A stretch of 64,000 nucleotides of DNA, from contig CACZCK010000004.1 in assembly GCA_902779675.1 (NCBI GenBank), positions 1 to 64,000 of the forward strand. Reading direction: 5' to 3'. The translations under genes and the position numbers were made by a program. The DNA comes from an uncultured Coriobacteriaceae bacterium (GTDB taxonomy: Bacteria; Actinomycetota; Coriobacteriia; Coriobacteriales; Atopobiaceae). Positions 1 through 64,000 of the stretch are shown one piece after another (the first letter of the stretch is position 1; the number at the start of each line of letters is the position of its first letter). The notes beneath the pieces are model-generated. The model had not been told where the DNA came from and did no database searches. It was given only the letters and a program-made list of their open reading frames with translations.

Positions 1-155
1 GGCAGAGAGGTATTCGCGCTGGGTGATGGATGGCTTGCCCGTAGACGTCGAGAGCCCGCAATAAAAGCCTTGACAATCTATAGGAGCGTCGGTTTTGTAA
101 AGCGACGCCCAATCTATCCCCGTCGAGTGCGACACCCCCTCGAGTATCGCACCCC

Positions 156-989
156 TCAGGCCCGCAGGATCGGTTGCATGTACAGGGCCACGCCCCCGTC
201 CGCTGCGGGTGGAGCGATATGGTCGGCAAGGGCCTTGACCTGCGGCTCCCCGTTCTCCATAACCACACCGTCACCCGCGGCCTCGATCATGGTCACATCG
301 TTGTTGTTGTCACCGAAGGCCACCGTATCGGCAATATCCCAGCCCATATAGCCGCTCAACCACCGCAGGGCCTCGCCCTTGGTGGCGCCGCGGTCCATGG
401 TCTCGTAGTTGGCCGCGCTCGTCTGGACGTAGTAGAGGCCAGGGTGGCGTGCAATGGCCTCGCGGCACACCTGCGCTCCCTCTTCGTCCACAAAGAAGAT
501 GCTCAGCTTGGTGATGGGTCCAACGTGCGGCAACAGCTCGGGAATGGTGCATTCCACCGGCGTGCGACCCGCCTTGAGGTAGGCGCGCAGCCCCTCCGCG
601 ACATCGATCTGATCAAAGAGGTGAAAGCGCGCGGCCTCGGTGTACGCATGCCCGTCGGCAAAAGCGTCGAAGATGATGGGGTGCGGCGACATCCGCCGAT
701 AGAGGTCCTCGATCTGTTCGCGCTCGATGCCCACCACACGCAGGTCATACCCCGCACGCAGGTCGTGCACGATCCCGCCGTTGCTGGCAATCACATGCCG
801 CACGCCGCGATGCTCGAGCATGATCTGGGGCACGCCACCCACATGACGCCCCGTGCAGGGTATGAGCTCTATGCCGCGATCGGCCAGCTCGTCCATGAGG
901 GCAAGGTTGGCCTGCGGTATCGACTTGTCGGGCGCGAGAAAGGTGTCGTCGAGGTCGACGAAGACCGCACGAACGCTGGGCGCGCTCAC
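156..989 (-). CDS. Cof-type HAD superfamily hydrolase
   Basis: A predicted cytosolic sugar-phosphate or nucleotide-type phosphatase of the HAD superfamily, Cof subfamily. The N-terminal DLDDT (DxDxT-type) motif carries the nucleophile Asp. A late GDNNNDVTM motif fits the Mg-binding motif IV, and the roughly 277-residue length fits Cof proteins with a C2 cap. I chose the GTG at 989 because it gives a GTGA overlap with the stop of the upstream phosphatase gene, so the two are probably translationally coupled. An upstream start (1058) would lie wholly inside that gene. The substrate cannot be told from sequence. Confidence 0.9.
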   Translation of the reverse strand: MSAPSVRAVFVDLDDTFLAPDKSIPQANLALMDELADRGIELIPCTGRHVGGVPQIMLEHRGVRHVIASNGGIVHDLRAGYDLRVVGIEREQIEDLYRRMSPHPIIFDAFADGHAYTEAARFHLFDQIDVAEGLRAYLKAGRTPVECTIPELLPHVGPITKLSIFFVDEEGAQVCREAIARHPGLYYVQTSAANYETMDRGATKGEALRWLSGYMGWDIADTVAFGDNNNDVTMIEAAGDGVVMENGEPQVKALADHIAPPAADGGVALYMQPILRA

Positions 990-1462
990 ACGCGAGGACC
1001 CTTCTCGAACCACAGCAACTGCGCCTTGGAGAGACGTCCCTCCGGCACATCGAAGCACGCGACGCTACCCTTGCCAAATGACATCATGCGATGCGCGAGG
1101 TCGGAAGCAACTTCCTCCATAAAGGGGATATGGCCCACGGCCACGATCACACCGTCTGCCGCCTCGAGCTCGCCATAAAAGAAGTCGTAGTCCTGCGCGT
1201 AGAGCGACTGGTGGAACTCGATGGCATCGTGGGGAATGCCCAGTGCATCGCAGGCCACCTCGGCGGTCTGACGAGCGCGCACCGCCTCGCTCGCCCATAC
1301 CTGCAGGTCGTCGAGGTCGTCTTTCAGTGGGGCGAGAAACGCGGGATAGGCCTCCTGCAAGGCCTTGAGGCCCCGCTTGGTCAGGTGCCTCTCGGCGTCG
1401 GTCTCTCCCAGGCGGCGGTTCTCGGCATCTCCATGGCGAATGAGCACGAGCTTGCGGATCAT
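986..1462 (-). CDS. Histidine phosphatase family protein, SixA-like
   Basis: A small (158 aa) phosphoglycerate-mutase-fold phosphatase. The N-terminal LVLIRHGDAENR holds the RHG catalytic motif with the phospho-accepting His. SEAVRARQTAEV and VGHIPFMEEV match the later Arg and His motifs of SixA-type enzymes, which remove phosphate from phosphohistidine proteins or small phosphoesters. The ATG at 1462 is preceded by GGAAGGAG. It is the first gene of a two-gene unit with the HAD phosphatase (GTGA overlap). Target unknown. Confidence 0.88.
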   Translation of the reverse strand: MIRKLVLIRHGDAENRRLGETDAERHLTKRGLKALQEAYPAFLAPLKDDLDDLQVWASEAVRARQTAEVACDALGIPHDAIEFHQSLYAQDYDFFYGELEAADGVIVAVGHIPFMEEVASDLAHRMMSFGKGSVACFDVPEGRLSKAQLLWFEKGPRV

Positions 1463-1583
1463 GGGCACTCCTTCCAAAGGGGTTTGCCCCATCCTAACGC
1501 ATGAGAGGCACGGGATGCATGCGCGCATGAGGGCTGCTCGGCCCGCACGGCACGGCTATCGGAAGGATAGAGCACGCAGCTGC

Positions 1584-2633
1584 CTACAGGAAGCGGTACC
1601 TCACCTGGCGCAGGCCCCACTCGTCGGCGCTGCGGGCGCCAAAGGCCCTGAACACGGCAGGCGTCAGGTCGAGGCCGCGCGAGCCGCCGCCCATGGCGCC
1701 ACAATCGGTGACCGTCGCGATGACCGACATGCCGTTGTACGAGATCTCTATCCTGCTGCCGTAGAAGCGCGCGGGGCTCATGGACATGGGCATGGCCACT
1801 GTGGGGACCGACTCGTCGAGCGGTATGCCCGAGGCGGTTGCCGTCGATCCAGGTGGGTCGTTGTCGGCGATGGTATAGGCCGAGGCGATGCAGGTGATCC
1901 AGCCCGAGCCGCCTTCCTGCGTCTGGGTGACCTCGACGTCGCCGGCGGCCTGTGCCGCGGCAAGCGCCTCCTGACGAGCGCGCTCCGCCGCCTCGCGGGC
2001 CTCGCGGGCCTTGCGCTCCTCCTCGGCCTTGCGGGCAGCCTCCTCGGCCGCCTTGCGCGCGGCCTCCTCTTCCTCTGCCTGCAAACGATCGGCCTTGTCC
2101 ACGAGCTCGGCCACCTTCTCATCGAGCTCGTCGTGCTTGTCTGCAAGGTCGGCGAGCAGCTCCTGCTGCTGGTCCTTTGCCTCGCCGATCTGCTTCATCT
2201 GCTGCTCGAGGGCCTGCTTGTCTCCTTCGAGCTCCTCGATGCACTCCGTCTGCCAGTCGCTGACCTTCTGTGCGTAGTACACCTGCGAGATCAGTTCGTC
2301 GACGGACTTGCTGGAGAGGATGAGCGCCAGAACGCGAGCGTCGGAGTTGCGCTTGTAGTTGGAAGCCACGATATGGGCCAGCCGGTCGCGGTCCTCGATG
2401 AGCTTGCCCTGCAGCTCAACGCTCTGATCGGCTAGCTCCTCGACCTGCTGTTGCAGCTCGCTCACGCGCTGCTCACCCTCGGCAATCTGCGACGTGAGCT
2501 CGTCGAGCTCGGCCTGTACAGCCTGCGCCTCCTCGCGCACCTGCTCGGAGGTCTCGGCCCACGCGCTTACCGGCGCCCATGCCACTGCCAGGCTCACGGC
2601 CAGGGCCAGCGCGACGTCTCTCATGTGCCTCAT
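1584..2633 (-). CDS. Secreted coiled-coil protein with C-terminal 3D domain
   Basis: A 349-aa exported protein. Residues 1-30 form a signal peptide (hydrophobic run then AWAET). Residues about 30-220 form a long coiled coil of the PcsB/CwlO N-terminal type, including an alanine/glutamate/arginine-rich helix. The last 90 or so residues form a 3D (double-psi beta barrel) domain with conserved Asp residues in VTDCGAMGGGSRGLDL, as in resuscitation-factor-like or MltA-like cell wall enzymes. The likely role is peptidoglycan remodelling at the cell surface. The start at 2633 follows AAGGAGGTGAGG, a strong ribosome site. The coiled coil probably binds a membrane partner such as FtsEX; that is inference. 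Confidence 0.85.
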   Translation of the reverse strand: MRHMRDVALALAVSLAVAWAPVSAWAETSEQVREEAQAVQAELDELTSQIAEGEQRVSELQQQVEELADQSVELQGKLIEDRDRLAHIVASNYKRNSDARVLALILSSKSVDELISQVYYAQKVSDWQTECIEELEGDKQALEQQMKQIGEAKDQQQELLADLADKHDELDEKVAELVDKADRLQAEEEEAARKAAEEAARKAEEERKAREAREAAERARQEALAAAQAAGDVEVTQTQEGGSGWITCIASAYTIADNDPPGSTATASGIPLDESVPTVAMPMSMSPARFYGSRIEISYNGMSVIATVTDCGAMGGGSRGLDLTPAVFRAFGARSADEWGLRQVRYRFL

Positions 2634-2900
2634 GGACCTCACCTCCTTGCGCACTCCAACGACCAAAAGGAGCATCTACTGTAGCATGAGAGCCCGCACC
2701 ACCTAAAACCGCTTGTCTGCATCGTATGGAATGCGCAGGTAGAAGCCATGGTCCACAGACAGCGCCGCACGGTGTGCACGTGTGAGGCCCCATCGTGGCA
2801 CCCAGCCTGACGGCTGGCGGCGGGCACGTGTCGTCGGGTTGCGCTATCCTGTTTCGGCACGCCGCGCCTGGCGCGGAGCCCACGATCACGGACGGTCACC

Positions 2901-3992
2901 ATGCTCAAGGTCCAAAACGCCATCCTGCACGTCTTCGACTTCGAGACCGGAGGGAAGTACCTCTCCGACCGCGAGCTCGACCTATCGGAGCGCGCCACCC
3001 GCTCATACGTCCAGCGGCACCTGCGCAAGGTGTCCGCCAGCCCCGAGAGCCGCCATGGAGAGTTCTGCGAGGGCAGCGCCTTCGAGCAGAAGATCCGTGA
3101 CTACTTTGCCGGCCGCGAGGACTTTGTGGCGCTCAGCCAGGACATCGGCCAGTACTTCTGGGAGGAGCTGCGCCGCAGCGACGACCCAGGGCAGTGCGAC
3201 GTGCTGGTAGCCGACTTCGAGGACACCGACGCCGTCGTGGCACAGGCCAAGGCGACCGATACCGTGGTGGGCGGCGCCCTCGCAAAAGCCCTCGAGCAGG
3301 ACGCCTACGACGCCCCTCCCGCGCGCCGTTTTGCCGTCATCCTGCTGCCGCGCAGGCAGGCCTTTGTCCACGACCTGCGCAACGTAGACGGCCAGGCCGC
3401 AAACGACGTGGTGCGCACCGACGCAGCCCTCCCCAACCCCACGCAGAAGGTCGAGTCGTACCTACTGGTCGATGCCGATACCCTGGCCATCGACTTCTGC
3501 GACCGCGCCCGCTCCATTGCCGGCCGCGACTCCTACATCATCCCCGACGGCCTGCTGCAGTGCACCACCCAGGCCTCGAGCCGCGAGGTCATCAGCAGCG
3601 TGACCAAAATCGTGGAAGACGTAGCCGAAGAGTACGGTATGGAGCCCGCGCTTGCCGTGTCGGAGGCTAAGGCCTATGTGGCCGAGCGCGCCGAGATGGG
3701 CGAGGTGGTGCTGCCTCAGGAAGTTGGCGAGAGGGTCTTCGAGGATGCGCCACAGATGCGCGAGAGCTACGAGCGCAAGACCCGCGAGGAGCGCCTGCCC
3801 GAGGAGGTGCCCGTGCGCCGCGGTGCGGCCAACCGCATGACCAAGACTCACCACATCAGGACCGACACGGGCATCGAGATCACGTTCCCCTCCGAGTTCG
3901 CGCGCAAGCCCGAGCTCATCGAGTTCCAGCGCGACGGGGACGGCAGCATGCGCATCGTGCTCAAGGGAATCGCCCACATCGAGAACCGGTAG
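2901..3992 (+). CDS. Nucleoid-associated protein (NA37/YejK family)
   Basis: A 363-aa protein resembling the NA37 nucleoid-associated family (YejK/NdpA). It begins LKVQNAILHVFDFETGG, and the family-like segments FAVILLPRR, VESYLLVD and DGLLQC follow. Family members are cytosolic and bind nucleoid DNA; the biochemical role is not settled. The C-terminal tail ends in a short beta-rich segment (ITFPSEFARKPELIEF). The gene stands alone, diverging from the 3D-domain gene across about 265 bp. Its stop is followed after 9 bp by the long hairpin repeat at 4002. Confidence 0.8.
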   Translation: MLKVQNAILHVFDFETGGKYLSDRELDLSERATRSYVQRHLRKVSASPESRHGEFCEGSAFEQKIRDYFAGREDFVALSQDIGQYFWEELRRSDDPGQCDVLVADFEDTDAVVAQAKATDTVVGGALAKALEQDAYDAPPARRFAVILLPRRQAFVHDLRNVDGQAANDVVRTDAALPNPTQKVESYLLVDADTLAIDFCDRARSIAGRDSYIIPDGLLQCTTQASSREVISSVTKIVEDVAEEYGMEPALAVSEAKAYVAERAEMGEVVLPQEVGERVFEDAPQMRESYERKTREERLPEEVPVRRGAANRMTKTHHIRTDTGIEITFPSEFARKPELIEFQRDGDGSMRIVLKGIAHIENR

Positions 3993-4001
3993 GACCTGGG
4001 T

Positions 4002-4173
4002 GCTAGAGGCAGGGCCATCCCACCGCAGAGAGCCCTCGCGCCAAGAGCGCTCGTTGGACTGGGACAGCAGCTGCGGAACCGCTCGCTTCGCTCGCTACGT
4101 CCTCGCTCTCGCTGTCCCAGTCCAACGAGCGGCACTTCGCAGCTCTCTGCGGTGGGATGGCCCTGCCTCTAGC
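4002..4173. repeat. Long hairpin element, copy 1, with shared 42-bp core
   Basis: A nested inverted repeat. Outer arms 4002-4033 and 4142-4173 are perfectly complementary over 32 bp. Inner arms 4048-4068 and 4111-4131 are perfect over 21 bp. The core 4067-4108 is identical over 42 bp, in reverse complement, to 42049-42090. The arms are not shared with that second copy. The core has its own small palindromic part (CGCTCGCTTCGCTCG). The element fills nearly the whole gap between two convergent genes, starting 9 bp after the stop at 3992 and ending 11 bp before the stop at 4185. There is no T-run at either edge, so it does not look like an ordinary intrinsic terminator. Confidence 0.9.
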
Positions 4174-4184
4174 TCCCGTTCCTC

Positions 4185-5225
4185 CTAGTACCGGTTGTGC
4201 ACGTTCTCGGCAAAGCCTCGCATGCCGTCGATATCGAGCTTTGTGCCATCGTCGAGTGTCACCGACCCATAGAACCTGCCAAACACCTGATGCTGGTCGC
4301 TCACCAGCACATGCGCGACATCGATCAGGTCGCAGCGGTCGATGATCGGCACGAACATCAGGCTCAGCCGCCCTTCGTCGTCGGAGATGCGCCAGGTGTC
4401 GGTGTAGCAAAGCTCGCCCTCGTCGTCACGAGGGATGTTGAAGGAGACGGTATCCAGCTTGTGTGCCACACCGTCCACGAAGACCATGTTCTCACTCGCG
4501 GCCGAGGTGTCGCCAAAGCCATAGCCTAGGTTGAAGCCCACCACATGCCCCTGCTGGACGCCCTGCGCCGCGCTCCACTTCCAGGTGTTGTCGTAAGTCC
4601 ACACGCCACGGCCCCAGTCGAGCAGGCCAAAGGAGGTCTTACCGTCGAACTCGTGGAACAGCGCCCCGCGTCTGAACCCGCCGCGCGCCCGCATGCCCAC
4701 GATCTTGCGGTTGTAGTAGAAGGCCTGTTCGCTCTGCGCCCAGGGCGTGACGATGACCATGGAGTCCTGCGGCTCCCTGTCGAGCAGCAATTCCGCCTCA
4801 AAGTCCTCGCCCTTTGCAAAGTCGCGCATCAAGAACGTGAGACGCCTACCAGCAGGCGTGTGCGCAAAGCTCACCGTGCAGCGCTTGTTACGCCACGAGA
4901 TGTCCCCCTCGTCCGAGCTCGCGGGCAGGCCCATGCGTCCCATGGGCAGCACCACCAGCTCGCTCGCCGTCGTGGCGGCAGCCTCGTCAAAGTCGACGAT
5001 CGCCGCGGACACCAGCCCGATGTAACCCAGGTCCGAGAAGGTGAGCGCCACGGCGTAGCGCTCGTCATTGACCAGGTAGTAGTCCCAGTCCTTGATGCGC
5101 CACGCGGGCGCCGCAATACGGTCATGGGAATAGTCGAACGGGGGCCTCAGGGCATACCCAGGCTCGCGCAGGCGCCCTTTCTCGTCGAGCAGCGGACCGG
5201 ACCCGGTGATGAGATGCTCTGCCAT
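4185..5225 (-). CDS. DUF2804 family protein
   Basis: A 346-aa protein that I recognise as DUF2804-like from its opening (GPLLDEKGRLREPGYA, then a DWDYYLVNDERYAVALTFSDLGY segment) and overall beta-rich layout. The function of the family is not established; a lipocalin-like or glycoside-processing fold has been suggested, which I cannot confirm. I chose the ATG at 5225 (MAEHLITGSG) because of a G-rich ribosome site and because the extra 19 residues of the longer frame are basic and low in conservation character. It has no signal peptide. It ends next to the hairpin element. Confidence 0.75.
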   Translation of the reverse strand: MAEHLITGSGPLLDEKGRLREPGYALRPPFDYSHDRIAAPAWRIKDWDYYLVNDERYAVALTFSDLGYIGLVSAAIVDFDEAAATTASELVVLPMGRMGLPASSDEGDISWRNKRCTVSFAHTPAGRRLTFLMRDFAKGEDFEAELLLDREPQDSMVIVTPWAQSEQAFYYNRKIVGMRARGGFRRGALFHEFDGKTSFGLLDWGRGVWTYDNTWKWSAAQGVQQGHVVGFNLGYGFGDTSAASENMVFVDGVAHKLDTVSFNIPRDDEGELCYTDTWRISDDEGRLSLMFVPIIDRCDLIDVAHVLVSDQHQVFGRFYGSVTLDDGTKLDIDGMRGFAENVHNRY

Positions 5226-5362
5226 GCGAGCCCCCTGTTCAGGATGTCGGGACGGATCGCGCACTCGGCGCCTCTGCGGCAAGAGCCATTACTGTAACCG
5301 CAGATAGTCGACTTGTGCCACAGAAGGCAACTCGTCGAGTGCACGACCCGTGTCGGTATCGG

Positions 5363-5560
5363 TCATCTCCGACGATAGCTCATGAGCACCTGCCTGAGCT
5401 CTGCCTCTCCGTCAATGTAGGCCGCCAGGGCGTGCTCGGCGTCCTGCCCGTGAAACAGTGCGCACTGGCCACACAGATCGCAGTCGGCGATGCACTGGTA
5501 GCGCTCTCGCACGTAGGCGAGCCGCTCCTCGCGCGTGGAGTCCTCGATACCGGGAGCCAT
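5363..5560 (-). CDS. Small Cys-rich protein, third gene of SPFH operon
   Basis: A 65-aa protein of unknown function. It has a tight cysteine cluster, CIADCDLCGQC (spacings C-x3-C-x2-C-x2-C), followed by FHGQDAEHA. This could hold a zinc ion or a small Fe-S centre. The C-terminal half is helical (AYIDGEAELRQVLMSY). The ATG at 5560 lies two bases after the stop of the ribbon-helix-helix gene, so it is almost certainly co-translated with it. It is real rather than a shadow because of the tight operon spacing and a purine-rich ribosome site in the end of the previous gene. I know no family for it. Confidence 0.65.
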   Translation of the reverse strand: MAPGIEDSTREERLAYVRERYQCIADCDLCGQCALFHGQDAEHALAAYIDGEAELRQVLMSYRRR

Positions 5561-5562
5561 GG

Positions 5563-5745
5563 CTACTCACCGTCCTTGGCGGAGGCGTCGGATTTGGAGG
5601 GCAGGCGCCCCGCACGACGGAGCGCCTCCCTCAGTATCCATTCTACCTGCCCGTTTGCGCTGCGCATGTCATCGGCTGCCCATCGCTCGATGGCCTCCCA
5701 GACCGTGGGGTCTATCCTCAGGGGGTACTGCTTGCGCCTTGCCAT
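5563..5745 (-). CDS. Arc-like ribbon-helix-helix protein
   Basis: A 60-aa small protein. A basic strand (RKQYPLRI) is followed by two helices (PTVWEAIERWAADD; ANGQVEWILREALRRAG), the layout of Arc/MetJ ribbon-helix-helix DNA-binding proteins. Its ribosome site (AGGAGCC) overlaps the stop codon of the SPFH gene, so the two are coupled. Small RHH proteins of this kind are found next to SPFH genes in other actinobacteria. The obvious inference is that it autoregulates the operon by binding the palindrome on the promoter at 6831-6842. No toxin partner is visible. Confidence 0.8.
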   Translation of the reverse strand: MARRKQYPLRIDPTVWEAIERWAADDMRSANGQVEWILREALRRAGRLPSKSDASAKDGE

Positions 5746-5754
5746 GGCTGGCTC

Positions 5755-6750
5755 CTAGTTGTAGAGCGTGCCGGTGTTGAGGACGGGCTGCGCCTCGCTC
5801 TCGCCGCAGAGCACCACCATGAGGTTGGTGGCCATCGCGGCCTTGCGCTCGTCGTCCAGCTCGATGTTGCCACCCTCGGCCAGCTGCTCGACGGCCATGT
5901 CGACCATGCTCACCGCGCCTTCGACGATCTTCTTGCGCGCCGCGATGATGGCTTCGGCCTGCTGGCGACGCAGCATCGCCTGGGCAATCTCGGGGGCGTA
6001 AGCGAGGTGGGTCAGGCGCGAGTCAATCACGTCGATGCCCGCCATCTCGAGCCTACGGTCGAGCTCCTCCATCAGCGCCTGCGAGACCTCCTCGATGTTG
6101 GTACGCAGCGTGATGGCGTTGGAGCTGGCGTCGTCGTCCTCCATGTGGTCGTAGGCATAGATGCTGGCCACGTGGCGCAGGGCCGTCTCGGTCACGGTGT
6201 AGACGAAGCTCTCATAGTCGTCCACGTCGAAGACCGCCTTGGCAGTGTCGACCACGCGCCACACCACGACCGTGGCGATCTCGATGGGGTTGCCCATCTT
6301 GTCGTTGACCTTGATACGCTCGCCGTTGTAGGTGCGAGCGCGCGTGGAGATCTTGGAGCCGTGCTTGTGGCCGCCCAGCGACACCTTGACGCCCTTCTCG
6401 CCGGCCTCGAGGCCTGCGGACTCGGCGTCGCTCGTCATGCCGAGGTTGCGGGTGTAGAAGGGGTTGGCCCAGCGCAGGCCCTCGTCACGGACGGTGCCCA
6501 CGTACTTGCCAAAGAGCACGCAGACGCGTGCCTGACCAGGCTGCAGGGTAAAGAAGCCGCAGTTGGCAATGATGGTAGCCGTCAGTAGCACGCACGACAG
6601 CAGAAGCATGCCCAGGCCATGGCTACCGTCAGTCATGGCCAGCTGCACGATGCTCATAACCATTGAGGCAAAGCTCGCCAGGTACCCGAGGGCCACGACG
6701 CCAACCATAACCCAACCGCTGGCGGCATGTGCCTTCTTCTCGACGCTCAT
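5755..6750 (-). CDS. SPFH/Band 7 domain membrane protein
   Basis: A 331-aa stomatin/prohibitin-like protein. The N terminus has two close hydrophobic segments (about residues 12-35 and 45-70), then the SPFH core (QPGQARVCVLFGKYVGTVRDEG to DSRLTHLAYAPEIAQAML), then a helical, coiled-coil-prone tail (RRQQAEAIIAARKKIVEGAV). Such proteins form oligomers at the inner membrane and organise membrane domains or proteases. The start at 6750 follows AAAGGAAGAAG. It is the first gene of a three-gene operon driven by the promoter at 6829-6857. Confidence 0.9.
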   Translation of the reverse strand: MSVEKKAHAASGWVMVGVVALGYLASFASMVMSIVQLAMTDGSHGLGMLLLSCVLLTATIIANCGFFTLQPGQARVCVLFGKYVGTVRDEGLRWANPFYTRNLGMTSDAESAGLEAGEKGVKVSLGGHKHGSKISTRARTYNGERIKVNDKMGNPIEIATVVVWRVVDTAKAVFDVDDYESFVYTVTETALRHVASIYAYDHMEDDDASSNAITLRTNIEEVSQALMEELDRRLEMAGIDVIDSRLTHLAYAPEIAQAMLRRQQAEAIIAARKKIVEGAVSMVDMAVEQLAEGGNIELDDERKAAMATNLMVVLCGESEAQPVLNTGTLYN

Positions 6751-6828
6751 TCTTCTTCCTTTCGAAGCCGAGGGGCTGCTCTGCCCCATGCAGGCGCTGC
6801 CCTCGTACCGACCGTGTCGGTTGAGGTC

Positions 6829-6857
6829 ATTGTGATATCACATTGATAGCCTGTCAA
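6829..6857 (-). promoter_or_regulatory. Promoter of SPFH operon with palindromic operator
   Basis: On the minus strand a perfect -35 TTGACA (6857-6852) is followed after 17 bp by CACAAT (6834-6829), about 80 bp upstream of the SPFH start. A perfect 12-bp palindrome TGTGATATCACA (6831-6842) covers most of the -10 box, where a bound repressor would block transcription. The ribbon-helix-helix protein of the same operon is the first candidate to bind it. Confidence 0.65.
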
Positions 6858-6858
6858 G

Positions 6859-6937
6859 GAGAATCGCGCACCACGATTCGTCCATACACGAGACGAATCG
6901 AGCAGCCGCACACACTCGACGATCTGGAGCGATTCTC
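6859..6937. repeat. Nested inverted repeats upstream of SPFH promoter
   Basis: Outer arms GAGAATCGC (6859-6867) and GCGATTCTC (6929-6937) enclose inner arms CGATTCGTC (6874-6882) and GACGAATCG (6892-6900) with a 9-nt loop. The hexamer GAATCG or its complement therefore occurs four times in alternating orientation. It lies directly upstream of the -35 box of the SPFH promoter and before the transporter terminator. It could be a structured RNA or an array of protein sites. Confidence 0.55.
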
Positions 6938-6944
6938 TGCCGTC

Positions 6945-6980
6945 GAAAAAGGACGGGCTCCCCTTCTTTGGGAAGCCCGC
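6945..6980 (-). terminator. Intrinsic terminator of the amino acid ABC operon
   Basis: Minus-strand stem CGGGCTTCCC / GGGGAGCCCG (10 bp with one G-T pair, 6-nt loop, 6954-6979) followed by TCCTTTTTC. It lies just downstream of the ATPase gene stop at 7006. Confidence 0.85.
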
Positions 6981-7005
6981 CCAGACGCGCACATGAACAC
7001 GAAGC

Positions 7006-7740
7006 CTACGACTCGAGGACCGCCTTGAGGAAGCCCTTGAGACGCTCGCTCTTGGGGTTGCCAAAGACCTCGTCGGGCGTGCCCTCCTCGGCAATCACGC
7101 CTCCGTCGATGAACAGGACGCGGTCGGCAACCTGACGCGCGAAGCCCATCTCGTGGGTCACGACAACCATGGTCATGCCCTCCTCGGCGAGCTGGCGCAT
7201 GACGTCGAGCACCTCGCCCACCATCTCGGGGTCCAGCGCGCTGGTCGGCTCGTCAAACAGCATCAGCCCCGGCCTCATGGCCAGTGCGCGGGCGATGGCC
7301 ACGCGCTGCTTCTGGCCGCCGGAGAGGCTGCGCGGCATGGCGTCGGCCTTGTCGGCCAGCCCCACGCGCTCGAGCAGCTGGCGTGCAGTCTGCTCAGCCT
7401 CGGCCTTGCCCATGCGCTTGCGCAGCACTGGCGCGATGGTGATGTTGTCCAGCACCGACAGGTGCGGGAAGAGGTTGAACTGCTGGAACACCATGCCCAC
7501 GTCTTCGCGAAGCTCGTCGATGTTCTTGGCGTTCTCGTCCATCAGGTGGCCGTCAACTTTGACGGTGCCGGCCGTAGGCTCCTCGAGACAGTTGATGCAG
7601 CGCAGGAAGGTCGACTTGCCCGAGCCGGAGGGGCCGATGACGCACACCACCTCACCTGTCTCGATGTCGCAGTCGATCCCCTTGAGGATCTCTTTGGGAC
7701 CAAAGGACTTGCACAGTCCGCGAATCTCGACCTTAATCAA
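7006..7740 (-). CDS. Polar amino acid ABC transporter ATP-binding protein
   Basis: A 244-aa ATPase that powers import of a polar amino acid together with the two genes upstream. Walker [10 protein letters not shown], the signature LSGGQKQR, Walker B LMLFDEP and the switch His in [10 protein letters not shown] are all present and intact. It is closest in look to GlnQ/HisP-type proteins. It starts with TTG (encoding the leader of IKVEIRG) and overlaps the permease stop by 8 bp, so the two are coupled. It is the last gene of the operon and is followed by a good terminator. The transported amino acid cannot be named from sequence. Confidence 0.95.
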
Positions 7741-8386
7741 GGGACACCTTCCTCTCCACGATGCGCGACAGCACGGTGAGCAGGTAGATCACCAGCAGGT
7801 ACAGGGCACCAACCATGATCCACATCTCAAAGGCGCGGTAGTTGCGCGCGATGATGGTCTGGCCCGCACGGGTAAGCTCGGCTAGGCCGATGACGCAGAT
7901 GATCGAGGTGTCCTTGATGGTGATGCACCACTGGTTGACCACCGAAGGAATGCAGATGCGTATGGCCTGCGGGATGATGATGCGCCACGTGGTCTGGCTG
8001 GCGGAGAGACCCAGGCTGCGAGCCGCCTCGCGCTGACCGGGATCGACTGCCTGGATGCCGCCGCGGAAGATCTCGGACATGTAGCCACCCGCATTGAGCG
8101 AAAGCGCAATGACACCCGCCGTGAAGGCAGACATGCGAATGCCCAGCACGCCGGTCACGCCAAAGTAGATGAAGTAGGCCTGCACCAGCAGCGGCGTGCC
8201 GCGGATGATGAGCACGAAAATGCGGTTGATCGCCCTGAACAGGGGGACCTTAGACATGCCCATGAGCGCGGCCACGATGCCGATGACCATGGCAATGGCA
8301 AGCGACACGGCAGCCAGCTCGAGGGTGAGCGACAGGCCCTGCAACAGCAGTGGCAGCGACTCGAGGAACAGATCAATGAAACCCAT
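7733..8386 (-). CDS. Polar amino acid ABC transporter permease
   Basis: A 217-aa His/Glu/Gln/Arg-type permease with about five membrane helices. The EAA loop is present as [22 protein letters not shown], which docks with the ATPase. I chose the ATG at 8386 (MGFIDLFLE) over the longer frame because it follows AGAGGGG and begins right at the first hydrophobic segment. It overlaps the ATPase gene by 8 bp. It is separated from the binding-protein gene by a strong hairpin at 8472-8499. Confidence 0.93.
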
Positions 8387-8471
8387 GGGCACGACCCCTC
8401 TCTGTTGAGCGCCCATTCACGCAAAGCGTCGAGGTGTTCCGCCCGGTGGCGGAGGCGCCTCGACGCAGGCA

Positions 8472-8499
8472 GCGTCCCGGGCGACGATGCCCGGGACGC
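8472..8499 (-). other. Intercistronic mRNA hairpin in ABC operon
   Basis: Perfect 11-bp stem GCGTCCCGGGC / GCCCGGGACGC with a 6-nt loop between the binding-protein stop (8521) and the permease start (8386). No T-run follows. Such hairpins commonly protect the upstream message so that binding protein exceeds permease; that role here is inferred. Confidence 0.75.
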
Positions 8500-8520
8500 C
8501 TAAAGCTTGCGTACGACCAG

Positions 8521-9327
8521 CTAGTCGACGGACTGCACGTACTTGGCGACGATCTCGTCGTAGGTGCCGTTGTCCTTGAGGTTGGCCAGGCCAGCGTCAA
8601 ACATGGAGAGCAGCTCGGCGTTGGCACCCTTGTTGACGGCGAAGCCATACGGGGTGGCAAACTCGCTGTCGGCATCGGCCTCGGCGATGAGCTCGAGGTC
8701 GACGTTGCCGGTGGAGATGGCATAGCTCATGACCGGGGTGTCCTCGAAGCAGCAGGCGGTGTTGCCGGCAGCCACGTCCTGGTACATGACATCGGAGGTG
8801 TCGAAGGTCACGGTAGTGAAGCCGTACTCCTGGGCGAGGCTGTTAGCCCAGGCCTCGCTCATGGTGCCGGTCTTGACGGCCACGGTCTTGCCGTTGAGGT
8901 CGTCGAGCGACTTGATGTCGCCACCGGTCTTGGCGGCGGCGCACACGGTGGAGTCGAAGTAGGGCTCGGAGAAGTCAAAGACCTCGCGACGCTCGTCGGT
9001 GATGGACATGCCGGCGATGACGCCATCGGCCTGGGAGGCCTGCACGGCCTGCAGGGCGGCGTCGAAGCCCAGCGGCTGGAGCTCGTACTCGAAACCCTGG
9101 TCGGCGGCGACGGCGGCCAGCAGCTCGATGTCGATGCCCACGTAGGTGCCATCGGTGTCCTGGTACTCGAAGGGAGCGAAGGTGGTGTCGGTGGCGATCT
9201 TGTAGACGACGGCGCTGTCGGCCGCCTCGTCGGTGTTGGAGCCTCCGCAAGCGGCGAGGGCAAGCGACGCGATGCTGCCGAGACCGAGCGTGAGGGCCTG
9301 GCGACGGTCGAGCATGAGATTGTTCAT
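8521..9327 (-). CDS. Amino acid ABC transporter substrate-binding lipoprotein
   Basis: A 268-aa family 3 solute-binding protein. The N terminus is a lipoprotein signal with lipobox LALAACGGS, so it is lipid-anchored on the outer face of the membrane. The mature part shows the type II periplasmic fold (YKIATDTTFAPFEYQD; GFDAALQAVQASQADGVIAGM; FSEPYF; YGFAVNKG). I chose the ATG at 9327 after GAGAGGAG. It is the first gene of the three-gene importer operon. Confidence 0.94.
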   Translation of the reverse strand: MNNLMLDRRQALTLGLGSIASLALAACGGSNTDEAADSAVVYKIATDTTFAPFEYQDTDGTYVGIDIELLAAVAADQGFEYELQPLGFDAALQAVQASQADGVIAGMSITDERREVFDFSEPYFDSTVCAAAKTGGDIKSLDDLNGKTVAVKTGTMSEAWANSLAQEYGFTTVTFDTSDVMYQDVAAGNTACCFEDTPVMSYAISTGNVDLELIAEADADSEFATPYGFAVNKGANAELLSMFDAGLANLKDNGTYDEIVAKYVQSVD

Positions 9328-9402
9328 GACTTCTCCTCTCAGGGGCGGTTGGCCCGGCTCTCCCATGTGCGGGCCAAAGAGAATGCACACATTCTCACAC
9401 GC

Positions 9403-9430
9403 GAGGGGCAGGTGATGTCACCTGCCCCTC
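9403..9430 (-). terminator. 28-bp palindrome after branching enzyme gene
   Basis: A near-perfect 28-bp palindrome with 13-bp arms (GAGGGGCAGGTGA and its complement). It sits between the stop of the branching enzyme gene (9505) and the start of the binding-protein gene (9327), both on the minus strand. It may end the first transcript or form a 5' leader hairpin of the second. There is no clear T-run, so the terminator reading is tentative. Confidence 0.5.
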
Positions 9431-9504
9431 AATTGTTCACTTTCTTGCAAACAGAACCAAACAATGACCGGCTCCTCTGCTACAGATAGCCTGGAGCCAG
9501 TGCG

Positions 9505-11337
9505 CTACTCCTCGGGCTCAGGCTCGGGCTCGTATACCTTGAGCAGCACGCCTGAGAACGGCGGGAGCGTAACGGTGAGCTCCTCGTCCTTGAGGGTCAC
9601 AAGCTCTGCGCCCTTGGCGGTCTTGCCACCCCAGCACTCCCAGTCGGTATGCAGTAGCACGTCGCACCCGTCGGCCGCGCCGGCAACCGCCACCTTGTAG
9701 TTGCGCTGATCCTCGCCGCCCATGTTGAGCACGGCCACCAGGCGCTCGCCAGCGTTCTTGCGCTCGATGGCATAGAGGCAGCGCTGCTCCTGGTTGCAGT
9801 CGAGCCACGCAAAGCCCGGCGCGTAGTAGTCCCACTCGCTGAGTGCTCCGTGGTCGAGGTAGAGGTTGCACAGCGCCGCCATGTAGTGCGCGAACGCGTC
9901 GTGGATGGGATAGTCGAGCATGTCCCAGTCTTGCTCGCGGCGCTCGTCCCACTCGCGCATCTGCCCGAACTCGCCGCCCATGAAGTTGAGCTTCTTGCCC
10001 GGATGCACGTACATGTACAGGTAGAAGACGCGGGCCTGGGGGAACTTGTCCCAGTAGTCGCCGTACATCTTGTTGAGGACCGTGGCCTTGCCGTGCACGT
10101 TCTCGTCGTGCGACAGCGGCAGCAGGTAGCGCTCGTTGGGGAAGTACATCATCGAGAACGTGAGCTTGTGGTAGTTGTCCTTGCGCTCGTCAGGCGTCTT
10201 CTTAAAGAAGTCGAGCGTATCGTTCATCCACCCCATGTCCCACTTGTAGTCAAAGCCCAAGCCGCCCTCCTCCGGGCTCTTGGTGGTACCGGGGTAGTCG
10301 GTGGAATCCTCGGCAGCCAGGATGCAGCCGGGATGCATGAGCTTGAGCCCGCCGTTCATGCGTGTGACAAAGGCCACGTTCTCGTTGTTGACACCGCGTG
10401 CCGGGTCGCCCATCCAGTAGATGATGCGGCTGATGGCATCCATGCGCAGGCCGTCGAAGTGGAACTGCTCCATCCAGAAGTGGGCGGCGGACTGCATGAA
10501 GCTGCAGCTCTCGCCACGCGAGTACATGAAGTTGCAGCTGCCCCACTCCGAGACACCCACGTCGGTGTTGGGGTACTCAAAGAGCGCGGTGCCGTCGAAG
10601 TTGCGCAGGCCCCAGTCGTCGAGTGCGAAGTGCACGGGAACGAAGTCGAGGATGGCGCCGATGCCCGCCTGATGCAGCTTGTCGATAAGGGTCATCAGCT
10701 GCTTGGGGGTGCCGTAGCGGCTGGTCGCGGCAAAGAAGCCTGTGCCCTGGTAGCCCCAGCTTTGGTCGTTGGGGTACTCCGCCAGCGGCATGAACTCGAC
10801 GTAGTTGTAGCCCGCCTCGATGAGGTAGTCGATCAGCGGGTCGGCCAGCTCCTCGTAGCTGTACCAGAACTCGGGCTCGTCGATGGGCTCCTTGGCCTTC
10901 TCGCCGCCCTTCTTGCGCCAGCTGCCCGCATGCAGCTCGTAGATGTTGAGCGGCTCGCCGATGCGCGGGGTGCGCTTGGCCAGCCACTTTGCGTCGTGCC
11001 AGGCAAAGCCCGACAGGTCGCGCACGACAGAGCGATGCTGCGGGCGCAGCTCCGAGCCAAACGCGTACGGGTCGGCGTGGTCCTGGTAGCCGCCGCCCGG
11101 CAGGTAGACGCGCAGCTCGTATGGATCGCCATCGGTGAGGTCGGGCACCCAGGCCTCCCAGAAGTTGCCGTCGTTGACGCGCTTCATCTCGGTCTGGAAG
11201 CCATCGTGGTGCACGACGGTCATGCCCTTGGCAGCCGGCGCAAACGCACGAAAGACGGTACCCTCTGCCACGGTGTGGGCTCCCAGATACTCGTGTGCGT
11301 CAAAGATCTGCCCGGCATAGAATCCCTGAATGTCCAC
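9505..11337 (-). CDS. glgB: 1,4-alpha-glucan (glycogen) branching enzyme
   Basis: A 610-aa GH13 enzyme that creates alpha-1,6 branches in glycogen. The N-terminal CBM48-like beta domain (TVFRAFAPAAKGMTVVHHDGF) is followed by the barrel with the expected motifs: DFVPVHF, GLRMDAI with the nucleophile Asp, ILAAEDST with the acid/base Glu, and SHDENVHG with the last catalytic Asp. FMGGEFGQMREW near the end is typical of GlgB. The start is probably the GTG at 11337 after GGGAGG; an in-frame GTG at 11364 is possible. No other glycogen gene is adjacent. The C terminus is acidic (EPEPEPEE). Confidence 0.92.
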   Translation of the reverse strand: MDIQGFYAGQIFDAHEYLGAHTVAEGTVFRAFAPAAKGMTVVHHDGFQTEMKRVNDGNFWEAWVPDLTDGDPYELRVYLPGGGYQDHADPYAFGSELRPQHRSVVRDLSGFAWHDAKWLAKRTPRIGEPLNIYELHAGSWRKKGGEKAKEPIDEPEFWYSYEELADPLIDYLIEAGYNYVEFMPLAEYPNDQSWGYQGTGFFAATSRYGTPKQLMTLIDKLHQAGIGAILDFVPVHFALDDWGLRNFDGTALFEYPNTDVGVSEWGSCNFMYSRGESCSFMQSAAHFWMEQFHFDGLRMDAISRIIYWMGDPARGVNNENVAFVTRMNGGLKLMHPGCILAAEDSTDYPGTTKSPEEGGLGFDYKWDMGWMNDTLDFFKKTPDERKDNYHKLTFSMMYFPNERYLLPLSHDENVHGKATVLNKMYGDYWDKFPQARVFYLYMYVHPGKKLNFMGGEFGQMREWDERREQDWDMLDYPIHDAFAHYMAALCNLYLDHGALSEWDYYAPGFAWLDCNQEQRCLYAIERKNAGERLVAVLNMGGEDQRNYKVAVAGAADGCDVLLHTDWECWGGKTAKGAELVTLKDEELTVTLPPFSGVLLKVYEPEPEPEE

Positions 11338-11501
11338 GTGCGCCTCCCTGCTCCCAGCCGCCACGTCAAAGGCCGTTTTAAAATCAGTTCGATTCTACAG
11401 GAGCAACGAGGCACCATCGGCTGTGCGTCGGCCGAAATGCCGCATTCGACACATGATGGGACACCGTCGCATGCTATCGCACGCGATGCCGACGTGCGCG
11501 C

Positions 11502-12689
11502 CTAGAGGCCGGTTGGGGCAGGTGGGCCACCGCGTCGCTGCGTGAGAGATGAGGGCGAAGCGCCCGCCTGCGGCGAAGGCTGCGGCCACACGGGAGCGTC
11601 GGTGCCCTCCTGTGGTGCGGTGCCCTGAGCGGCTGTGTCGCAGGGCACGGCATCGTTCGCGGCGGCGTTGCCCGGGACCATCTCCCACGAGGGAACGGCC
11701 ACCGGTTCGATGATGCCCTGGTAGGCCGGCGCTGCCTGACCTGGGTCATATGCCATCGGCGGCACGGGGACCGACGCGGTCGAGCCGCCAGCTGGCGGCA
11801 GCGCCCGCTCGGCAGCCTGAGCCACGGCCTCCTCCATGAAGACGCCACGGTACACGTCCTGCCCGCGCTTGAGGTCGCGCAGGGCCTTGATCACAAAGGG
11901 CAGGTAGAGCGCGATCACCAGCACGTAATAGAGGGCTGCCTCCACGGCACCGTCGCCAGTGGTCACGTAGTCGATCTCGAAGCCCTCGTCAAAGAGCGCG
12001 ACGGACGGCACCAGGATCAGGAAGTCGTCGAAGCCATGGAACAGGCTCACCCCGCCCAGCTCGCGCGTGCGCAGCACGATAACGCAGAGCAGCACCGAGT
12101 ACATGCCCGTCTGCACGACCTTGAGCAGCGCCTGCACCACCGACAGGGCGTCGCCAAAGTCGCTGGCAAAGTCGACGTGCGCAAAGCCAAAGATGATCGA
12201 GGTGACGATGACCGCGCGAACCACCCCGCGATGCGTGCCGCCCATGAGCGCGAGCAGCGCGTTGAAGATGACGCCACGGAACATGAACTCCTCGATGATC
12301 CCGATGGCAAGGCACATGACGGCGCACTCGGCCATGTTGCGCAGCCAGTCCGGACTGACCGGTGTGCCATCTGCCACATACCAGAAGAGGTCGTAGGCCA
12401 CCAGCGCCACCGATATGGCCAGACACCACCAGCCATAGCGGAAGGTGTAGGCCACCTTCTCGCGCGAGCAGGCGATCCACGAGACACCGCCCATGAGCGC
12501 CACGCCCCCGATGGCCACCAGCGCACCAAACCACTCGGGTATCGCCTGCATGGCCATCGAGTCGTCGGGAAGGCCCATGAACATGGCGATGACCACGCCA
12601 ATGACCTCGGCCACCGTAATAGCCCCGAGAACCATGAGCGCAACGATCACCTTGCCGATCGCCGCATTGCGCAACACCTTGTCGTCCAC
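11502..12689 (-). CDS. CPBP family intramembrane metalloprotease
   Basis: A 395-aa membrane protein with about eight hydrophobic segments. The EEFMFRG motif and, about 40 residues later, FGFAHVD are the Glu-Glu/Arg and His motifs of the CPBP (CAAX protease and bacteriocin-processing) family. The last 90 or so residues are a proline- and alanine-rich tail without membrane segments, probably cytosolic and disordered. The GTG at 12689 follows GGGGAGGCGTC. The role is unknown; relatives process prenylated proteins or give immunity to bacteriocins. Confidence 0.85.
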   Translation of the reverse strand: MDDKVLRNAAIGKVIVALMVLGAITVAEVIGVVIAMFMGLPDDSMAMQAIPEWFGALVAIGGVALMGGVSWIACSREKVAYTFRYGWWCLAISVALVAYDLFWYVADGTPVSPDWLRNMAECAVMCLAIGIIEEFMFRGVIFNALLALMGGTHRGVVRAVIVTSIIFGFAHVDFASDFGDALSVVQALLKVVQTGMYSVLLCVIVLRTRELGGVSLFHGFDDFLILVPSVALFDEGFEIDYVTTGDGAVEAALYYVLVIALYLPFVIKALRDLKRGQDVYRGVFMEEAVAQAAERALPPAGGSTASVPVPPMAYDPGQAAPAYQGIIEPVAVPSWEMVPGNAAANDAVPCDTAAQGTAPQEGTDAPVWPQPSPQAGASPSSLTQRRGGPPAPTGL

Positions 12690-12818
12690 GACGCCTCCCC
12701 GCTGTAAACGCACACGACCCACCCGGCCGTGCGCCAGGCACGCCTGTTTGTACGGTACCCCTTTTTGGCAGAATGGTTACCGTGGATGTGGCACGCCACA
12801 GCGAAAGGAGGGGTTGTC

Positions 12819-13595
12819 ATGCGCCTGGGCCTGGTGATATCACCCGCCAAGAAGATGAACGTAGTGGAGGGACCGCCCTGGCCCACCACGACGCCCGAGC
12901 ACATGGGCCGAGCGCGGCTCCTGCACGAGCGGCTCCGTGAGCTCAATCTCGAGCAGGCCCAGGACCTCTGGCGTTGCAGCGACCGCCTCGCGCAGGTCAA
13001 CTACGATCGTCTGGCGCTCACCGACTTGAATCGAGACCTCACTGCCGCGATTCTAGCCTACGAAGGCATCCAGTACCAGCACTTGGCGGCATCGGTGCTC
13101 GACGAGGACGGGCTGACCTACCTCGAAGGCCACCTGCGCATCCTCTCGGGACTATATGGCATACTGCGCCCGACCGACGGCGTGGTCCCCTATCGCCTGG
13201 AGATGCAGGCCCACCTGAGCATGCCCGCCCACGGCGACGAGCCCGCGACCGCTGACCTCTATGCCTTCTGGGGAGACGCCCTCGCGACATCGCTTGCGCG
13301 AGACTTCGAGCTGGTGGTCAACGTCGCGTCGGTCGAGTACGCCAAGGCGGTGACCCCACACCTCGCCCGCCTCGGCATACCAGTTCTGACCTGCCTGTTT
13401 GGCAGCGTTCGCCCGACCGATGGCAAGTTTGTGCAGCGCGCGACCGAGGCCAAGGCAGCGCGGGGCGCCTTTGTGCGCTGGTGCGCCGAGCACGGCGTCG
13501 AGGACTCATGCCAGCTGCGCGACTTCTGCGAGCGCGGCTACCGCTTGAGCGAGGACCGCTCAGATGAGCACGCGCTGGTCTTCGTCAGGCAGTAA
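12819..13595 (+). CDS. yaaA: Peroxide stress protein YaaA (UPF0246)
   Basis: A 258-aa cytosolic protein of the YaaA/DUF328 family. It opens LVISPAKKMN, the family hallmark, and carries the conserved segments LSGLYGILRPTDGVVPYRLEMQ, FWGD and VVNVASVEYAKAV. In E. coli YaaA lowers free iron during peroxide stress and binds DNA; the same role here is by family. The ATG at 12819 follows GAAAGGAGGGG. It is convergent with the DUF5052 gene, with only 9 bp between them. Confidence 0.92.
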   Translation: MRLGLVISPAKKMNVVEGPPWPTTTPEHMGRARLLHERLRELNLEQAQDLWRCSDRLAQVNYDRLALTDLNRDLTAAILAYEGIQYQHLAASVLDEDGLTYLEGHLRILSGLYGILRPTDGVVPYRLEMQAHLSMPAHGDEPATADLYAFWGDALATSLARDFELVVNVASVEYAKAVTPHLARLGIPVLTCLFGSVRPTDGKFVQRATEAKAARGAFVRWCAEHGVEDSCQLRDFCERGYRLSEDRSDEHALVFVRQ

Positions 13596-13604
13596 CGAAG
13601 ACCC

Positions 13605-14258
13605 CTACTTGTCGAGCAGCTTGGTGTCGATGATCTGGAAGTTGGCCCGGTGAATGTAGAGGGCCTTGTTGTCGATCATCAGCTTGGTGGTCTTGGGTAG
13701 GTCGGTCTTGACCTCCCAGTACACGTTGTTGCCCGAATACGCTGCGATGGGCTGGCCCATCTGGCTCTTGATGACCACCACGCGACTCTTGCCAAAGTAG
13801 TTGCGGTACTGGTTAAGGGCGTAGGACAGCGACGTGATGGTAAGCGGCGAGCCACCGTGACTCTCGATGAACTCCGGCGTGGTGAAGTCGAGGTCGGGCT
13901 TGAGGCCCTTCTCGGCAAAGATGCAGGTATCGCCGCAGGTCTCCATCTCGCGACCGTCGATGGTGATGGTGATCACACTGCTGAGCTCCCACGACTCGAA
14001 GGCCACCCCCGTCTCGGTGTAGCCGGAGGTCTTGACCTTGTTGCCGCTCACGTTGACGCGCCGGCCGCTGGTCTTCATCGTTTGCTGGCCGTAGTTGTCG
14101 TAGGTGGTAATCACGAATGCGTTGCCCACGAGGTCGCCGCGCAGCTCGTTGATGGAGGTGCTGCAGCCAGGCACGTTGGCCATGACCAGTACCACAGCGA
14201 CCGCGGCGGCCACCAGTGCGGCGCCGATCCCGATGGCGATCTTCTTAGCCTTGCCCAT
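13605..14258 (-). CDS. DUF5052 family membrane-anchored protein
   Basis: A 217-aa protein with an N-terminal hydrophobic segment (residues 7-28) ending ANVPGCST, which resembles a lipoprotein signal or a simple anchor. The exported part is beta-rich, with an ITTYDNYGQQTMKTSGRRVNV segment and two close cysteines (ETCGDTC). I recognise the family as DUF5052-like, function unknown. I chose the ATG at 14258 after GGGAGATGCC; 12 bp upstream another ATG is possible. Confidence 0.72.
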   Translation of the reverse strand: MGKAKKIAIGIGAALVAAAVAVVLVMANVPGCSTSINELRGDLVGNAFVITTYDNYGQQTMKTSGRRVNVSGNKVKTSGYTETGVAFESWELSSVITITIDGREMETCGDTCIFAEKGLKPDLDFTTPEFIESHGGSPLTITSLSYALNQYRNYFGKSRVVVIKSQMGQPIAAYSGNNVYWEVKTDLPKTTKLMIDNKALYIHRANFQIIDTKLLDK

Positions 14259-14328
14259 GGCATCTCCCATCCTTGATGGCATCTTGCGTTTGGGTGATTC
14301 TACCCATTGTCCGCCCCGGCATGCAGGT

Positions 14329-14379
14329 GTCTGAAGATTGCGGCGCAGCACCGCGCGGGATACGCCGCGTTCTTCAGAC
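14329..14379. repeat. Inverted repeat in the leader of the LTA synthase gene
   Basis: Arms GTCTGAAGA (14329-14337) and TCTTCAGAC (14371-14379), with an inner pair GCGGCG (14340-14345) / CGCCGC (14363-14368), form a stem of about 15 bp with a 17-nt loop. It lies between the divergent DUF5052 and LTA-synthase-like genes, about 125 bp upstream of the latter. It could be an RNA leader structure or an operator. Confidence 0.55.
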
Positions 14380-14502
14380 GGTTGAGTTTCATATTGTTTA
14401 CGTGGTATTGCAGCGAGCATACGGTGCCATCTCCTACAATCGTCTCGCAACTTCTTGCGCGGCCAGACGGCTGTCGGCTCCATCGTCACCAAAGGACCCT
14501 GC

Positions 14503-16686
14503 ATGTTCTCATCTCTCGCGGGACTCGTCTTCCTCGTGGGCCTCTGCGCCTATATTTCCCTCACCGTCCGCCACGTCCTCACCCAGCGTTCCCTGGGCAC
14601 GCCCGTCTCGCGCGGCACCCTCATGTGGAACCTCTGGTACGGGCTCATGCTCATCGCGCTTTCGGTGTGGGGCTTCGCCGGCATCATCGACGGCGGCGTC
14701 TTTGCCCCTCTGGCACCCCTCGCCGTGGCCCCGGCCCTCGTGGCGCTTTCGCAGGTCACCCTCAGGCGCGAGAAGCTCTTTGAGCGCTGGGCTGCTACCG
14801 AGCCCTCACTGCGCCATCGTATCGAGTGGGGGTTGCTGCTGCTCTTTGGACTGCTCTCGGTGCTCATGATCGAGTGGCCTTGGAGCTGGGCCGTTGGCCT
14901 CTACGGTCCCACCTATTGGTGGCTCGAGCTGGCGCTCGTGTCGCTGGCAACGCTCTTCTTCTACCTTGTGGGCCGCCGCCACGGTGCCGCCGCCTTCGTG
15001 ACGCTCGCCTTCTACGCTTTTATTGGCATCGCACAGTACTTTGTTCGCAAGTTCAAGAACGCAGCCATCATGCCCAACGACCTGCTGGCCCTGGGCACGG
15101 CGATGGCCGTCAGCGACCAGTACACCTACACCATCGATCCGCGCGCCGTGGTGGGCACCGCCATCATCCTGGCCGGTGTCTGCGTGCTCTCGCTGCTGCA
15201 CCCCTGCTGGAGCGTTCGCGACGACGACCCTGCCCGCGGACGCGTGGGGCTCGACACCGGCAAGGGCGTGGTCTCGGCGGCCCTGTGTGCCGCACTGGTG
15301 CTGGTGCCCAACTACATGAAGCTCTTCCAGGTGCAGATCATGTACTGGTATTCCATCAGCTACTACGAGAAGCAGGGGTTCCTTCCCACCTTCATCGCCG
15401 TGTGGCAGGACATGCCCATCCACAAGCCCGACAACTACACGACTGAGGAGGCCGAGAAGGCGACCGCCGCCCTCGCGCGCGCCTACGACGAGGGCATCGG
15501 CGCCAGCGACGCCCATCAGCAGGCCGTCGCGCAGTTCGACGAGATCAAGCCGACGGTCGTGGTGATCATGAACGAGTCGTTCTCCGACCTCTCCGAGTTC
15601 GACGGCCTGCGCTGCGACTACCAGGGCCCACAGTTCTTCAAGACCCTTCCCGATGCGCTCTACCGCGGCAGGCTCTTTGTCGACGTGCACGGCGGGGGAA
15701 CCTGCAACTCCGAGTTCGAGTTCCTTACGGGCAACTCGCTGGGCTACATGGGCGCCGGCAAGTACCCCTACTCCACCTTCCAGCTCGACCCGCTCGACAA
15801 CATGGCCCGCCAGCTGGGTGCACAGGGCTACCGCACGGCTGCAATGCACCCCAACTACGCATCCAACTGGAACCGCAACAAGGTCTACCCCGCCCTCGGG
15901 TTTGACGAGTTCCTCGACATCGAGGCCTTCGGCGGCTTCCCGCAGCGCAACCTCGACGGCACCAAGCAGACCACCACGCCCGGCGGCTACCCCATCTTCC
16001 ACAGCGGCGTGTCGGACCAGGGCACCTACGAGCGCATCCTCGACATGCTGGCCGCCGACGACGCACCGCAGTTCGTCTTTGACGTGACCATGCAGAACCA
16101 TGGATCGTACAACCAGAACAACATCCCCGAGGATAAGCTCACCCACTACTTCCCCACGGGCACCTACGAGGACCCGACCTTTGCCGAGACACCCGAGCGC
16201 CTCAACGAGTACCTGTCGTGCATCGAGGAATCCGACGTGGCCCTGGAGTGGTTCGTGGGCGAGCTGCGCAAGCTCGACCGCCCGGTGATGCTGGTCTTCT
16301 TCGGCGACCATCAGCCCTCCATGACCCCCGACTACAACGACGCCTGGTACCAGGGCGAGGACGACCTCACCCACTCGCAGCGCGTCTACCATGCCAACTA
16401 CCTCATGTGGGCCAACTACGACGTGGCCGGTGCCGATCAGCGCAGCACCGAGATGGATGCCAGCGTCGACGTACTCGGCACGATCATGCTGCACGCCATC
16501 GGCGCACCGCTCACCGACTACCAGAAGGCACAGCTCGCGACCCGCGAGCAGATCAAGGCCACCAACCTGCACGGCTACCTGGGCGCTGACGACATCTGGT
16601 ACACCCCCGAGCAGGAGGGGCCCTACGCCGACGCGTACTACCAGATGTCGCTGGTCGAGTACCTCAACTGCGCGGAGAGGCTCTAG
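14503..16686 (+). CDS. LTA synthase family sulfatase
   Basis: A 727-aa polytopic enzyme of the lipoteichoic acid synthase family, which moves glycerophosphate or similar units from phosphatidylglycerol outside the membrane. The first 270 or so residues hold about six to eight membrane helices. The sulfatase-type domain follows: VVIMNESFSDLSEF binds metal, GGGTCNSEFE contains the likely nucleophile Thr400, and FGDHQPSM supplies metal ligands. The ATG at 14503 follows AAAGGACC. It is joined to a GH5 gene 3 bp downstream. It could be a glycerophosphotransferase modifying another polymer rather than LTA itself. Confidence 0.9.
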   Translation: MFSSLAGLVFLVGLCAYISLTVRHVLTQRSLGTPVSRGTLMWNLWYGLMLIALSVWGFAGIIDGGVFAPLAPLAVAPALVALSQVTLRREKLFERWAATEPSLRHRIEWGLLLLFGLLSVLMIEWPWSWAVGLYGPTYWWLELALVSLATLFFYLVGRRHGAAAFVTLAFYAFIGIAQYFVRKFKNAAIMPNDLLALGTAMAVSDQYTYTIDPRAVVGTAIILAGVCVLSLLHPCWSVRDDDPARGRVGLDTGKGVVSAALCAALVLVPNYMKLFQVQIMYWYSISYYEKQGFLPTFIAVWQDMPIHKPDNYTTEEAEKATAALARAYDEGIGASDAHQQAVAQFDEIKPTVVVIMNESFSDLSEFDGLRCDYQGPQFFKTLPDALYRGRLFVDVHGGGTCNSEFEFLTGNSLGYMGAGKYPYSTFQLDPLDNMARQLGAQGYRTAAMHPNYASNWNRNKVYPALGFDEFLDIEAFGGFPQRNLDGTKQTTTPGGYPIFHSGVSDQGTYERILDMLAADDAPQFVFDVTMQNHGSYNQNNIPEDKLTHYFPTGTYEDPTFAETPERLNEYLSCIEESDVALEWFVGELRKLDRPVMLVFFGDHQPSMTPDYNDAWYQGEDDLTHSQRVYHANYLMWANYDVAGADQRSTEMDASVDVLGTIMLHAIGAPLTDYQKAQLATREQIKATNLHGYLGADDIWYTPEQEGPYADAYYQMSLVEYLNCAERL

Positions 16687-16689
16687 GCC

Positions 16690-17805
16690 ATGGCGCTGCG
16701 GGCAGCCAGTCGCGCCGGTGCACCCATCCGCGGCGTCAACCTGGGCAACTGGCTGGTGCTTGAGCGCTGGATGGAGTCCGCATCGCTGCCCGGCCCCTTT
16801 GCGGGCACGCGCATCGACGACGAGAAGGGCCTGCACAAGCACGTGCCGGCATCGGTGCTGGCAGACCGCCTCGAGCGGCACCGTAGCTCCTACGTAACGG
16901 CCGACACCTTTGCCTGGCTCGCCGACCAGGGCTGCAACCTCGCGCGCATCCCCGTGCCCTTCTTCGTCTTTGGCGACGAGACGCACGAGAGCTGCGTGGC
17001 CCATCTCGACCACGCCCTCGACTGGGCGGCCGATGCCGGCGTGCCCGTGCTCGTCGACCTCCACACGGTACCCGGGGGGCAGAACGGCTTCGACAACGGC
17101 GGGGCGAGCGGGCTGTGCACCTGGCACCTCTCCCCCGCTCAGGTAGCTTCCACCCTCGATGTGCTCGAGCGTCTGGCGCGGCGCTACGCAGGCCACCCCG
17201 CCCTCTTTGGCGTCGAGGCCATGAACGAGCCCGCCAGCAAGCGCGTCTTCGCACAGAGCATGCAGCGCTACGGTGTCGACCATCCCACGCGTGTGGCCAG
17301 GTCGCTGCCCATACCGCACGCGGTGCTCGCCCAGTTCTATCGGCTGGCCTTCGAGCGACTGCGCCCCATACTTGGTCCACAGATAGCTCTGGTCTTCCAC
17401 GATCAGTTTCAGCTGGAGGCGTGGGACCGCTTCCTTCCCGCAGACCGCTACCCCAACGTATGGATCGACACGCACCAGTACGTGGCAACCTTCGCCAGGG
17501 CCACGCACGCCCAGACGCTGCGCGCTCACCGGGCCATCGCGCGCCTCATGGGCGCCCGCATCGCGCGGGCACAGCGCCACCACCCAGTGCTCGTGGGCGA
17601 ATGGTCGCTCTCGCAGCACATCCATGGCCTCGACGAGACGGACCCCGAACGTCGGACGCAGACCTATCGCTCCTACGCGCAGGCACAGCTCGCCGCCTTC
17701 GAACATGGCGCCGGCAGCTGCTTCTGGAGCCTGCGCAACGGGCACTACGACGACTGGAGCTTTGAGGCATGCGTCGCCAACGGCTGGCTCGACCTGAGAG
17801 GCTAG
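16690..17805 (+). CDS. Glycoside hydrolase family 5 (exo-beta-glucanase-like)
   Basis: A 371-aa GH5 enzyme. RGVNLGNWLVLERWM near the N terminus is typical of the exo-1,3-beta-glucanase (EXG1-like) branch. GVEAMNEP places the acid/base at Glu180, and LVGEWSLSQ places the nucleophile at Glu304. It has no signal peptide, so it should act inside the cell, for example on a beta-glucosylated lipid or oligosaccharide. The start lies 3 bp after the LTA-synthase-like gene's stop, so the two are co-translated. That pairing suggests a role in glycolipid anchor or envelope glycan turnover; this is inference. Confidence 0.85.
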   Translation: MALRAASRAGAPIRGVNLGNWLVLERWMESASLPGPFAGTRIDDEKGLHKHVPASVLADRLERHRSSYVTADTFAWLADQGCNLARIPVPFFVFGDETHESCVAHLDHALDWAADAGVPVLVDLHTVPGGQNGFDNGGASGLCTWHLSPAQVASTLDVLERLARRYAGHPALFGVEAMNEPASKRVFAQSMQRYGVDHPTRVARSLPIPHAVLAQFYRLAFERLRPILGPQIALVFHDQFQLEAWDRFLPADRYPNVWIDTHQYVATFARATHAQTLRAHRAIARLMGARIARAQRHHPVLVGEWSLSQHIHGLDETDPERRTQTYRSYAQAQLAAFEHGAGSCFWSLRNGHYDDWSFEACVANGWLDLRG

Positions 17806-17937
17806 GCCAAAGACTCGTATACAGGTCGTGGCAATTTGTGCAAGTCGGTAAACCCTCACGTGTCTACCTGCGCTTTGGGGTAACATGTGGCCTTGTGTCA
17901 TTCGACTGATTCCCGCATGTCATCGTTTGGAGAACAC

Positions 17938-19401
17938 GTGACATCAAGCACTAGCACCAAGACGGGCGCTTCGGGCGCCATGGCCCCCTCCAGCGTCTGG
18001 ACGCCCTCAAACAAGGTGAGTCCGCGCAAGCGCCGCCGCACCATTCGCCTCGCCGTCGCTGCCATCGCCCTGGCCGCCTACATTGGTGGCGCGTACTACT
18101 TCTCGAGCCACTTCACGCCCGGCACCACCGTCGACGGCGTCGAAGCAGGCAACATGACCGTGAGCGAGCTTGCCGACGCCATCCAGCAACGCGCGGCGTC
18201 CTACGAGCAGCACATCACAGGCGGCGACGGCTTTGAGATGACCATCCCTGGCAGCGAGGTAGGCCTCTCGTGCGAGGGTACGCAGGTCGCCGAGGAGGCC
18301 ATGAACCGCACCGTTCCCGCACTCTGGCTCCCCTACTGCATCTCGCCCAAGCACATGCTCATCGACGCCCACATCGAGGCCAACGAGGAGACGCTGACCG
18401 CTCGCGTCAATGACGCCGTGGCAGCCTACAACGAGGGCGCCGAGCCGCCCACCAACGCCTCGGGCACCTTCGACGAGGAGCAGGACGCCTTTGTCACCAC
18501 CAAGGAGTCCGTCGGCACCCAGCTCGACGCAGCCAAGGTCATCGAGTCGAGTGCCGTGGCCTTCCGCGAGCTGCGCGACGACGTGACGCTCGACGAAAGC
18601 GCCCTCGCACAGCCCGCCATCACCGACCAGGACGAGACGCTGCTCGCCAACATCGCAGAGGCCAACAAGATCGTTGACAACGGCGACATCGAGATCGAAT
18701 GCGACGGCCAGACCGTTGCCACCATCGACCGTGCCACGATGATCCCCTGGTTCTACTTCGACGAGGAGCAGCACTACGGCATCAAGGGCGCCGGTGACTG
18801 GGTCCGCGACAACAAGGCCATCCAGGACGCCGGCAATGCCACCGACGACGAACACGTGTGGGCACTCGACTTCCAGGCGACCGTCGACGAGATCCATCGC
18901 GTCATGGAGAAGGACCTTGGCGAGAAGGCCCAGGTCAAGCGTACGGCCATCGAGACCAAGCCCCCCGTGACCCCGGGCGCCAAGGAGCGTGGCCGTCACA
19001 TCGACATCAACCTCACCACGCAGTTCGCGCGCTTCTACGACACCGACGGCAAGGTCATCTGGGACTCCTACTGCGTGACCGGCGGCTGGGACACTGAGAA
19101 GGGCGTCATGCATCACACGCCTACCGGCGAGTTTGCCATCCAGACAAAGGCGACTAACACCGTGCTGACGGGAGCCGACACCGACAAGGACGGCAAGCCC
19201 GATTACGAGTCGTTCGTCAACTACTGGATGCCCTTCCTCGATTACGACTATGGCCTGCACGACGCCACCTGGCGCGACGAGTTCGGCGGCGACATCTACA
19301 CCTACTGGGGTAGCCATGGTTGCGTCAACCTGCCACTCGAAAAGGCCGAGCAGCTGTTTAACCTCGTCAAGGTCGGCGATCCGGTCATCGTGCACGAGTA
19401 G
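17938..19401 (+). CDS. L,D-transpeptidase with PG_binding_4-like region
   Basis: A 487-aa envelope enzyme. A short cytosolic basic stretch (SPRKRRRTIR) is followed by one membrane helix (about residues 38-57), then a region resembling the PG_binding_4/G5-linked domain (FTPGTTVDGVEAGNMTVSELAD), then a YkuD catalytic domain ending with SHGCVNLP, where Cys462 is the nucleophile. It forms 3-3 crosslinks in peptidoglycan or attaches proteins or polymers to it. I chose the GTG at 17938 after TTTGGAGAACAC; an ATG at 17917 is possible. It is followed by a strong terminator and stands alone. Confidence 0.92.
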   Translation: MTSSTSTKTGASGAMAPSSVWTPSNKVSPRKRRRTIRLAVAAIALAAYIGGAYYFSSHFTPGTTVDGVEAGNMTVSELADAIQQRAASYEQHITGGDGFEMTIPGSEVGLSCEGTQVAEEAMNRTVPALWLPYCISPKHMLIDAHIEANEETLTARVNDAVAAYNEGAEPPTNASGTFDEEQDAFVTTKESVGTQLDAAKVIESSAVAFRELRDDVTLDESALAQPAITDQDETLLANIAEANKIVDNGDIEIECDGQTVATIDRATMIPWFYFDEEQHYGIKGAGDWVRDNKAIQDAGNATDDEHVWALDFQATVDEIHRVMEKDLGEKAQVKRTAIETKPPVTPGAKERGRHIDINLTTQFARFYDTDGKVIWDSYCVTGGWDTEKGVMHHTPTGEFAIQTKATNTVLTGADTDKDGKPDYESFVNYWMPFLDYDYGLHDATWRDEFGGDIYTYWGSHGCVNLPLEKAEQLFNLVKVGDPVIVHE

Positions 19402-19421
19402 GTACCTGCACAGAGAACCTT

Positions 19422-19463
19422 ACGGGCCCGCTGGAGGTCTTAAACTCCAACGGGCCCGTTTTC
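19422..19463 (+). terminator. Intrinsic terminator of the L,D-transpeptidase gene
   Basis: A 15-bp stem ACGGGCCCGCTGGAG / CTCCAACGGGCCCGT (one G-T pair) with an 8-nt loop, followed by TTTTCTT. Confidence 0.93.
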
Positions 19464-19535
19464 TTAGCACCCCGTAACGGCAATTGCAAGTGCCCTTACT
19501 GCAAAACAACTACATACTTCGCCAAGCGTTATCGC

Positions 19536-19557
19536 ACTTAGGTAAGAACTTAGTTAA
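19536..19557. promoter_or_regulatory. Direct repeats upstream of serC
   Basis: ACTTAGGTAA (19536-19545) and ACTTAGTTAA (19548-19557) are tandem near-copies with a 12-bp period. They lie about 85-105 bp upstream of serC, above a -10-like TAGAAT (19597-19602) for which I see no good -35. A period just over one helix turn suits a dimeric activator or repressor. The regulator is unknown. Confidence 0.35.
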
Positions 19558-19639
19558 CCAGTCATTCAGGTTTAGGGTCGCACCGATACCAACGTCTAGA
19601 ATGGCTGCGCACGTCAATCCGATATGGAGGAAACAACGT

Positions 19640-20731
19640 ATGAGCAGAGTCTACAATTTCTCGGCAGGTCCCGCAGTGCTTCCGGAGGCAGTCCTCCAGG
19701 AGGCCGCAGACGAGATGCTCGACTACCGCGGCTGCGGCATGGGCGTCAACGAGATGAGCCATCGCTCCAAGATGTTCCAGGACATCATCGACGATGCCGA
19801 GTCCGACCTCCGCGACCTTATGGGCATCCCCGCCAACTACAAGGTCCTCTTCCTGCAGGGAGGCGCGCACCAGCAGTTCGCGGCCATCCCGCTGAACCTG
19901 TGCAACCTGCCCGGCGCCAGCCGTAAGGCCGACTACATCAACACCGGCATGTGGTCCAAGAAGGCGCTCGCCGAGGCCAAGCGCTTCGTCGACGCCCAGG
20001 AGATCGCCACGTCGGCCGACGAGACCTTCTCCTACATCCCCGACTGCTCCGACCTGCCGGTGCGCGACGACGCTGACTACGTCTACATCTGCGAGAACAA
20101 CACCATCTACGGCACCGTCTACCACGAGCTGCCCGACACCAAGGGCAAGGTCCTGGTCTCCGACGTGAGCTCGATGTTCCTCTCCCAGCCCCACGACGTC
20201 GAGAGGTACGGCGTCATCTACGGCGGCGTGCAGAAGAACGTCGGCCCGGCCGGCCTGGCCATCGTCGTGGTGCGCGAGGACCTCATCCCCGAGGGCGACC
20301 TCGCCGACGTGCCCGTCATGATGCAGTGGCGCCCGCAGGCCGACGCCGGCTCGCTCTACAACACCCCCAACTGCTGGTCCATCTACATGTGCGGCAAGGT
20401 CTTCAAGTGGATCAAGGCCCAGGGCGGCCTCGAGGGCATGCGCGAGCGCAACGTGGCCAAGGCCAAGGTGCTCTACGACTACCTCGACTCCTCCAGCCTG
20501 TTCAAGGGCACCGTCCGCAAGCAGGACCGCTCGCTCATGAACGTGCCGTTCGTCACCGGCGACGCCGAGCTCGACGCGCTCTTCGTCAAGGAGTCCAAGG
20601 CCGCCGGCCTCGAGAACCTCAAGGGCCACCGCAGCGTGGGCGGCATGCGCGCCTCGATCTACAACGCCATGCCCCTCGAGGGCGTCGAGGCCCTCGTCGC
20701 CTTCATGAGGGACTTCGAGGCCAAGCACTAG
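19640..20731 (+). CDS. serC: Phosphoserine aminotransferase
   Basis: A 363-aa PLP enzyme that turns 3-phosphohydroxypyruvate plus glutamate into phosphoserine, the second step of serine synthesis. It opens VYNFSAGPAVLPEAVLQ, the family hallmark, and contains LFLQGGAHQQFAAIP, DVSSMFLSQP and YGGVQKNVGPAGL, where the Lys of GGVQKN is the PLP lysine. The ATG at 19640 follows GGAGG. It is followed by serA 67 bp downstream across a hairpin. Codon choice is strongly biased to C/G endings, which suggests high expression. Confidence 0.97.
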   Translation: MSRVYNFSAGPAVLPEAVLQEAADEMLDYRGCGMGVNEMSHRSKMFQDIIDDAESDLRDLMGIPANYKVLFLQGGAHQQFAAIPLNLCNLPGASRKADYINTGMWSKKALAEAKRFVDAQEIATSADETFSYIPDCSDLPVRDDADYVYICENNTIYGTVYHELPDTKGKVLVSDVSSMFLSQPHDVERYGVIYGGVQKNVGPAGLAIVVVREDLIPEGDLADVPVMMQWRPQADAGSLYNTPNCWSIYMCGKVFKWIKAQGGLEGMRERNVAKAKVLYDYLDSSSLFKGTVRKQDRSLMNVPFVTGDAELDALFVKESKAAGLENLKGHRSVGGMRASIYNAMPLEGVEALVAFMRDFEAKH

Positions 20732-20751
20732 GCACGAAGCCCGCGACGTCC

Positions 20752-20776
20752 GCGCGCCGGGTCGCCCCCGGCGCGC
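20752..20776 (+). other. Hairpin between serC and serA
   Basis: Perfect 10-bp stem GCGCGCCGGG / CCCGGCGCGC with a 5-nt loop in the serC-serA gap. There is no clean T-run (CTTCCTCT follows), so it may stabilise the serC message or partly end transcription. Confidence 0.65.
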
Positions 20777-20798
20777 CTTCCTCTGCAAGGAGCAACGC

Positions 20799-21965
20799 AT
20801 GTACCAGGTACACTGCCTCAACAACATCGCCAAGGTCGGCACCGACCGCCTCGGCCCCAACTTCGCCCTCACCGACGACATCGACGCCGCCCAGGCCATC
20901 ATGGTGCGCAGCGCGAGCCTGCACGAGACGGAGTTCTCGCCCAACCTGCTGGCCATCGGCCGCGCCGGCGCCGGCGTCAACAACATCCCGCTGGAGCGCT
21001 GCGCCGAGCGGGGCGTCGTGGTCTTCAACACGCCCGGCGCCAACGCCAACGGCGTCAAGGAGATGGTGATCGCCGGCATGCTGCTGGCCGCGCGCGACAT
21101 CGTGGGCGGCATCGAGTGGGTCGACGAGAACTCCGACGACCCCAACGTGGGCAAGGCCGCCGAGAAGGCCAAGAAGGACTTCGCCGGCACCGAGCTGGCC
21201 GGCAAGAACCTGGGCGTCATCGGCCTTGGCGCCATCGGCGCCATGGTCGCCAACGCCGGCCGCAGCCTGGGCATGCACGTCTACGGCTACGACCCCTACC
21301 TCTCGGTCAAGTACGCCTGGAGCCTCGACCGCCACGTGCGCCACGTGAGCAACCTCTCCGAGATCTGGGCCAACTGCGACTACATCACCATCCACGTGCC
21401 CGCCACCGCCAAGACGAAGGGCATGATCGGCCGCGACGAGATCGCCGCCATGAAGGACGGGGTGGTCTTCCTCAACTACGCCCGCGACGCCCTCGTCGAC
21501 GAGATCGCCATGAGCGCCGCCCTGCAGACCGGCCACGTCCGCCGCTACATGACCGACTTCGCCAACTCGGTGACCACCCAGATGAAGCACGCCGTGGTGA
21601 CCCCGCACCTGGGCGCCTCCACCAAGGAGGCCGAGGACAACTGCGCCATCATGGCCGCCGACGAGCTGCGCGACTACCTGGAGTGCGGCAACATCTCCAA
21701 CTCGGTCAACTACCCCGAGGCGGACATGGGCCCCATCGAGGGCGCCATGCGCCTGGCCATCTTCCACGAGAACGTGCCCAACATGATCGGTCAGATCACC
21801 TCCGCCGTCTCCAATCAGGGAGTCAACATCGAGAACATGATCGACCGCAGCCGCGGCGACTACGCCTACTGCCTGCTCGAGCTGGGCTCTGACCTCGACG
21901 ATTCCGTGGTCGAGCAGCTCTCCAAGGTCGACGGCATCTACCGCGTGCGCGCCATTCGCAAGTAG
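20799..21965 (+). CDS. serA: D-3-phosphoglycerate dehydrogenase, copy 1
   Basis: A 388-aa enzyme that oxidises 3-phosphoglycerate to 3-phosphohydroxypyruvate with NAD, the first step of serine synthesis. The Rossmann motif GVIGLGAIGAMVAN, the catalytic Arg segment (NYARDALVDE) and the catalytic His in PHLGAST are present. The C-terminal 70 or so residues (MRLAIFHENVPNMIGQITSAV) form an ACT domain, probably for feedback by serine. The length matches the short type with one ACT domain. It sits between serC and a terminator. Together with serC it makes phosphoserine; no serB is visible in the window. Confidence 0.96.
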   Translation: MYQVHCLNNIAKVGTDRLGPNFALTDDIDAAQAIMVRSASLHETEFSPNLLAIGRAGAGVNNIPLERCAERGVVVFNTPGANANGVKEMVIAGMLLAARDIVGGIEWVDENSDDPNVGKAAEKAKKDFAGTELAGKNLGVIGLGAIGAMVANAGRSLGMHVYGYDPYLSVKYAWSLDRHVRHVSNLSEIWANCDYITIHVPATAKTKGMIGRDEIAAMKDGVVFLNYARDALVDEIAMSAALQTGHVRRYMTDFANSVTTQMKHAVVTPHLGASTKEAEDNCAIMAADELRDYLECGNISNSVNYPEADMGPIEGAMRLAIFHENVPNMIGQITSAVSNQGVNIENMIDRSRGDYAYCLLELGSDLDDSVVEQLSKVDGIYRVRAIRK

Positions 21966-21989
21966 CACTGCACCCACACGACGCGAGTC

Positions 21990-22030
21990 CGAGCCCCAGA
22001 TGGCCCTCCTGCCATTTGGGGCTCGTTTTC
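21990..22030 (+). terminator. Intrinsic terminator after serA copy 1
   Basis: A 15-bp stem CGAGCCCCAGATGGC / GCCATTTGGGGCTCG (one mismatch or wobble) with a 6-nt loop, followed by TTTTCTT. It separates serC-serA from the second serA copy. Confidence 0.93.
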
Positions 22031-22156
22031 TTCTGGTAGGCCGTCCCTGCTGGCTTTGTGGGTTTGTGCAGACCCCCGCGCCTCACGCAAGAGCCTGGCG
22101 TACAATCTGCGAGGCAACAAGCCATACGCAAGACCTCTTAGGACAAGGACCATCAC

Positions 22157-23332
22157 ATGTACGCGGTGCATTGCATGAACAACATCTCTCCCGCAGGCCT
22201 CGAGAAGCTCTACCAGAGCTTCTCGCCCGCCAAGCAGCTCGCAGACGCCGACGCGGCCATTGTCCGCAGCGCCAACATGCACGAGATCGAACTGCCCTCT
22301 GGCCTGCTGGCCATCGCCCGCGCCGGTGCCGGCGTCAACAACATCCCGCTGGAGCGCTGCTCCGAGCAGGGCACTGTGGTCTTCAACACCCCCGGCGCCA
22401 ACGCCAACGCCGTCAAGGAGCTGGTCGTGGCAGGCATGCTGCTGGCCTCGCGCGACGTCATCGGTAGCGCCGAGTGGGTCTCCAGCAACGCCGACGACGA
22501 GAACGTGGCCAAGGACGCCGAGAAGGCCAAGAACCAGTTCGGCGGCACCGAGATCGCCGGCAAGACCCTGGGCGTCATCGGCCTCGGCGCCATCGGCGCC
22601 ATGGTCGCCAACGCCGGCAGGCGCCTGGGCATGCATGTGCTCGGTTTCGACCCGTACCTCTCCACCATGGCGGCCCTCAGCCTCGACCACCACGTGCATT
22701 ACGTGCGCCGTCTGGCCGACATCCTCGAGAACGCCGACTACATCACCATCCACGTGCCCGCCAACGACAGCACCCGTGGCATGATCGGCCGCGACCAGAT
22801 CGCGCAGGCCAAGGATGGCGTGGTGTTCCTCAACTTTGCCCGCGACGCCCTCGTGGACGAGCAGGCCATGGCGCGTGCGCTGGAGAGCGGCCATGTGGCT
22901 CGCTACGTCACGGACTTTGCCAACCCCACCACCACCCACATGAAGAACGCCCTGGTCTTCTCGCACCTGGGCGCCTCCACCAAGGAGGCCGAGGCCAACT
23001 GCGCCGCCATGGCCGTCGACGAGCTCCAGGAGTATCTGCTGGAGGGCAACATCATCAACTCGGTCAACTTTGGCGACGTCGACCTCGGACCCATCCAGAC
23101 CGACGAGCGCATCGTGGTGCTGCACCGCAACATCCCCAACATGATCGGCCAGTTCTCCTCGATCCTCGCCGAGACGGGACTCAACATCGAGAACATGGCC
23201 AACAAGCGCCGCGGCGACAACGCCACCACGCTCATCGAGACCAGTGGTCCTTGGGATGACAACGTGCTCGACCGCATCAGCGCCGTGGAGGGCGTGTTCC
23301 GCGCCCGCATGATCCCTGGCCACGAGCTCTGA
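22157..23332 (+). CDS. serA: D-3-phosphoglycerate dehydrogenase, copy 2
   Basis: A 391-aa paralogue of the preceding gene, colinear over its whole length. It has the same Rossmann motif (GVIGLGAIGAMVAN), Arg segment (NFARDALVDE), His in SHLGAST and a C-terminal ACT domain (RIVVLHRNIPNMIGQFSSIL). By eye the two proteins agree at well over half of positions, and long DNA stretches are nearly the same (for example around 20975 and 22335). It has its own leader with a -10-like TACAAT at 22101-22106 and its own terminator, so it is controlled separately from serC-serA. Confidence 0.94.
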   Translation: MYAVHCMNNISPAGLEKLYQSFSPAKQLADADAAIVRSANMHEIELPSGLLAIARAGAGVNNIPLERCSEQGTVVFNTPGANANAVKELVVAGMLLASRDVIGSAEWVSSNADDENVAKDAEKAKNQFGGTEIAGKTLGVIGLGAIGAMVANAGRRLGMHVLGFDPYLSTMAALSLDHHVHYVRRLADILENADYITIHVPANDSTRGMIGRDQIAQAKDGVVFLNFARDALVDEQAMARALESGHVARYVTDFANPTTTHMKNALVFSHLGASTKEAEANCAAMAVDELQEYLLEGNIINSVNFGDVDLGPIQTDERIVVLHRNIPNMIGQFSSILAETGLNIENMANKRRGDNATTLIETSGPWDDNVLDRISAVEGVFRARMIPGHEL

Positions 23333-23362
23333 GAGCGCCTCTGACCGTCCGCACCAACAAGA

Positions 23363-23402
23363 AGCGGGCTTCCTTCCAACTCGGAGGGAAGCCCGCTCTT
23401 TC
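23363..23402 (+). terminator. Intrinsic terminator after serA copy 2
   Basis: A 15-bp stem AGCGGGCTTCCTTCC / GGAGGGAAGCCCGCT (one mismatch) with a 5-nt loop, then CTTTC. It lies between the convergent serA copy and the small unknown gene. Confidence 0.88.
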
Positions 23403-23443
23403 GTATGTCCCATGGCCCCACAGGGGCTGTCTTCTTATGCCAA

Positions 23444-23671
23444 CTAGGCCGCCTTGTGCATCTTGACGAGCAGGATGTCGTCGGCATGGTGCTCGGCGTG
23501 GGAGGCAAACCAGGCCTCGACGTCCTTGCACAGCTGACGAATGCTGTCGGCCTCGAAGCGACGCTCGTGCCCAAAGAACACCGCACGGTACTCGCCGCTC
23601 AGATACCAGCCGTTGTAGCAAGCCTCGAAGACCTTGCGCTCGCGACGGCTCATATCCTTGATCTGCTTCAT
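23444..23671 (-). CDS. Small protein of unknown function
   Basis: A 75-aa protein that I do not recognise. The ATG at 23671 is preceded by AAAAGGAGATTGGAC, a good ribosome site, which is the main reason to accept it. It reads as a compact, soluble, mixed alpha/beta protein: a charged N-terminal helix (KQIKDMSRRERKVFEACYNG), an aromatic segment (WYLSGEYRAVFFGHERR) and a second helix (ADSIRQLCKDVEAWFAS). The tail has a His-rich stretch (HAEHHADD). It is isolated, with no co-directional neighbour close by. Confidence 0.6.
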   Translation of the reverse strand: MKQIKDMSRRERKVFEACYNGWYLSGEYRAVFFGHERRFEADSIRQLCKDVEAWFASHAEHHADDILLVKMHKAA

Positions 23672-24074
23672 GTCCAATCTCCTTTTAGCTAGGGCCAGCA
23701 GGTCGGACGGTAGGTTATTTGGTTTGGGCGGGGGTGTCTATACCGCTTGGAGCGAGACCACACCGCATTCACAACGTGTGAACGGTCCCATATCTGGTGC
23801 TGTTTGCACGGTCTCGGGCCGCCTATCGCCTTGGTTCCGTACCCAAGCCCTCACTCCCCCGCACCTCACGAAAACAGGAGGGAGGAAAGCCCGACGGGCT
23901 CTCCTCCCTCCTGCTACCTGCACACAGTCTTACGAGGCGTCAGCAGACCCTTAGACATGCCATTGGGGTCGCATGCAGCGCGTCATGCAAGAAGAGCGCA
24001 TGCGCGACAGCGCCGCGCACGGAAAGACGCGAGAGAGCCACATGAGCACCCTCAGCTGCACCCAACGCACGTCC
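23672..24074. other. Intergenic stretch without a convincing gene
   Basis: About 400 bp with no coding frame that I would defend. It holds an inverted pair CGAGACC (23753-23759) / GGTCTCG (23810-23816) enclosing a TTCACA-ACG-TGTGAA hairpin (23768-23823 region, arms 23768-23773 and 23777-23782), the minus-strand terminator at 23871-23913, and about 160 bp of unassigned sequence between that terminator and the antitoxin stop. The last part could be antitoxin 3' untranslated RNA or the remains of a lost toxin gene; I could not find a toxin-like frame in it. Confidence 0.5.
23871..23913 (-). terminator. Intrinsic terminator, minus strand
   Basis: An 18-bp stem with one mismatch (arms 23875-23892 and 23896-23913) and a 3-nt loop; on the minus strand TTTTCG follows. 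It probably ends the antitoxin transcript. Confidence 0.85.
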
Positions 24075-24275
24075 CTACTCATGGTTCAGCCCGTTCCTTC
24101 CCAACACACCGCCGACGCCAACTTCGAAAGGAAATGTTCCCGCCCGGTTGAACGCGGCGATGAACATTCGGATTGCATTTGAGGGTGTGGTGCCGATCTG
24201 CTCTGTTGCCTCGAAGAATCGCTCCTTCTCGGCGGGCAGAACCTTAGCTACGACTGGAGTCATCTTGTCTGACAT
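24075..24275 (-). CDS. RelB/DinJ family antitoxin, orphan
   Basis: A 66-aa protein matching the N-terminal ribbon-helix-helix part of RelB/DinJ antitoxins: VVAKVLPAEKERFFEATEQIGTTPSNAIRMFIAAFNRAGTFPFEV, where the strand, two helices and the closing PFEV are family hallmarks. These proteins bind DNA and neutralise a RelE/YafQ mRNA-cleaving toxin. No toxin gene follows: the next 160 bp on the same strand have no fitting frame. The last 15 residues (GVGGVLGRNGLNHE) look unlike a toxin-binding tail and may be read-through of a broken gene. It has its own promoter. Confidence 0.78.
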   Translation of the reverse strand: MSDKMTPVVAKVLPAEKERFFEATEQIGTTPSNAIRMFIAAFNRAGTFPFEVGVGGVLGRNGLNHE

Positions 24276-24297
24276 GGTGACCGCTTTGTTCGTTTGT

Positions 24298-24363
24298 GGT
24301 ATGACTTGGTATGTTTTTGTTTTACCCAGTTATACATAGTATCACCCGTTTGCCTGAGCGCAA
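24298..24363 (-). promoter_or_regulatory. Promoter of the antitoxin gene with direct repeats
   Basis: On the minus strand TTGCGC (24363-24358), a 16-bp spacer and TACTAT (24341-24336) form a fair promoter in a locally AT-rich stretch. Downstream, CATACC-AAGT-CATACC (24298-24313) is a direct repeat that could be the autoregulatory operator of the ribbon-helix-helix antitoxin. Confidence 0.5.
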
Positions 24364-24527
24364 GAACTTTCTGCAAAGACCTCCGAGCGGTAACCCAGCT
24401 GCAACCTAAGCCTCAAAACAGGGCGTTGACCTGCTTTAACTTGCGGTAACGCCTTTTGGTGCGAGCCTTTGTACACCTCGTTGGGCGGCTATAGTTGGCC
24501 CGCCAGCCACAGCGAGAGGAGCGTCCC

Positions 24528-24935
24528 ATGACCGTCGACGAGAGCATGCCGCTCGAGCAAGTGCAGGACTTCTTTGCCCACGACCTGTTTGCCTACGAGG
24601 CCTGCGGGTGTCGCATCGTCGAGGCGTCCCGCGGCCATGCCGTCACCGAGTTCGCGATCGCACCCATCCACCGCAATGCCATGGACGCCGTGATGGGCGG
24701 AGCCATCTTCACCCTCGCAGACTATGCGCTGGCCGTTGCATCGAACGTCGGTGAGAACCCAACCGTGTCGATCTCCAATACCATCGAGTTCCTCTCCCCC
24801 GCCCGGGGCGAGCGCCTCATCGCCACCTGCGACGCCGATAAGAGCGGTCGCAATCTGGGCTTCTACACGGTCGACGTCACCGACGACCTGGGTACCCACG
24901 TGGCGCGCATGGCGGCGACCTGCTTCAGACGCTAG
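24528..24935 (+). CDS. PaaI-type hotdog-fold thioesterase
   Basis: A 135-aa hotdog-fold acyl-CoA thioesterase. The family core is clear: HRNAMDAVMGGAIFTLADYALAVASN (helix with the catalytic Asp/Glu region after a His-Asn-like HRN) and NTIEFLSPARGERLIA. It probably cleaves an acyl- or aryl-CoA in the cytosol. The ATG at 24528 follows GAGAGGAGCG. It stands alone between the antitoxin promoter region and the DeoR gene. A link with the aryl-CoA ligase at 31 kb is possible but only a guess. Confidence 0.88.
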   Translation: MTVDESMPLEQVQDFFAHDLFAYEACGCRIVEASRGHAVTEFAIAPIHRNAMDAVMGGAIFTLADYALAVASNVGENPTVSISNTIEFLSPARGERLIATCDADKSGRNLGFYTVDVTDDLGTHVARMAATCFRR

Positions 24936-24948
24936 CGAGCCCGCCACG

Positions 24949-24991
24949 TTGTATCAATCTGGTCGAAAAGATATATACTTACGTTCGTAAG
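24949..24991 (+). promoter_or_regulatory. Promoter and operator of the DeoR-type regulator
   Basis: TTGTAT (24949-24954), a 17-bp spacer and TATATA (24972-24977) form the promoter. The perfect palindrome CTTACGTTCGTAAG (24978-24991) directly follows the -10 box and covers the expected transcription start. The same palindrome occurs on the activase and glycyl radical enzyme promoters, so the regulator most likely represses itself and both operons. Confidence 0.75.
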
Positions 24992-25038
24992 CAATAGGCT
25001 CCACAACTCATTGCGAACCGAGCGTCGGGAGAAACCCC

Positions 25039-25800
25039 ATGGCCAAGAGAGACACGGCTATCCTCGAGATCATCACCGCCGAGAAGCGCGTGGAGGTGAC
25101 GAGCCTGGCAGAGCGCATGGGCGTCTCGGCCGTCACCATCCGCAAGGACCTCGACGCCCTGCAGGCCAAGGGCCTCGTTCAGCGCGAGCACGGTTTCGCG
25201 GTGCTCACCAACCCCAACGACGTCGGCGGACGCCTCGCCTACCACTACGAGGAGAAACGACACATCGCGCGTCGTGCGGCGGAGCTCGTGCCCGACGGAA
25301 GCACGATCATGGTGGAGAGCGGAAGCTGCTGCGCACTGCTCGTACGCGAGCTGGCCGACGTGCGCACGGGCGTGACGGTCATCACCAACAGCGCCTTCAT
25401 CGCCGGATACGTGCGGGACGCCCCGAGCCTCTCGGTCACGCTGCTCGGTGGCGCCTACCAGCCAGACTCCCAGGTCATGGTGGGACCCCTCGTGCGGACC
25501 TGCGCCGCTGAGTTCTACGTCGACCGTCTGTTCGTCGGCACAGATGGCTGGATCGAAGGTGTGGGCTTCACCAACGCCAACCAGATGCGCGCCGACGCCG
25601 TACGCTCCATGGCGCAAGCTGCGGCCGAGGTCGTCGTGCTCACGGAATCGGAGAAATTCGGGAGGCACACTGCCGTGCCCCTCCGGCTCGACGGAAAGCC
25701 GACCACGCTCGTCACGGATCGCGGCCTGAGCGCAGACGCGCGCCGCAGCGTGGAGGCCCAAGGCATCAATGTGCTCATCGCCGGAGGCACTGCCGACTAG
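25039..25800 (+). CDS. DeoR family transcriptional regulator
   Basis: A 253-aa regulator. Residues 1-57 are a DeoR-type winged helix (EIITAEKRVEVTSLAERMGVSAVTIRKDLDAL, then QREHGFAV). Residues 75-235 form the sugar-phosphate-sensing DeoRC domain (ESGSCCALLVREL; VITNSAFIAGYV; LLGGAYQPDSQVMVGP; FVGTDGWIEGVGFTNAN). Effectors of this family are usually phosphorylated sugars or polyols. It is divergent in function but not in position from the glycyl radical locus: it converges with the PDRP-like gene, 15 bp away. Matching operators at three promoters tie it to that locus. Confidence 0.93.
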   Translation: MAKRDTAILEIITAEKRVEVTSLAERMGVSAVTIRKDLDALQAKGLVQREHGFAVLTNPNDVGGRLAYHYEEKRHIARRAAELVPDGSTIMVESGSCCALLVRELADVRTGVTVITNSAFIAGYVRDAPSLSVTLLGGAYQPDSQVMVGPLVRTCAAEFYVDRLFVGTDGWIEGVGFTNANQMRADAVRSMAQAAAEVVVLTESEKFGRHTAVPLRLDGKPTTLVTDRGLSADARRSVEAQGINVLIAGGTAD

Positions 25801-25815
25801 GATTTGCTCTTTTGG

Positions 25816-26205
25816 CTACTCATCCCGCGCGAGGTCAAAGACCTCGGGTACCGCACCGTCGTCGATGGTGAGGCCGGGCTTCTGCTGCGGCCGCTCGCCG
25901 AGGAGGTCGGCCATCACATGGGCGGTGGAGCCCAGCAGGTCGACCGAGGGGATGCGCAGCGCCTGCAGCGCGTTGCGGAGGTCCTTGCGCACGCGCTTGC
26001 TCAGGATGGTGTGGAACACGGCACAGGCATCGTCATCCCCCTGTTCCTGGATGAAGCCGACGACCTGCTCGGCGGAAGGCGCGTTGCACAGCACCTTGAT
26101 GCGCACGTGACCCTCGGGGAACTGCGCCGATGCCGCCCGTACGATGCGGGCAACGGTCTCGCCAGTCATGTCGGACACGCCATAGACGGTAATGCTCTTG
26201 CTCAT
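25816..26205 (-). CDS. Half-length PDRP (DUF299)-like protein
   Basis: A 129-aa protein matching only the N-terminal half of the pyruvate,phosphate dikinase / PEP synthase regulatory protein family: VYGVSDMTGETVARIVRAASAQFP is the family opening, and the middle (FHTILSKRVRKDLRNALQAL, VDLLGS) also fits. Full family members are about 270 aa and carry a P-loop (GVSRTGKTP-type) in the second half; here the frame ends at ARDE with no P-loop, and the convergent regulator gene starts its end 15 bp further on, so no second half is present. It follows the activase gene by about 70 bp. It is either a deletion remnant or a stand-alone sensory half. Confidence 0.75.
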   Translation of the reverse strand: MSKSITVYGVSDMTGETVARIVRAASAQFPEGHVRIKVLCNAPSAEQVVGFIQEQGDDDACAVFHTILSKRVRKDLRNALQALRIPSVDLLGSTAHVMADLLGERPQQKPGLTIDDGAVPEVFDLARDE

Positions 26206-26274
26206 GGATGGCTCCTCTCTGCCATGCTCCACTTGGTTCGGCGAGGCCTGCGCCTCTGGTCGGGCGCCCCTTGC

Positions 26275-27183
26275 CTAGAAGAAAGCCTCGATACCCTCGT
26301 CGAGATAGGCCTGCTGGCACTCCGTTAGGTCCTCGGGGTGCAGGTTCTTGAGGCCCCGCAGCTGGTAGTCCATGTCGAGCAGCGCGTACTTGCTCTCGCC
26401 ATAGTTGTGGAACGGCAGCAGCTGCACGCGGCTGCCACCGGCATCTCGGAGCCAACGAGCCATCGCACGCACGTCGTCGAGGCTGTCGTTGAAGCCGGGT
26501 ATGACGGGTGTGCGCGGAAGAACGTCCGCATGATGTTCCAGGGCCCAACTAAGGTTCTGGAGCATGAGGTCCGCCCGCGCGGTAGCATGCTCACGCAGCT
26601 TGGTGGGATCGACGTGCTTGAGGTCGATGAGCAGATGGTCGAGCTGCGGGGCGATGCGTTGGAAGACCTGAGACGCCACATGGGCCTCGGTCTCGAGGCA
26701 GGTGTCGACGCCCTCCTCGTGCAGGCGAGCGAGAAGCTCCTCGCAAAAGTCCGGCCAAGTGAGCGCCTCGCCTCCCGAGAGGGTGACGCCACCACCAGAG
26801 TCCTCGTAGAAGGGTTGGTCCTGCAGGCAGACCTTGAGGACCTCATCTACCGTCTTTGTCTCTCCGATGCAGGTGAGGGCGTGTGCCGGACAGGCCTTTA
26901 CAGCCGCGAGGGCCTCGGGGGCGTCACCACGCAGCGTCCGCACGTCCACATGCCGCTTTCCGGCGTACTCCACGGCGCGTGCGCTCGGAGCCGCTGCCAG
27001 GCAGGCGCCACAGCCCACACAGGCGCTCCCCTTCCATTCGAGCTGCGGGGCACGCAGCTGGCTCTCGGGGTTGGCGCACCAGGCACAACGAAGCGGGCAG
27101 CCCTTGAGGAACACGACGGTCCGGATGCCCGGCCCGTCGTTGAGGCTGAACTTCTGGATGTTGAACACCGTCGCCGTCTGCAT
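26275..27183 (-). CDS. Glycyl radical enzyme activase (radical SAM)
   Basis: A 302-aa activating enzyme that uses S-adenosylmethionine and a 4Fe-4S cluster to put the glycyl radical on the partner enzyme at 27362. The radical SAM motif is C29-x3-C33-x2-C36 (GCPLRCAWC). An inserted ferredoxin-like part carries CVGCGAC and a later CPAHAL, fewer cysteines than the usual two-cluster insert. SGGEALTWPDF is the GGE motif. The ATG at 27183 follows GGAGG. Of the known branches it looks closest to PflC/PflE-type activases of E. coli. It is divergent from its partner and shares the operator. Confidence 0.93.
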   Translation of the reverse strand: MQTATVFNIQKFSLNDGPGIRTVVFLKGCPLRCAWCANPESQLRAPQLEWKGSACVGCGACLAAAPSARAVEYAGKRHVDVRTLRGDAPEALAAVKACPAHALTCIGETKTVDEVLKVCLQDQPFYEDSGGGVTLSGGEALTWPDFCEELLARLHEEGVDTCLETEAHVASQVFQRIAPQLDHLLIDLKHVDPTKLREHATARADLMLQNLSWALEHHADVLPRTPVIPGFNDSLDDVRAMARWLRDAGGSRVQLLPFHNYGESKYALLDMDYQLRGLKNLHPEDLTECQQAYLDEGIEAFF

Positions 27184-27217
27184 CGATCCTCCGTGCATCG
27201 CGCTTGCTGATAGTGCA

Positions 27218-27247
27218 ATAGTAGAATGAGTTACGTTCGTAAGTCAA
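27218..27247 (-). promoter_or_regulatory. Promoter and operator of the activase operon
   Basis: On the minus strand TTGACT (27247-27242), an 18-bp spacer and TACTAT (27223-27218). The operator palindrome TTACGTTCGTAA (27231-27242) fills the spacer next to the -35 box, so a bound repressor would exclude RNA polymerase. Confidence 0.7.
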
Positions 27248-27283
27248 TACTGTTTGTCTAGGAATATTTATCCATTTTGTCTG

Positions 27284-27328
27284 TTGACTTCTCTGTGTTT
27301 CGTCAGTACTATAAGTTTCGTCCGTAAG
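27284..27328 (+). promoter_or_regulatory. Promoter and operator of the glycyl radical enzyme gene
   Basis: TTGACT (27284-27289), a 17-bp spacer and TACTAT (27307-27312) form a good promoter 50 bp before the start codon. A weaker operator copy GTTTCGTCCGTAAG (27315-27328), matching 11 of 14 positions of the palindrome at 24978, lies just downstream of the -10 box. Confidence 0.68.
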
Positions 27329-27361
27329 TAGTATAGCTTCGCTAAGGAAGAGGAGAGAAGC

Positions 27362-29779
27362 ATGGAGAACCGCGAGCACTTTGGCGCCCTGACCGAGCGC
27401 ATGCAGGTCTTCCGCGAGGAGGTGCTGGACGAGAAGCCCTTCGTGGACGCCGAGCGTGCCGTGCTCTACACGCAGTCCTACTGCCGCACCAAGAACCAGC
27501 CGCCCGTCATGCGCCGCGCCCTGGCCTTCGCGCACGTCCTCGACCACATGACCATCTACATCGAGGACAAGACGCTCATCGCTGGCAACCAGGCCACCAA
27601 GAACGGCAACGCGCCCGTCTTTCCCGAGTACACGCTCGGCTTCGTGATCGACGAGCTCGACAAGTTCGAGAAGCGCGACGGCGACGTGTTCTACATGACG
27701 GAGGAGGACAAGCAGCGCGTGCGCGACATCGCCCCCTTCTGGGACAACAACAACCTGCGCGCCCGTGGCGAGGCGCTGCTGCCCGACGAGGTCTCCGTCT
27801 TCATGGAGACCGGCGTCTTTGGCATGGAGGGCAAGCTCAACGCCGGCGACGCGCATCTGGCCATCAACCACGCCCGCATGCTCAAGGAGGGCCTACGCGG
27901 TTACGAGGAGCGCACCCTTGCTGCCAAGGCCGCCCTCGACCTCGCCGATCCCGACTCCATCGACAAGTACGTCTTCTACAAGGCCGTGCTCGTGGTCATC
28001 GATGCGGTCCGCCGCTGGGCCGGCCGCTATGCCGCCCTCGCCGCCGAGCAGGCGGCCACCTGTGATGACCCCGCCCGCAAGGCCGAGCTGGAGCGCATGG
28101 CCGCCGCATGCGGCCGCGTCCCCTACGAGCCCGCCGAGACCTTCTACGAGGCCATCCAGGCCGCATGGTTCAGCCAGGTCCTGCTGCAGATCGAGTCCAA
28201 CGGCCACAGCCTCTCCTTCGGGCGCTTCGACCAGTACATGGACCCCTTCTACGAGGCCGATCTGGCAGCAGGCCGCATCACCGAGGACGAGGCGCTCGAG
28301 CTGCTCACCAACCTGTGGATCAAGACCCTCACGGTCCAGAAGATCCGCAGCCAGGCCCACACCTACTCCAGCGCCGGCAGCCCCATGTACCAGAACGTGA
28401 CCATCGGCGGCCAGACTCCCGACACCCACGAGGATGCCGTCAACCCCATGAGCTGGCTCGTGCTGCGCTCCGTGGCCCAGACCCGCCTGACCCAGCCCAA
28501 CCTGACGGTTCGCTACCACGCCAACCTCGACCCCGCCTTCTTTGCAGAGTGCGTGGAGGTCATGCGCCTGGGCTTTGGCATGCCCGCCCTCAACAACGAC
28601 GAGATCATCATCCCAAGCTTCCTGGCCTGGGGCGTGAGCGAGTACGACGCCTACAACTACAGCGCTATCGGCTGCGTCGAGACCGCCGTGCCCGGGCGCT
28701 GGGGCTACCGCTGCACCGGCATGAGCTACATCAACTTCCCGCGCCTGCTGCTGTGCGCAATGAACGGAGGCGTGGACCTCACCAGCGGCAAGCGCTTCGT
28801 CAACGGTCATGGCACCTTCCTCGAGTGGGAGAGCTTCGACGACCTCATGGCCGCCTGGGACGCCTCGCTGCGCGAGATGTGCCGCTGGTCGGTGGTGGTG
28901 GAGAACGCCATCGACAAGGCTTCCGAGCGCGACGTGCCCGACGTGCTGTGCTCCGCCCTCACCGACGACTGCATCGCCCGCGGCAAGACCATCAAGGAGG
29001 GCGGCGCAGTCTACGACTTCATCAGCGGCTTGCAGGTGGGCATCGCCAACATGGCCGACAGCCTGGCAGCCATCAAGAAGCTCGTCTACGAGGAGGGAGC
29101 CATCACGCGCCAACAGCTCTGGGACGCGCTGCTCTCCGACTTTGCGGGCGAGGAAGGCGCACGCATCCAGCAGATGCTGATCGACGGCGCCCCCAAGTAC
29201 GGCAACGACGACGACTACGTGGACGACCTGGCCGTGGAGTGCTACGCGCCCTACATCGACGAGGTGGCCAAGTACCACAACACGCGCTTCGGCCGCGGTC
29301 CCATCGGCGGCATCCGCTACGCCGGCACCAGCTCCATCAGCGCCAACGTGGGCCAGGGCATGGGCACCATGGCCACCCCCGACGGCCGCAAGGCGCACGA
29401 GCCGCTGGCAGAGGGCTGCAGCCCCGCCCACAACTGCGACAAGCAGGGCCCGACGGCCGTGTTCAAGACCGTCTCCAAGCTTCCGACCGACAAGATCACC
29501 GGCGGCGTGCTGCTCAACCAGAAGGTGACCCCCACCATGCTCGCCCGCGAGGAGAACAAGCAGAAGCTGCAGATGATGCTGCGCACCTTCTTCAACCGCC
29601 TGCATGGCTACCACGTGCAGTTCAACGTGGTCGACCGCGCCACGCTGCTGGACGCCCAGGCGCACCCCGAGCGCCACAAGGACCTCATCGTGCGCGTGGC
29701 TGGCTACAGCGCCTTCTTCAACGTGCTGAGCAAGGCCACCCAGGACGACATCATCGACCGCACGGAACAGGTGCTGTAG
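27362..29779 (+). CDS. PflD/PflF (YbiW)-type glycyl radical enzyme
   Basis: An 805-aa glycyl radical enzyme. The thiyl-forming cysteine is C438 in YSAIGCVETAVPG, and the glycyl radical is G781 in RVAGYSAFF. The GCVE motif marks it as a dehydratase/lyase-like member and not a true pyruvate formate-lyase (which has CC). ETAVPGRWGYRCTGM and the nearby aldolase recall E. coli ybiW-ybiY-fsaA. I recall published work giving YbiW/PflD-type enzymes a role in ring opening of 1,5-anhydroglucitol 6-phosphate; I cannot verify it here. The ATG at 27362 follows GAGGAGAGAAG. It is anaerobic, cytosolic and needs the activase at 26275. Confidence 0.9.
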   Translation: MENREHFGALTERMQVFREEVLDEKPFVDAERAVLYTQSYCRTKNQPPVMRRALAFAHVLDHMTIYIEDKTLIAGNQATKNGNAPVFPEYTLGFVIDELDKFEKRDGDVFYMTEEDKQRVRDIAPFWDNNNLRARGEALLPDEVSVFMETGVFGMEGKLNAGDAHLAINHARMLKEGLRGYEERTLAAKAALDLADPDSIDKYVFYKAVLVVIDAVRRWAGRYAALAAEQAATCDDPARKAELERMAAACGRVPYEPAETFYEAIQAAWFSQVLLQIESNGHSLSFGRFDQYMDPFYEADLAAGRITEDEALELLTNLWIKTLTVQKIRSQAHTYSSAGSPMYQNVTIGGQTPDTHEDAVNPMSWLVLRSVAQTRLTQPNLTVRYHANLDPAFFAECVEVMRLGFGMPALNNDEIIIPSFLAWGVSEYDAYNYSAIGCVETAVPGRWGYRCTGMSYINFPRLLLCAMNGGVDLTSGKRFVNGHGTFLEWESFDDLMAAWDASLREMCRWSVVVENAIDKASERDVPDVLCSALTDDCIARGKTIKEGGAVYDFISGLQVGIANMADSLAAIKKLVYEEGAITRQQLWDALLSDFAGEEGARIQQMLIDGAPKYGNDDDYVDDLAVECYAPYIDEVAKYHNTRFGRGPIGGIRYAGTSSISANVGQGMGTMATPDGRKAHEPLAEGCSPAHNCDKQGPTAVFKTVSKLPTDKITGGVLLNQKVTPTMLAREENKQKLQMMLRTFFNRLHGYHVQFNVVDRATLLDAQAHPERHKDLIVRVAGYSAFFNVLSKATQDDIIDRTEQVL

Positions 29780-29863
29780 GCTGGGGCCAGCGCCGCAAAG
29801 CGACGCCTCATAAAGGAAAGAGCGGAGACTGGCGTGTCTCCCCTATCAGAAAGGTTGCTTACC

Positions 29864-30529
29864 ATGGAATTCTTCATCGACAGTGCTGACATCGAGGCCA
29901 TCCGCGAGCTGTGCAGCTTCCTACCCATCGACGGTGTGACCACCAACCCCACTATCATCACCAAGAGCGGCAAGGAGCCCGAGCAGGTCTTCGCCGAGCT
30001 TGCCGAGGTGCTGACCGAGGACCAGAAGATCATCGCGCAGGTCGTCTCGCTCGACTATGACGGCATCCTGGCCGAGGCCGAGAGGATCGCCTCCATCCGC
30101 GGCGGCAAGAACATCGTCGTCAAGATCCCCGTGACGCGCGAGGGCCTGCGCGCCATCCCCGCCGTCAAGGCCAAGGGCATCAGCGTGCTGGCCACGGGCA
30201 TCTACTCGCCCGACCAGGCCTTCTGGGCCGCAAAGGCCGGCGCCGACTATCTGGCACCCTACGTCAACCGCATGTGCAACTACGGCGACGGCGTGGGCCA
30301 GGTCATCGAGCTCGTGGAGACGCTCGCCCGGTACGGCTTTGCGGCAAAGGTGTGCGCGGCGAGCTTCAAGAACGTCGACCAGGTGCACCAGCTGCTCGCC
30401 GCCGGCGTGCCCTCCATCACCGTGAACCCCGACACCATCCGCGACATGGTCGGCCACCCCGGCACCGCCATCGCCATGGAGGAGTTCACCGCCAACTGGC
30501 AGAAGGCCTACGGCAGGACCACCCTCTAG
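29864..30529 (+). CDS. fsa: Fructose-6-phosphate aldolase-like transaldolase
   Basis: A 221-aa small transaldolase of the FSA/TalC group. The opening MEFFIDSADI and GVTTNPTII are typical, and K87 in VVKIPVT is the Schiff-base lysine. It splits fructose 6-phosphate, or a 1-deoxy analogue, into a three-carbon ketone and glyceraldehyde 3-phosphate. It is 84 bp downstream of the glycyl radical enzyme and should share its promoter. I chose the ATG at 29864 because the family starts exactly there. Some relatives of this length act as true transaldolases, which cannot be excluded. Confidence 0.92.
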   Translation: MEFFIDSADIEAIRELCSFLPIDGVTTNPTIITKSGKEPEQVFAELAEVLTEDQKIIAQVVSLDYDGILAEAERIASIRGGKNIVVKIPVTREGLRAIPAVKAKGISVLATGIYSPDQAFWAAKAGADYLAPYVNRMCNYGDGVGQVIELVETLARYGFAAKVCAASFKNVDQVHQLLAAGVPSITVNPDTIRDMVGHPGTAIAMEEFTANWQKAYGRTTL

Positions 30530-30554
30530 CCACAGCGCACACCCACGAGACAAG

Positions 30555-30589
30555 CGCGGCCCCGACGACACGTTGTCGTCGGGGCCGCG
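30555..30589. terminator. Strong hairpin between convergent genes
   Basis: A perfect 16-bp stem (arms 30555-30570 and 30574-30589) with a 3-nt loop, between the aldolase gene and the convergent ACT-protein gene. No T-run is present on either strand; it could stop transcription in both directions or protect both 3' ends. Confidence 0.7.
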
Positions 30590-30611
30590 TCACGTACGCT
30601 TTCAGATGCCG

Positions 30612-31040
30612 CTACGAGGCGATGTCGTTGTAGTGCAGGAGCTTGAAGCCGGCGCTCTCGATGGCTGCCTCGGCCTTGTCGCGATCCTCCGGCTTGATCT
30701 TGAGGACGTCGATGGCGGTGTCGCCGTTGGACTGGAAGCAGTAGCCGTACTCGATGTTGACCTTGGTGGAGTCAAGCGCCTCGAGGAGCTCGGCCAGGGC
30801 GCCCGGACGATCGGGCAGCTCGACGGCAAGCACCTTGGTCTTGGTCGCGCGGAAGCCCGCCTCCTCGAGCACGTCAACCGCATGGAACACGTCGCTGCAG
30901 ATGATGCGCGCTACGCCATAGTCGCTGGTCTCGGCGATGGTCAGGGCGTCCATGTTGACGCCGGCGTCGGCCAGGGTGCGGCACAGAGCCGCCAATCGGC
31001 CCTCGGAGTTCTCGAGGAACACCGTAAGCTGCATGATCAT
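30612..31040 (-). CDS. Tandem ACT domain protein
   Basis: A 142-aa protein made of two ACT domains (LTVFLENSEGRLAALCRTLADAGVNMDAL and LAVELPDRPGALAELLEALDSTKVNIEYGYCF). ACT domains bind amino acids. Its start overlaps the stop of the CoA ligase gene (TAATG), so the two are co-translated. A two-ACT protein next to a phenylacetate-CoA-ligase-like gene is a common pair in anaerobes, where it may sense an aromatic amino acid or its breakdown product; that role is inferred. Confidence 0.88.
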   Translation of the reverse strand: MIMQLTVFLENSEGRLAALCRTLADAGVNMDALTIAETSDYGVARIICSDVFHAVDVLEEAGFRATKTKVLAVELPDRPGALAELLEALDSTKVNIEYGYCFQSNGDTAIDVLKIKPEDRDKAEAAIESAGFKLLHYNDIAS

Positions 31041-32347
31041 TACTTATCGTCTCCCCTCAGGTCGATGACGCGCTTTGCCTTGCCCTCGCTGCGCGCGATG
31101 GTCTTGGGTTCCACAAGCTTAACGCGAATGCCCACCGACAGGGCCGTCTTAAGCCGCGACTGGATGTCCTTTTGCAGCTGTTCGATGGCACTGATCTGGT
31201 CGAAGTCGAAGTCGGGGTTGACCTCGGCCTTGAGCGTGACCACGTCGAGGTGGTTCTTGCGGGTGAGCTCGATCTGGTACCACGAGGCGACCTGCGGGAA
31301 GGTCTTCATGACGTCCTCGATCTGGCTCGGGAAGACGTTGACGCCGCGGATGATGAGCATGTCGTCGGTACGGCCGTGCAGGCGGTCGATGCGACGGTGC
31401 GTGCGACCACAGGCGCACTCGCCTGGGATGATGCGCGTGATGTCGCGGGTGCGATAGCGGATGACCGGGGTGGCCTCGCGGTCGATGGTGGTCAGCACCA
31501 GCTCGCCCCACTCGCCGTCGGGCAGCACCTCGCCGGTCTCGGGGTCGATGATCTCGGCGTAGAAGTGGTCCTCGGCCAGGTGCAGGCCGTTCTGCTCCAT
31601 GCACTCGATGGCCACGCCCGGGCCCATGGTCTCGGTCAGGCCGTAGACGTCGAGCACCTTGTAGCCGAGCTTCTGCTCGAGCTCGGCACGGAAGTTGTCG
31701 CTGAACGCCTCGGCGCCGTGGATGCCGGCGCGCAGGTGGAAGTCCTTCTTGGGATCGAGGCCCATGGCGATGGCGGTGTCGGCGATGTACATGGCGTAGC
31801 TCGGGGTGCAGCACAGGATGGTGGAGCCCATCTCGCGCAGGACGCGAATCTGGCGCTCGGTGTTGCCGGCGCTGATGGGGATGGTCATGCAGCCGGCCTT
31901 CTCGCAGCCATAGTGGGCGCCGAGGCCGCCGGTGAACAGGCCGTAGCCATAGCAGATCTGCGCGATGTCGTCAGAGCCGCCGTCGGCATACCAGATGCCG
32001 CGGGCAAAGCAGTCGCCCCAGATGTCAAGGTCGTGGTCGGTATAGCCCGCAACGGTGGCGACGCCGGTCGTACCGGAGGACATGTGGATCTCGCGCACAT
32101 CCTCCTTGGGCACGGCAAAGAAGCCGAAGGGGTAGTTGTCGCGCAGGTCCTGCTTGGTGGTGAAGGGCGCCTTGGCAAGATCGTCGAGAGACTCCACCGC
32201 GTAGGGGTCAAAGCCGGCCTCGTCAAAGAGGTTGTGGTAAAACTCGACGTTCTCGTAGCACGTGATCACGGTCTTCTTGATGCCCTCGAGCTGGATGGCC
32301 TCCAGCTGGTCATGAGGCATCGTCAGGATGTCCTGCGGTTGCTTCAT
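31040..32347 (-). CDS. Phenylacetate-CoA ligase-like enzyme
   Basis: A 435-aa adenylate-forming enzyme of the PaaK family that couples an aryl or indolyl acid to CoA at the cost of ATP to AMP. HMSSGTTGVATVAGYT is the P-loop-like A3 motif, DVYGLTETMGPGVAIEC is A5, and YRTRDIT with RTDDMLIIRGVNVFPSQIE covers the core A7-A8 region; GECACGRTHRR carries the CxCG zinc-like motif of this family. The ATG at 32347 follows AAAGGCAAG. No aerobic paa genes are nearby. In anaerobes such ligases act in amino acid fermentation together with the ACT protein. Confidence 0.92.
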   Translation of the reverse strand: MKQPQDILTMPHDQLEAIQLEGIKKTVITCYENVEFYHNLFDEAGFDPYAVESLDDLAKAPFTTKQDLRDNYPFGFFAVPKEDVREIHMSSGTTGVATVAGYTDHDLDIWGDCFARGIWYADGGSDDIAQICYGYGLFTGGLGAHYGCEKAGCMTIPISAGNTERQIRVLREMGSTILCCTPSYAMYIADTAIAMGLDPKKDFHLRAGIHGAEAFSDNFRAELEQKLGYKVLDVYGLTETMGPGVAIECMEQNGLHLAEDHFYAEIIDPETGEVLPDGEWGELVLTTIDREATPVIRYRTRDITRIIPGECACGRTHRRIDRLHGRTDDMLIIRGVNVFPSQIEDVMKTFPQVASWYQIELTRKNHLDVVTLKAEVNPDFDFDQISAIEQLQKDIQSRLKTALSVGIRVKLVEPKTIARSEGKAKRVIDLRGDDK

Positions 32348-32587
32348 TGACTTGCCTTTCACTGCCGGATGGGACCTCTCGTCCCACTCGCACGGTTGTG
32401 CGCGCGAATAATTGTAGGAAGGCTATGTTTCCTTCATTTGACAGATATATGACATGTTAAGTCAACTCTACTGAAAGCGTGCGCACCACAAAAGGCGCCT
32501 CGAGCACGACGCGACCGCGGCAAAAGGACGCGTCCTATCCTCGGCAAATGCGATAAGGTTGGAAGGTACGCACGAAGGGAGGCGTCC

Positions 32588-32944
32588 ATGAAGTGGTTCT
32601 GGCAGCGCGACCGAGCACAGACACCCAAGCGCGAGAAGACCATCCCCGCAGGGGCCATTCGTCGTAAGCTGCGCTACACCGGGCGCGTCCAGGCGGTGGG
32701 CTTCCGCTTCACCGCGCAGCGCTGGGCCCAGGAGCGCGACGTCACCGGATGGGTCACCAACCTCGTCGACGGCGACGTTATGCTTGAGGTACAGGGCACC
32801 CCCGAGCAGGTCGAGGGCTTCATGGCCGACGTTGCCCATGAGTCCTCGCGCGACGGCGCCTTCATCCGTGCCCGCCTCGTGCAGTGCGACGACGTCACGC
32901 CCGTGCCCGAGGACCGCTTCGTGATCCGCAACGTCAACTTCTGA
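32588..32944 (+). CDS. acyP: Acylphosphatase
   Basis: A 118-aa enzyme that hydrolyses acyl phosphates. RYTGRVQAVGFRFTAQRWA holds the catalytic Arg, and GWVTNLVDGDVMLEVQG holds the catalytic Asn. It has about 25 extra residues at the N terminus (basic, KWFWQRDRAQTPKREK), unusual since the family is normally about 90 aa. The ATG at 32588 follows GAAGGGAGG. It is 34 bp upstream of the PrsW gene and likely shares its transcript. Confidence 0.92.
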   Translation: MKWFWQRDRAQTPKREKTIPAGAIRRKLRYTGRVQAVGFRFTAQRWAQERDVTGWVTNLVDGDVMLEVQGTPEQVEGFMADVAHESSRDGAFIRARLVQCDDVTPVPEDRFVIRNVNF

Positions 32945-32978
32945 CCTCCCCTCCGCACCTTCGACCAAAGGACTCCTC

Positions 32979-33776
32979 ATGCGCCTCCTGTTCTGGCTCG
33001 CCATCCTTCCCTCAGCCCTCCTCGCCGCGCGCGTCCTTGCCTACGACCGCATCGAGCACGAACCCGTGGGACTTCTCATCAAGATCTTTATTGCAGGGGC
33101 GCTCTCCTGCATCCCGGCTGCCATCATCGAGACGCTCGGCGAGATGGGCATTGCCAGCGTCACCGACAATCCTGGCCTAATGGCCGTGCTCACCTACCTG
33201 CTCCTGGTGCCCATTGCCGAGGAAGGCGTCAAGTTCGCCGCCCTCAACCGCGTGCGCCGCAACCCCAATTTCAACTACACCTTCGATGGCATCGTCTACG
33301 GCGTGATGGCGGCGCTCGGCTTTGCCACACTCGAGAACGTGCTCTACGTGCTCGACAACATGAGCATCGAGGTCGCTCTCATGCGTGGTGTGCTGTCCGT
33401 GCCGCTCCATTGCACCTGCGGCGTGTTCATGGGCTACTACTACGGCGTGGCGCGCGGGCAAGAGGTACGTGGCGTGCCCTCCGAGGCAAGGCGCGCCCGC
33501 AAGATGGCCATGCTCATCCCGTGCATCATCCACGGCGTCTACGACTACAGCCTCGCCACCGAGTCTGCCTCCATGCTCGTGGGCGGGCTCATCTTTACGG
33601 TGTTCGTCTTCTGGATGGGTGCGCGCCAGGTGCGCGTGGCCTCTGCCAACGACGCGCCGATTATGGTGAGCCTCGAGAGTCTCACCAAGCCCCTGCCCCA
33701 CGAAGGCTTCGGGCTCAGCAGCCTCGTGCGCGGCGACGGGCACAGGGGCACCCCTCCCCCGCCGTTCAACGGCTAG
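32979..33776 (+). CDS. PrsW family intramembrane metalloprotease
   Basis: A 265-aa polytopic protease. The motifs EEGVKF, ATLENVLYVL and HGVYDYS (HxxxD type) are the three PrsW motifs that bind the catalytic metal, within about seven membrane helices. PrsW cuts anti-sigma factors in Bacillus and Clostridioides in response to envelope stress; the substrate here is unknown. No sigma/anti-sigma pair is adjacent. It follows the acylphosphatase gene closely and converges with the ROK gene. Confidence 0.9.
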   Translation: MRLLFWLAILPSALLAARVLAYDRIEHEPVGLLIKIFIAGALSCIPAAIIETLGEMGIASVTDNPGLMAVLTYLLLVPIAEEGVKFAALNRVRRNPNFNYTFDGIVYGVMAALGFATLENVLYVLDNMSIEVALMRGVLSVPLHCTCGVFMGYYYGVARGQEVRGVPSEARRARKMAMLIPCIIHGVYDYSLATESASMLVGGLIFTVFVFWMGARQVRVASANDAPIMVSLESLTKPLPHEGFGLSSLVRGDGHRGTPPPPFNG

Positions 33777-33821
33777 GGGCAACGATCGAGCGCGTTTGCT
33801 GCGCGACAATACCCTGACTGG

Positions 33822-34727
33822 CTACCGATGCAGGCTTGCGTAGACGGCACCGATCAGGCGCGCATCGGGCCCTAGCTCCGACAGCACGATGTTGGGCTTG
33901 GGCACCTGGGGCAGCTGCAGGTCGGCCATCATCGAGCGCATGGAGATGTGCAACACCTCAAGCAGCGCCGGCTGTACGCTGATGCCACCACCGATGACGA
34001 TGACATCGGGATCTACGATGCACTGGAGGTTGAAGATCCAGGTGCAGAGGTCCTTGGCATACTCGTGCAGACCACGGAGCGCCGCGTCATCATCGGCGTT
34101 GACCCACTCGAAGAGCTGCACCCCATCGATCGACTCATCGTCCTCGAGGCCCTTTGCTGCAAGGATCGAACGCCGCAGACCCTGCCAGCTGCAGAGTCCT
34201 GCCATGGCATCGCGCGAGCGTGTCTCGCCAAGGATGGGGGTATGACGCACGAACGAGAACTCACCGGCAAAGGAGTGCGCGCCACGCAGCACGCGACCAT
34301 CCACCACGATGCCTCCGCCAATGCCCGAGCCGATGGCGATGACGACGCCGACCCGCGAGCCGCGCAGCGCCCCGGCAGCGTACTCGCCCAGCGCATAGGC
34401 CTTGCCGTTGTTCTCGACCGACACGGGCAGCCCGCAGGCCAGCGACAGCTCGGCTCCCAGATCGACCCCATCGAGATAGTCCAGACGCCCGCCGCCGACC
34501 ACCGTGCCCTGACAGTCGTCGACGTCCACCGTGCCCGGCACGCTCACGCACACGCATGAGACCTCACCCGCATGGGGCGCCACCAAAGCGGCAAGCGTCT
34601 GCACCAGTGCATCGGCGTCCTTATGGGTGCCTGGGCGGCTCCCTCGCTCCAGCATGCGCATCTGGTCATCGACGATACCCCACTCGACGTGGCTTACACC
34701 CACGTCGAGGGCGAAGTACTGTGCCAT
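33822..34727 (-). CDS. ROK family protein, probably altered catalytic site
   Basis: A 301-aa ROK-type protein (sugar kinase/regulator fold). VVIAIGSGIGGGIVVDGRVLRG is the typical sugar/ATP site region. Key positions differ from active kinases: the N-terminal DIGGT-like motif reads DVGVSHV, the catalytic Asp expected in VENDxN is Asn (VENNGKA, N107), and no CxCGxxGCxE zinc motif is present. There is no DNA-binding domain. It may bind a sugar without phosphorylating it, or use a changed mechanism. It stands alone between the PrsW and RecQ genes. Confidence 0.82.
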   Translation of the reverse strand: MAQYFALDVGVSHVEWGIVDDQMRMLERGSRPGTHKDADALVQTLAALVAPHAGEVSCVCVSVPGTVDVDDCQGTVVGGGRLDYLDGVDLGAELSLACGLPVSVENNGKAYALGEYAAGALRGSRVGVVIAIGSGIGGGIVVDGRVLRGAHSFAGEFSFVRHTPILGETRSRDAMAGLCSWQGLRRSILAAKGLEDDESIDGVQLFEWVNADDDAALRGLHEYAKDLCTWIFNLQCIVDPDVIVIGGGISVQPALLEVLHISMRSMMADLQLPQVPKPNIVLSELGPDARLIGAVYASLHR

Positions 34728-34870
34728 GAGATTCTCCCTGTACGTTTAAGCTGCGATTTTGCACGGTAGTACCACGTGTAGCACAACGTTGCCAACAGCA
34801 AGGCGCCAAAGGTGCACTTTTCGCCATGCGCAGGGCCCACCTGCACGAACGGCTGGTCATCAACGTGCTC

Positions 34871-36475
34871 CTACAGGCGCCACAGCTCCTCGAGGAACGC
34901 CGCGCCATAGCGCTCGAGCTTCTTCTGGCCCACTCCTGGCACCTCGAGCAGTTCTTCCTCCGTCCGCGGGCGGTTGCGCACCATGGCGCGTAAGGTGCGG
35001 TCACTGAAGACGACGTAGGGCGGTACGTGCGCTTCGTCGGCGAGACTCTTGCGCAGCACCCGCAGGCGCTGGAACAGCTCCTCGTCGGGTGCGTCGTGTA
35101 CCCACGCCTCGGGCTCGGGAGCCTCGACTCGCCGCACGTCGCCCACGCCGAACACGCGGCCCTCCCCCGCGGCGCGCCGACGCTCGGTGCGCAGGTAGCG
35201 GTCGGGTGTCTGGCCCGTGCAGACCGAGCAGCCCCCGCAGCCGCCCTCCGGCACCTCCATGCGCTGGCCGAAGTAGCGCAGCACGCGCGCCCGCAGGCAC
35301 ACCGTGCTCATGGCATAGCCGATCATCTCGCCCAGCAGGTGCTCCCTCCGCTCGCGCAGCAGGCGCTGCTCGCGCGGCGTGACCCCCTCGGCAAACTCGA
35401 TGTTGTCGATGAAGAAGTGGCAGGTGCGGATGTCGCCCCTGCTCCACAGCAGGTAGCACTCCGCCGGCTCGCCGTCGCGACCGGCACGGCCCGCCTCCTG
35501 GTAGTACTCCTCGAGCGACTGCGGCAGCCCGCAGTTGATCACGTAGCGCACGTTGCTCTTGTCGATACCCATGCCAAAGGCATTGGTGGCCACCATCACC
35601 TGCACGTCGTCGTTGACGAATGCCTCCTGCGAGAGCGTGCGCTCGACGTCCGACATCCCTGCGTGGTAGGCGGCTACACGCGCACCGGCATCGCGCAGCT
35701 CCTCGGCGATCTGCTCGACCTTCTTGCGCGTGGTGGCATAGACGATTCCCGTGTCGTGGGGATGCGCCTTCACGTAGTTGGTCACCCAGAGCTCGCGCCG
35801 CTTGGGTGTCAGCTCGAAGGAGGCGAGCGCGAGATTAGGCCGATCGAACCCGCTCACCTCAACCACCGGATCACGCAGGCCCAGCAGGTTGCGTACGTCG
35901 TCCTGTACCCGCCCGGTTGCCGTCGCCGTGAGAGCCGCCAGGCGCGGACGCCGCGGCAGCGAGTCCACGAACTCGGCGATGTGGCAGTAGGCGGGCCTAA
36001 AGTCCTGCCCCCACTGGCTCACGCAGTGCGCCTCGTCCACGGCCACCAGGCTCACCTGCGCCTGCGCGGCAAAAGCGCGAAACTCTGGGTCGCTCAGCCG
36101 CTCGGGAGCCACGTACATGAGGTCGTACCAGCCCGCCAGCGCGCGGCGCAGCACCTCGGGTCGCACATGCGGCTTAAGAGTGGAGTTGTAGAACGACCCG
36201 CGGATGCCCGCCTCCTTGAGGGCACGCACCTGGTCGGCCATCAGCGAGATGAGCGGCGACACCACCAGCGTGAGCCCGCCCAAAAGGGTGGCGGGCACCT
36301 GGTAGCAGACCGATTTGCCCGCACCCGTGGGCATCACGGCCATGACGTCGCGCCCGGCGAGGATGGCCCGGATGACGCGCTCCTGGCCGGGACGGAAGTC
36401 CTGGTAGCCAAAGTGCTCGGCAAGCGAGGCACGTGCATCGTCGATTGTGGGCATGGGACTGCAGCCGCCAGCCAT
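34871..36475 (-). CDS. recQ: ATP-dependent DNA helicase RecQ
   Basis: A 534-aa 3'-5' helicase for recombination and repair. Walker A MPTGAGKSVCYQVPA, the DEAHC box in VAVDEAHCVSQWGQDFRPAY, motif V (NAFGMGIDKSNVRYVIN) and motif VI (QEAGRAGRDGEPAE) are intact. The RecQ zinc site ends in CGGCSVC. The C terminus holds one HRDC-like domain (LRAMVRNRPRTEEELLEVPGVG), so it is a compact RecQ. I chose the ATG at 36475 because a G-rich ribosome site precedes it; 36454 is an alternative. It is divergent from the EamA gene. Confidence 0.93.
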   Translation of the reverse strand: MAGGCSPMPTIDDARASLAEHFGYQDFRPGQERVIRAILAGRDVMAVMPTGAGKSVCYQVPATLLGGLTLVVSPLISLMADQVRALKEAGIRGSFYNSTLKPHVRPEVLRRALAGWYDLMYVAPERLSDPEFRAFAAQAQVSLVAVDEAHCVSQWGQDFRPAYCHIAEFVDSLPRRPRLAALTATATGRVQDDVRNLLGLRDPVVEVSGFDRPNLALASFELTPKRRELWVTNYVKAHPHDTGIVYATTRKKVEQIAEELRDAGARVAAYHAGMSDVERTLSQEAFVNDDVQVMVATNAFGMGIDKSNVRYVINCGLPQSLEEYYQEAGRAGRDGEPAECYLLWSRGDIRTCHFFIDNIEFAEGVTPREQRLLRERREHLLGEMIGYAMSTVCLRARVLRYFGQRMEVPEGGCGGCSVCTGQTPDRYLRTERRRAAGEGRVFGVGDVRRVEAPEPEAWVHDAPDEELFQRLRVLRKSLADEAHVPPYVVFSDRTLRAMVRNRPRTEEELLEVPGVGQKKLERYGAAFLEELWRL

Positions 36476-36574
36476 GCGCGTCACCCCCTTCGCCAGATGG
36501 TATCCTTCTTATCTGCACGACCTGCCTTGCACTGGCGAGGCCAGACCATGACTCTACACCAAGGATCCTCCCGC

Positions 36575-37456
36575 ATGGACTCTCGCACCACCCACATCCT
36601 CGCTGCCGGGGCCGCCTGCCTGCTCTGGAGCGGGTCGCTCATCGCCTCCAAGCTCAGCTACGACACGCTCGGCCCCATGTCGCTCGGACTCATACGCTTT
36701 GCCCTGGCCACGGTGGCCTTCTTTGCCGTCTGCCTCGTGACGGGCGAGCGGCAGGTGCCCGACGCCCGCGGCATGGCGCAGATCGCCCTCACGGGCATCC
36801 TTGGCACCTCGCTCTACTTTGCCGCCGAGAACTACGGCATATCCATGCTTCCCACCTCCACCGGATCGCTGATCGTGGGGTCGTTCCCAGCCATGACGCT
36901 GGTCCTCGAGTGCCTCATCGACAAGGTCAGGCCGCACCCGCTCAAGACCGCAGGCATCGCGCTCGCCTTTGTGGGCGTGGCAGTGCTGGCCCTCTCCGAG
37001 AGCAGCGAGGGCGGCACCGACGTGCTGCTGGGCAGCCTCATCCTCATGTTCGGCGGTCTGTGCTGGAGCCTGTACAACTTTGCCATGCGTCTGGTAATGG
37101 GCACCTACTCCACACTCACCATCACTACCTGGCAGACGCTCTTTGGCGCCCTGGGTTTCATTCCCTTCGTGCTATGGGAGGGGCTGCCCACAAGCCTTCC
37201 ATCGCCCACCACCTGGGCTTCGCTCGCCTACCTGGTAATCGGCTGCACGGTCGCGGGGTTCATGCTCTACAACTGGGGCCTCGAAGACCTCGAGCCATCC
37301 ACAGCCACGTCGCTCTCCAACCTCATACCGGTCTTTGGCCTGCTGCTCGCCGCGCTCATCCTGCACGAGCAGATCAGCGTCCAGCAGCTGGTGGGCGGTG
37401 CCATCGTAGTCGTAGGGATCGTCCTCTCCACCAGGGAGGAGCCCTCCCGTGCCTAG
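36575..37456 (+). CDS. EamA (DMT) family transporter
   Basis: A 293-aa membrane transporter with ten helices in two EamA repeats (LWSGSLIASKLSYDTLGPMSLGLIRFALA in the first, GGLCWSLYNFAMRL in the second). It exports or imports a metabolite, substrate unknown. The ATG at 36575 follows AAGGATCC. Its end overlaps the likely start of the phosphopantetheinyl transferase gene by 8 bp, so those two are coupled. Confidence 0.9.
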   Translation: MDSRTTHILAAGAACLLWSGSLIASKLSYDTLGPMSLGLIRFALATVAFFAVCLVTGERQVPDARGMAQIALTGILGTSLYFAAENYGISMLPTSTGSLIVGSFPAMTLVLECLIDKVRPHPLKTAGIALAFVGVAVLALSESSEGGTDVLLGSLILMFGGLCWSLYNFAMRLVMGTYSTLTITTWQTLFGALGFIPFVLWEGLPTSLPSPTTWASLAYLVIGCTVAGFMLYNWGLEDLEPSTATSLSNLIPVFGLLLAALILHEQISVQQLVGGAIVVVGIVLSTREEPSRA

Positions 37457-38180
37457 CATGGAGCACATAGACACTCCCGCCATTCGCGCGCTGGAACGCG
37501 AGACCTTTGCGGGTCTTGATTGCGTCGACCACGGGCTGGTGGTGCTGCGGGGGGCCACCTCGTGGGGTGCGCATGACCGCGGATTCATCGAGCTGCCCTC
37601 GCGCGAGGGCACGCTGCGCGTTCATTTGGCCTACGACGAGCGCGAGGCTCCCCTCGCGGTACGCGAAGACGGCACGGAGGTCCCCGACCTGCTGCTGAGC
37701 CTCACCGACGAGAACGACTACCTGGCCTGCATCTGGGCACGACCTGCCGCTGGCTCGCCGCTCATGGGGGTGGGCGTCGACCTCAGCTCGCGCGAGCACT
37801 TTCGCGAGCGGCCTCCCCGGCGCGACGGCAGTCCCGCCCGCGACCTCTCGCTGCTGCTGTTCACCGAGACCGAACAGTCGCTCATACCGCAGCTGGAGCC
37901 CGAGGACGACATCCTGGCCAAGTCGGCGCTCTTCGCTGCCAAGGAGGCGGCCTTCAAGTGCACCGCGAGCCCGCTGCGCCGCTGGTACGAGTCGCACGAC
38001 GACGAGCTGCTCTTTGAGGTGCGACACTTTGTGATGGAGGAGCCCGGCTTGGAGCGGGGCACGGGGCGCAACGGCGCGGCGCAGGCGGCCATGGACCGCA
38101 TGGGCATAGCTCGGGTCGTGACGCACTACACGGAGGTCTGTGGCATGGCCCTGGTCACGGCAGTGGCACTCGCCGAGTAG
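37449..38180 (+). CDS. 4'-phosphopantetheinyl transferase superfamily protein
   Basis: A 243-aa Sfp-type enzyme that would load carrier proteins with phosphopantetheine from CoA. MGVGVDLSSREHF contains the Mg-binding Asp, and FAAKEAAFKC is the KEA motif with metal and phosphate ligands. The N-terminal pseudo-repeat is more divergent. It probably starts with GTG at 37449 after AGGAGG (an ATG at 37458 is possible). No polyketide or peptide synthetase is nearby, so the partner may be the acyl carrier protein. Confidence 0.82.
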   Translation: MPSMEHIDTPAIRALERETFAGLDCVDHGLVVLRGATSWGAHDRGFIELPSREGTLRVHLAYDEREAPLAVREDGTEVPDLLLSLTDENDYLACIWARPAAGSPLMGVGVDLSSREHFRERPPRRDGSPARDLSLLLFTETEQSLIPQLEPEDDILAKSALFAAKEAAFKCTASPLRRWYESHDDELLFEVRHFVMEEPGLERGTGRNGAAQAAMDRMGIARVVTHYTEVCGMALVTAVALAE

Positions 38181-38182
38181 GG

Positions 38183-39037
38183 CTACCAGAGCTCCAGGCG
38201 CCTGCCGCAGCGGACACACTCGTACCACGCGTGGCTGTGGCCTCCCTTGCGCTCGGGTGGCTGGAGGCGCTGCTCCCAGAGGTGGCCCTCATCGGCCGTG
38301 CACGGCCCCATGTCGCTGCCATAGGTGGTGAGCCCGGTGCCATCCAGGTCAAAGACCTCGTTGAACAGCACGGTGTGCGGCTCATCGAGGGGCAGGTCCA
38401 TGTGCAGGTGGCCAAAGAACCACCGCTTGTAGCCAACCACACCCTCTACATGCTCCTCGAGCCAAGCGTTGTACTCGTCGTCTGGCCCCCAGAAGCCCGG
38501 GAAGCGGCTGCGGTACCACGTGTAGCAGCTGGTGGGCGGGCAGTGCGTGAGCACGTAGTCGACCGAGCCCACCTCGCGAGCCGCCTGGGCCAGACGCTCG
38601 CGCTCCTTATCGTCCGGCACCTCCTGCGGCCACCACGAACGATGCGGTACCCGCCAGTCGACATCGATGGAGTGGGCCCCTCCCAGCACTAAGAACGAGT
38701 GCCCGCCAATGTGGTAGGTCTCGCCGCGCATAAGGTGCACGACGTGCGGACGCACCTCATGCACGCGCCCGCCGTAGCGCTGTGTCACGGGCAGGGCATC
38801 GAGCAGGTCGAAGTTCTCGTGGTTGCCGTCGACAAAGAGCGTGGTCCACGGCTGCTCCTCGTACCAGTCGAGGCGCCGGCGCTCGCCCTCGCTGGGCGGA
38901 TCGGCCCAGACGAGGCCAAAGTCGCCAAGCACAATGAGCACGTCATCGCGCGTGAGGTCCTGCGCGACCCACGCAAAGGCGTCGACCTTGGCAATGTCCG
39001 CCTCGCCGTGGGTGTCACCCGTCAGAAAGACCGCCAT
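38183..39037 (-). CDS. Metallophosphoesterase
   Basis: A 284-aa calcineurin-like phosphoesterase. GDTHGE, GDFGLVW, DGNHENFD and the later GHLHMD are the metal-binding motifs, all intact. The C terminus carries a HSHAWYECVRCGRRLELW segment with a CxxC, perhaps a small zinc site. Substrate unknown. It is followed by no co-directional gene, and preceded by the DUF6483 gene 9 bp upstream, so the two form an operon. Confidence 0.9.
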   Translation of the reverse strand: MAVFLTGDTHGEADIAKVDAFAWVAQDLTRDDVLIVLGDFGLVWADPPSEGERRRLDWYEEQPWTTLFVDGNHENFDLLDALPVTQRYGGRVHEVRPHVVHLMRGETYHIGGHSFLVLGGAHSIDVDWRVPHRSWWPQEVPDDKERERLAQAAREVGSVDYVLTHCPPTSCYTWYRSRFPGFWGPDDEYNAWLEEHVEGVVGYKRWFFGHLHMDLPLDEPHTVLFNEVFDLDGTGLTTYGSDMGPCTADEGHLWEQRLQPPERKGGHSHAWYECVRCGRRLELW

Positions 39038-39046
39038 GCCAGCCGC

Positions 39047-39448
39047 CTAGTCCGCAGCCGAAAGCTGGGCTTCGAGCTCGGCAAACTCCTCGGGGACGGC
39101 ATTCTGGTCGCAACCGAACGACTCGGAGACCGCCTGTGCCTGGTCCCAGCGCAGCTCGGCCGTCTGGGTGTCTCCCCAGTCGTCGTAGGCGTCACCCACG
39201 CGGTCGAGCGCATAGGCAACATAGCTTGCCAGCGAATCGCCCATGCCCGAAAGCAGCATCATGGTCACGAGCGAGTCTGGCGCGAGGTTCATGGCGGTCT
39301 GTGGATCGAGGTCGAGCAGGGCTGCCACACTGTCCTCTACCTCGCGTGCAGACTCGTGGCTGCCATCGAGCAGCGCACGGCGCAGCGCCACCGACACGGT
39401 CTCGACAAAGCGCGAGATGATCTCCAACAGGTAGTCTCGATGCAGCAT
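39047..39448 (-). CDS. DUF6483-like protein
   Basis: A 133-aa helical soluble protein that starts LHRDYLLEIISRFVETVSVALRRAL, which I recognise as the opening of a DUF6483-type family. Function unknown. Its helices resemble tetratricopeptide-like pairs (GDAYDDWGDTQTAELRWDQAQAV). The ATG at 39448 follows AAGGAGGGG. It is the first gene of a unit with the metallophosphoesterase. Confidence 0.7.
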   Translation of the reverse strand: MLHRDYLLEIISRFVETVSVALRRALLDGSHESAREVEDSVAALLDLDPQTAMNLAPDSLVTMMLLSGMGDSLASYVAYALDRVGDAYDDWGDTQTAELRWDQAQAVSESFGCDQNAVPEEFAELEAQLSAAD

Positions 39449-39540
39449 GACCCCTCCTTAGCACAGTCCGTGCTCAAGTGTAGCAGTCCCCTGCCACGGC
39501 TCGCGGCAGGGCGCCATGTGACGTGGCAGATACTGCGCGC

Positions 39541-40623
39541 CTATTTTTGCACGGGAGGCACGAGCCCCAGATGCTCGAACGCGGCGGGCGTAGCCTGGCG
39601 CCCCTGAGGCGTGCGAATGATGAGGCCCTGCTGCAGCAGGTAGGGCTCGTAGACGTCCTCGAGCGTGGACGGATCCTCCCCCACGGCCGAGGCCACGGTG
39701 GTCAGGCCCACCGGGCGTCCGCGGAAGGTGCGCGCCAGCGCATCGAGGATCTTGACGTCCATCCAGTCGAGGCCCAGCTCGTCGATCTCGAAGAACGAGA
39801 GCGCCTCGGCGGCCACCTGCCACGAAATGCTTCCTTCGGCCTTGACCTGGGCATAGTCACGCACGCGTTTGAGCAGGCGGTTGGCCAGACGCGGCGTCCC
39901 GCGCGAACGCGAGGCGATCTCGGCGGCACCCTGCGCATCGATCTGCACGCCGAGGATGGCGGCCGAGCGCGTGACGATGCGCGCGAGCTCGTCGGTCGAG
40001 TAGTAGTCGAGGCGGTACGAGATGCCAAAGCGGTCGCGAAGGGGGCCTGTCAGAAGGCCCGTGCGCGTGGTGGCGCCCACCAGCGTGAAGCGCGGGATGT
40101 CGAGCCGGATAGAGCGGGCCGCTGGGCCCTTGCCAATGACGATGTCGAGGAAGAAGTCCTCCATGGCCGGATAGAGCACCTCCTCGACCTGGTGGTTGAG
40201 GCGGTGGATCTCGTCGACAAAGAGGATGTCGCCCTCGCCCAGGTTGGTGAGGATGGCGGCGAGGTCGCCGGTGCGCTCAATGGCAGGGCCCGAGGTGGTA
40301 TGCAGGTTGGCACCCATCTCGTTGGCCACCACGCCGGCCAGCGTAGTCTTGCCCAGGCCCGGAGGGCCCGAGAAGATGACATGATCGAGGGGTTCGTTGC
40401 GGTCGCGCGCAGCCTGAATGAGCACGCGAAGGTTCTCGCGCACACGCTCCTGGCCGCAGTAGTCGTCGAGGGTTTTGGGCCGCAATGTGCGATCGACGTC
40501 GAGGTCATCTGAGGTGAGCTCGCCGGTGACGCTGCGCGGCCCCATCTGGCGGGGAGAGATGCCCGCACCGCCGCGCGATGGGCCTGCGTTGGCAAAGAGG
40601 TCGTCGTCGGTTGCCTCCCACAT
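39541..40623 (-). CDS. ruvB: Holliday junction branch migration ATPase RuvB
   Basis: A 360-aa AAA+ motor that drives branch migration with RuvA. Walker [12 protein letters not shown], Walker B FVDEIHRL, sensor 1 (GATTRTG) and the Arg finger region (GPLRDRFG) are present, followed by the winged-helix domain ([11 protein letters not shown]). The start overlaps the ruvA stop: an ATG at 40623 (TGATG) or a GTG at 40626 (GTGA) are both possible. It is the last gene of the ruvCAB operon. Confidence 0.97.
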
Positions 40624-41252
40624 CACCTACCACCTCCCAGGCGCCTGAGCGCAAACGAGAGCGCCTTCTCGATGGTTGTGGCGCCGGCCTCCTCGTAGCC
40701 CTCGAGGGCCAGCTCGGCCTCCTGCGGCGAAAAGCCCATGGAGAGCAGTGCGTCGGTGGCCTCGGCCACAACGGAGCTGGCTTGCGGTGCGACGGCCGTC
40801 GAAAGCGATGGCTGCTCGAGGCCCACGAGACCCCGCAGCTCGGCGTCCTTGGCAAAGACGCCCTCGAGCTCGACGAGCAGGCGCTGGCCCTTGCGCTTGC
40901 CCACGCCGGGCACCTGCGCCATGCGGCCGATGTCCTGCGTGGCCACCACCGTGGCCAGCTGCGCAGGAGAGAAGGTGGAGAGCACCGAGAGCGCGAGCTT
41001 GGGCCCCACGCCCGAGATGGCTACCAGGCGGTCAAAGAGCGCACGCTCCTCGCGGGTGGCAAAGCCATAGAGGTCCATGGCGTCCTCGCGCACGATGAGG
41101 CGCGTGAGGACGGTAACACCCGCCTCGCCCGCCTGCGGCAGTGCGGCGGCCGTGGACGACGACACGCCCAGCTCATAGCCCACGCCACCCACGTCGAGCA
41201 CGACATGGGTCGGCAGGACTTCCACGAGCGTTCCGGTCAGTTGCACAATCAC
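40623..41252 (-). CDS. ruvA: Holliday junction branch migration protein RuvA
   Basis: A 209-aa junction-binding protein. It begins [28 protein letters not shown], the typical OB domain I, followed by the helix-hairpin-helix domain ([35 protein letters not shown]) and the C-terminal RuvB-binding domain. It starts with GTG in a GTGA overlap with the ruvC stop, so translation is coupled. Confidence 0.96.
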
Positions 41253-41884
41253 GAGGCGGACCTCCTGCTTCTGTTCTCGCTCTCACGCATGCGTGCGATG
41301 TTGGCCGCGGTGGCCGCCGCCGTGACCTCGCGTGCCTCCTCCAGCTCGAGCTGGCGCTGGGCGCGCTCCGCCTCGGCGACCTGCGCGCCGGCCGCGCGCC
41401 GCGAGAGCTCCTTGGTGCGATTGAGGTTAGCATGACAGACTGCGGCGGCCAAGGCGTCGGCAGCGTGGTCTGGGTGCGGGTCGTGATCGAGCGCCAGCAC
41501 CGTGCGCACCATGTAGATGACCTGATGCTTGTCGGCCGCTCCCGTGCCCACCACGGCCTGCTTGATCTGCATGGGGGTGTACTCGCCCACCTCGAGGCCG
41601 GCCTGCGAGCAGGCCACGATGGCCGCACCGCGCGCCTGCGCGGTGGCCAGCGCCGAGCGGGTGTTCTCGCCAAAGAAGATCTTCTCGATGGCCAGCTCGG
41701 TGGGATGGTAGATCTCGATGGCACGCGTGATCTCGTTAAAGATCTTGCCCAGGCGCTGGTCGATGGGCTCGGATGCCTTGGTGGTAACGCAGCCGTACGC
41801 CCGCGCGCGACAGAGCGCCCCACGCGTCTCGACGATGCCCCACCCGGTGTGCGCGAGGCCCGGATCGATGCCAAGTATGATCAC
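41249..41884 (-). CDS. ruvC: Crossover junction endodeoxyribonuclease RuvC
   Basis: A 211-aa Holliday junction resolvase. The catalytic acids are visible: D7 in GIDPGLAHTGW, the Glu in AIEKIFF, and the Asp pair in HPDHAADALAAAVCH. The C terminus carries about 45 extra residues that are charged and Ala-rich (LEEAREVTAAATAANIARMRES), longer than the usual 160-180 aa. GTG at 41884 follows GGGGAGG. It is the first gene of ruvCAB. Confidence 0.95.
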   Translation of the reverse strand: MIILGIDPGLAHTGWGIVETRGALCRARAYGCVTTKASEPIDQRLGKIFNEITRAIEIYHPTELAIEKIFFGENTRSALATAQARGAAIVACSQAGLEVGEYTPMQIKQAVVGTGAADKHQVIYMVRTVLALDHDPHPDHAADALAAAVCHANLNRTKELSRRAAGAQVAEAERAQRQLELEEAREVTAAATAANIARMRESENRSRRSAS

Positions 41885-41977
41885 GCGGCCTCCCCTCACC
41901 GCCGGCGGCAAGGCCGCAACACGAACGTCCGTTCTATACTAGCACACATTGCGATAGTAATCTTTGTAGCAATAAGA

Positions 41978-42162
41978 TCCCGCTGGGTCACTACGCGGAG
42001 ACTTGCGCCTACCGACCTCTCGGGCTGCCCGTCGCGTCGGCACGGCGGGAGCGAGGACGTAGCGAGCGAAGCGAGCGGTTCCGCAGCTGCCGCGTCGTAA
42101 GCGTCGGGCGTTCAGCCCGAGCGCGAGGTATGCGCAAGTCTCCGCGCAGTGACCCGGCGGGA
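41978..42162. repeat. Long hairpin element, copy 2, with shared 42-bp core
   Basis: Outer arms 41978-42008 and 42132-42162 are complementary over 31 bp with two mismatches, one of which is a G-T wobble on each strand. An inner pair 42020-42027 / 42113-42120 adds 8 bp. The core 42049-42090 is identical over 42 bp to the reverse complement of 4067-4108, while the arms are unrelated to those at 4002-4173. The element begins 4 bp after the stop of the NadE-like gene and lies about 94 bp upstream of ruvC. Relative to the upstream gene it has the same orientation as copy 1. No T-run is present. Confidence 0.88.
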
Positions 42163-42166
42163 ACGC

Positions 42167-43939
42167 CTAGTTCTCCGAGAAGGGACTCATCCAACCGAGG
42201 GGATCGGCGCCCTCGCCCTGTTCTCCGGGCTTGAACGAGGCAGCCTGCTCCATGAGGTCACTCGGCACGAAGCCTCCCTGCTCGGCCAGGTCGCGCAGCA
42301 TGGCGAGCGTCGCATCGATGTCGTGCGCAGGGCGTCGCTCCACAGGAGCCTCGTCCTCCGGATGCTCTGGCTCGCTGCCGTGAGCCTCGGCCGGTGACTC
42401 TCCCACAAAGTCGAGATGCTCGTCATGCCAGCTCACGCCAAGCGGGAACCGCGCGTCGTCGAGCGTATGCGTGCTCATAGCCAGCACCGGCGGCATGGCA
42501 CGTCGTAGCGGCTCGGTGCGTCGCTCGGCTCGAAGCACCGCATCGACCAGTTCCGGATCGTAGGACTCGGTAGCCACCAGCTCGCCGAGCGGACGGTCGT
42601 ACTCCACGTAGCCCAACAGCACCTCGTCGACCGAGGTAAAGTCTGCCTCCGTCGTGAGCAGCCTTGAGGAGCCCGCCGACATGGGCAGCTCGATCGCATC
42701 GGCCGCAGTCAGGTCGACACGCCTGAACAGGGGCGATATGGTGTTGCGCACATGCGCCATGTCGAGCACGTCGGAGCGATAGACATCCCCCAGAGGACAG
42801 AGGGCGGCAGCACGCACGTTGCCCGCATGCGCACCCAGGGCCAATGCCGTCTTGTCGAGCGACGAGAGCACGAGGGCGTCGTGTTCGCGCGCCAGGGCGG
42901 CAAGCTCGAGCTCATCGAGGTCGCGCTGGTCGAAGCCGCGCACCTGCCCCACGGAGCTGGTCACATCGATGCGCAGGCGCCGCCCCAGCTCGCGACAGGC
43001 TGGCGCCCGGTTGCCGGACGAACCTCCCACCAGCGCATGCACATGAAGCGGACCAACCGCATCGGAGGCCAGGGCCGCAAGCACCATCGAGTCGAGCGAC
43101 CCATCGAGGCACAGGGCGACGTCGGTCATACCCTGCTTGGAAAGATAGTCGTGAATCCCTAGGCAGATGGCCTGCCAGAGGTGGAAGGGCGCGTCGTAGA
43201 CCTCAGGCACCACCGCATCGCCCAGGCGCTCGGGCGCGGGAACGTCGACGTCGGCCACCAGCAGCGACTCCTCGAAGGCAGGAGCGAGTGCCGCAAGTTC
43301 GCCCGAAGGCGCCAGCACCATGCTCGAGCCCGAAAAGACCTGGTCTCCGTAGCCACCTACCGATGCCGCGCCTACGAGCCACGCACCCATGGTCTGGGCG
43401 TCGGGCACGAACCGCGAGAAGTCGAGGTCGGCACCCATCGCGCTTGAAGGGTCATCGAGTGCGAACGAGTAGCCCGACAGGAAGATGACGGCATCGACCT
43501 CGTAGTCGTAGTCATCAAGCGTGTCGAGGTCGTCGTGCGAGAGTGCAAGGGCAAGGCGCAGGCCGCCAAACTCGAACTGGGTGACCTCGCGCTCTGATGC
43601 TCCGGCCACGTTGCGCGTCGCCCGCAGCGGCCGTACCGCGCCGCCCTCGATCAGCACGACGTCGAAGACGCTCATCTCGCCGCCCGTATCAATGGGGGCG
43701 GGCACCAGTGCCGGACAGGCCAGCTCGTCGCTCAGGCGCGCCAACGCGTCGCTCACGTCGCGCAGGTACGAGCCGCGGTCCGCAAAGGGAAGCACGTCAA
43801 TGCCGGCAAGGGCCGCCAGCGGAAAGATGAGAAGCTCGACTCCCTGCTCGGCGGCCCGCTGCGATTGGGCAACCATGTGCCCGACGGTCCTGTCGAACTC
43901 GCCGGGCACCGTGTTTATCTGGGCAATGCCGATGCGCAC
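42167..43939 (-). CDS. NadE-like protein with altered active sites
   Basis: A 590-aa protein with the two-domain layout of glutamine-dependent NAD synthetase: an N-terminal nitrilase-like domain (MRIGIAQINTVPGEFDRTVGHM) and a C-terminal synthetase domain. The catalytic residues are changed. The nitrilase Glu (FPE) is Leu41 (FPLAALAG), and the nucleophile Cys is replaced by Ser134 (LALSHDDLD). The ATP loop SGGIDS reads DGSLDS, and the NKTE-like motif reads DKTALALG. It therefore probably cannot make NAD in the usual way, and may be a regulatory or structural relative. The start ATG at 43939 is the family start. It abuts repeat copy 2. Confidence 0.82.
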   Translation of the reverse strand: MRIGIAQINTVPGEFDRTVGHMVAQSQRAAEQGVELLIFPLAALAGIDVLPFADRGSYLRDVSDALARLSDELACPALVPAPIDTGGEMSVFDVVLIEGGAVRPLRATRNVAGASEREVTQFEFGGLRLALALSHDDLDTLDDYDYEVDAVIFLSGYSFALDDPSSAMGADLDFSRFVPDAQTMGAWLVGAASVGGYGDQVFSGSSMVLAPSGELAALAPAFEESLLVADVDVPAPERLGDAVVPEVYDAPFHLWQAICLGIHDYLSKQGMTDVALCLDGSLDSMVLAALASDAVGPLHVHALVGGSSGNRAPACRELGRRLRIDVTSSVGQVRGFDQRDLDELELAALAREHDALVLSSLDKTALALGAHAGNVRAAALCPLGDVYRSDVLDMAHVRNTISPLFRRVDLTAADAIELPMSAGSSRLLTTEADFTSVDEVLLGYVEYDRPLGELVATESYDPELVDAVLRAERRTEPLRRAMPPVLAMSTHTLDDARFPLGVSWHDEHLDFVGESPAEAHGSEPEHPEDEAPVERRPAHDIDATLAMLRDLAEQGGFVPSDLMEQAASFKPGEQGEGADPLGWMSPFSEN

Positions 43940-43942
43940 CGC

Positions 43943-44323
43943 TTAGATCTCTGCCTTGAAGAGACCGTGCAGGTTGCAGTACTCGTACACGGTAACGTTC
44001 TCGGCGCCGTCGCAGGCGAACTCGGCCACGGGCTCCGCGCCGGGCTGCAGCTTCTTGATCTCGAGACGGTCGTCGGTGGCGAGGGCCACGAACTGGATGT
44101 AGTGGGCATCGAGCATGGGATGGGCGACCTCGCCGACCTTGGCGACGATCTTGCCACCCTCGCGCGTGACGGCCGGGACGTGCTTCTCGCGGGCGCCGTC
44201 GCTGGAGCCGGCCACCAGCTCCTCGCAGGGCTCGCCGCAGCACACGGGCGTGCAGGGACCCTCGAGAACCTTCACGAACATGTTGGCGCACTTGGTGCAC
44301 TTGTAGAACTTGACGTCGGCCAT
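43943..44323 (-). CDS. dfx: Desulfoferrodoxin (superoxide reductase)
   Basis: A 126-aa two-iron protein that reduces superoxide to peroxide. The N-terminal desulforedoxin domain has the Fe(Cys)4 ligands C9, C12, C28 and C29 (KCTKC and CCGEPC). The catalytic neelaredoxin domain carries the ligands H48, H68, H74, C116 and H119 (EKHVP, HPMLDAHYI, CNLHG). The extra C24 and C33 are unusual. It is expected in anaerobes. The ATG at 44323 follows AAAGGGGAG. It lies 3 bp upstream of the NadE-like gene, so they form an operon. Confidence 0.95.
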   Translation of the reverse strand: MADVKFYKCTKCANMFVKVLEGPCTPVCCGEPCEELVAGSSDGAREKHVPAVTREGGKIVAKVGEVAHPMLDAHYIQFVALATDDRLEIKKLQPGAEPVAEFACDGAENVTVYEYCNLHGLFKAEI

Positions 44324-44544
44324 GGCGGCTCCCCTTTCGTCGTGCCTCTCCTGCCGATGCTATGCGCATCGCTCCCCCTATTGTACGCGAGGGCAGGCCG
44401 TGCGTATGCGAGAGTCGCACCGCCAGCTGGGCAGGCGCCAGCTTGCACCGCGTCCCTGCGGATGTACGCAGGGCCCTTTGGCCTGTGCCATGCGCCTCAT
44501 GGGACCCGCACGCGCTACCATGGTGACGTCGAGGGGAGACACGG

Positions 44545-45471
44545 GTGTACAAGCAGTTCAACACCATCGAGGAGCAGGTCGCCATCCTGCAGCGACGTGG
44601 CGTGGCCACCGGCGACGACACGCCGTCCATCCTTTTGCGCGAGGGGTACTACGCCGTGGTCAACGGCTACGGCAAGGCGTTCGTCGATGCCTCCGCCTCC
44701 GCCAGGGCGGGCGACGACCGCTTTGCACCCGGCACCACCTTCGACCAGATCTACCAGCTCTTCCTCTTCGACCGAGAGCTGCGCGCCGTCACCTTCCGCG
44801 CGGTGATGTGCGTGGAGGCCACCCTGCGGTCGGTGCTCTCGCACACCTTCTGCGAGCAACATCGCTCAGCCAATGCCTACCTGCGCAGGAACTGCTATGC
44901 ACAGGCCGGCGAGTACCTACTCGGCGCACGGGCACACGACGGCGACCTCACCTGGATGATCAACACCCTCGAGCACCATGCCCGCGGCCACGTGGCCGAC
45001 GAGCACGACGACGAGCAACGCGACAGCAACCGCGTGGCCTGGTATCGCGAGCACTACAGCGAGGTGCCGCTCTGGGTCCTGTTCAGCGACCTTACCTTTG
45101 GCAACCTGCGGTACTTCTTTGCCCTCATGAGGCGCGCCGAGCAGAAGCGCGTGTGCGAGCGCATGCGCGAGGTCTGCGGCACCACGCATGCCGGGCAGAC
45201 GCTGACCCCCAAGGGCATGCTGCACGACCTCGACGCCCTAAGCGCCTTGCGCAACGGCTGCGCCCACGAGGAGCGCGTCTACGACGCGACATTTGGCAGC
45301 GACGAGCTCACCTACCCGCAGGTACTCAAGGTCCTGGAAGCCTACCTAGCCGAGGGCGACGAGCAGCGCCTGGGCAACGCCGTGCGCGAGCTGACCCGCC
45401 GCTACGGCGCCAAGAGCACCGCCATTGCGGCGGCGCTCAGGCAGGCGGGCCTTGTGGCGGACGCAAGCTGA
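44545..45471 (+). CDS. Abi-like (AbiD/F) HEPN protein
   Basis: A 308-aa protein of the Abi_2-like family linked to phage abortive infection. The N-terminal part (EEQVAILQRRGVATGDDTPSILLREGYYAVVNGY) is the family opening, and the C-terminal RNGCAH (R-x4-H) is the HEPN RNase motif, suggesting RNA cleavage when phage infects. It starts with GTG at 44545 after GAGGGGAG. It stands alone with no partner toxin, antitoxin or modification gene and no sign of recent transfer. Cytosolic; target unknown. Confidence 0.85.
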   Translation: MYKQFNTIEEQVAILQRRGVATGDDTPSILLREGYYAVVNGYGKAFVDASASARAGDDRFAPGTTFDQIYQLFLFDRELRAVTFRAVMCVEATLRSVLSHTFCEQHRSANAYLRRNCYAQAGEYLLGARAHDGDLTWMINTLEHHARGHVADEHDDEQRDSNRVAWYREHYSEVPLWVLFSDLTFGNLRYFFALMRRAEQKRVCERMREVCGTTHAGQTLTPKGMLHDLDALSALRNGCAHEERVYDATFGSDELTYPQVLKVLEAYLAEGDEQRLGNAVRELTRRYGAKSTAIAAALRQAGLVADAS

Positions 45472-45491
45472 CGCGCCGCCGCGCCTCGAAC

Positions 45492-48400
45492 CTACGCAAA
45501 GGCCACGTGGCCCTCACTTCCCATCAGGTCGATGACCTCGGCCTTGAGCAGCACGTTGCGTGCGTCGACGCGCGTGGGCAGCTCCATGCGCATGGTGGTG
45601 CCCGACGCCTCCTGCACCAGCAGCTCAACACGGTCCATGCCGCCATAGCGCGCAAAGATCTCGTTGAGGTTCTGCATGCGGTCGTAGGTGAGCATCCGCG
45701 GGGTGAGGAACACCTCGAAGATCTTGGGACGGTTGGTGCGGTCCGACAGCTCGAGGGCCACGATGTCCTGGCAGATGATCTGGCTGCCGCGGTCCGAACG
45801 CTCCAGCTTGCCCGTCACGCGCACGAACACGTTGCCCACGCTCTCGCCGGTCTCCTGGTCGATCTCGCCGGCCAGGGTGGCGGCACACTGCTTGTAGAGC
45901 TTGGGGAACACCACCAGCGTGATCTCGCCCTCCATGTCCTCGAGGGTGACGATGGCCATGTTGTCGCCGTTCTTGGTGGTCTTCTTGGCCACGGCGGTGA
46001 CCATGCCAGCCAAGCGAATGGGCTTGCCCTCGGGCACCTTATAGCGCGTGGAGGCCGTGCCAGTAACGGGGTTCAGGTACTCCTCACTCAGCTCGATGTC
46101 GGAGATGAGGTAGTCGCGGGCCTTTGAGAGCGCGTACTCGTAGGGGCGCAGCGGGTGGTCTGAGACGTAGATGCCCAGCACGTCGTGCTCCTGGGCAAGC
46201 TTGACGGTACGGTCCCACTCGATGCCGTCGGGAGCCGGCACGTCGCTCGCAAAGCCCGAGTCCGCCACGTCGGCAAACATGTCAAAGAACGAGAACTGCC
46301 CTGCGGCGCGGTCCTTCTGGCGCTTGGCGGCGGCGTCGATGATGTTCTCGGGATTGTTCTTGTCCACGAAGTGCATCAGCTGCATGCGGGTGTAGCCCGT
46401 GGAGTCGAAGGCGCCGCTCTTGATGAGCGCCTCGACCACGCGGCGGTTGGCCTGGCTCGAATCCACGCGCTCCACGAAGTCGTGAAGCGTCTTGAAGGGG
46501 CCGCCGGCCTCGCGCTCGGCCATGATGGCCTCACCCACGCCCGCACCCACGCCGCGGATGCCCGCGAAGCCAAAGCGGATGCCCTCGGCCGTGGCCGTGA
46601 AGTCCTTACCGGACTCGTTGATGTCAGGCGGCAGGATGGCCGTGCCCTCGTGCCGGCACGCGGTGACGTAATGCACGATCTTCTCGGTCTTGCCCATGTA
46701 GCTGGTAAGCACCGAGGCCATGTACTCCTTGGGGAAGTACGCCTTGAGCCAGGCGGTCTGCATGACGAGGATGGCGTAGCCCGCCGAGTGGCTCTTGTTG
46801 AAGGCGTAGGACGCAAACTCCAGCACGTCGTCCCAGATCTTCTCGGCAGTCGCGAGGGAGTAGTCGTTGCGCACCGCGCCGTTCATCCAGTGGTCGCGGA
46901 TGGTCTCGTCCTTGCCGTCCTCCCAGTGGAAGACCTGGTCGGTGAGCATCTTGATCTTTTTCTTGGCCACCGGCTTGCGAATGCGGCTGTCGGACTCGCC
47001 CGCCGAGAAGCCGCACATCTTCATGGAGATCTGCATGACCTGCTCCTGGTAGACCATGGTGCCGTAGGTCTCCTCCAGGATGTCGGACAGGCGATCGTCG
47101 TAGAAGGCCACCTGCTTGCGGCCGTTCATGCGGTCGATGTAGTCGCTGACCATGCCCGCGCCAAGCGGGCCGGGGCGATACAGGGCGATCAGTGCCACGA
47201 CCTGCTTGTACTCGCGCGGCTGCATGCCCTTGATGGTTGCCGTCATGCCCGCCGACTCGATCTGGAACACGCCGGCCGTGTGGCCGCGGCCCATCAGCGC
47301 AAAGATCGCCGGGTCGTCGAAGGGGATCTTGTCGACGTCGATGTCGACGCAGGTGGCACCAGGCTTGATGGTGCGACGCACGGCCTCGGGCATGCGGTCG
47401 ATGTCGGACGGGTTGGGATAGTTGGCGCGGATGTTGCGCAGCGCCTTGCTGATGACGGTGAGTGTGCGCAGACCCAGGAAGTCCATCTTAAGCAGACCCA
47501 TGTCGGCCACCGAATGGCCCTCGTACTGGGTGATCTCGACGCCACCCTTGGTGTCGAGCTTGGTGGGCACGTGATCGTTGACGGGCGTGGGGGCAATGAG
47601 CACGGCGCAGGCGTGCACGCCCTCGCCACGGGTCTTGCCCTCGATGGCCAGCGCGGCGTCGATGATGCGGTGCGCGTCAGCGTCACGGTCGTAGGCGTCG
47701 CGGAAGTCCTGGCTGTAGAGGTCTTCCTTGCCCTGGGTCTTGTTGAGCACGAACTTGAGCTTGGCCTTTGGGTCGTTGCTGATCATCTTGGACAGGCGCT
47801 GGCCCATGTACACCGGGAAGCCCAGCACGCGGTTGGCGTCGTTGATGGCCTGCTTGGCCTTGATGGTCGAGTAGGTGATGACGTGGCTCACGCGGTCGGA
47901 CCCGTACAACTCGCGGACGTGTTGGACGACCTCGAGCCGCCGCTCATCGTCGAAGTCCATGTCGATATCGGGCATCTCTGAACGCTCGACCGACAGGAAT
48001 CGCTCGAACATCAGACCGTTCTCGAGTGGGTCGAAGGTGGTGATGTCCATGGCGTAGGCGACGATGGCGCCAGCAGCCGAGCCGCGGCCCGGCCCCACGC
48101 CGATGCCGTTCTCCTTTGCCCAGCGCACGTACTCCTGCACGATCAGGAAGTAGTCGGCGAAGCCCTTGGTGCAGATGACGTCGTACTCGTACTCAAAACG
48201 CTCTAGCACGTTGACGCCACCGATGGTCAGCTCGCGCCAGTTGTCGCCGTAGCGTTTGGCCAGGCCCTCCTCGCACTCCTTGCGGAAGCGCTCCTCGGAG
48301 GTCTCCCCCTCCCTCAGGCCAGGGAACTTGGGCAGGTACATGTGCGTCCAGTCGAGCTCGTAGTTGCACTTGTCCGCAATCTCGAGCGTGGTGTCGCAGG

Positions 48401-49403
48401 CCTCCGGGATCCACGAGAAGAGCTGGCGCATCTCCTCCTCGGTCTTGAGGTAGAACTCGGTGCCCTCCATGTGCTTGCGGTTGGTGTTGTCGAGCTGGTC
48501 GGCCGTGCCGATGCAGCTCAGGATGTCCTGCGTGGGGGCGTCCTCGCGCGTGAGGTAGTGGAAGTCGTTGGTAGCCACGACCTTGATGCCCAGCTTGCGG
48601 GCCAGCTTGACGAGCTGCTCGTCGAGGGTACGGTCGTTGAGGCCGCCGCGGAAGTCCAGGCCGTGGTCTTGGATCTCGATGTAGAAGTCCTCGCCAAAGA
48701 TGCCCTGGAAGGTGCGCGCCCAGCGCTCCGCCTCGTCGAAGTTGCCGTCGAGAATGCTCTGCGGGATGATGCCCTGCACGCAGGCGCTCTGGCACACGAT
48801 GCCCTCGTGGTACTCCTGCAGCATGGCCAGCGTAGTGCGCGGCTTATAGTAGAACATCTCGTTGGCGGCCTTGGACATCATCTTCATGAGGTTGACGTAG
48901 CCGGTCTCGTTCTTGGCCAGCAGGATGAGGTGGTAGCGCCGCTGACGCGTGCCCTTCTCGATGGTGTCGTCGGTGATGAAGTAGGCCTCGCAGCCAAAGA
49001 TGGGCTTGATGATGGGCACGGGCTTGCACGCCTCGACTGCCGCGAGCGCGGCGTCCTTGTTGGCCGCTCCGCCGGCCGCCTGCCAGGCGGCGGTGTCACG
49101 CTCCCACTGTGCATGCACGCGATCGTGCGGGCCGGCGTCGGGGGCGTCGGGCGCAGGCTCTTCGAGGTCCCAGTCCTTCTTGAAGCACTCCAAGTCGTGC
49201 GACCACTGCTTGAAGTCGGCCGCACCGCTGTTGTACTTGCGGCACTCGAGGTCGAAGTTGGGCACGCCGAACATGTAGCCGTGATCGGTGAGGGCAAGCG
49301 CCGGCATGCCGAGGTCGACGGCACGCTCGACCATGCCCGAGATGGGCGTGGCGCCATCGAGGATGGAGAAGTCGGAATGGTTGTGCAGGTGAACGAACGC
49401 CAT
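45492..49403 (-). CDS. dnaE: DNA polymerase III alpha subunit
   Basis: The replicative polymerase, 1303 aa. The PHP domain starts FVHLHNHSDFSILDGATPI. The polymerase acids are in PDIDMDFDDERR, and GPGRGSAAGAIVAYA plus SVADMGLLKMDFLGLRTL are hallmark segments. C-terminal parts include the helix-hairpin-helix region (FGFAGIRGVGAGVGEAI) and an OB fold (IRLAGMVTAVAKKTTKNGD). Between residues 55 and 127 there is an extra acidic segment of about 70 residues inside the PHP domain. I chose the ATG at 49403 after AAAGGAACG; the longer frame adds 39 basic residues of no family character. Confidence 0.97.
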   Translation of the reverse strand: MAFVHLHNHSDFSILDGATPISGMVERAVDLGMPALALTDHGYMFGVPNFDLECRKYNSGAADFKQWSHDLECFKKDWDLEEPAPDAPDAGPHDRVHAQWERDTAAWQAAGGAANKDAALAAVEACKPVPIIKPIFGCEAYFITDDTIEKGTRQRRYHLILLAKNETGYVNLMKMMSKAANEMFYYKPRTTLAMLQEYHEGIVCQSACVQGIIPQSILDGNFDEAERWARTFQGIFGEDFYIEIQDHGLDFRGGLNDRTLDEQLVKLARKLGIKVVATNDFHYLTREDAPTQDILSCIGTADQLDNTNRKHMEGTEFYLKTEEEMRQLFSWIPEACDTTLEIADKCNYELDWTHMYLPKFPGLREGETSEERFRKECEEGLAKRYGDNWRELTIGGVNVLERFEYEYDVICTKGFADYFLIVQEYVRWAKENGIGVGPGRGSAAGAIVAYAMDITTFDPLENGLMFERFLSVERSEMPDIDMDFDDERRLEVVQHVRELYGSDRVSHVITYSTIKAKQAINDANRVLGFPVYMGQRLSKMISNDPKAKLKFVLNKTQGKEDLYSQDFRDAYDRDADAHRIIDAALAIEGKTRGEGVHACAVLIAPTPVNDHVPTKLDTKGGVEITQYEGHSVADMGLLKMDFLGLRTLTVISKALRNIRANYPNPSDIDRMPEAVRRTIKPGATCVDIDVDKIPFDDPAIFALMGRGHTAGVFQIESAGMTATIKGMQPREYKQVVALIALYRPGPLGAGMVSDYIDRMNGRKQVAFYDDRLSDILEETYGTMVYQEQVMQISMKMCGFSAGESDSRIRKPVAKKKIKMLTDQVFHWEDGKDETIRDHWMNGAVRNDYSLATAEKIWDDVLEFASYAFNKSHSAGYAILVMQTAWLKAYFPKEYMASVLTSYMGKTEKIVHYVTACRHEGTAILPPDINESGKDFTATAEGIRFGFAGIRGVGAGVGEAIMAEREAGGPFKTLHDFVERVDSSQANRRVVEALIKSGAFDSTGYTRMQLMHFVDKNNPENIIDAAAKRQKDRAAGQFSFFDMFADVADSGFASDVPAPDGIEWDRTVKLAQEHDVLGIYVSDHPLRPYEYALSKARDYLISDIELSEEYLNPVTGTASTRYKVPEGKPIRLAGMVTAVAKKTTKNGDNMAIVTLEDMEGEITLVVFPKLYKQCAATLAGEIDQETGESVGNVFVRVTGKLERSDRGSQIICQDIVALELSDRTNRPKIFEVFLTPRMLTYDRMQNLNEIFARYGGMDRVELLVQEASGTTMRMELPTRVDARNVLLKAEVIDLMGSEGHVAFA

Positions 49404-49622
49404 GTGCACGTTCCTTTCGCGCGGGATTTCAGAGGTCCATTCTAACCGAGCCTCCCGACGCGAACCGTGCTCCGCTGGCAATGGCGTAAAGTGGCAACAA
49501 CGTGTTCGATGCGCTACCACAGGACCGCTCAGGCCCCACGCACAGCAGCGCAGAGCACGTCAGACCCTATACTTAAACGGTCGACACGCGAGGTCGAGCC
49601 TCGCCCCATGGAGGGAGCCCGA

Positions 49623-51767
49623 ATGCCACGCACGCCCCATCGCCCGATCGCATGCCTCATGCGTACAGTTGCCGCCTTTGCGATCGCTACAGGCCTCACC
49701 GCCTGTGGCGCGAAGGCCACCGCCCCGCAAGAGCCGGCCGCTCTGGCCAACGTATCAGAATCCGGCAGGACCGAGGAGGCCTACCAGGAGGCGCTCGAGC
49801 AGCGCTTCGAGGCGGGCGTCACTCTCGTCGGGCAGGAAACGTCCCAGACCACGGGCACGCCTGCTCAGTTCAGCGAGCTGGAGCCGCAGGCAGCGGCACC
49901 TGCGAAGCCCGCGCGCAAGCCCTGGACCGTGATGGTCTACATCGTGGGCACCAACCTCGAAAGCGAGAGCCCAAACGGCGAGGCCAGCATCGACATCGAC
50001 GAGATGGCCGCGGCGGGCGTCGACTTCTCGCAGGCCAACGTCCTCTACATGACCGGCGGCGCCAAGAGCTGGAAGAAGGACATCCCCAACGACAAGAACG
50101 TGGTATGGGACCTCGCGACGGGCCAGCCCGTCGCCGTCAGCGAGGCCAACAGCATGGGCGACCCCGCCACGCTCGCGTCGTTCGTCAACTTTGCCGACGC
50201 CTACTATCCCGCCGAGCACACGGCACTGGTCATGTGGGACCATGGTGGTGGCCCCGTCCTAGGCTTCGGCGAGGACGAGCTCGCTGCCGACGACGGACTC
50301 TCACTCCCCGAGATGGCCACGGCCATGGAGCAGACGCGCTACCACGGTGGCACCAAGATTGACGTCGTGGGCTTCGACGCCTGCCTGATGGGATCGGTCG
50401 AGATAGCCGACGTCTGGGCCCCGTACGCAAAGTGGATGGTCGCCTCCGAGGAGAGCGAGGCCTCCGGTGGCTGGGATTGGCGCTATCTCTCGGTGCTCAA
50501 TGGAGCGCCTGAACCCGCCGCGTTCTGCGAGGCCATCGTAAGCAACTTCAAGACATTCTACGAGCTGCAGAACCAGCAGGGCGGCCTGGGCAGAATCGAC
50601 TACACGCTCGCCGCCCTCGACCTCTCGGTCATGCCCGAAATGCGCAATGCGATCGACGAGCTTGCCGTCGCCCTCAAGTACGACGTGGACGCGGGCGACT
50701 ACTCCAAGATCAATGCCGCACGCGAAGGTGCCTGCGAGTTCGGCTTCCTGATCGTGCAAGGTCGGGTCATACGCCACGACCTCTTTGACCTCGCGGACTT
50801 CGCCACCAGGCTCGGCTCCTCGCAGCCAAAGGAGGCGGGGCGCGTGAGCGAGGTGCTCAGCCGGCTCATACGCTACAACACCACCAACATCGAGGGCGCC
50901 AACGGCGTCTCGATCTACTTCCCCTCCAACAACCCCAGCATGTGGACGCTCGCCCAGCGCGGTATGGGCACGCCTCTCGGCGACGCCTACCGCGAGCTGG
51001 AGTCGTCCTATGCCGACCGCTGGAACCAGCAGTCCGACACCGAATGGACGCTCATCAACCTCAACCCGGCCAAGGCTCCGGGAGAGGCGGCCCTCTCCCC
51101 CGACGGCACCGAGTACCTGGTGCCCCTCGACGAGGAGCAGCTCGCCGACCTCTCGCACGCCAGCTACTCGGTGCTGGCCTACGACGACACCAGCTACCGG
51201 CGCATGCTCTGCGACGTGCGTGTCGAGCCCGACGACGACGGCGTACTTCACGTCCCCGTCGACCCGAAGGTGGTCGTGGCCACCTCCGACGGGCTCGATA
51301 CCCCCATGCCCCTACTCGCCCAGCAGGTCACCGCAGACCGCTACGTGTGCCCCACGGTACGCCTGATCTCCGACGTGAGCGACGCAGACTCCTACGACGA
51401 CGTCTCGCTCGTGTTCGTTGCGGGCGAGGACGACGGGCTGCTGCTGACAGCGGCGCCCTTTGCCAGCCAGGGCGTCACGTCGTCGCGCCTGAGCGCCAAC
51501 CTGTCGGACTACCAGGCCATCGCCTCGCTGTACGGCCATAACGTCAAGCCGACGCGCGATGACGACGGCCTGCTGCCCCACACCCTGTGGGACGAGGCGG
51601 ACGACGACTATCGGTATGCCTGGACCGACATCGACGAGAGCCTGGCCTTTGGCCTGCAGCCTGCCTCGGAGCTGGGACTCAAGGTGTCGTGCCAGGTCAT
51701 CCTCACCGACCAGAACGGAGCGCAGCACGGCACGGAGCTCTTCGAGCTGGGCGGCCAGAGCAGCTAG
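49623..51767 (+). CDS. Clostripain-family (C11) peptidase lipoprotein
   Basis: A 714-aa exported cysteine peptidase. The N terminus is a lipoprotein signal with lipobox LTACG. After a low-complexity linker, the C11 domain begins with WTVMVYIVGTNLE; His207 in MWDHGGG and Cys254 in GFDACLMGS are the catalytic pair. C11 peptidases cut after Arg/Lys and act on host or self proteins. Residues beyond about 420 form beta-rich accessory domains. The ATG at 49623 follows GGAGGGAG. It stands alone and ends in a hairpin at 51786. The anchor implies action at the cell surface. Confidence 0.9.
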   Translation: MPRTPHRPIACLMRTVAAFAIATGLTACGAKATAPQEPAALANVSESGRTEEAYQEALEQRFEAGVTLVGQETSQTTGTPAQFSELEPQAAAPAKPARKPWTVMVYIVGTNLESESPNGEASIDIDEMAAAGVDFSQANVLYMTGGAKSWKKDIPNDKNVVWDLATGQPVAVSEANSMGDPATLASFVNFADAYYPAEHTALVMWDHGGGPVLGFGEDELAADDGLSLPEMATAMEQTRYHGGTKIDVVGFDACLMGSVEIADVWAPYAKWMVASEESEASGGWDWRYLSVLNGAPEPAAFCEAIVSNFKTFYELQNQQGGLGRIDYTLAALDLSVMPEMRNAIDELAVALKYDVDAGDYSKINAAREGACEFGFLIVQGRVIRHDLFDLADFATRLGSSQPKEAGRVSEVLSRLIRYNTTNIEGANGVSIYFPSNNPSMWTLAQRGMGTPLGDAYRELESSYADRWNQQSDTEWTLINLNPAKAPGEAALSPDGTEYLVPLDEEQLADLSHASYSVLAYDDTSYRRMLCDVRVEPDDDGVLHVPVDPKVVVATSDGLDTPMPLLAQQVTADRYVCPTVRLISDVSDADSYDDVSLVFVAGEDDGLLLTAAPFASQGVTSSRLSANLSDYQAIASLYGHNVKPTRDDDGLLPHTLWDEADDDYRYAWTDIDESLAFGLQPASELGLKVSCQVILTDQNGAQHGTELFELGGQSS

Positions 51768-51785
51768 CGCCACACGGACACGCAT

Positions 51786-51823
51786 GAGGCGCGGGCCGGT
51801 CCGATGGGCTGGCCCGCGCCCTC
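51786..51823 (+). terminator. Hairpin after the C11 peptidase gene
   Basis: A GC-rich stem with core arms GCGCGGGCC (51789-51797) / GGCCCGCGC (51811-51819), extended by TGAG/CTCA, with no strong T-run. A weak terminator or 3' end protector. Confidence 0.55.
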
Positions 51824-51937
51824 ACGTTGCGAAGAGCCACCATCAAAAGATAAATTGCGCAATTATCGTGCACGCACGGGGCATGGCCTACCATTGCTCT
51901 GCCTATATTTAGTCAAACCTAACTTTAAGGAGCGTCC

Positions 51938-53332
51938 ATGGAGCGACCCAGCGCCTGGCAGAGCTACACGCCCGACCAAGAAAGGGAGCTCGAGCAGCTC
52001 GCCCAAGCGTATGCGGGCTTCATCTCCCGCAACAAGACCGAGCGCGAGTGCGTGGCGGAGGCCATCCGGATGGCCGAGGAGGCCGGCTACCGCAGCCTCG
52101 AGTCATGCGTCACCGAGGGCACTCCCCTGCAGCCGGGCGATCGCGTCTATGCCTCCATGCGCGGCAAGTCGCTGATCCTCGCCGAAATCGGCGTTAAGGA
52201 CCTCACGTGCGGCATCAACATCCTGGGCGCCCATGTCGACAGCCCGCGCCTCGACGTCAAGCAGAACCCCCTCGAGGAGAAGAACGACCTCGCGTACCTG
52301 GACACCCACTATTACGGCGGCATCAAGAAGTACCAGTGGGTCACGATCCCGCTCGCCATCCACGGCGTGGTGGCCAAGAAGGACGGCACCGTGGTTCCCG
52401 TGGTGGTCGGCGAGGACCCGAGCGACCCGGTGTTCGTCATCACCGACCTGCTCATCCACCTCTCCGCCGAGCAGATGGGCAAGGAGGCCTCAAAGGTCAT
52501 CGAGGGCGAGATGCTTGACATCCTCGCCGGGCACCGTCCGCTGCGCATCGAGGGCGATGGCGAGAAAGGCCTGGAAAAGCGCCAGCTGCTCGCGCTGCTC
52601 AAGGAGCGCTACGACATGGACGAGGAGGACTTCCTCTCCGCCGAGCTCGAGGTGGTGCCCGCCGGCCCCGCCCGCGAGCTGGGCTTCGACCGCTCGATGC
52701 TGCTGGGCTACGGCCACGACGACCGCAGCTGCTCCTTTCCGAGCCTGCGTGCCCAGCTCTCGCTCGCAGAGCCTCCCGCGCGCACCGCACTCACCATCCT
52801 GGTGGACAAGGAGGAGATCGGGTCGGTCGGCTCGACGGGCATGCAGAGCCGCTTCTTCGAGAACGTCGTCGCCGAGCTCCTGGCTCTGACGGGCCATGGC
52901 GACGGGACGCTCGCGCTGCGCCGCTGCCTCATGAACTCCGACATGCTCTCGAGCGACGTGAGCGCAGGCTTCGACCCCTCGTTTGCCAGCGCCTTCGACC
53001 CCAAGAACGCCGCCTTCCTCGGGCGCGGGCTGGCCTTCAACAAGTACACCGGCAGCCGTGGCAAGGGCGGCTCCAACGACGCCGACGCCGAGTACGTCGC
53101 GCGCATCCGCGCCGTGATGGACGACCATGGCGTCAACTGGCAGACCGCCGAGCTGGGGAAAGTCGACCAGGGAGGCGGAGGCACCATCGCCTACATCCTG
53201 GCCAACTATGGCATCCGCGTCATCGACTGCGGCGTGCCCGTGCTCTCGATGCATGCGCCGTGGGAGGTCATCAGCAAGGCGGACCTCTACGAGGCGTACC
53301 GCGGCTACCAAGCGTTCCTCACCCTGGCATAG
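51938..53332 (+). CDS. M18 family aminopeptidase
   Basis: A 464-aa dinuclear zinc aminopeptidase. Metal ligands are visible in GAHVDSPRLD (His and Asp), LVDKEEIGS (Glu pair with the catalytic Glu), and late PVLSMHAPWE (His). The length and the closing VLSMHAPWEVISKADLYEAYRGY match bacterial M18 enzymes, which trim peptides in the cytosol. The ATG at 51938 follows AAGGAGCG. It converges with the transglutaminase-like gene 14 bp away. Confidence 0.93.
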   Translation: MERPSAWQSYTPDQERELEQLAQAYAGFISRNKTERECVAEAIRMAEEAGYRSLESCVTEGTPLQPGDRVYASMRGKSLILAEIGVKDLTCGINILGAHVDSPRLDVKQNPLEEKNDLAYLDTHYYGGIKKYQWVTIPLAIHGVVAKKDGTVVPVVVGEDPSDPVFVITDLLIHLSAEQMGKEASKVIEGEMLDILAGHRPLRIEGDGEKGLEKRQLLALLKERYDMDEEDFLSAELEVVPAGPARELGFDRSMLLGYGHDDRSCSFPSLRAQLSLAEPPARTALTILVDKEEIGSVGSTGMQSRFFENVVAELLALTGHGDGTLALRRCLMNSDMLSSDVSAGFDPSFASAFDPKNAAFLGRGLAFNKYTGSRGKGGSNDADAEYVARIRAVMDDHGVNWQTAELGKVDQGGGGTIAYILANYGIRVIDCGVPVLSMHAPWEVISKADLYEAYRGYQAFLTLA

Positions 53333-53346
53333 GCGCTAGCGCACCC

Positions 53347-54558
53347 CTACCCCAGCTCCTCAGGCGCCCAGTCGATCGCAATGATGCGCAGCTCGTCCTG
53401 GTTCGCGATGGCAATGCCATCCACAGGCTCGTCAAAGCAGCGGAAGACCTCCTGCGAGCTGACGAAGGCCAGCGCCTCCTCGTAGGCCTCTTGGCTGCTC
53501 AGCTTGAAGCGCAGCGTGGTCTCGCCCCGCTCACTGGCCTGCCCGATGAGGTCACGCAGGGCGAGCGCGCTGAAGCCGTCGAGGTAGGTCCCCTCCAGGC
53601 GATAGTAGTCGTAGGCCGTCGAGGTGCAGACAGGCAGATTGGTGGGTTCGATCGCCGTGTGGTCGCGCATGATCTCGTCGGTCGTGATGCACAGGTAGTC
53701 GTGGACCACGACGTCACCCGGCAGGATGGTGCCGTCGTCGCCCACGAAGGCCGGATCGCCCCACGTCACGTCGACATAGGTGGGCGTTCCGTCGAGCCAC
53801 ACGAGGTTCCAGCCATGCGACCCGCGTCCCTGCGCCTCGCCACGCACATAGGTGCAGGGGATCCCCTGCTTTGCGAGCAGGTACTGCAACGCACGCGCAT
53901 AGCCCGCGCACACCGCCTCGTGGTCGACAAACACCCCCACGATGGTCTGGTCACGCTCACCCTCGTGGTAGTCCGTGCGGTCGACGATCCATTCGTAGCA
54001 GTGCCTGAGTCGCTCGTAGGCGCTCGCGTCTGGCGCGATTCCCGCAAGAGCCTCGCCAACCTGCTCGTCAATCTGCGCCTGCAACCCATCGATCTGCTCG
54101 GACGGCACCGTAAACTGCGGCACGACCAAAACCGAGCCGTCCTGCTCGCCGTAGTCGTAGCCACCGAGCCAGAAGAACTCGGGGTGGTCGCCCCGCACGG
54201 CCCAATAGGCCGCCTCGGCATCGGAAGCCGTGCAGTCCTCCAGCACGAAGCGCTCCTGTCGGTCGCGGAGCGCCTGCAAGAAGGTGCCATAGACCATCTG
54301 CTGACGGTCGGTCAGGCCGTCGTACCAGAGTCCCGCGTCCCCCTCCGTCGGCATCGTCGGCGTGGCCACTGGCGTTTCTGGCTCGTCGACAAGCACGTCT
54401 GCCAGGGGGTTGGTGCAACTCGTGAGCTCCCCTGCGGCCAGGACGTCGCGCACCCAGAGAATGGGCACGTCAAAGCGTCCATCAAAAAAGAGGCCCGCGC
54501 CGATGGCCACGAGACCGGCCGTCAGCAGGACGGTGGCACAGCCACGTAGCAGCCTCAT
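53347..54558 (-). CDS. Transglutaminase-like membrane-anchored protein
   Basis: A 403-aa exported protein with one N-terminal membrane segment (residues 5-25). The transglutaminase-like core is clear: Cys in DHEAVCAGYARALQYLL, His in SHGWNLVWLDG and Asp in YVDVTWGDPAF, the Cys-His-Asp triad. Such proteins are peptidases or crosslinkers at the cell surface. The ATG at 54558 follows GGAGGTG. It is 78 bp downstream of the DUF4012-N-like gene on the same strand and may be co-transcribed with it. Confidence 0.85.
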   Translation of the reverse strand: MRLLRGCATVLLTAGLVAIGAGLFFDGRFDVPILWVRDVLAAGELTSCTNPLADVLVDEPETPVATPTMPTEGDAGLWYDGLTDRQQMVYGTFLQALRDRQERFVLEDCTASDAEAAYWAVRGDHPEFFWLGGYDYGEQDGSVLVVPQFTVPSEQIDGLQAQIDEQVGEALAGIAPDASAYERLRHCYEWIVDRTDYHEGERDQTIVGVFVDHEAVCAGYARALQYLLAKQGIPCTYVRGEAQGRGSHGWNLVWLDGTPTYVDVTWGDPAFVGDDGTILPGDVVVHDYLCITTDEIMRDHTAIEPTNLPVCTSTAYDYYRLEGTYLDGFSALALRDLIGQASERGETTLRFKLSSQEAYEEALAFVSSQEVFRCFDEPVDGIAIANQDELRIIAIDWAPEELG

Positions 54559-54636
54559 GGACACCTCCACATTTCAACGAGGATGGCCGAGCACGCAGGC
54601 CCGGCCATCACGTCGGTCACAAAACCCTCGCCGGCA

Positions 54637-55311
54637 CTACCCCGCCAGCGACCCAAACATGTCGGAGACCCCAACCACCAAGTCGACGATGCCACCGAAC
54701 TGCTCGAAGACCGTCTTGGCGGACGAAACGGCACCCCTCAGTTGCTCGGTCCAGCCGTTGACCGCCTCGAAGCGCGAGGTGGGCAGCGCGTCGGCCTTGC
54801 TCGAGCAGTCGCTCACCACAGCACCGGCCTCCTGTAGCGTCTTTGCCAGCGCGACGAGCTGCTCCATCTTCTGCGAGACCTTGCCCATGTCGACGTTCTG
54901 GCCAGTCACGATCCCGTCGGCCGCAAGCTCGTCCCAAGAGTCGAGCACGGGCACCACCGCGTCGTCGGCCAGCGTTCCCGAGATGGCGCCAATGGAGCGC
55001 ATCGTGGCCACGTCAGTGCCCAGCACCGGCACCTGCGAGGCGATGTCCCACTGCACGCCATCGAGCTCGGCTGATGCCTGGCTGGTGAGCGTGGCTGCCG
55101 TACGGGCGTAGGTGAGCGCCGCGTCGTAGTCCTGCGCCTCGACGCTGCTCTTGATCTGCTCGTAGGCGGTGGCAGCCTGGCCAAACAGGTCTCCCACCCG
55201 CTTGACGCTCAGGCCAAACCATGCCCCAAAGCCCACGATTGCAGCCAACAGAAGGGTAAAGACCAGCTTGAGGAACCCATGTCCCCTCTTGGACGTGACG
55301 TTCGTGCTCAT
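54637..55311 (-). CDS. Single-pass membrane protein resembling DUF4012 N-terminal region
   Basis: A 224-aa protein: basic N terminus, one membrane helix (residues 14-35), then a helical exterior part. The segment AATLTSQASAELDGVQWDIASQVPVLGTDVATMRS strongly resembles the helical region before the DUF4012 domain in large actinobacterial envelope proteins, but the DUF4012 domain itself is absent. So it is either a short stand-alone form or a truncated one. The ATG at 55311 follows GGGAG. It lies between the addA and transglutaminase-like genes. The function is unknown; a surface role is likely. Confidence 0.65.
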   Translation of the reverse strand: MSTNVTSKRGHGFLKLVFTLLLAAIVGFGAWFGLSVKRVGDLFGQAATAYEQIKSSVEAQDYDAALTYARTAATLTSQASAELDGVQWDIASQVPVLGTDVATMRSIGAISGTLADDAVVPVLDSWDELAADGIVTGQNVDMGKVSQKMEQLVALAKTLQEAGAVVSDCSSKADALPTSRFEAVNGWTEQLRGAVSSAKTVFEQFGGIVDLVVGVSDMFGSLAG

Positions 55312-55441
55312 GAGATGACTCCCTTCCATCTCGGGCGGTACACCCACAAAGACAGGTACCTGTCCAATACAGAAGGTACCCATCTCGGCAGCGCCCCATG
55401 CATTCCTTCGCAACTTCACGCAGCCGGCCGTCCTCGTCACG

Positions 55442-58400
55442 TCAGACGATGATGGGCTTGCGCTCCGCATCGAAGGCGTAGCGCACCACGACCGGCCCGC
55501 CCACTCCGTCGTCCACCTCCACGCAGACGAAGGCGCATTCCACGGCCTCGAAGCCCTGGTCCATGAGCACCCACGCGTAGAAGTTAGCCTGCATTCGGTG
55601 GCGCTCCTCTATCTGCGCGAGCGTGAGCCCCACGTCGCCGGTCTTGTAGTCGACCACCAGCGCCTTCGAGGATCCGTGGTCACACGCCAGCAGGTCGATG
55701 GCCCCCTCCACGTACTTGCCGTAGCGCGCATCCACGCGCACAAAGAAGGGAACCTCCGGCCGCACCAGGTCGAAGGCCAGCACCTCGCGACGCAGGTCGC
55801 ACCGCTCCCAACGCCCGATGGCCTCCTCAAGGCGCCTCGTCTGACGCTGCGACAGGTGCCAGGTGCGCGCCAGCGCCTCGAGGCGCTCCGGACTGTGATC
55901 GCGACCCGTCTCCACCATCGTCTGCGCCAGCTCGTGAAAGGCGGAACCTAGGTTGGTGGCCTTGTCGGTGTCATCGGTATACGCAGAGCCCTCCGCCTCG
56001 GCCTCCTGCTGTGCCTTGGGTGGCGTCGGCGGAAGCCTGCGGGGACGCGCGTCCTCTACGGGCGTACCTTCTTGATCGGCCGTGGCACCTGCCTCACGGG
56101 CAGGCAACGCCTCGGCCTCCATCTGCGCATGGGCCGAGGAGTAGCTGAACACGCCCTCGCGTGCGCGCCAGCCATGGGCGTCGATGCGTACGTCTTGCAC
56201 GGGAAACAGCAGGAAGTGCTCGGGTTCGGACGCCTGACCTGCCGCCTGCGTTCCCAGAAGGGGTATCTGCGTAACGCTCTGGGGCAGCTCGCCATCGAAG
56301 CCCTCGAGCGTACCGGCCGAGACGGCCTGCCACGGGTCGCCGCTGCCGCGCCTCGGGCGCACCAGCTCCACCACGCGTGCCACACCCTCGGCAGCCTCCA
56401 CGGCAACGCGCTCGTAGCGCACGCCGCCCGCACCGTCACTCACGCGCCGCTCCAGCTCGATGGGCCGCTCGGGCGTCACCTCAAAGGCGCACTCGCCTGC
56501 CGCAAGCTCGTCGAGGGCGGGAAACGCCCCGAGCATGCCCATGGCGAGCTGCGAGAGGTACTGGTCCTTGTCCGAGACGGGCAGACCCACCACCAGCGCC
56601 TCCTCGGCACGGGTGAGGGCGACGTAGAGCAGACGCGCCTTCTCGGCGGCCTCGGCGCTCAGCTCGCACTGGTCGAGGAACGCCGCCCACTGGGCGGTAG
56701 AGCGGCACTGGGCCGCCGTGTCGGGCACCTCGACCTCCTTGCGGCAGGCACTGACACCCTTGACCTGGGGGCCGGGTGCCGCGACCACCACGCAGGTACC
56801 GTCCATGCGCCCGACCGAGAGGCGTCCCGACGCCGAGGGGTTGCCCCAGCACTCCGCCACGGCCGTTACGGCAAACTGCAGTCCCTTGGAGCCGTGGATC
56901 GTCATCACACGCACGGCGTCGACCGTGTCGCCCACCAGGTTGGCAGGCGTGAGCTTGGCCGCCGCCAGCCAGCGGTCGAACTCGTCGGCCGCACGCGCCG
57001 CGCCCAGGCCCAGGGTGGTGGTCAGCTCGCGTACGTAGCGCACGGCGGCAAGCACGTTGGCCGCCGTCGAGAGACCGTCGAGGCCCTGGCGCTCCAGCCG
57101 GAGCAACCAACCGCTCTCCTCCACCACGGCCTGGCACACGTCGGCAAGCTGCCAGCGCCCGAGGCGTCCATAGGCACGGCACAGGACCTCGTGCGCCCGC
57201 ATGAGACGCTCCGACGGCTCCACGGCCCCATACAGCTCGAGCTCGCCGTTCACAAAGCACTGCTCCACGGGTCGCTTGGCCGGTGCGTCCAGCACCTCCT
57301 GGCGACGCGTGCCCAGCTGGCAGAAGTCGTCGGCATCCAGGCGGAACATGTCGCTGGAAAGCAGGCGGAAGAGGCCCGTCTCGGTGTCGTGCGGGTTGGC
57401 GAGCGTATGCAGCAGCGCCTGTATGACGCCCACCTCGGGCGTGCTGGAGAACGACGAGCCGCCGGTAACCACAGCGGGCAACCCATGCGCGCGCAGCGCG
57501 TCGAGATAGAGACCCACCTTGCTCGTGGTACCCAGAAGCAGCGCCATGCTACCCACCGGCTGCCCCGCGTCACGGTAGGCGGCCAGACGGTCGGCGATCT
57601 GCGCGGCGATGGTGGCGCTCATGAGCTCGGCGTTGCCGCCCGTGGCGACCTCGAGGCGGATGCGGCACGCCTCGCTGCCGTCCTCGCTGCGCGCGGCATA
57701 CCTGCTATGGCGCCCCTCATCGCCCGCGAGCTTGAGAAAGTCGCCGAGCAGCCCGGCATCGCCGCACACCCGCTCGACGAGGCCAAGCACGTTGTGGTCG
57801 GAGCGGTAGTTGACGTCCATCGCCACATGCTGCGACGCGGGCAGCCCCCGCCCGCGGGCCCGGAAGACCTCCACGTCGCCGCCGCGGAAGCGGTAGATCG
57901 ACTGCTGGGCGTCGCCCACGGTGGTGAGGTGGCGAGCATCCTCGCCCGAGAGCAGCGAGATGAGACGCAGCTGTCGCTCGTCGGTGTCCTGGAACTCGTC
58001 GATCATCACCAGGCGGAAACGGTCCTTGTAGTCGCGCGCCACCTCAGGGTTGTTCTCCACGACGCTCAGGGCGAGGCCAATGAGGTCGTCGTTGTCCAGA
58101 TAGGAGTGCTCGCGCTTGAGCTCCCCGTACCGCTCGTCGACGCGTCGGGCCAGCAGCACGACCTGCGGGCACAGCTCCTGCACGCGCTCGTACTGCGCGC
58201 AGGCCGTAGCCTGTGCGAGCAGACGCTTGGCATCCTCCTTGAGGGGCTTCTGGTCGGCCTTGCGCAGGTCGGGCACCTTGATGCCCCCAAGCGCCTCGCA
58301 TGCACGGGTGGCCGTCTGCTGCCCGGGGGGCAGCGCGCAGAACTCCGCGAGTGGTGCCAGCGACGCCTCGGCAACGCCACGCTGCTTCTCGGTGAGGTTG

Positions 58401-59068
58401 AGCGACGCGATCGCCTCGAACGCGCGCGTCAGGGCCCGCAGCTCCCCCGCCGCCTCATGCGACTGGGGGCACACAAACGCGTCGAATCCATCCGCGCACT
58501 TGGCAGCCTCAGAGCGGAGCGTGGCGATCATGCCCACCACCGAACCCGAGCTCGCGGTCCACAGTGGGTACTCCTCGCGCAACGCGGCGTAGGCGTCATC
58601 GTGCTGGACCTCGTCCATCACCTCGTCGAGCGCGCGAGCCATGAGGGCATCGGCAACGCTGCCGTCGCACACCTCGAACTTGGGGTCGACCCCCAGCTCG
58701 ATGGCATGGCGATGCAGGATGCGCGAGCACATGCCATGGATGGTCGAGATCCAGGCACCGTCGACGCGCAGGGCTTCCTCGCGCAGGCGCGGATCGTCCT
58801 CGCCCGCCGCACGAAGCGCCTGGCGCACGCGCTCCTTGATCTCGAGCGCTGCGGCCTCCGTAAACGTAATGACCAAGGCTTGGTCGATGGAGTCGAGGTA
58901 GCGTCCGCCGTCGGCAGCGCTGCCCTCCGAGAGGGCGTGCACCAGGCGCGCCGTGAGCGTGAAGGTCTTGCCCGACCCGGCGCCTGCCGCCACGAACAGC
59001 GGCTCGTCGAGGCGCTGCACCACCGCACGCTGGCCGTCGTTGAGCCGAGAGAGGTCGATGCCTGCCAT
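55442..59068 (-). CDS. addA: AddA-like helicase-nuclease
   Basis: A 1208-aa UvrD-type helicase fused to a nuclease, the AddA subunit for double-strand break repair. Walker A GAGSGKTFTL is at residues 29-38, followed by ITFTEAAALEIKERVRQAL, DEFQDTDERQLRLI (motif II) and VMTIHGSKGLQF. The C-terminal PD-(D/E)xK nuclease shows the EGAIDLL Asp and DYKTG motif. Its ATG overlaps the addB stop (TAATG), so the two are co-translated. It is longer than it needs to be for helicase alone, consistent with AddA. Confidence 0.93.
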   Translation of the reverse strand: MAGIDLSRLNDGQRAVVQRLDEPLFVAAGAGSGKTFTLTARLVHALSEGSAADGGRYLDSIDQALVITFTEAAALEIKERVRQALRAAGEDDPRLREEALRVDGAWISTIHGMCSRILHRHAIELGVDPKFEVCDGSVADALMARALDEVMDEVQHDDAYAALREEYPLWTASSGSVVGMIATLRSEAAKCADGFDAFVCPQSHEAAGELRALTRAFEAIASLNLTEKQRGVAEASLAPLAEFCALPPGQQTATRACEALGGIKVPDLRKADQKPLKEDAKRLLAQATACAQYERVQELCPQVVLLARRVDERYGELKREHSYLDNDDLIGLALSVVENNPEVARDYKDRFRLVMIDEFQDTDERQLRLISLLSGEDARHLTTVGDAQQSIYRFRGGDVEVFRARGRGLPASQHVAMDVNYRSDHNVLGLVERVCGDAGLLGDFLKLAGDEGRHSRYAARSEDGSEACRIRLEVATGGNAELMSATIAAQIADRLAAYRDAGQPVGSMALLLGTTSKVGLYLDALRAHGLPAVVTGGSSFSSTPEVGVIQALLHTLANPHDTETGLFRLLSSDMFRLDADDFCQLGTRRQEVLDAPAKRPVEQCFVNGELELYGAVEPSERLMRAHEVLCRAYGRLGRWQLADVCQAVVEESGWLLRLERQGLDGLSTAANVLAAVRYVRELTTTLGLGAARAADEFDRWLAAAKLTPANLVGDTVDAVRVMTIHGSKGLQFAVTAVAECWGNPSASGRLSVGRMDGTCVVVAAPGPQVKGVSACRKEVEVPDTAAQCRSTAQWAAFLDQCELSAEAAEKARLLYVALTRAEEALVVGLPVSDKDQYLSQLAMGMLGAFPALDELAAGECAFEVTPERPIELERRVSDGAGGVRYERVAVEAAEGVARVVELVRPRRGSGDPWQAVSAGTLEGFDGELPQSVTQIPLLGTQAAGQASEPEHFLLFPVQDVRIDAHGWRAREGVFSYSSAHAQMEAEALPAREAGATADQEGTPVEDARPRRLPPTPPKAQQEAEAEGSAYTDDTDKATNLGSAFHELAQTMVETGRDHSPERLEALARTWHLSQRQTRRLEEAIGRWERCDLRREVLAFDLVRPEVPFFVRVDARYGKYVEGAIDLLACDHGSSKALVVDYKTGDVGLTLAQIEERHRMQANFYAWVLMDQGFEAVECAFVCVEVDDGVGGPVVVRYAFDAERKPIIV

Positions 59069-62000
59069 TATCGTGCCACCCTTCTCTCGCACTGCATGAC
59101 GGGGCAGAAGTCGCAGGAGTGCGCGTCGCGAGGCCGGGCCTCGACGTTGCCCGCCATCATCTGCCGGACCTGCTCGGCCACCAGCTCCTCGGTACGGTCG
59201 AGCAGGGCGTCCATGCCGCTGCCGCCATCGGCACCGCGCGGCACGGCCACGCGCTCGTAGCGCTTGGACGAGACACTGCCAAAGACCATGTCGGCCACGT
59301 TGGCGTCGGCCACGCCCGCAAGCGCATGCGGACTCTTGGTGCTGAGGTAGACGCTGCCCACAAGACGCAGCCGTCCTTCGAAGGCGCGGCGCACGACCTG
59401 CGCGTACACCAGCGACTGCACGCGATTGGGCAGCGAGTCTCCCTCGAGCACGCCCTCCTGCAGGGCGTCGTACTCGGCGGCAAAGCCGTTGGGGCTCTTG
59501 TGCTTGTAGTCGATGATCACCGCCGTGCCGTGCGGGCTCACGTCAATGCGATCGACGGTCCCGGTGATGTACGCATCGGCGTAGGGTACCAGCTGCCCAC
59601 CGCGCCCGAAGCTCCACTCAAAGAGGCGCGGCTCGAAACCCTGCAGGATGCCCGTCTGGTACGCGAGCGAGGACAGCAGGTCCTGGCGTAGCTGGTCCTC
59701 CTGGGCGCGGTCGGACGAGTCGTGCGCGACCAGCAGCTGTTGGGCCTGCCGCGGGCGCTTGACCATGTACATGTGCTGTTGGTGCAGGTCGAACTCGAGG
59801 TCGAGCGCTGCACGAGCTGCCTCGAGGGTCGTCTCGTCGATCCGCGAGCCGGCGACGTGCACGGCCGGATCGACCTCGATGCGCGCCAGCAGCTCGTCGC
59901 GCGGGATGCCGGGCCACTGCGCTTCGAGTGCGCGAGCCAGCAACTCGCGATGCGTCACCTCGAGCACGCGATGCGCGAAGGTGCCCATCTCCATACCCCC
60001 ATGGCCCGCGTCGACCGTTCCGAGACGCAGGCGGCGCAGGCTGAACCACTTGTAGGGACACTCGAGGTACGTCTCGATCTGGGAAGCCGAGAGCACGGGC
60101 TTGCCACCGGGCAGAACCTCGCTACCTTCCTGGGGCACAAAGACCTGCCCGCGCGACGCATCCGTCAGCAGGCCGGCCGGTGCCGGGTCGCTCGCAACCG
60201 CAGAGAGGGGTCCCACGCCGAGGGGTGACAGGTTGGCGCCAAGGCTCGTCTCGGGCCGTGACTCCTTGGGCAGTGAGATCTGCTCAAAGCTCGCCGAAGC
60301 GGAGATGCCGCAGGCGGCAAGCAGCTCCGAAAGCATGACGGAAGGGTAGGTCTCCTTGGCGTCGGCATCGTGGGTGGCGCGCTCCAGCACCAGATGTCTG
60401 CGAGGTACCGCCACCAGCGCCCTGAAGTTGGCACGGGCCTCGGCCATCGGGTCGGCCACAGGTTCCACGTCCAGCATCTCGAGCAAGGCCTGAAGCAGGT
60501 CGTCGCCCGCCTTGATGCCCTGCTCGGCAGTCGTGAGCCCCATCACCACCAGAGCGTCCACCGAGCCCGGCGCCAGGCGTGCGGCGCCGCCCACGTCGCT
60601 AACGGTGACCAGCGGCAGACTGGCTGCCGCCTGCGTCTCCATGCGCGTCATGACCGACATGCCCTCGGCAGCCCACTCGGCGATCTCCACGAGCTGCGCA
60701 AGCGACACCGCGCCCTCCTGCGACCGGTCGGTGGTCACGCCGAGCTCGCGCAATGACCCAGCAAGCTGCAGGATCGCCTGCAGCACCGCACGGGCCTCGT
60801 CGGCATGCTCGTCGAGCCGCGCATCGGGCTGGCCGAGCGACTCGACATAGGGCAGCAGCAGCTTGGAGGCGGCCGTGCCCATGCGCCCGCGCAGCAGCTC
60901 GGCAGTGGCGCGCGCGACCGCCGGCGACGTGTCGCGCTCCGACTGGAGCATGGCCAGCACGCGCGCAGGGGTCAGCAGGCGGTTACCCCGCCAGACGGCA
61001 TCGGTCCACCAAGCCTGCGCCGCATCGACGTGCGCGATGTCGGAGAGGAGAAAGTCGGTGAGGTGACGCGGCGGCCACCAGCTCATGTCGCCCAGCTGCG
61101 CGACCGGCCCCTCGAGCCCCTCGACGGGCTCAGGCCATGTGGCGGCAAGGTCGGATAGCTGCGCGACCGTGTGGGCAAACGCAAAGAACGCCTGGGCGGA
61201 CGGGCAGTCGAGCAGGGCCGTCGACCAGCCCATGCGCACGGGCAGCCCGCGGGCGGCCAGCTTGGGCAGCAGCTCGCGACGCGCGCGTGCCACGTCGGGG
61301 ACGGCCACCACAACGCTCTGCGCCTCGTCCTCGGCCACCAGGCGCGCTACCCGCTGGGCCACCACCTGCGCCTCGGCCACGGGTCCGGCAGGCATCAGCA
61401 GCTCGATGGCGCCATCGGCCGGCGAGACAAGTAGGTCGTCGGAGAACAGGGCATCGAGCAGACGGGAGAGCTGAGGGGCGCGAGCGACCTCGGCACCAAC
61501 GGGGCAACTCTGCGTTGCCCCCTCCTGGCCAAACCATGCCAGTAGGCGCTCTACCTGCATCGATGCGGGGCCGTCGCACACGTTGGCGACCACAGTCACC
61601 TCCGTGAGCCCCGCGAGGGCGCGCAGCAGCTCGCGGTCGGCACGGCCCATGGACGAGAAGCCTGCGACCACCACCTGGGGCACGCGCGCCCCCGCGTTGG
61701 CCAGCAAGTGCGGGACGAGCACCGAGACCTCGGCAGCACTCACGAACCCATGCTCGGCGAGCAGCTCCGCCATCCGACCGGCAAGGCCCACCAGGCAGGT
61801 TTCCGCAGCCGTCAGGCCTGCGCGCAGGCAGGCATCGCGATCGACGCCGGCGGCATTAACCGGTAGCCAGGGCAGCGAGCGGCCGACGAGACTCGCCAGC
61901 ACGGCTACCACGCCGTCCGATACCTTGATGGGACCCAGCTCGTCAGGCGTTGCCTGCAGCATCGCCTGGCGCCCAAGCACCGTGAGGGTGACGCTGTCGG

Positions 62001-62244
62001 CGATGGCACGGCCATCGCCCCAGACCTCCCAGCGCTCCTTGAGCCACGCCGTGGGCGTGGTGGTGGCTACCGACAGGGCCAGCCCTCGTTCTGCGGCCAG
62101 TGCGCGTTGCGCGTCGAGCGCCTGTGCAAAGCTGGGCACGAGCAACACGGCCGAGCCGCATGTCTCGATGCCCTCGCGCAGCGCCTCGATGACGCGCGCG
62201 CTGACCAGCTGCTCCTGTGCTGTCCTGACGATGGATACGGGCAT
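59068..62244 (-). CDS. addB: AddB-like nuclease subunit
   Basis: A 1058-aa partner of AddA. The C-terminal nuclease has DRIDVSPHGTAVIIDYKHKS (catalytic Asp and Lys) and the four iron-sulphur cysteines: one in LECPYKWFS and three in CDFCPVMQC. The N terminus lacks a Walker A motif (only AVLLVPSFAQALDAQ where a P-loop would stand), so it is a degenerate helicase like a RexB/AdnA-like subunit. I chose the ATG at 62244 because GAGGAGG precedes it; the longer frame reads through a low-complexity leader. It is 1 bp coupled to addA. Confidence 0.88.
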   Translation of the reverse strand: MPVSIVRTAQEQLVSARVIEALREGIETCGSAVLLVPSFAQALDAQRALAAERGLALSVATTTPTAWLKERWEVWGDGRAIADSVTLTVLGRQAMLQATPDELGPIKVSDGVVAVLASLVGRSLPWLPVNAAGVDRDACLRAGLTAAETCLVGLAGRMAELLAEHGFVSAAEVSVLVPHLLANAGARVPQVVVAGFSSMGRADRELLRALAGLTEVTVVANVCDGPASMQVERLLAWFGQEGATQSCPVGAEVARAPQLSRLLDALFSDDLLVSPADGAIELLMPAGPVAEAQVVAQRVARLVAEDEAQSVVVAVPDVARARRELLPKLAARGLPVRMGWSTALLDCPSAQAFFAFAHTVAQLSDLAATWPEPVEGLEGPVAQLGDMSWWPPRHLTDFLLSDIAHVDAAQAWWTDAVWRGNRLLTPARVLAMLQSERDTSPAVARATAELLRGRMGTAASKLLLPYVESLGQPDARLDEHADEARAVLQAILQLAGSLRELGVTTDRSQEGAVSLAQLVEIAEWAAEGMSVMTRMETQAAASLPLVTVSDVGGAARLAPGSVDALVVMGLTTAEQGIKAGDDLLQALLEMLDVEPVADPMAEARANFRALVAVPRRHLVLERATHDADAKETYPSVMLSELLAACGISASASFEQISLPKESRPETSLGANLSPLGVGPLSAVASDPAPAGLLTDASRGQVFVPQEGSEVLPGGKPVLSASQIETYLECPYKWFSLRRLRLGTVDAGHGGMEMGTFAHRVLEVTHRELLARALEAQWPGIPRDELLARIEVDPAVHVAGSRIDETTLEAARAALDLEFDLHQQHMYMVKRPRQAQQLLVAHDSSDRAQEDQLRQDLLSSLAYQTGILQGFEPRLFEWSFGRGGQLVPYADAYITGTVDRIDVSPHGTAVIIDYKHKSPNGFAAEYDALQEGVLEGDSLPNRVQSLVYAQVVRRAFEGRLRLVGSVYLSTKSPHALAGVADANVADMVFGSVSSKRYERVAVPRGADGGSGMDALLDRTEELVAEQVRQMMAGNVEARPRDAHSCDFCPVMQCERRVAR

Positions 62245-62357
62245 GGCCGCCCTCCTCTTGCCAACCATGGTGGTACGACGTTCCATGGTAGCAAGTGGCA
62301 CGGACACGATGCGAGCGGGATTTACGGGTGGCCTCTCCGCCCCTCGCCTTGGCACGC

Positions 62358-62639
62358 CTAGCGATCGCTCAGGCGGTCGAGCACCAAGCGGTAGCCGCCC
62401 TGTGCTCCCTGCAGGCACTTGGAGACGCGGCTCACCGTGGTCGACGAGGCGCCCGTGGCCTTGGAGACCTCCAGGTAGGACCGCCCGTCGCGTAGCATGG
62501 TGGCTACCTCCAGACGCTGGGCAAGCTCCGAGATCTCGCGCCTCGTGCAGAGGTCGGCCAGCAGGGCATGGGCCTCATCGGGCCTCGACAGCGTGCACAG
62601 CGCCTCGCACAGCCGCTCGATCGTCTGGTCCTGCTCCAT
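62358..62639 (-). CDS. YerC/YecD (TrpR-like) regulator
   Basis: A 93-aa protein with a TrpR-type helix-turn-helix: TRREISELAQRLEVATMLRDGRSYLEVSKATGASSTTVSRVSKCLQ, where the second helix is the recognition helix. Family members of this length are regulators of unknown ligand. The ATG at 62639 follows AGGGGAGGAAG. An imperfect palindrome CTTTA-GCGCAT-TAAAG (62671-62686) lies 32 bp upstream and could be its own operator. Its stop lies about 110 bp before addB's start, so both may be one transcript. Confidence 0.85.
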   Translation of the reverse strand: MEQDQTIERLCEALCTLSRPDEAHALLADLCTRREISELAQRLEVATMLRDGRSYLEVSKATGASSTTVSRVSKCLQGAQGGYRLVLDRLSDR

Positions 62640-62670
62640 GCTTCCTCCCCTCGCACGTCGACGCACATCA

Positions 62671-62686
62671 CTTTAGCGCATTAAAG
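62671..62686 (-). promoter_or_regulatory. Candidate operator palindrome upstream of the YerC-like gene
   Basis: CTTTAGCGCATTAAAG: CTTTA and TAAAG arms around a 6-bp centre that is itself not symmetric. Position and length fit a TrpR-like dimer site; untested. Confidence 0.35.
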
Positions 62687-62825
62687 CACGCGGTGCCCGT
62701 CTCGCCGCGAACGTGTCAGCCGTGTGTTTTTGCAAGCTTCATCTGTCGTTCATGTGCCTGAAGCCACGCTAGGGTACAACTATGCACGTCGGCGTCTCCG
62801 GCGCCCCGTTAGGAAAGGACCTGCC

Positions 62826-63185
62826 ATGGAGTTTCTTGGCACCTGGCTCGTGACATCCATCGCGACCTTCGCCGCAATCGCACTCGTCCCCGGCATCAGC
62901 GCCGTGGGTGGTTCATATCTTGGCCCCATCATGTGCGCGCTTGCGCTCGCACTCGTCAACGCAATCGTCAAGCCCGTGGTCACGCTGCTCTCCCTGCCGC
63001 TGACCCTCGTGACGCTGGGTATCTTTTACCTGGTGGTTAATGCCCTCATGCTCCGGCTCGCCAGCAGCATCTCACTGGACCTGTTTGGCTCTGGGATCCG
63101 CATCGACTCGTTTGGCGCAGCCTTCATGGGAGCCATCGTCATCTCCATCGCCTCGATGATCATCGGCCCGGTGATCGGCTCGTAG
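62826..63185 (+). CDS. Mycobacterial-type 4TM phage holin family protein
   Basis: A 119-aa membrane protein with four helices. The opening (LGTWLVTSIATFAAIALVPGI) and the segment NAIVKPVVTLLSLPLTLVTLGIFYLVVNALML match the PF04020-type family, common in actinobacteria and cyanobacteria. Despite the family name, most members are not phage genes; the role is unclear. The ATG at 62826 follows AGGAAAGGACC. No phage context is present. Confidence 0.88.
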   Translation: MEFLGTWLVTSIATFAAIALVPGISAVGGSYLGPIMCALALALVNAIVKPVVTLLSLPLTLVTLGIFYLVVNALMLRLASSISLDLFGSGIRIDSFGAAFMGAIVISIASMIIGPVIGS

Positions 63186-63204
63186 CAAAGGCTCTCCGCC
63201 CGTT

Positions 63205-64000
63205 CTAGCTCGCCTCGCCCGACGGGAGCCGCGCAGGATTGACCTTGGCGTCCGGCTTCACCAGTTTGCGCGCGGCGTCCTCGACGGCAGAGCGCATGCC
63301 CCGCTTCCATTGGTCAAAGAACTCAGTGGCCGCCTTGCGCGCCGCGTCGACCGAGGTGTCGAGCGTACCACCCACCAGCGCCATCGCGAGTTCGCGCGTG
63401 CGGTCGTCGGTGTTGGCCAGAGCATGCAGCACCTGCTGGAGACCCTCGGCACTCGCCCCGATCTCGTCGAAGCGGGTGGCACCGCCCGCCTCGAGCGCGT
63501 CGAACACCTCGTTGGTCACCCGTTCGCGCTCGCCGAGGGGGATGCCCTCGGCCCAGCGGGCCACCGCCTCGTTGACAGGCACGCACTCCGGTAAGAGCTG
63601 CAGCGCCTCTTCCACGCCGGTGCGCAGCACCTGCCAGGTGGTGGGGTCGTGCTGACCGATACCCACGCCCGTGCTCGGCACGATGATGCGCGGATCGTCG
63701 GCGCGGGCAAAGAGCATGCCCACCACGCTGTAGGTAGGTACGATCCGCCTCAGGCGATCACCCAGCACCTCGCGACCGTCGCGCCGCATGACCTCCGGTG
63801 CCATGCCCGGCCCGTCGTTGCTGTATACGCGAACGATGCGCTCACGCAGCTCGGATGGGCAGCACACCGCAGCGTACTCGGCCAGGTTGCCACCCTTGGA
63901 GTGCCCACCCACGCGCACCATGCGGCCCTGCTCGGCCGCTCGGACCAAGGCCCGCTCGAGGTAGGCGGCCGCCTCGCGTTGCGCCTCGGTTACCTCGAAG
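63205..64000 (-). CDS. DUF2974-like alpha/beta hydrolase, cut by window edge
   Basis: At least 264 residues; the frame stays open to the window edge, so the N terminus lies outside. The nucleophile elbow GGHSKGGNLAEYAA (Ser in GHSKG) and the preceding FEVTEAQREAAAYLERAL match DUF2974 (Mbeg1-like) lipase-type proteins. The Asp is probably in YSNDGPGM. The C-terminal helical tail (AARKAATEFFDQWKRGMRSAVEDAARKL) is beyond the hydrolase fold. Substrate unknown. It converges with the holin-like gene. Confidence 0.8.
   Translation of the reverse strand, partial: FEVTEAQREAAAYLERALVRAAEQGRMVRVGGHSKGGNLAEYAAVCCPSELRERIVRVYSNDGPGMAPEVMRRDGREVLGDRLRRIVPTYSVVGMLFARADDPRIIVPSTGVGIGQHDPTTWQVLRTGVEEALQLLPECVPVNEAVARWAEGIPLGERERVTNEVFDALEAGGATRFDEIGASAEGLQQVLHALANTDDRTRELAMALVGGTLDTSVDAARKAATEFFDQWKRGMRSAVEDAARKLVKPDAKVNPARLPSGEAS

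Follow-up and report, generated by a model that had tools for sequence, protein, structure and literature searches.

Several described kinds of bacterial sequence come close to the hairpins reported here. REP sequences and REPINs, with their RAYT transposases (PMC3116915, PMC3733652), are dispersed intergenic palindromes that form hairpins. The conserved part of such a hairpin lies at its foot, where it carries a GTAG/CGTC tag, and the variable part, with compensatory changes, forms stems of 5-13 bp; REP sequences also occur as doublets. MITEs of the DDE type are short, non-coding and intergenic, present or absent between relatives, and marked by conserved terminal inverted repeats, a target-site duplication and a parent transposase. 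In the attC sites of integrons, which lie in cassette arrays, go together with an integron integrase and have conserved end motifs (R'/R''), structure is conserved beyond sequence, the stems are variable and one strand may fold. A mutation process has also been described at scattered, mostly short repeats, namely template switching or quasipalindrome correction. This process makes the two arms of an inverted repeat alike and can turn the spacer round (PMC8604942); direct double changes produced in the same way give rise to hairpin stems and keep them paired (PMC8794818).

The window, a stretch of 64,000 nucleotides from an uncultured Coriobacteriaceae bacterium, contains two copies of an element that comes nearest to the dispersed palindromes of bacteria (REP/REPIN, MITE). 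Like REPINs, it is scattered between genes and combines a conserved part with a variable part that has compensatory changes, and its betaproteobacterial relatives, like REP doublets, are often arranged as inverted pairs about 240 bp apart. Unlike in REPINs, the conserved sequence is found at the apex and in internal loops, the stems measure tens of base pairs, the foot tag is missing, as is any conserved base or terminal motif at the ends of 58 copies, and the window genome has no RAYT. With MITEs the element shares its short length, intergenic position, lack of coding capacity and presence or absence between relatives. It differs from them in having no target-site duplication (flank similarity did not exceed that of re-paired flanks at k = 3-9), no parent transposase in searches for Y1_Tnp and RVT_1, and no conserved terminal inverted repeats, its outer arms being at random identity within a genome. 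It resembles attC sites in the features of structure named above, but has no conserved ends, carries its conserved sequence near the apex and lies outside cassette arrays. Neither the core sequence nor repeats of this kind turned up in the literature searched, and no name was found there for the betaproteobacterial elements. In the window and in ten betaproteobacterial and viral loci, no Rfam family reached its gathering score, and at E values up to 10 the scores stayed at chance level. We regard the hairpins as a previously undescribed family of short dispersed DNA elements in some rumen Coriobacteriia and in Betaproteobacteria.

Table 1. The two copies of the element in the window and their surroundings
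Feature	Start	End	Strand	Remark
Copy 1, left outer arm	3998	4033	.	private to locus; 36 nt, 97% complementary to 4142-4177
Copy 1, left inner arm	4048	4068	.	21 nt, 100% complementary to 4111-4131
Copy 1, conserved core GCAGCTGCGGAACCGCTCGCTTCGCTCGCTACGTCCTCGCTC	4067	4108	+	reverse complement identical to 42049-42090; conserved in 77 aligned copies
Copy 1, right inner arm	4111	4131	.	partner of 4048-4068
Copy 1, right outer arm	4142	4177	.	partner of 3998-4033
Copy 2, left arm	41978	42027	.	50 nt, 86% complementary to 42113-42162; outer ~31 bp private
Copy 2, conserved core	42049	42090	-	42 bp identical to copy 1 core
Copy 2, right arm	42113	42162	.	partner of 41978-42027
AT-rich 30-bp stretch adjoining copy 2	41948	41977	.	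missing from relatives' empty sites too
37-kDa nucleoid-associated protein family (NA37, PF04245) gene	2901	3992	+	ends 9 nt before copy 1
DUF2804 (PF10974) gene, convergent	4185	5282	-	ends 7 nt after copy 1
CN_hydrolase + NAD_synthase gene	42167	43939	-	stop 4 nt from copy 2
ruvC	41249	41911	-	downstream of copy 2 in minus direction

An earlier note on this DNA had placed the two hairpins at 4002-4173 and 41978-42162, and both exist; the first span is the perfect 32-bp part of the 36-nt arms of copy 1, and in copy 2 the outer ~31 bp of the 50-nt arms pair near perfectly. The 42-bp centre described in the note is identical at 42 of 42 positions, as reverse complements, so the two cores lie on opposite strands (Table 1). 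Its statement that the arms are locus-specific also stands: the outer arms of copy 1 show no relation to those of copy 2, neither pair resembles anything in the remaining genome, and the left outer arm of copy 1 has no second match there. The inner part of the left arm of copy 2, by comparison, is common to several copies in the same genome (92-95% similar at C18:22145, C6:39584 and C6:69610). Folded as single-stranded DNA, both copies are far more stable than their dinucleotide shuffles (z = -13.2 for copy 1 and -7.6 for copy 2), none of 200 shuffles being as good in either case. The NA37 and DUF2804 genes converge on copy 1, which fills the space between them. In the minus direction, copy 2 begins just past the CN_hydrolase/NAD_synthase stop and ahead of ruvC, and the distance of less than 10 bp from a stop codon given in the note thus proves to be 9 nt for copy 1 and 4 nt for copy 2. 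As the note also said, a T-run of the kind that marks an intrinsic terminator follows neither hairpin.

The core is part of a repeated family. At least 13 copies are present in the window assembly (2.9 Mb, 99.7% complete) and 97 in eleven Coriobacteriia genomes; copy-rich genomes hold 18-22 copies each. The genomes analysed are mostly MAGs, one per species, and several MAG contigs (L038, L274, L239 and L275) terminate at or near hairpins, so the assemblies probably under-count the family. The earlier note had reserved a chance origin, or one from decayed intrinsic terminators, for a core found just twice or for arms without covariation; neither is the case here. The position behind stop codons would suit such an origin, but the fold stability, the missing T-runs, the proper terminators that already precede several copies and a core conserved in 97 copies make it hardly credible, and the common core contradicts it outright.

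In a collection of 84,980 species the gapped core pattern was found in 38 stretches, all from Coriobacteriia MAGs except three from Methylotenera; where a source was named, it was rumen or gut. The Methylotenera stretches carry the same motif, and in two of the three a long hairpin clearly has it in its loop. A general form of the motif, GCGGAACTC-N(4-28)-CTCARACAGTCCTCGC, has matches in 53 of 399 genomes from Burkholderiales, the order of Methylotenera, where the reversed control had none; in one genus it is present in 26 of 40 genomes, and in a wider class sample in 4 of 185. This form is scarce in Coriobacteriia (2 of 248 sampled genomes). Searches of plasmids, phages and E. coli with the betaproteobacterial consensus, made with very short queries and without a positive control, gave no matches. 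A single viral contig has the motif (IMGVR_UViG_2829208299_000001 of IMG/VR, at about 9043-9081; locus L126), and the sequence there may belong to the host, next to the end of a prophage.

The hairpin is built from the apex down of an apical stem, an internal loop, variable inner stems and long outer arms. The apex motif reads CAGCTGCGGA-ac(tc)-[variable stem]-(ctcaraca)-GTCCTCGCT, in which CAGCTGCGGA and GTCCTCGCT are the two strands of the internal loop and are nearly invariant in the 77 aligned copies. The apical stem between them is variable and is paired in most lineages (GCCGCC/GGCGGC, GGGCCC, GCCCGC/GCGGGC and others). Outer arms of well-scored copies are 97.3% complementary, with 69 mismatches in 2,535 pairs. 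Between copies within a genome they are only 0.34-0.37 identical, against 0.35-0.36 after shuffling, and the cores are 0.91-0.98 identical. The arms do share a weak composition pattern, with a G-rich middle and a C-rich outer end, which suggests diverged homologues rather than unrelated inserts.

If the arms are private to each copy, then where did they come from? The element-free sites of relatives bear on this question. At locus 1 the element is missing from six relatives of the same genus, in which the two genes are 21-40 bp (five relatives) or 116 bp (one relative) apart. At locus 2, seven relatives have 8-9 bp between the CACA(C) on the ruvC side and the stop codon. In the window, the corresponding interval is made up of 30 bp and the 185-bp hairpin; the 30 bp are the AT-rich stretch at 41948-41977, which may have replaced an upstream portion of the ruvC promoter. 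Since these sites contain no arms, each hairpin was gained as a whole, arms included, and the arms belong to the element and do not derive from a duplication of the target. Relative to sister species, both window copies are insertions. The earlier note had considered a mobile unit that copies itself with flanking inversion. Its mobile part fits the presence and absence between species; the inversion finds no support in empty sites that are mostly spacers of 8-40 bp without a single arm, or in arms that occur nowhere else in their own genomes. A related proposal, that each insertion duplicates about 30-45 bp of local DNA inversely around the core, would explain why arms are private and nearly perfect and why their length is fairly constant within a species (most copies in genome G003 extend 76-78 nt from the core). 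We consider it highly improbable, and the empty sites already contradict it: neither arm is present in them, the arms have no other match in their own genomes or in seven genomes of the same genus, and in one MAG (G049) arms are common to unrelated loci. The lack of any source in the same genomes also speaks against arms copied as pieces from elsewhere in the genome. Arms as phage-derived spacers were likewise rejected, a sample of 14 arms having no match in 50,697 phage records, among which rumen phages are poorly represented.

The way in which the arms change also bears on their origin. In the alignment of 77 sequences there are 179 cells with a double change, against 44.6 after shuffling, and 7 with a change on a single side; the covariation score is 0.279 against 0.078 shuffled, and pairing reaches 90.6% against 26-46% in the slid control. 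Covariation is well above both controls, and the compensatory changes that the earlier note had proposed to look for do occur. The arms of L046, L060 and L226, three copies that occupy unrelated places in G049, can be aligned with one another; they differ in 8-12 columns changed on both arms with pairing retained, against 3-7 changed on one arm. L046 has a 12-bp stretch in both of its arms that is missing from both arms of the other two. Two contigs of another MAG (G045) bear copies with a common flank (L038 and L274, whose flanks agree at 48 of 48 bp in the stretch matched by BLAST), and their arms differ by nine double changes and a symmetric 2-bp indel with zero one-arm changes; they could belong to two strains or to a tandem duplicate. 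At several orthologous intergenic sites the element is present in different species with unrelated arms, and at some the core is flipped (L080 relative to L007 and L043, L029 relative to L085, L030 and L223 relative to L056); such copies could in part be independent insertions. Arms and stems therefore change on both sides together, multi-base indels included, while the loops stay constant. Elsewhere in the family, a single element has been tandemly duplicated at a distance of 201 bp (L250, G046:C91:24171 and 24372), and one right arm there is apparently decayed.

Copying of DNA from one arm to the other is indicated as the source of complementarity by the scarcity of single-side intermediates and by the 12-bp indel that affects both arms. 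Arm homogenisation, spacer inversion and direct double changes, the three published signatures of template switching, are all present as patterns in the family, from which we infer that the arms drift as a unit by mutual copying. During replication the hairpin arms would template each other, a change in one arm would be copied into the other, and the spacer would sometimes be inverted; the arm sequence could then drift freely as a unit and become private to each copy. The core and internal loops would be held constant because some factor, a transposase-like or structural protein, recognises them. Positions behind stop codons and in convergent gaps would be tolerated sites rather than a sign of a role in termination, and the spread of the element would require some mobilising activity. 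Template switching would here act on a dispersed family with a conserved core, whereas the described cases are scattered repeats. We favour this account, a non-autonomous dispersed palindrome with arms kept identical by template switching and a core recognised by a factor, and give it about an even chance of being right. Against it stand the shared composition of the arms, which pure drift does not predict, and an excess of A.C over G.T in the inner stems, which would fit folding of one strand.

Mobility itself is suggested by presence and absence between species and by homologous arms at unrelated loci. These observations, the hints of one-strand folding and the analogy to REPIN/RAYT and IS200/IS605 (PMC3116915) would also agree with a transposon of single-strand type, in which a host or element enzyme excises one strand folded as a hairpin and the first arm serves as template for the second, so that perfect arms are remade at each jump. 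We find this distinctly unlikely. Y1_Tnp (PF01797) is missing from the near-complete window genome (G000, 99.7% complete) and from copy-rich G010, G046 and G049, but is present in several copy-free relatives, and the reverse transcriptase RVT_1 is missing from copy-rich G003, G010, G009, G043 and G045. Target-site duplication and terminal motif are also lacking, and arms differ even at the same locus with nearly identical flanks. A further idea, unlikely in our judgement, is that a dedicated enzyme reads the apex motif and either actively renews or rewrites the arms of the stem or mobilises the hairpin in the form of a single folded strand, re-synthesising an arm; the element would then be a mobile hairpin with arms as copy-specific sequences, served by the same system in Coriobacteriia and Betaproteobacteria.

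Can the hairpin be a structured RNA instead? Under such a reading, transcription reads through into the element, the hairpin stabilises or ends the transcript, pairing is under compensatory selection and the loops bind a protein. By crude gene calls, 14 of 40 classifiable sites are convergent, 24 tandem and 2 divergent, and most elements have a stop codon no more than ~30 nt from the start of an arm; this strong 3' bias and the constant internal loops with covarying stems do resemble an RNA family. However, the core does not follow transcription. The note had reported the same core orientation relative to the upstream gene, which is true of both window copies but not of the family, where 13 tandem contexts have the core in sense and 11 in antisense orientation and where it is flipped at some orthologous sites. 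Selection on RNA pairing would predict more G-U than A-C on the transcribed strand. On the transcript strand the outer arms have 10 GU against 8 AC, and on the core strand 28 GT against 20 AC, with no clear strand-specific wobble. Hints of it come from the inner stems, where A.C exceeds G.T on the core strand by 31 to 10 in raw counts, an excess that falls to 18 against 10 in independent genome-by-column cells and is not significant (p = 0.18), and from the apical stem, where the count is inflated by loop bases. One-strand folding of the inner part is possible. The near lack of single-side (GU) intermediates among the changes counted above and the absence of an Rfam family also speak against an RNA. 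Some copies (L010, L030 and L056) are located behind a T-run terminator, so termination is not the general role of the element. We consider a 3'-end RNA rather doubtful, and the selection on RNA shape suggested in the earlier note is supported by neither wobble asymmetry nor orientation to transcription.

If arm-to-arm copying is right, the family offers natural multi-copy evidence that bacterial inverted-repeat arms evolve as a unit by mutual copying, and covariation, usually taken as proof of a functional RNA, would then be possible without an RNA function. It also raises the question by which protein, common to both Coriobacteriia and Betaproteobacteria, the CAGCTGCGGA...GTCCTCGCT apex is recognised.

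The betaproteobacterial pairs mentioned above stand tail to tail, sometimes with a small ORF in between. Inverted hairpin pairs were seen in Burkholderiales at L104, L108, L112, L115, L127, L128 and L135, some of them around small ORFs (139-221 aa), an arrangement that resembles a cargo cassette. Other ORFs traverse the betaproteobacterial copies themselves (L112 at 1346-1654, L132 at 549-897 and similar cases); their translations are alike, and they may be annotated as spurious hypothetical proteins.
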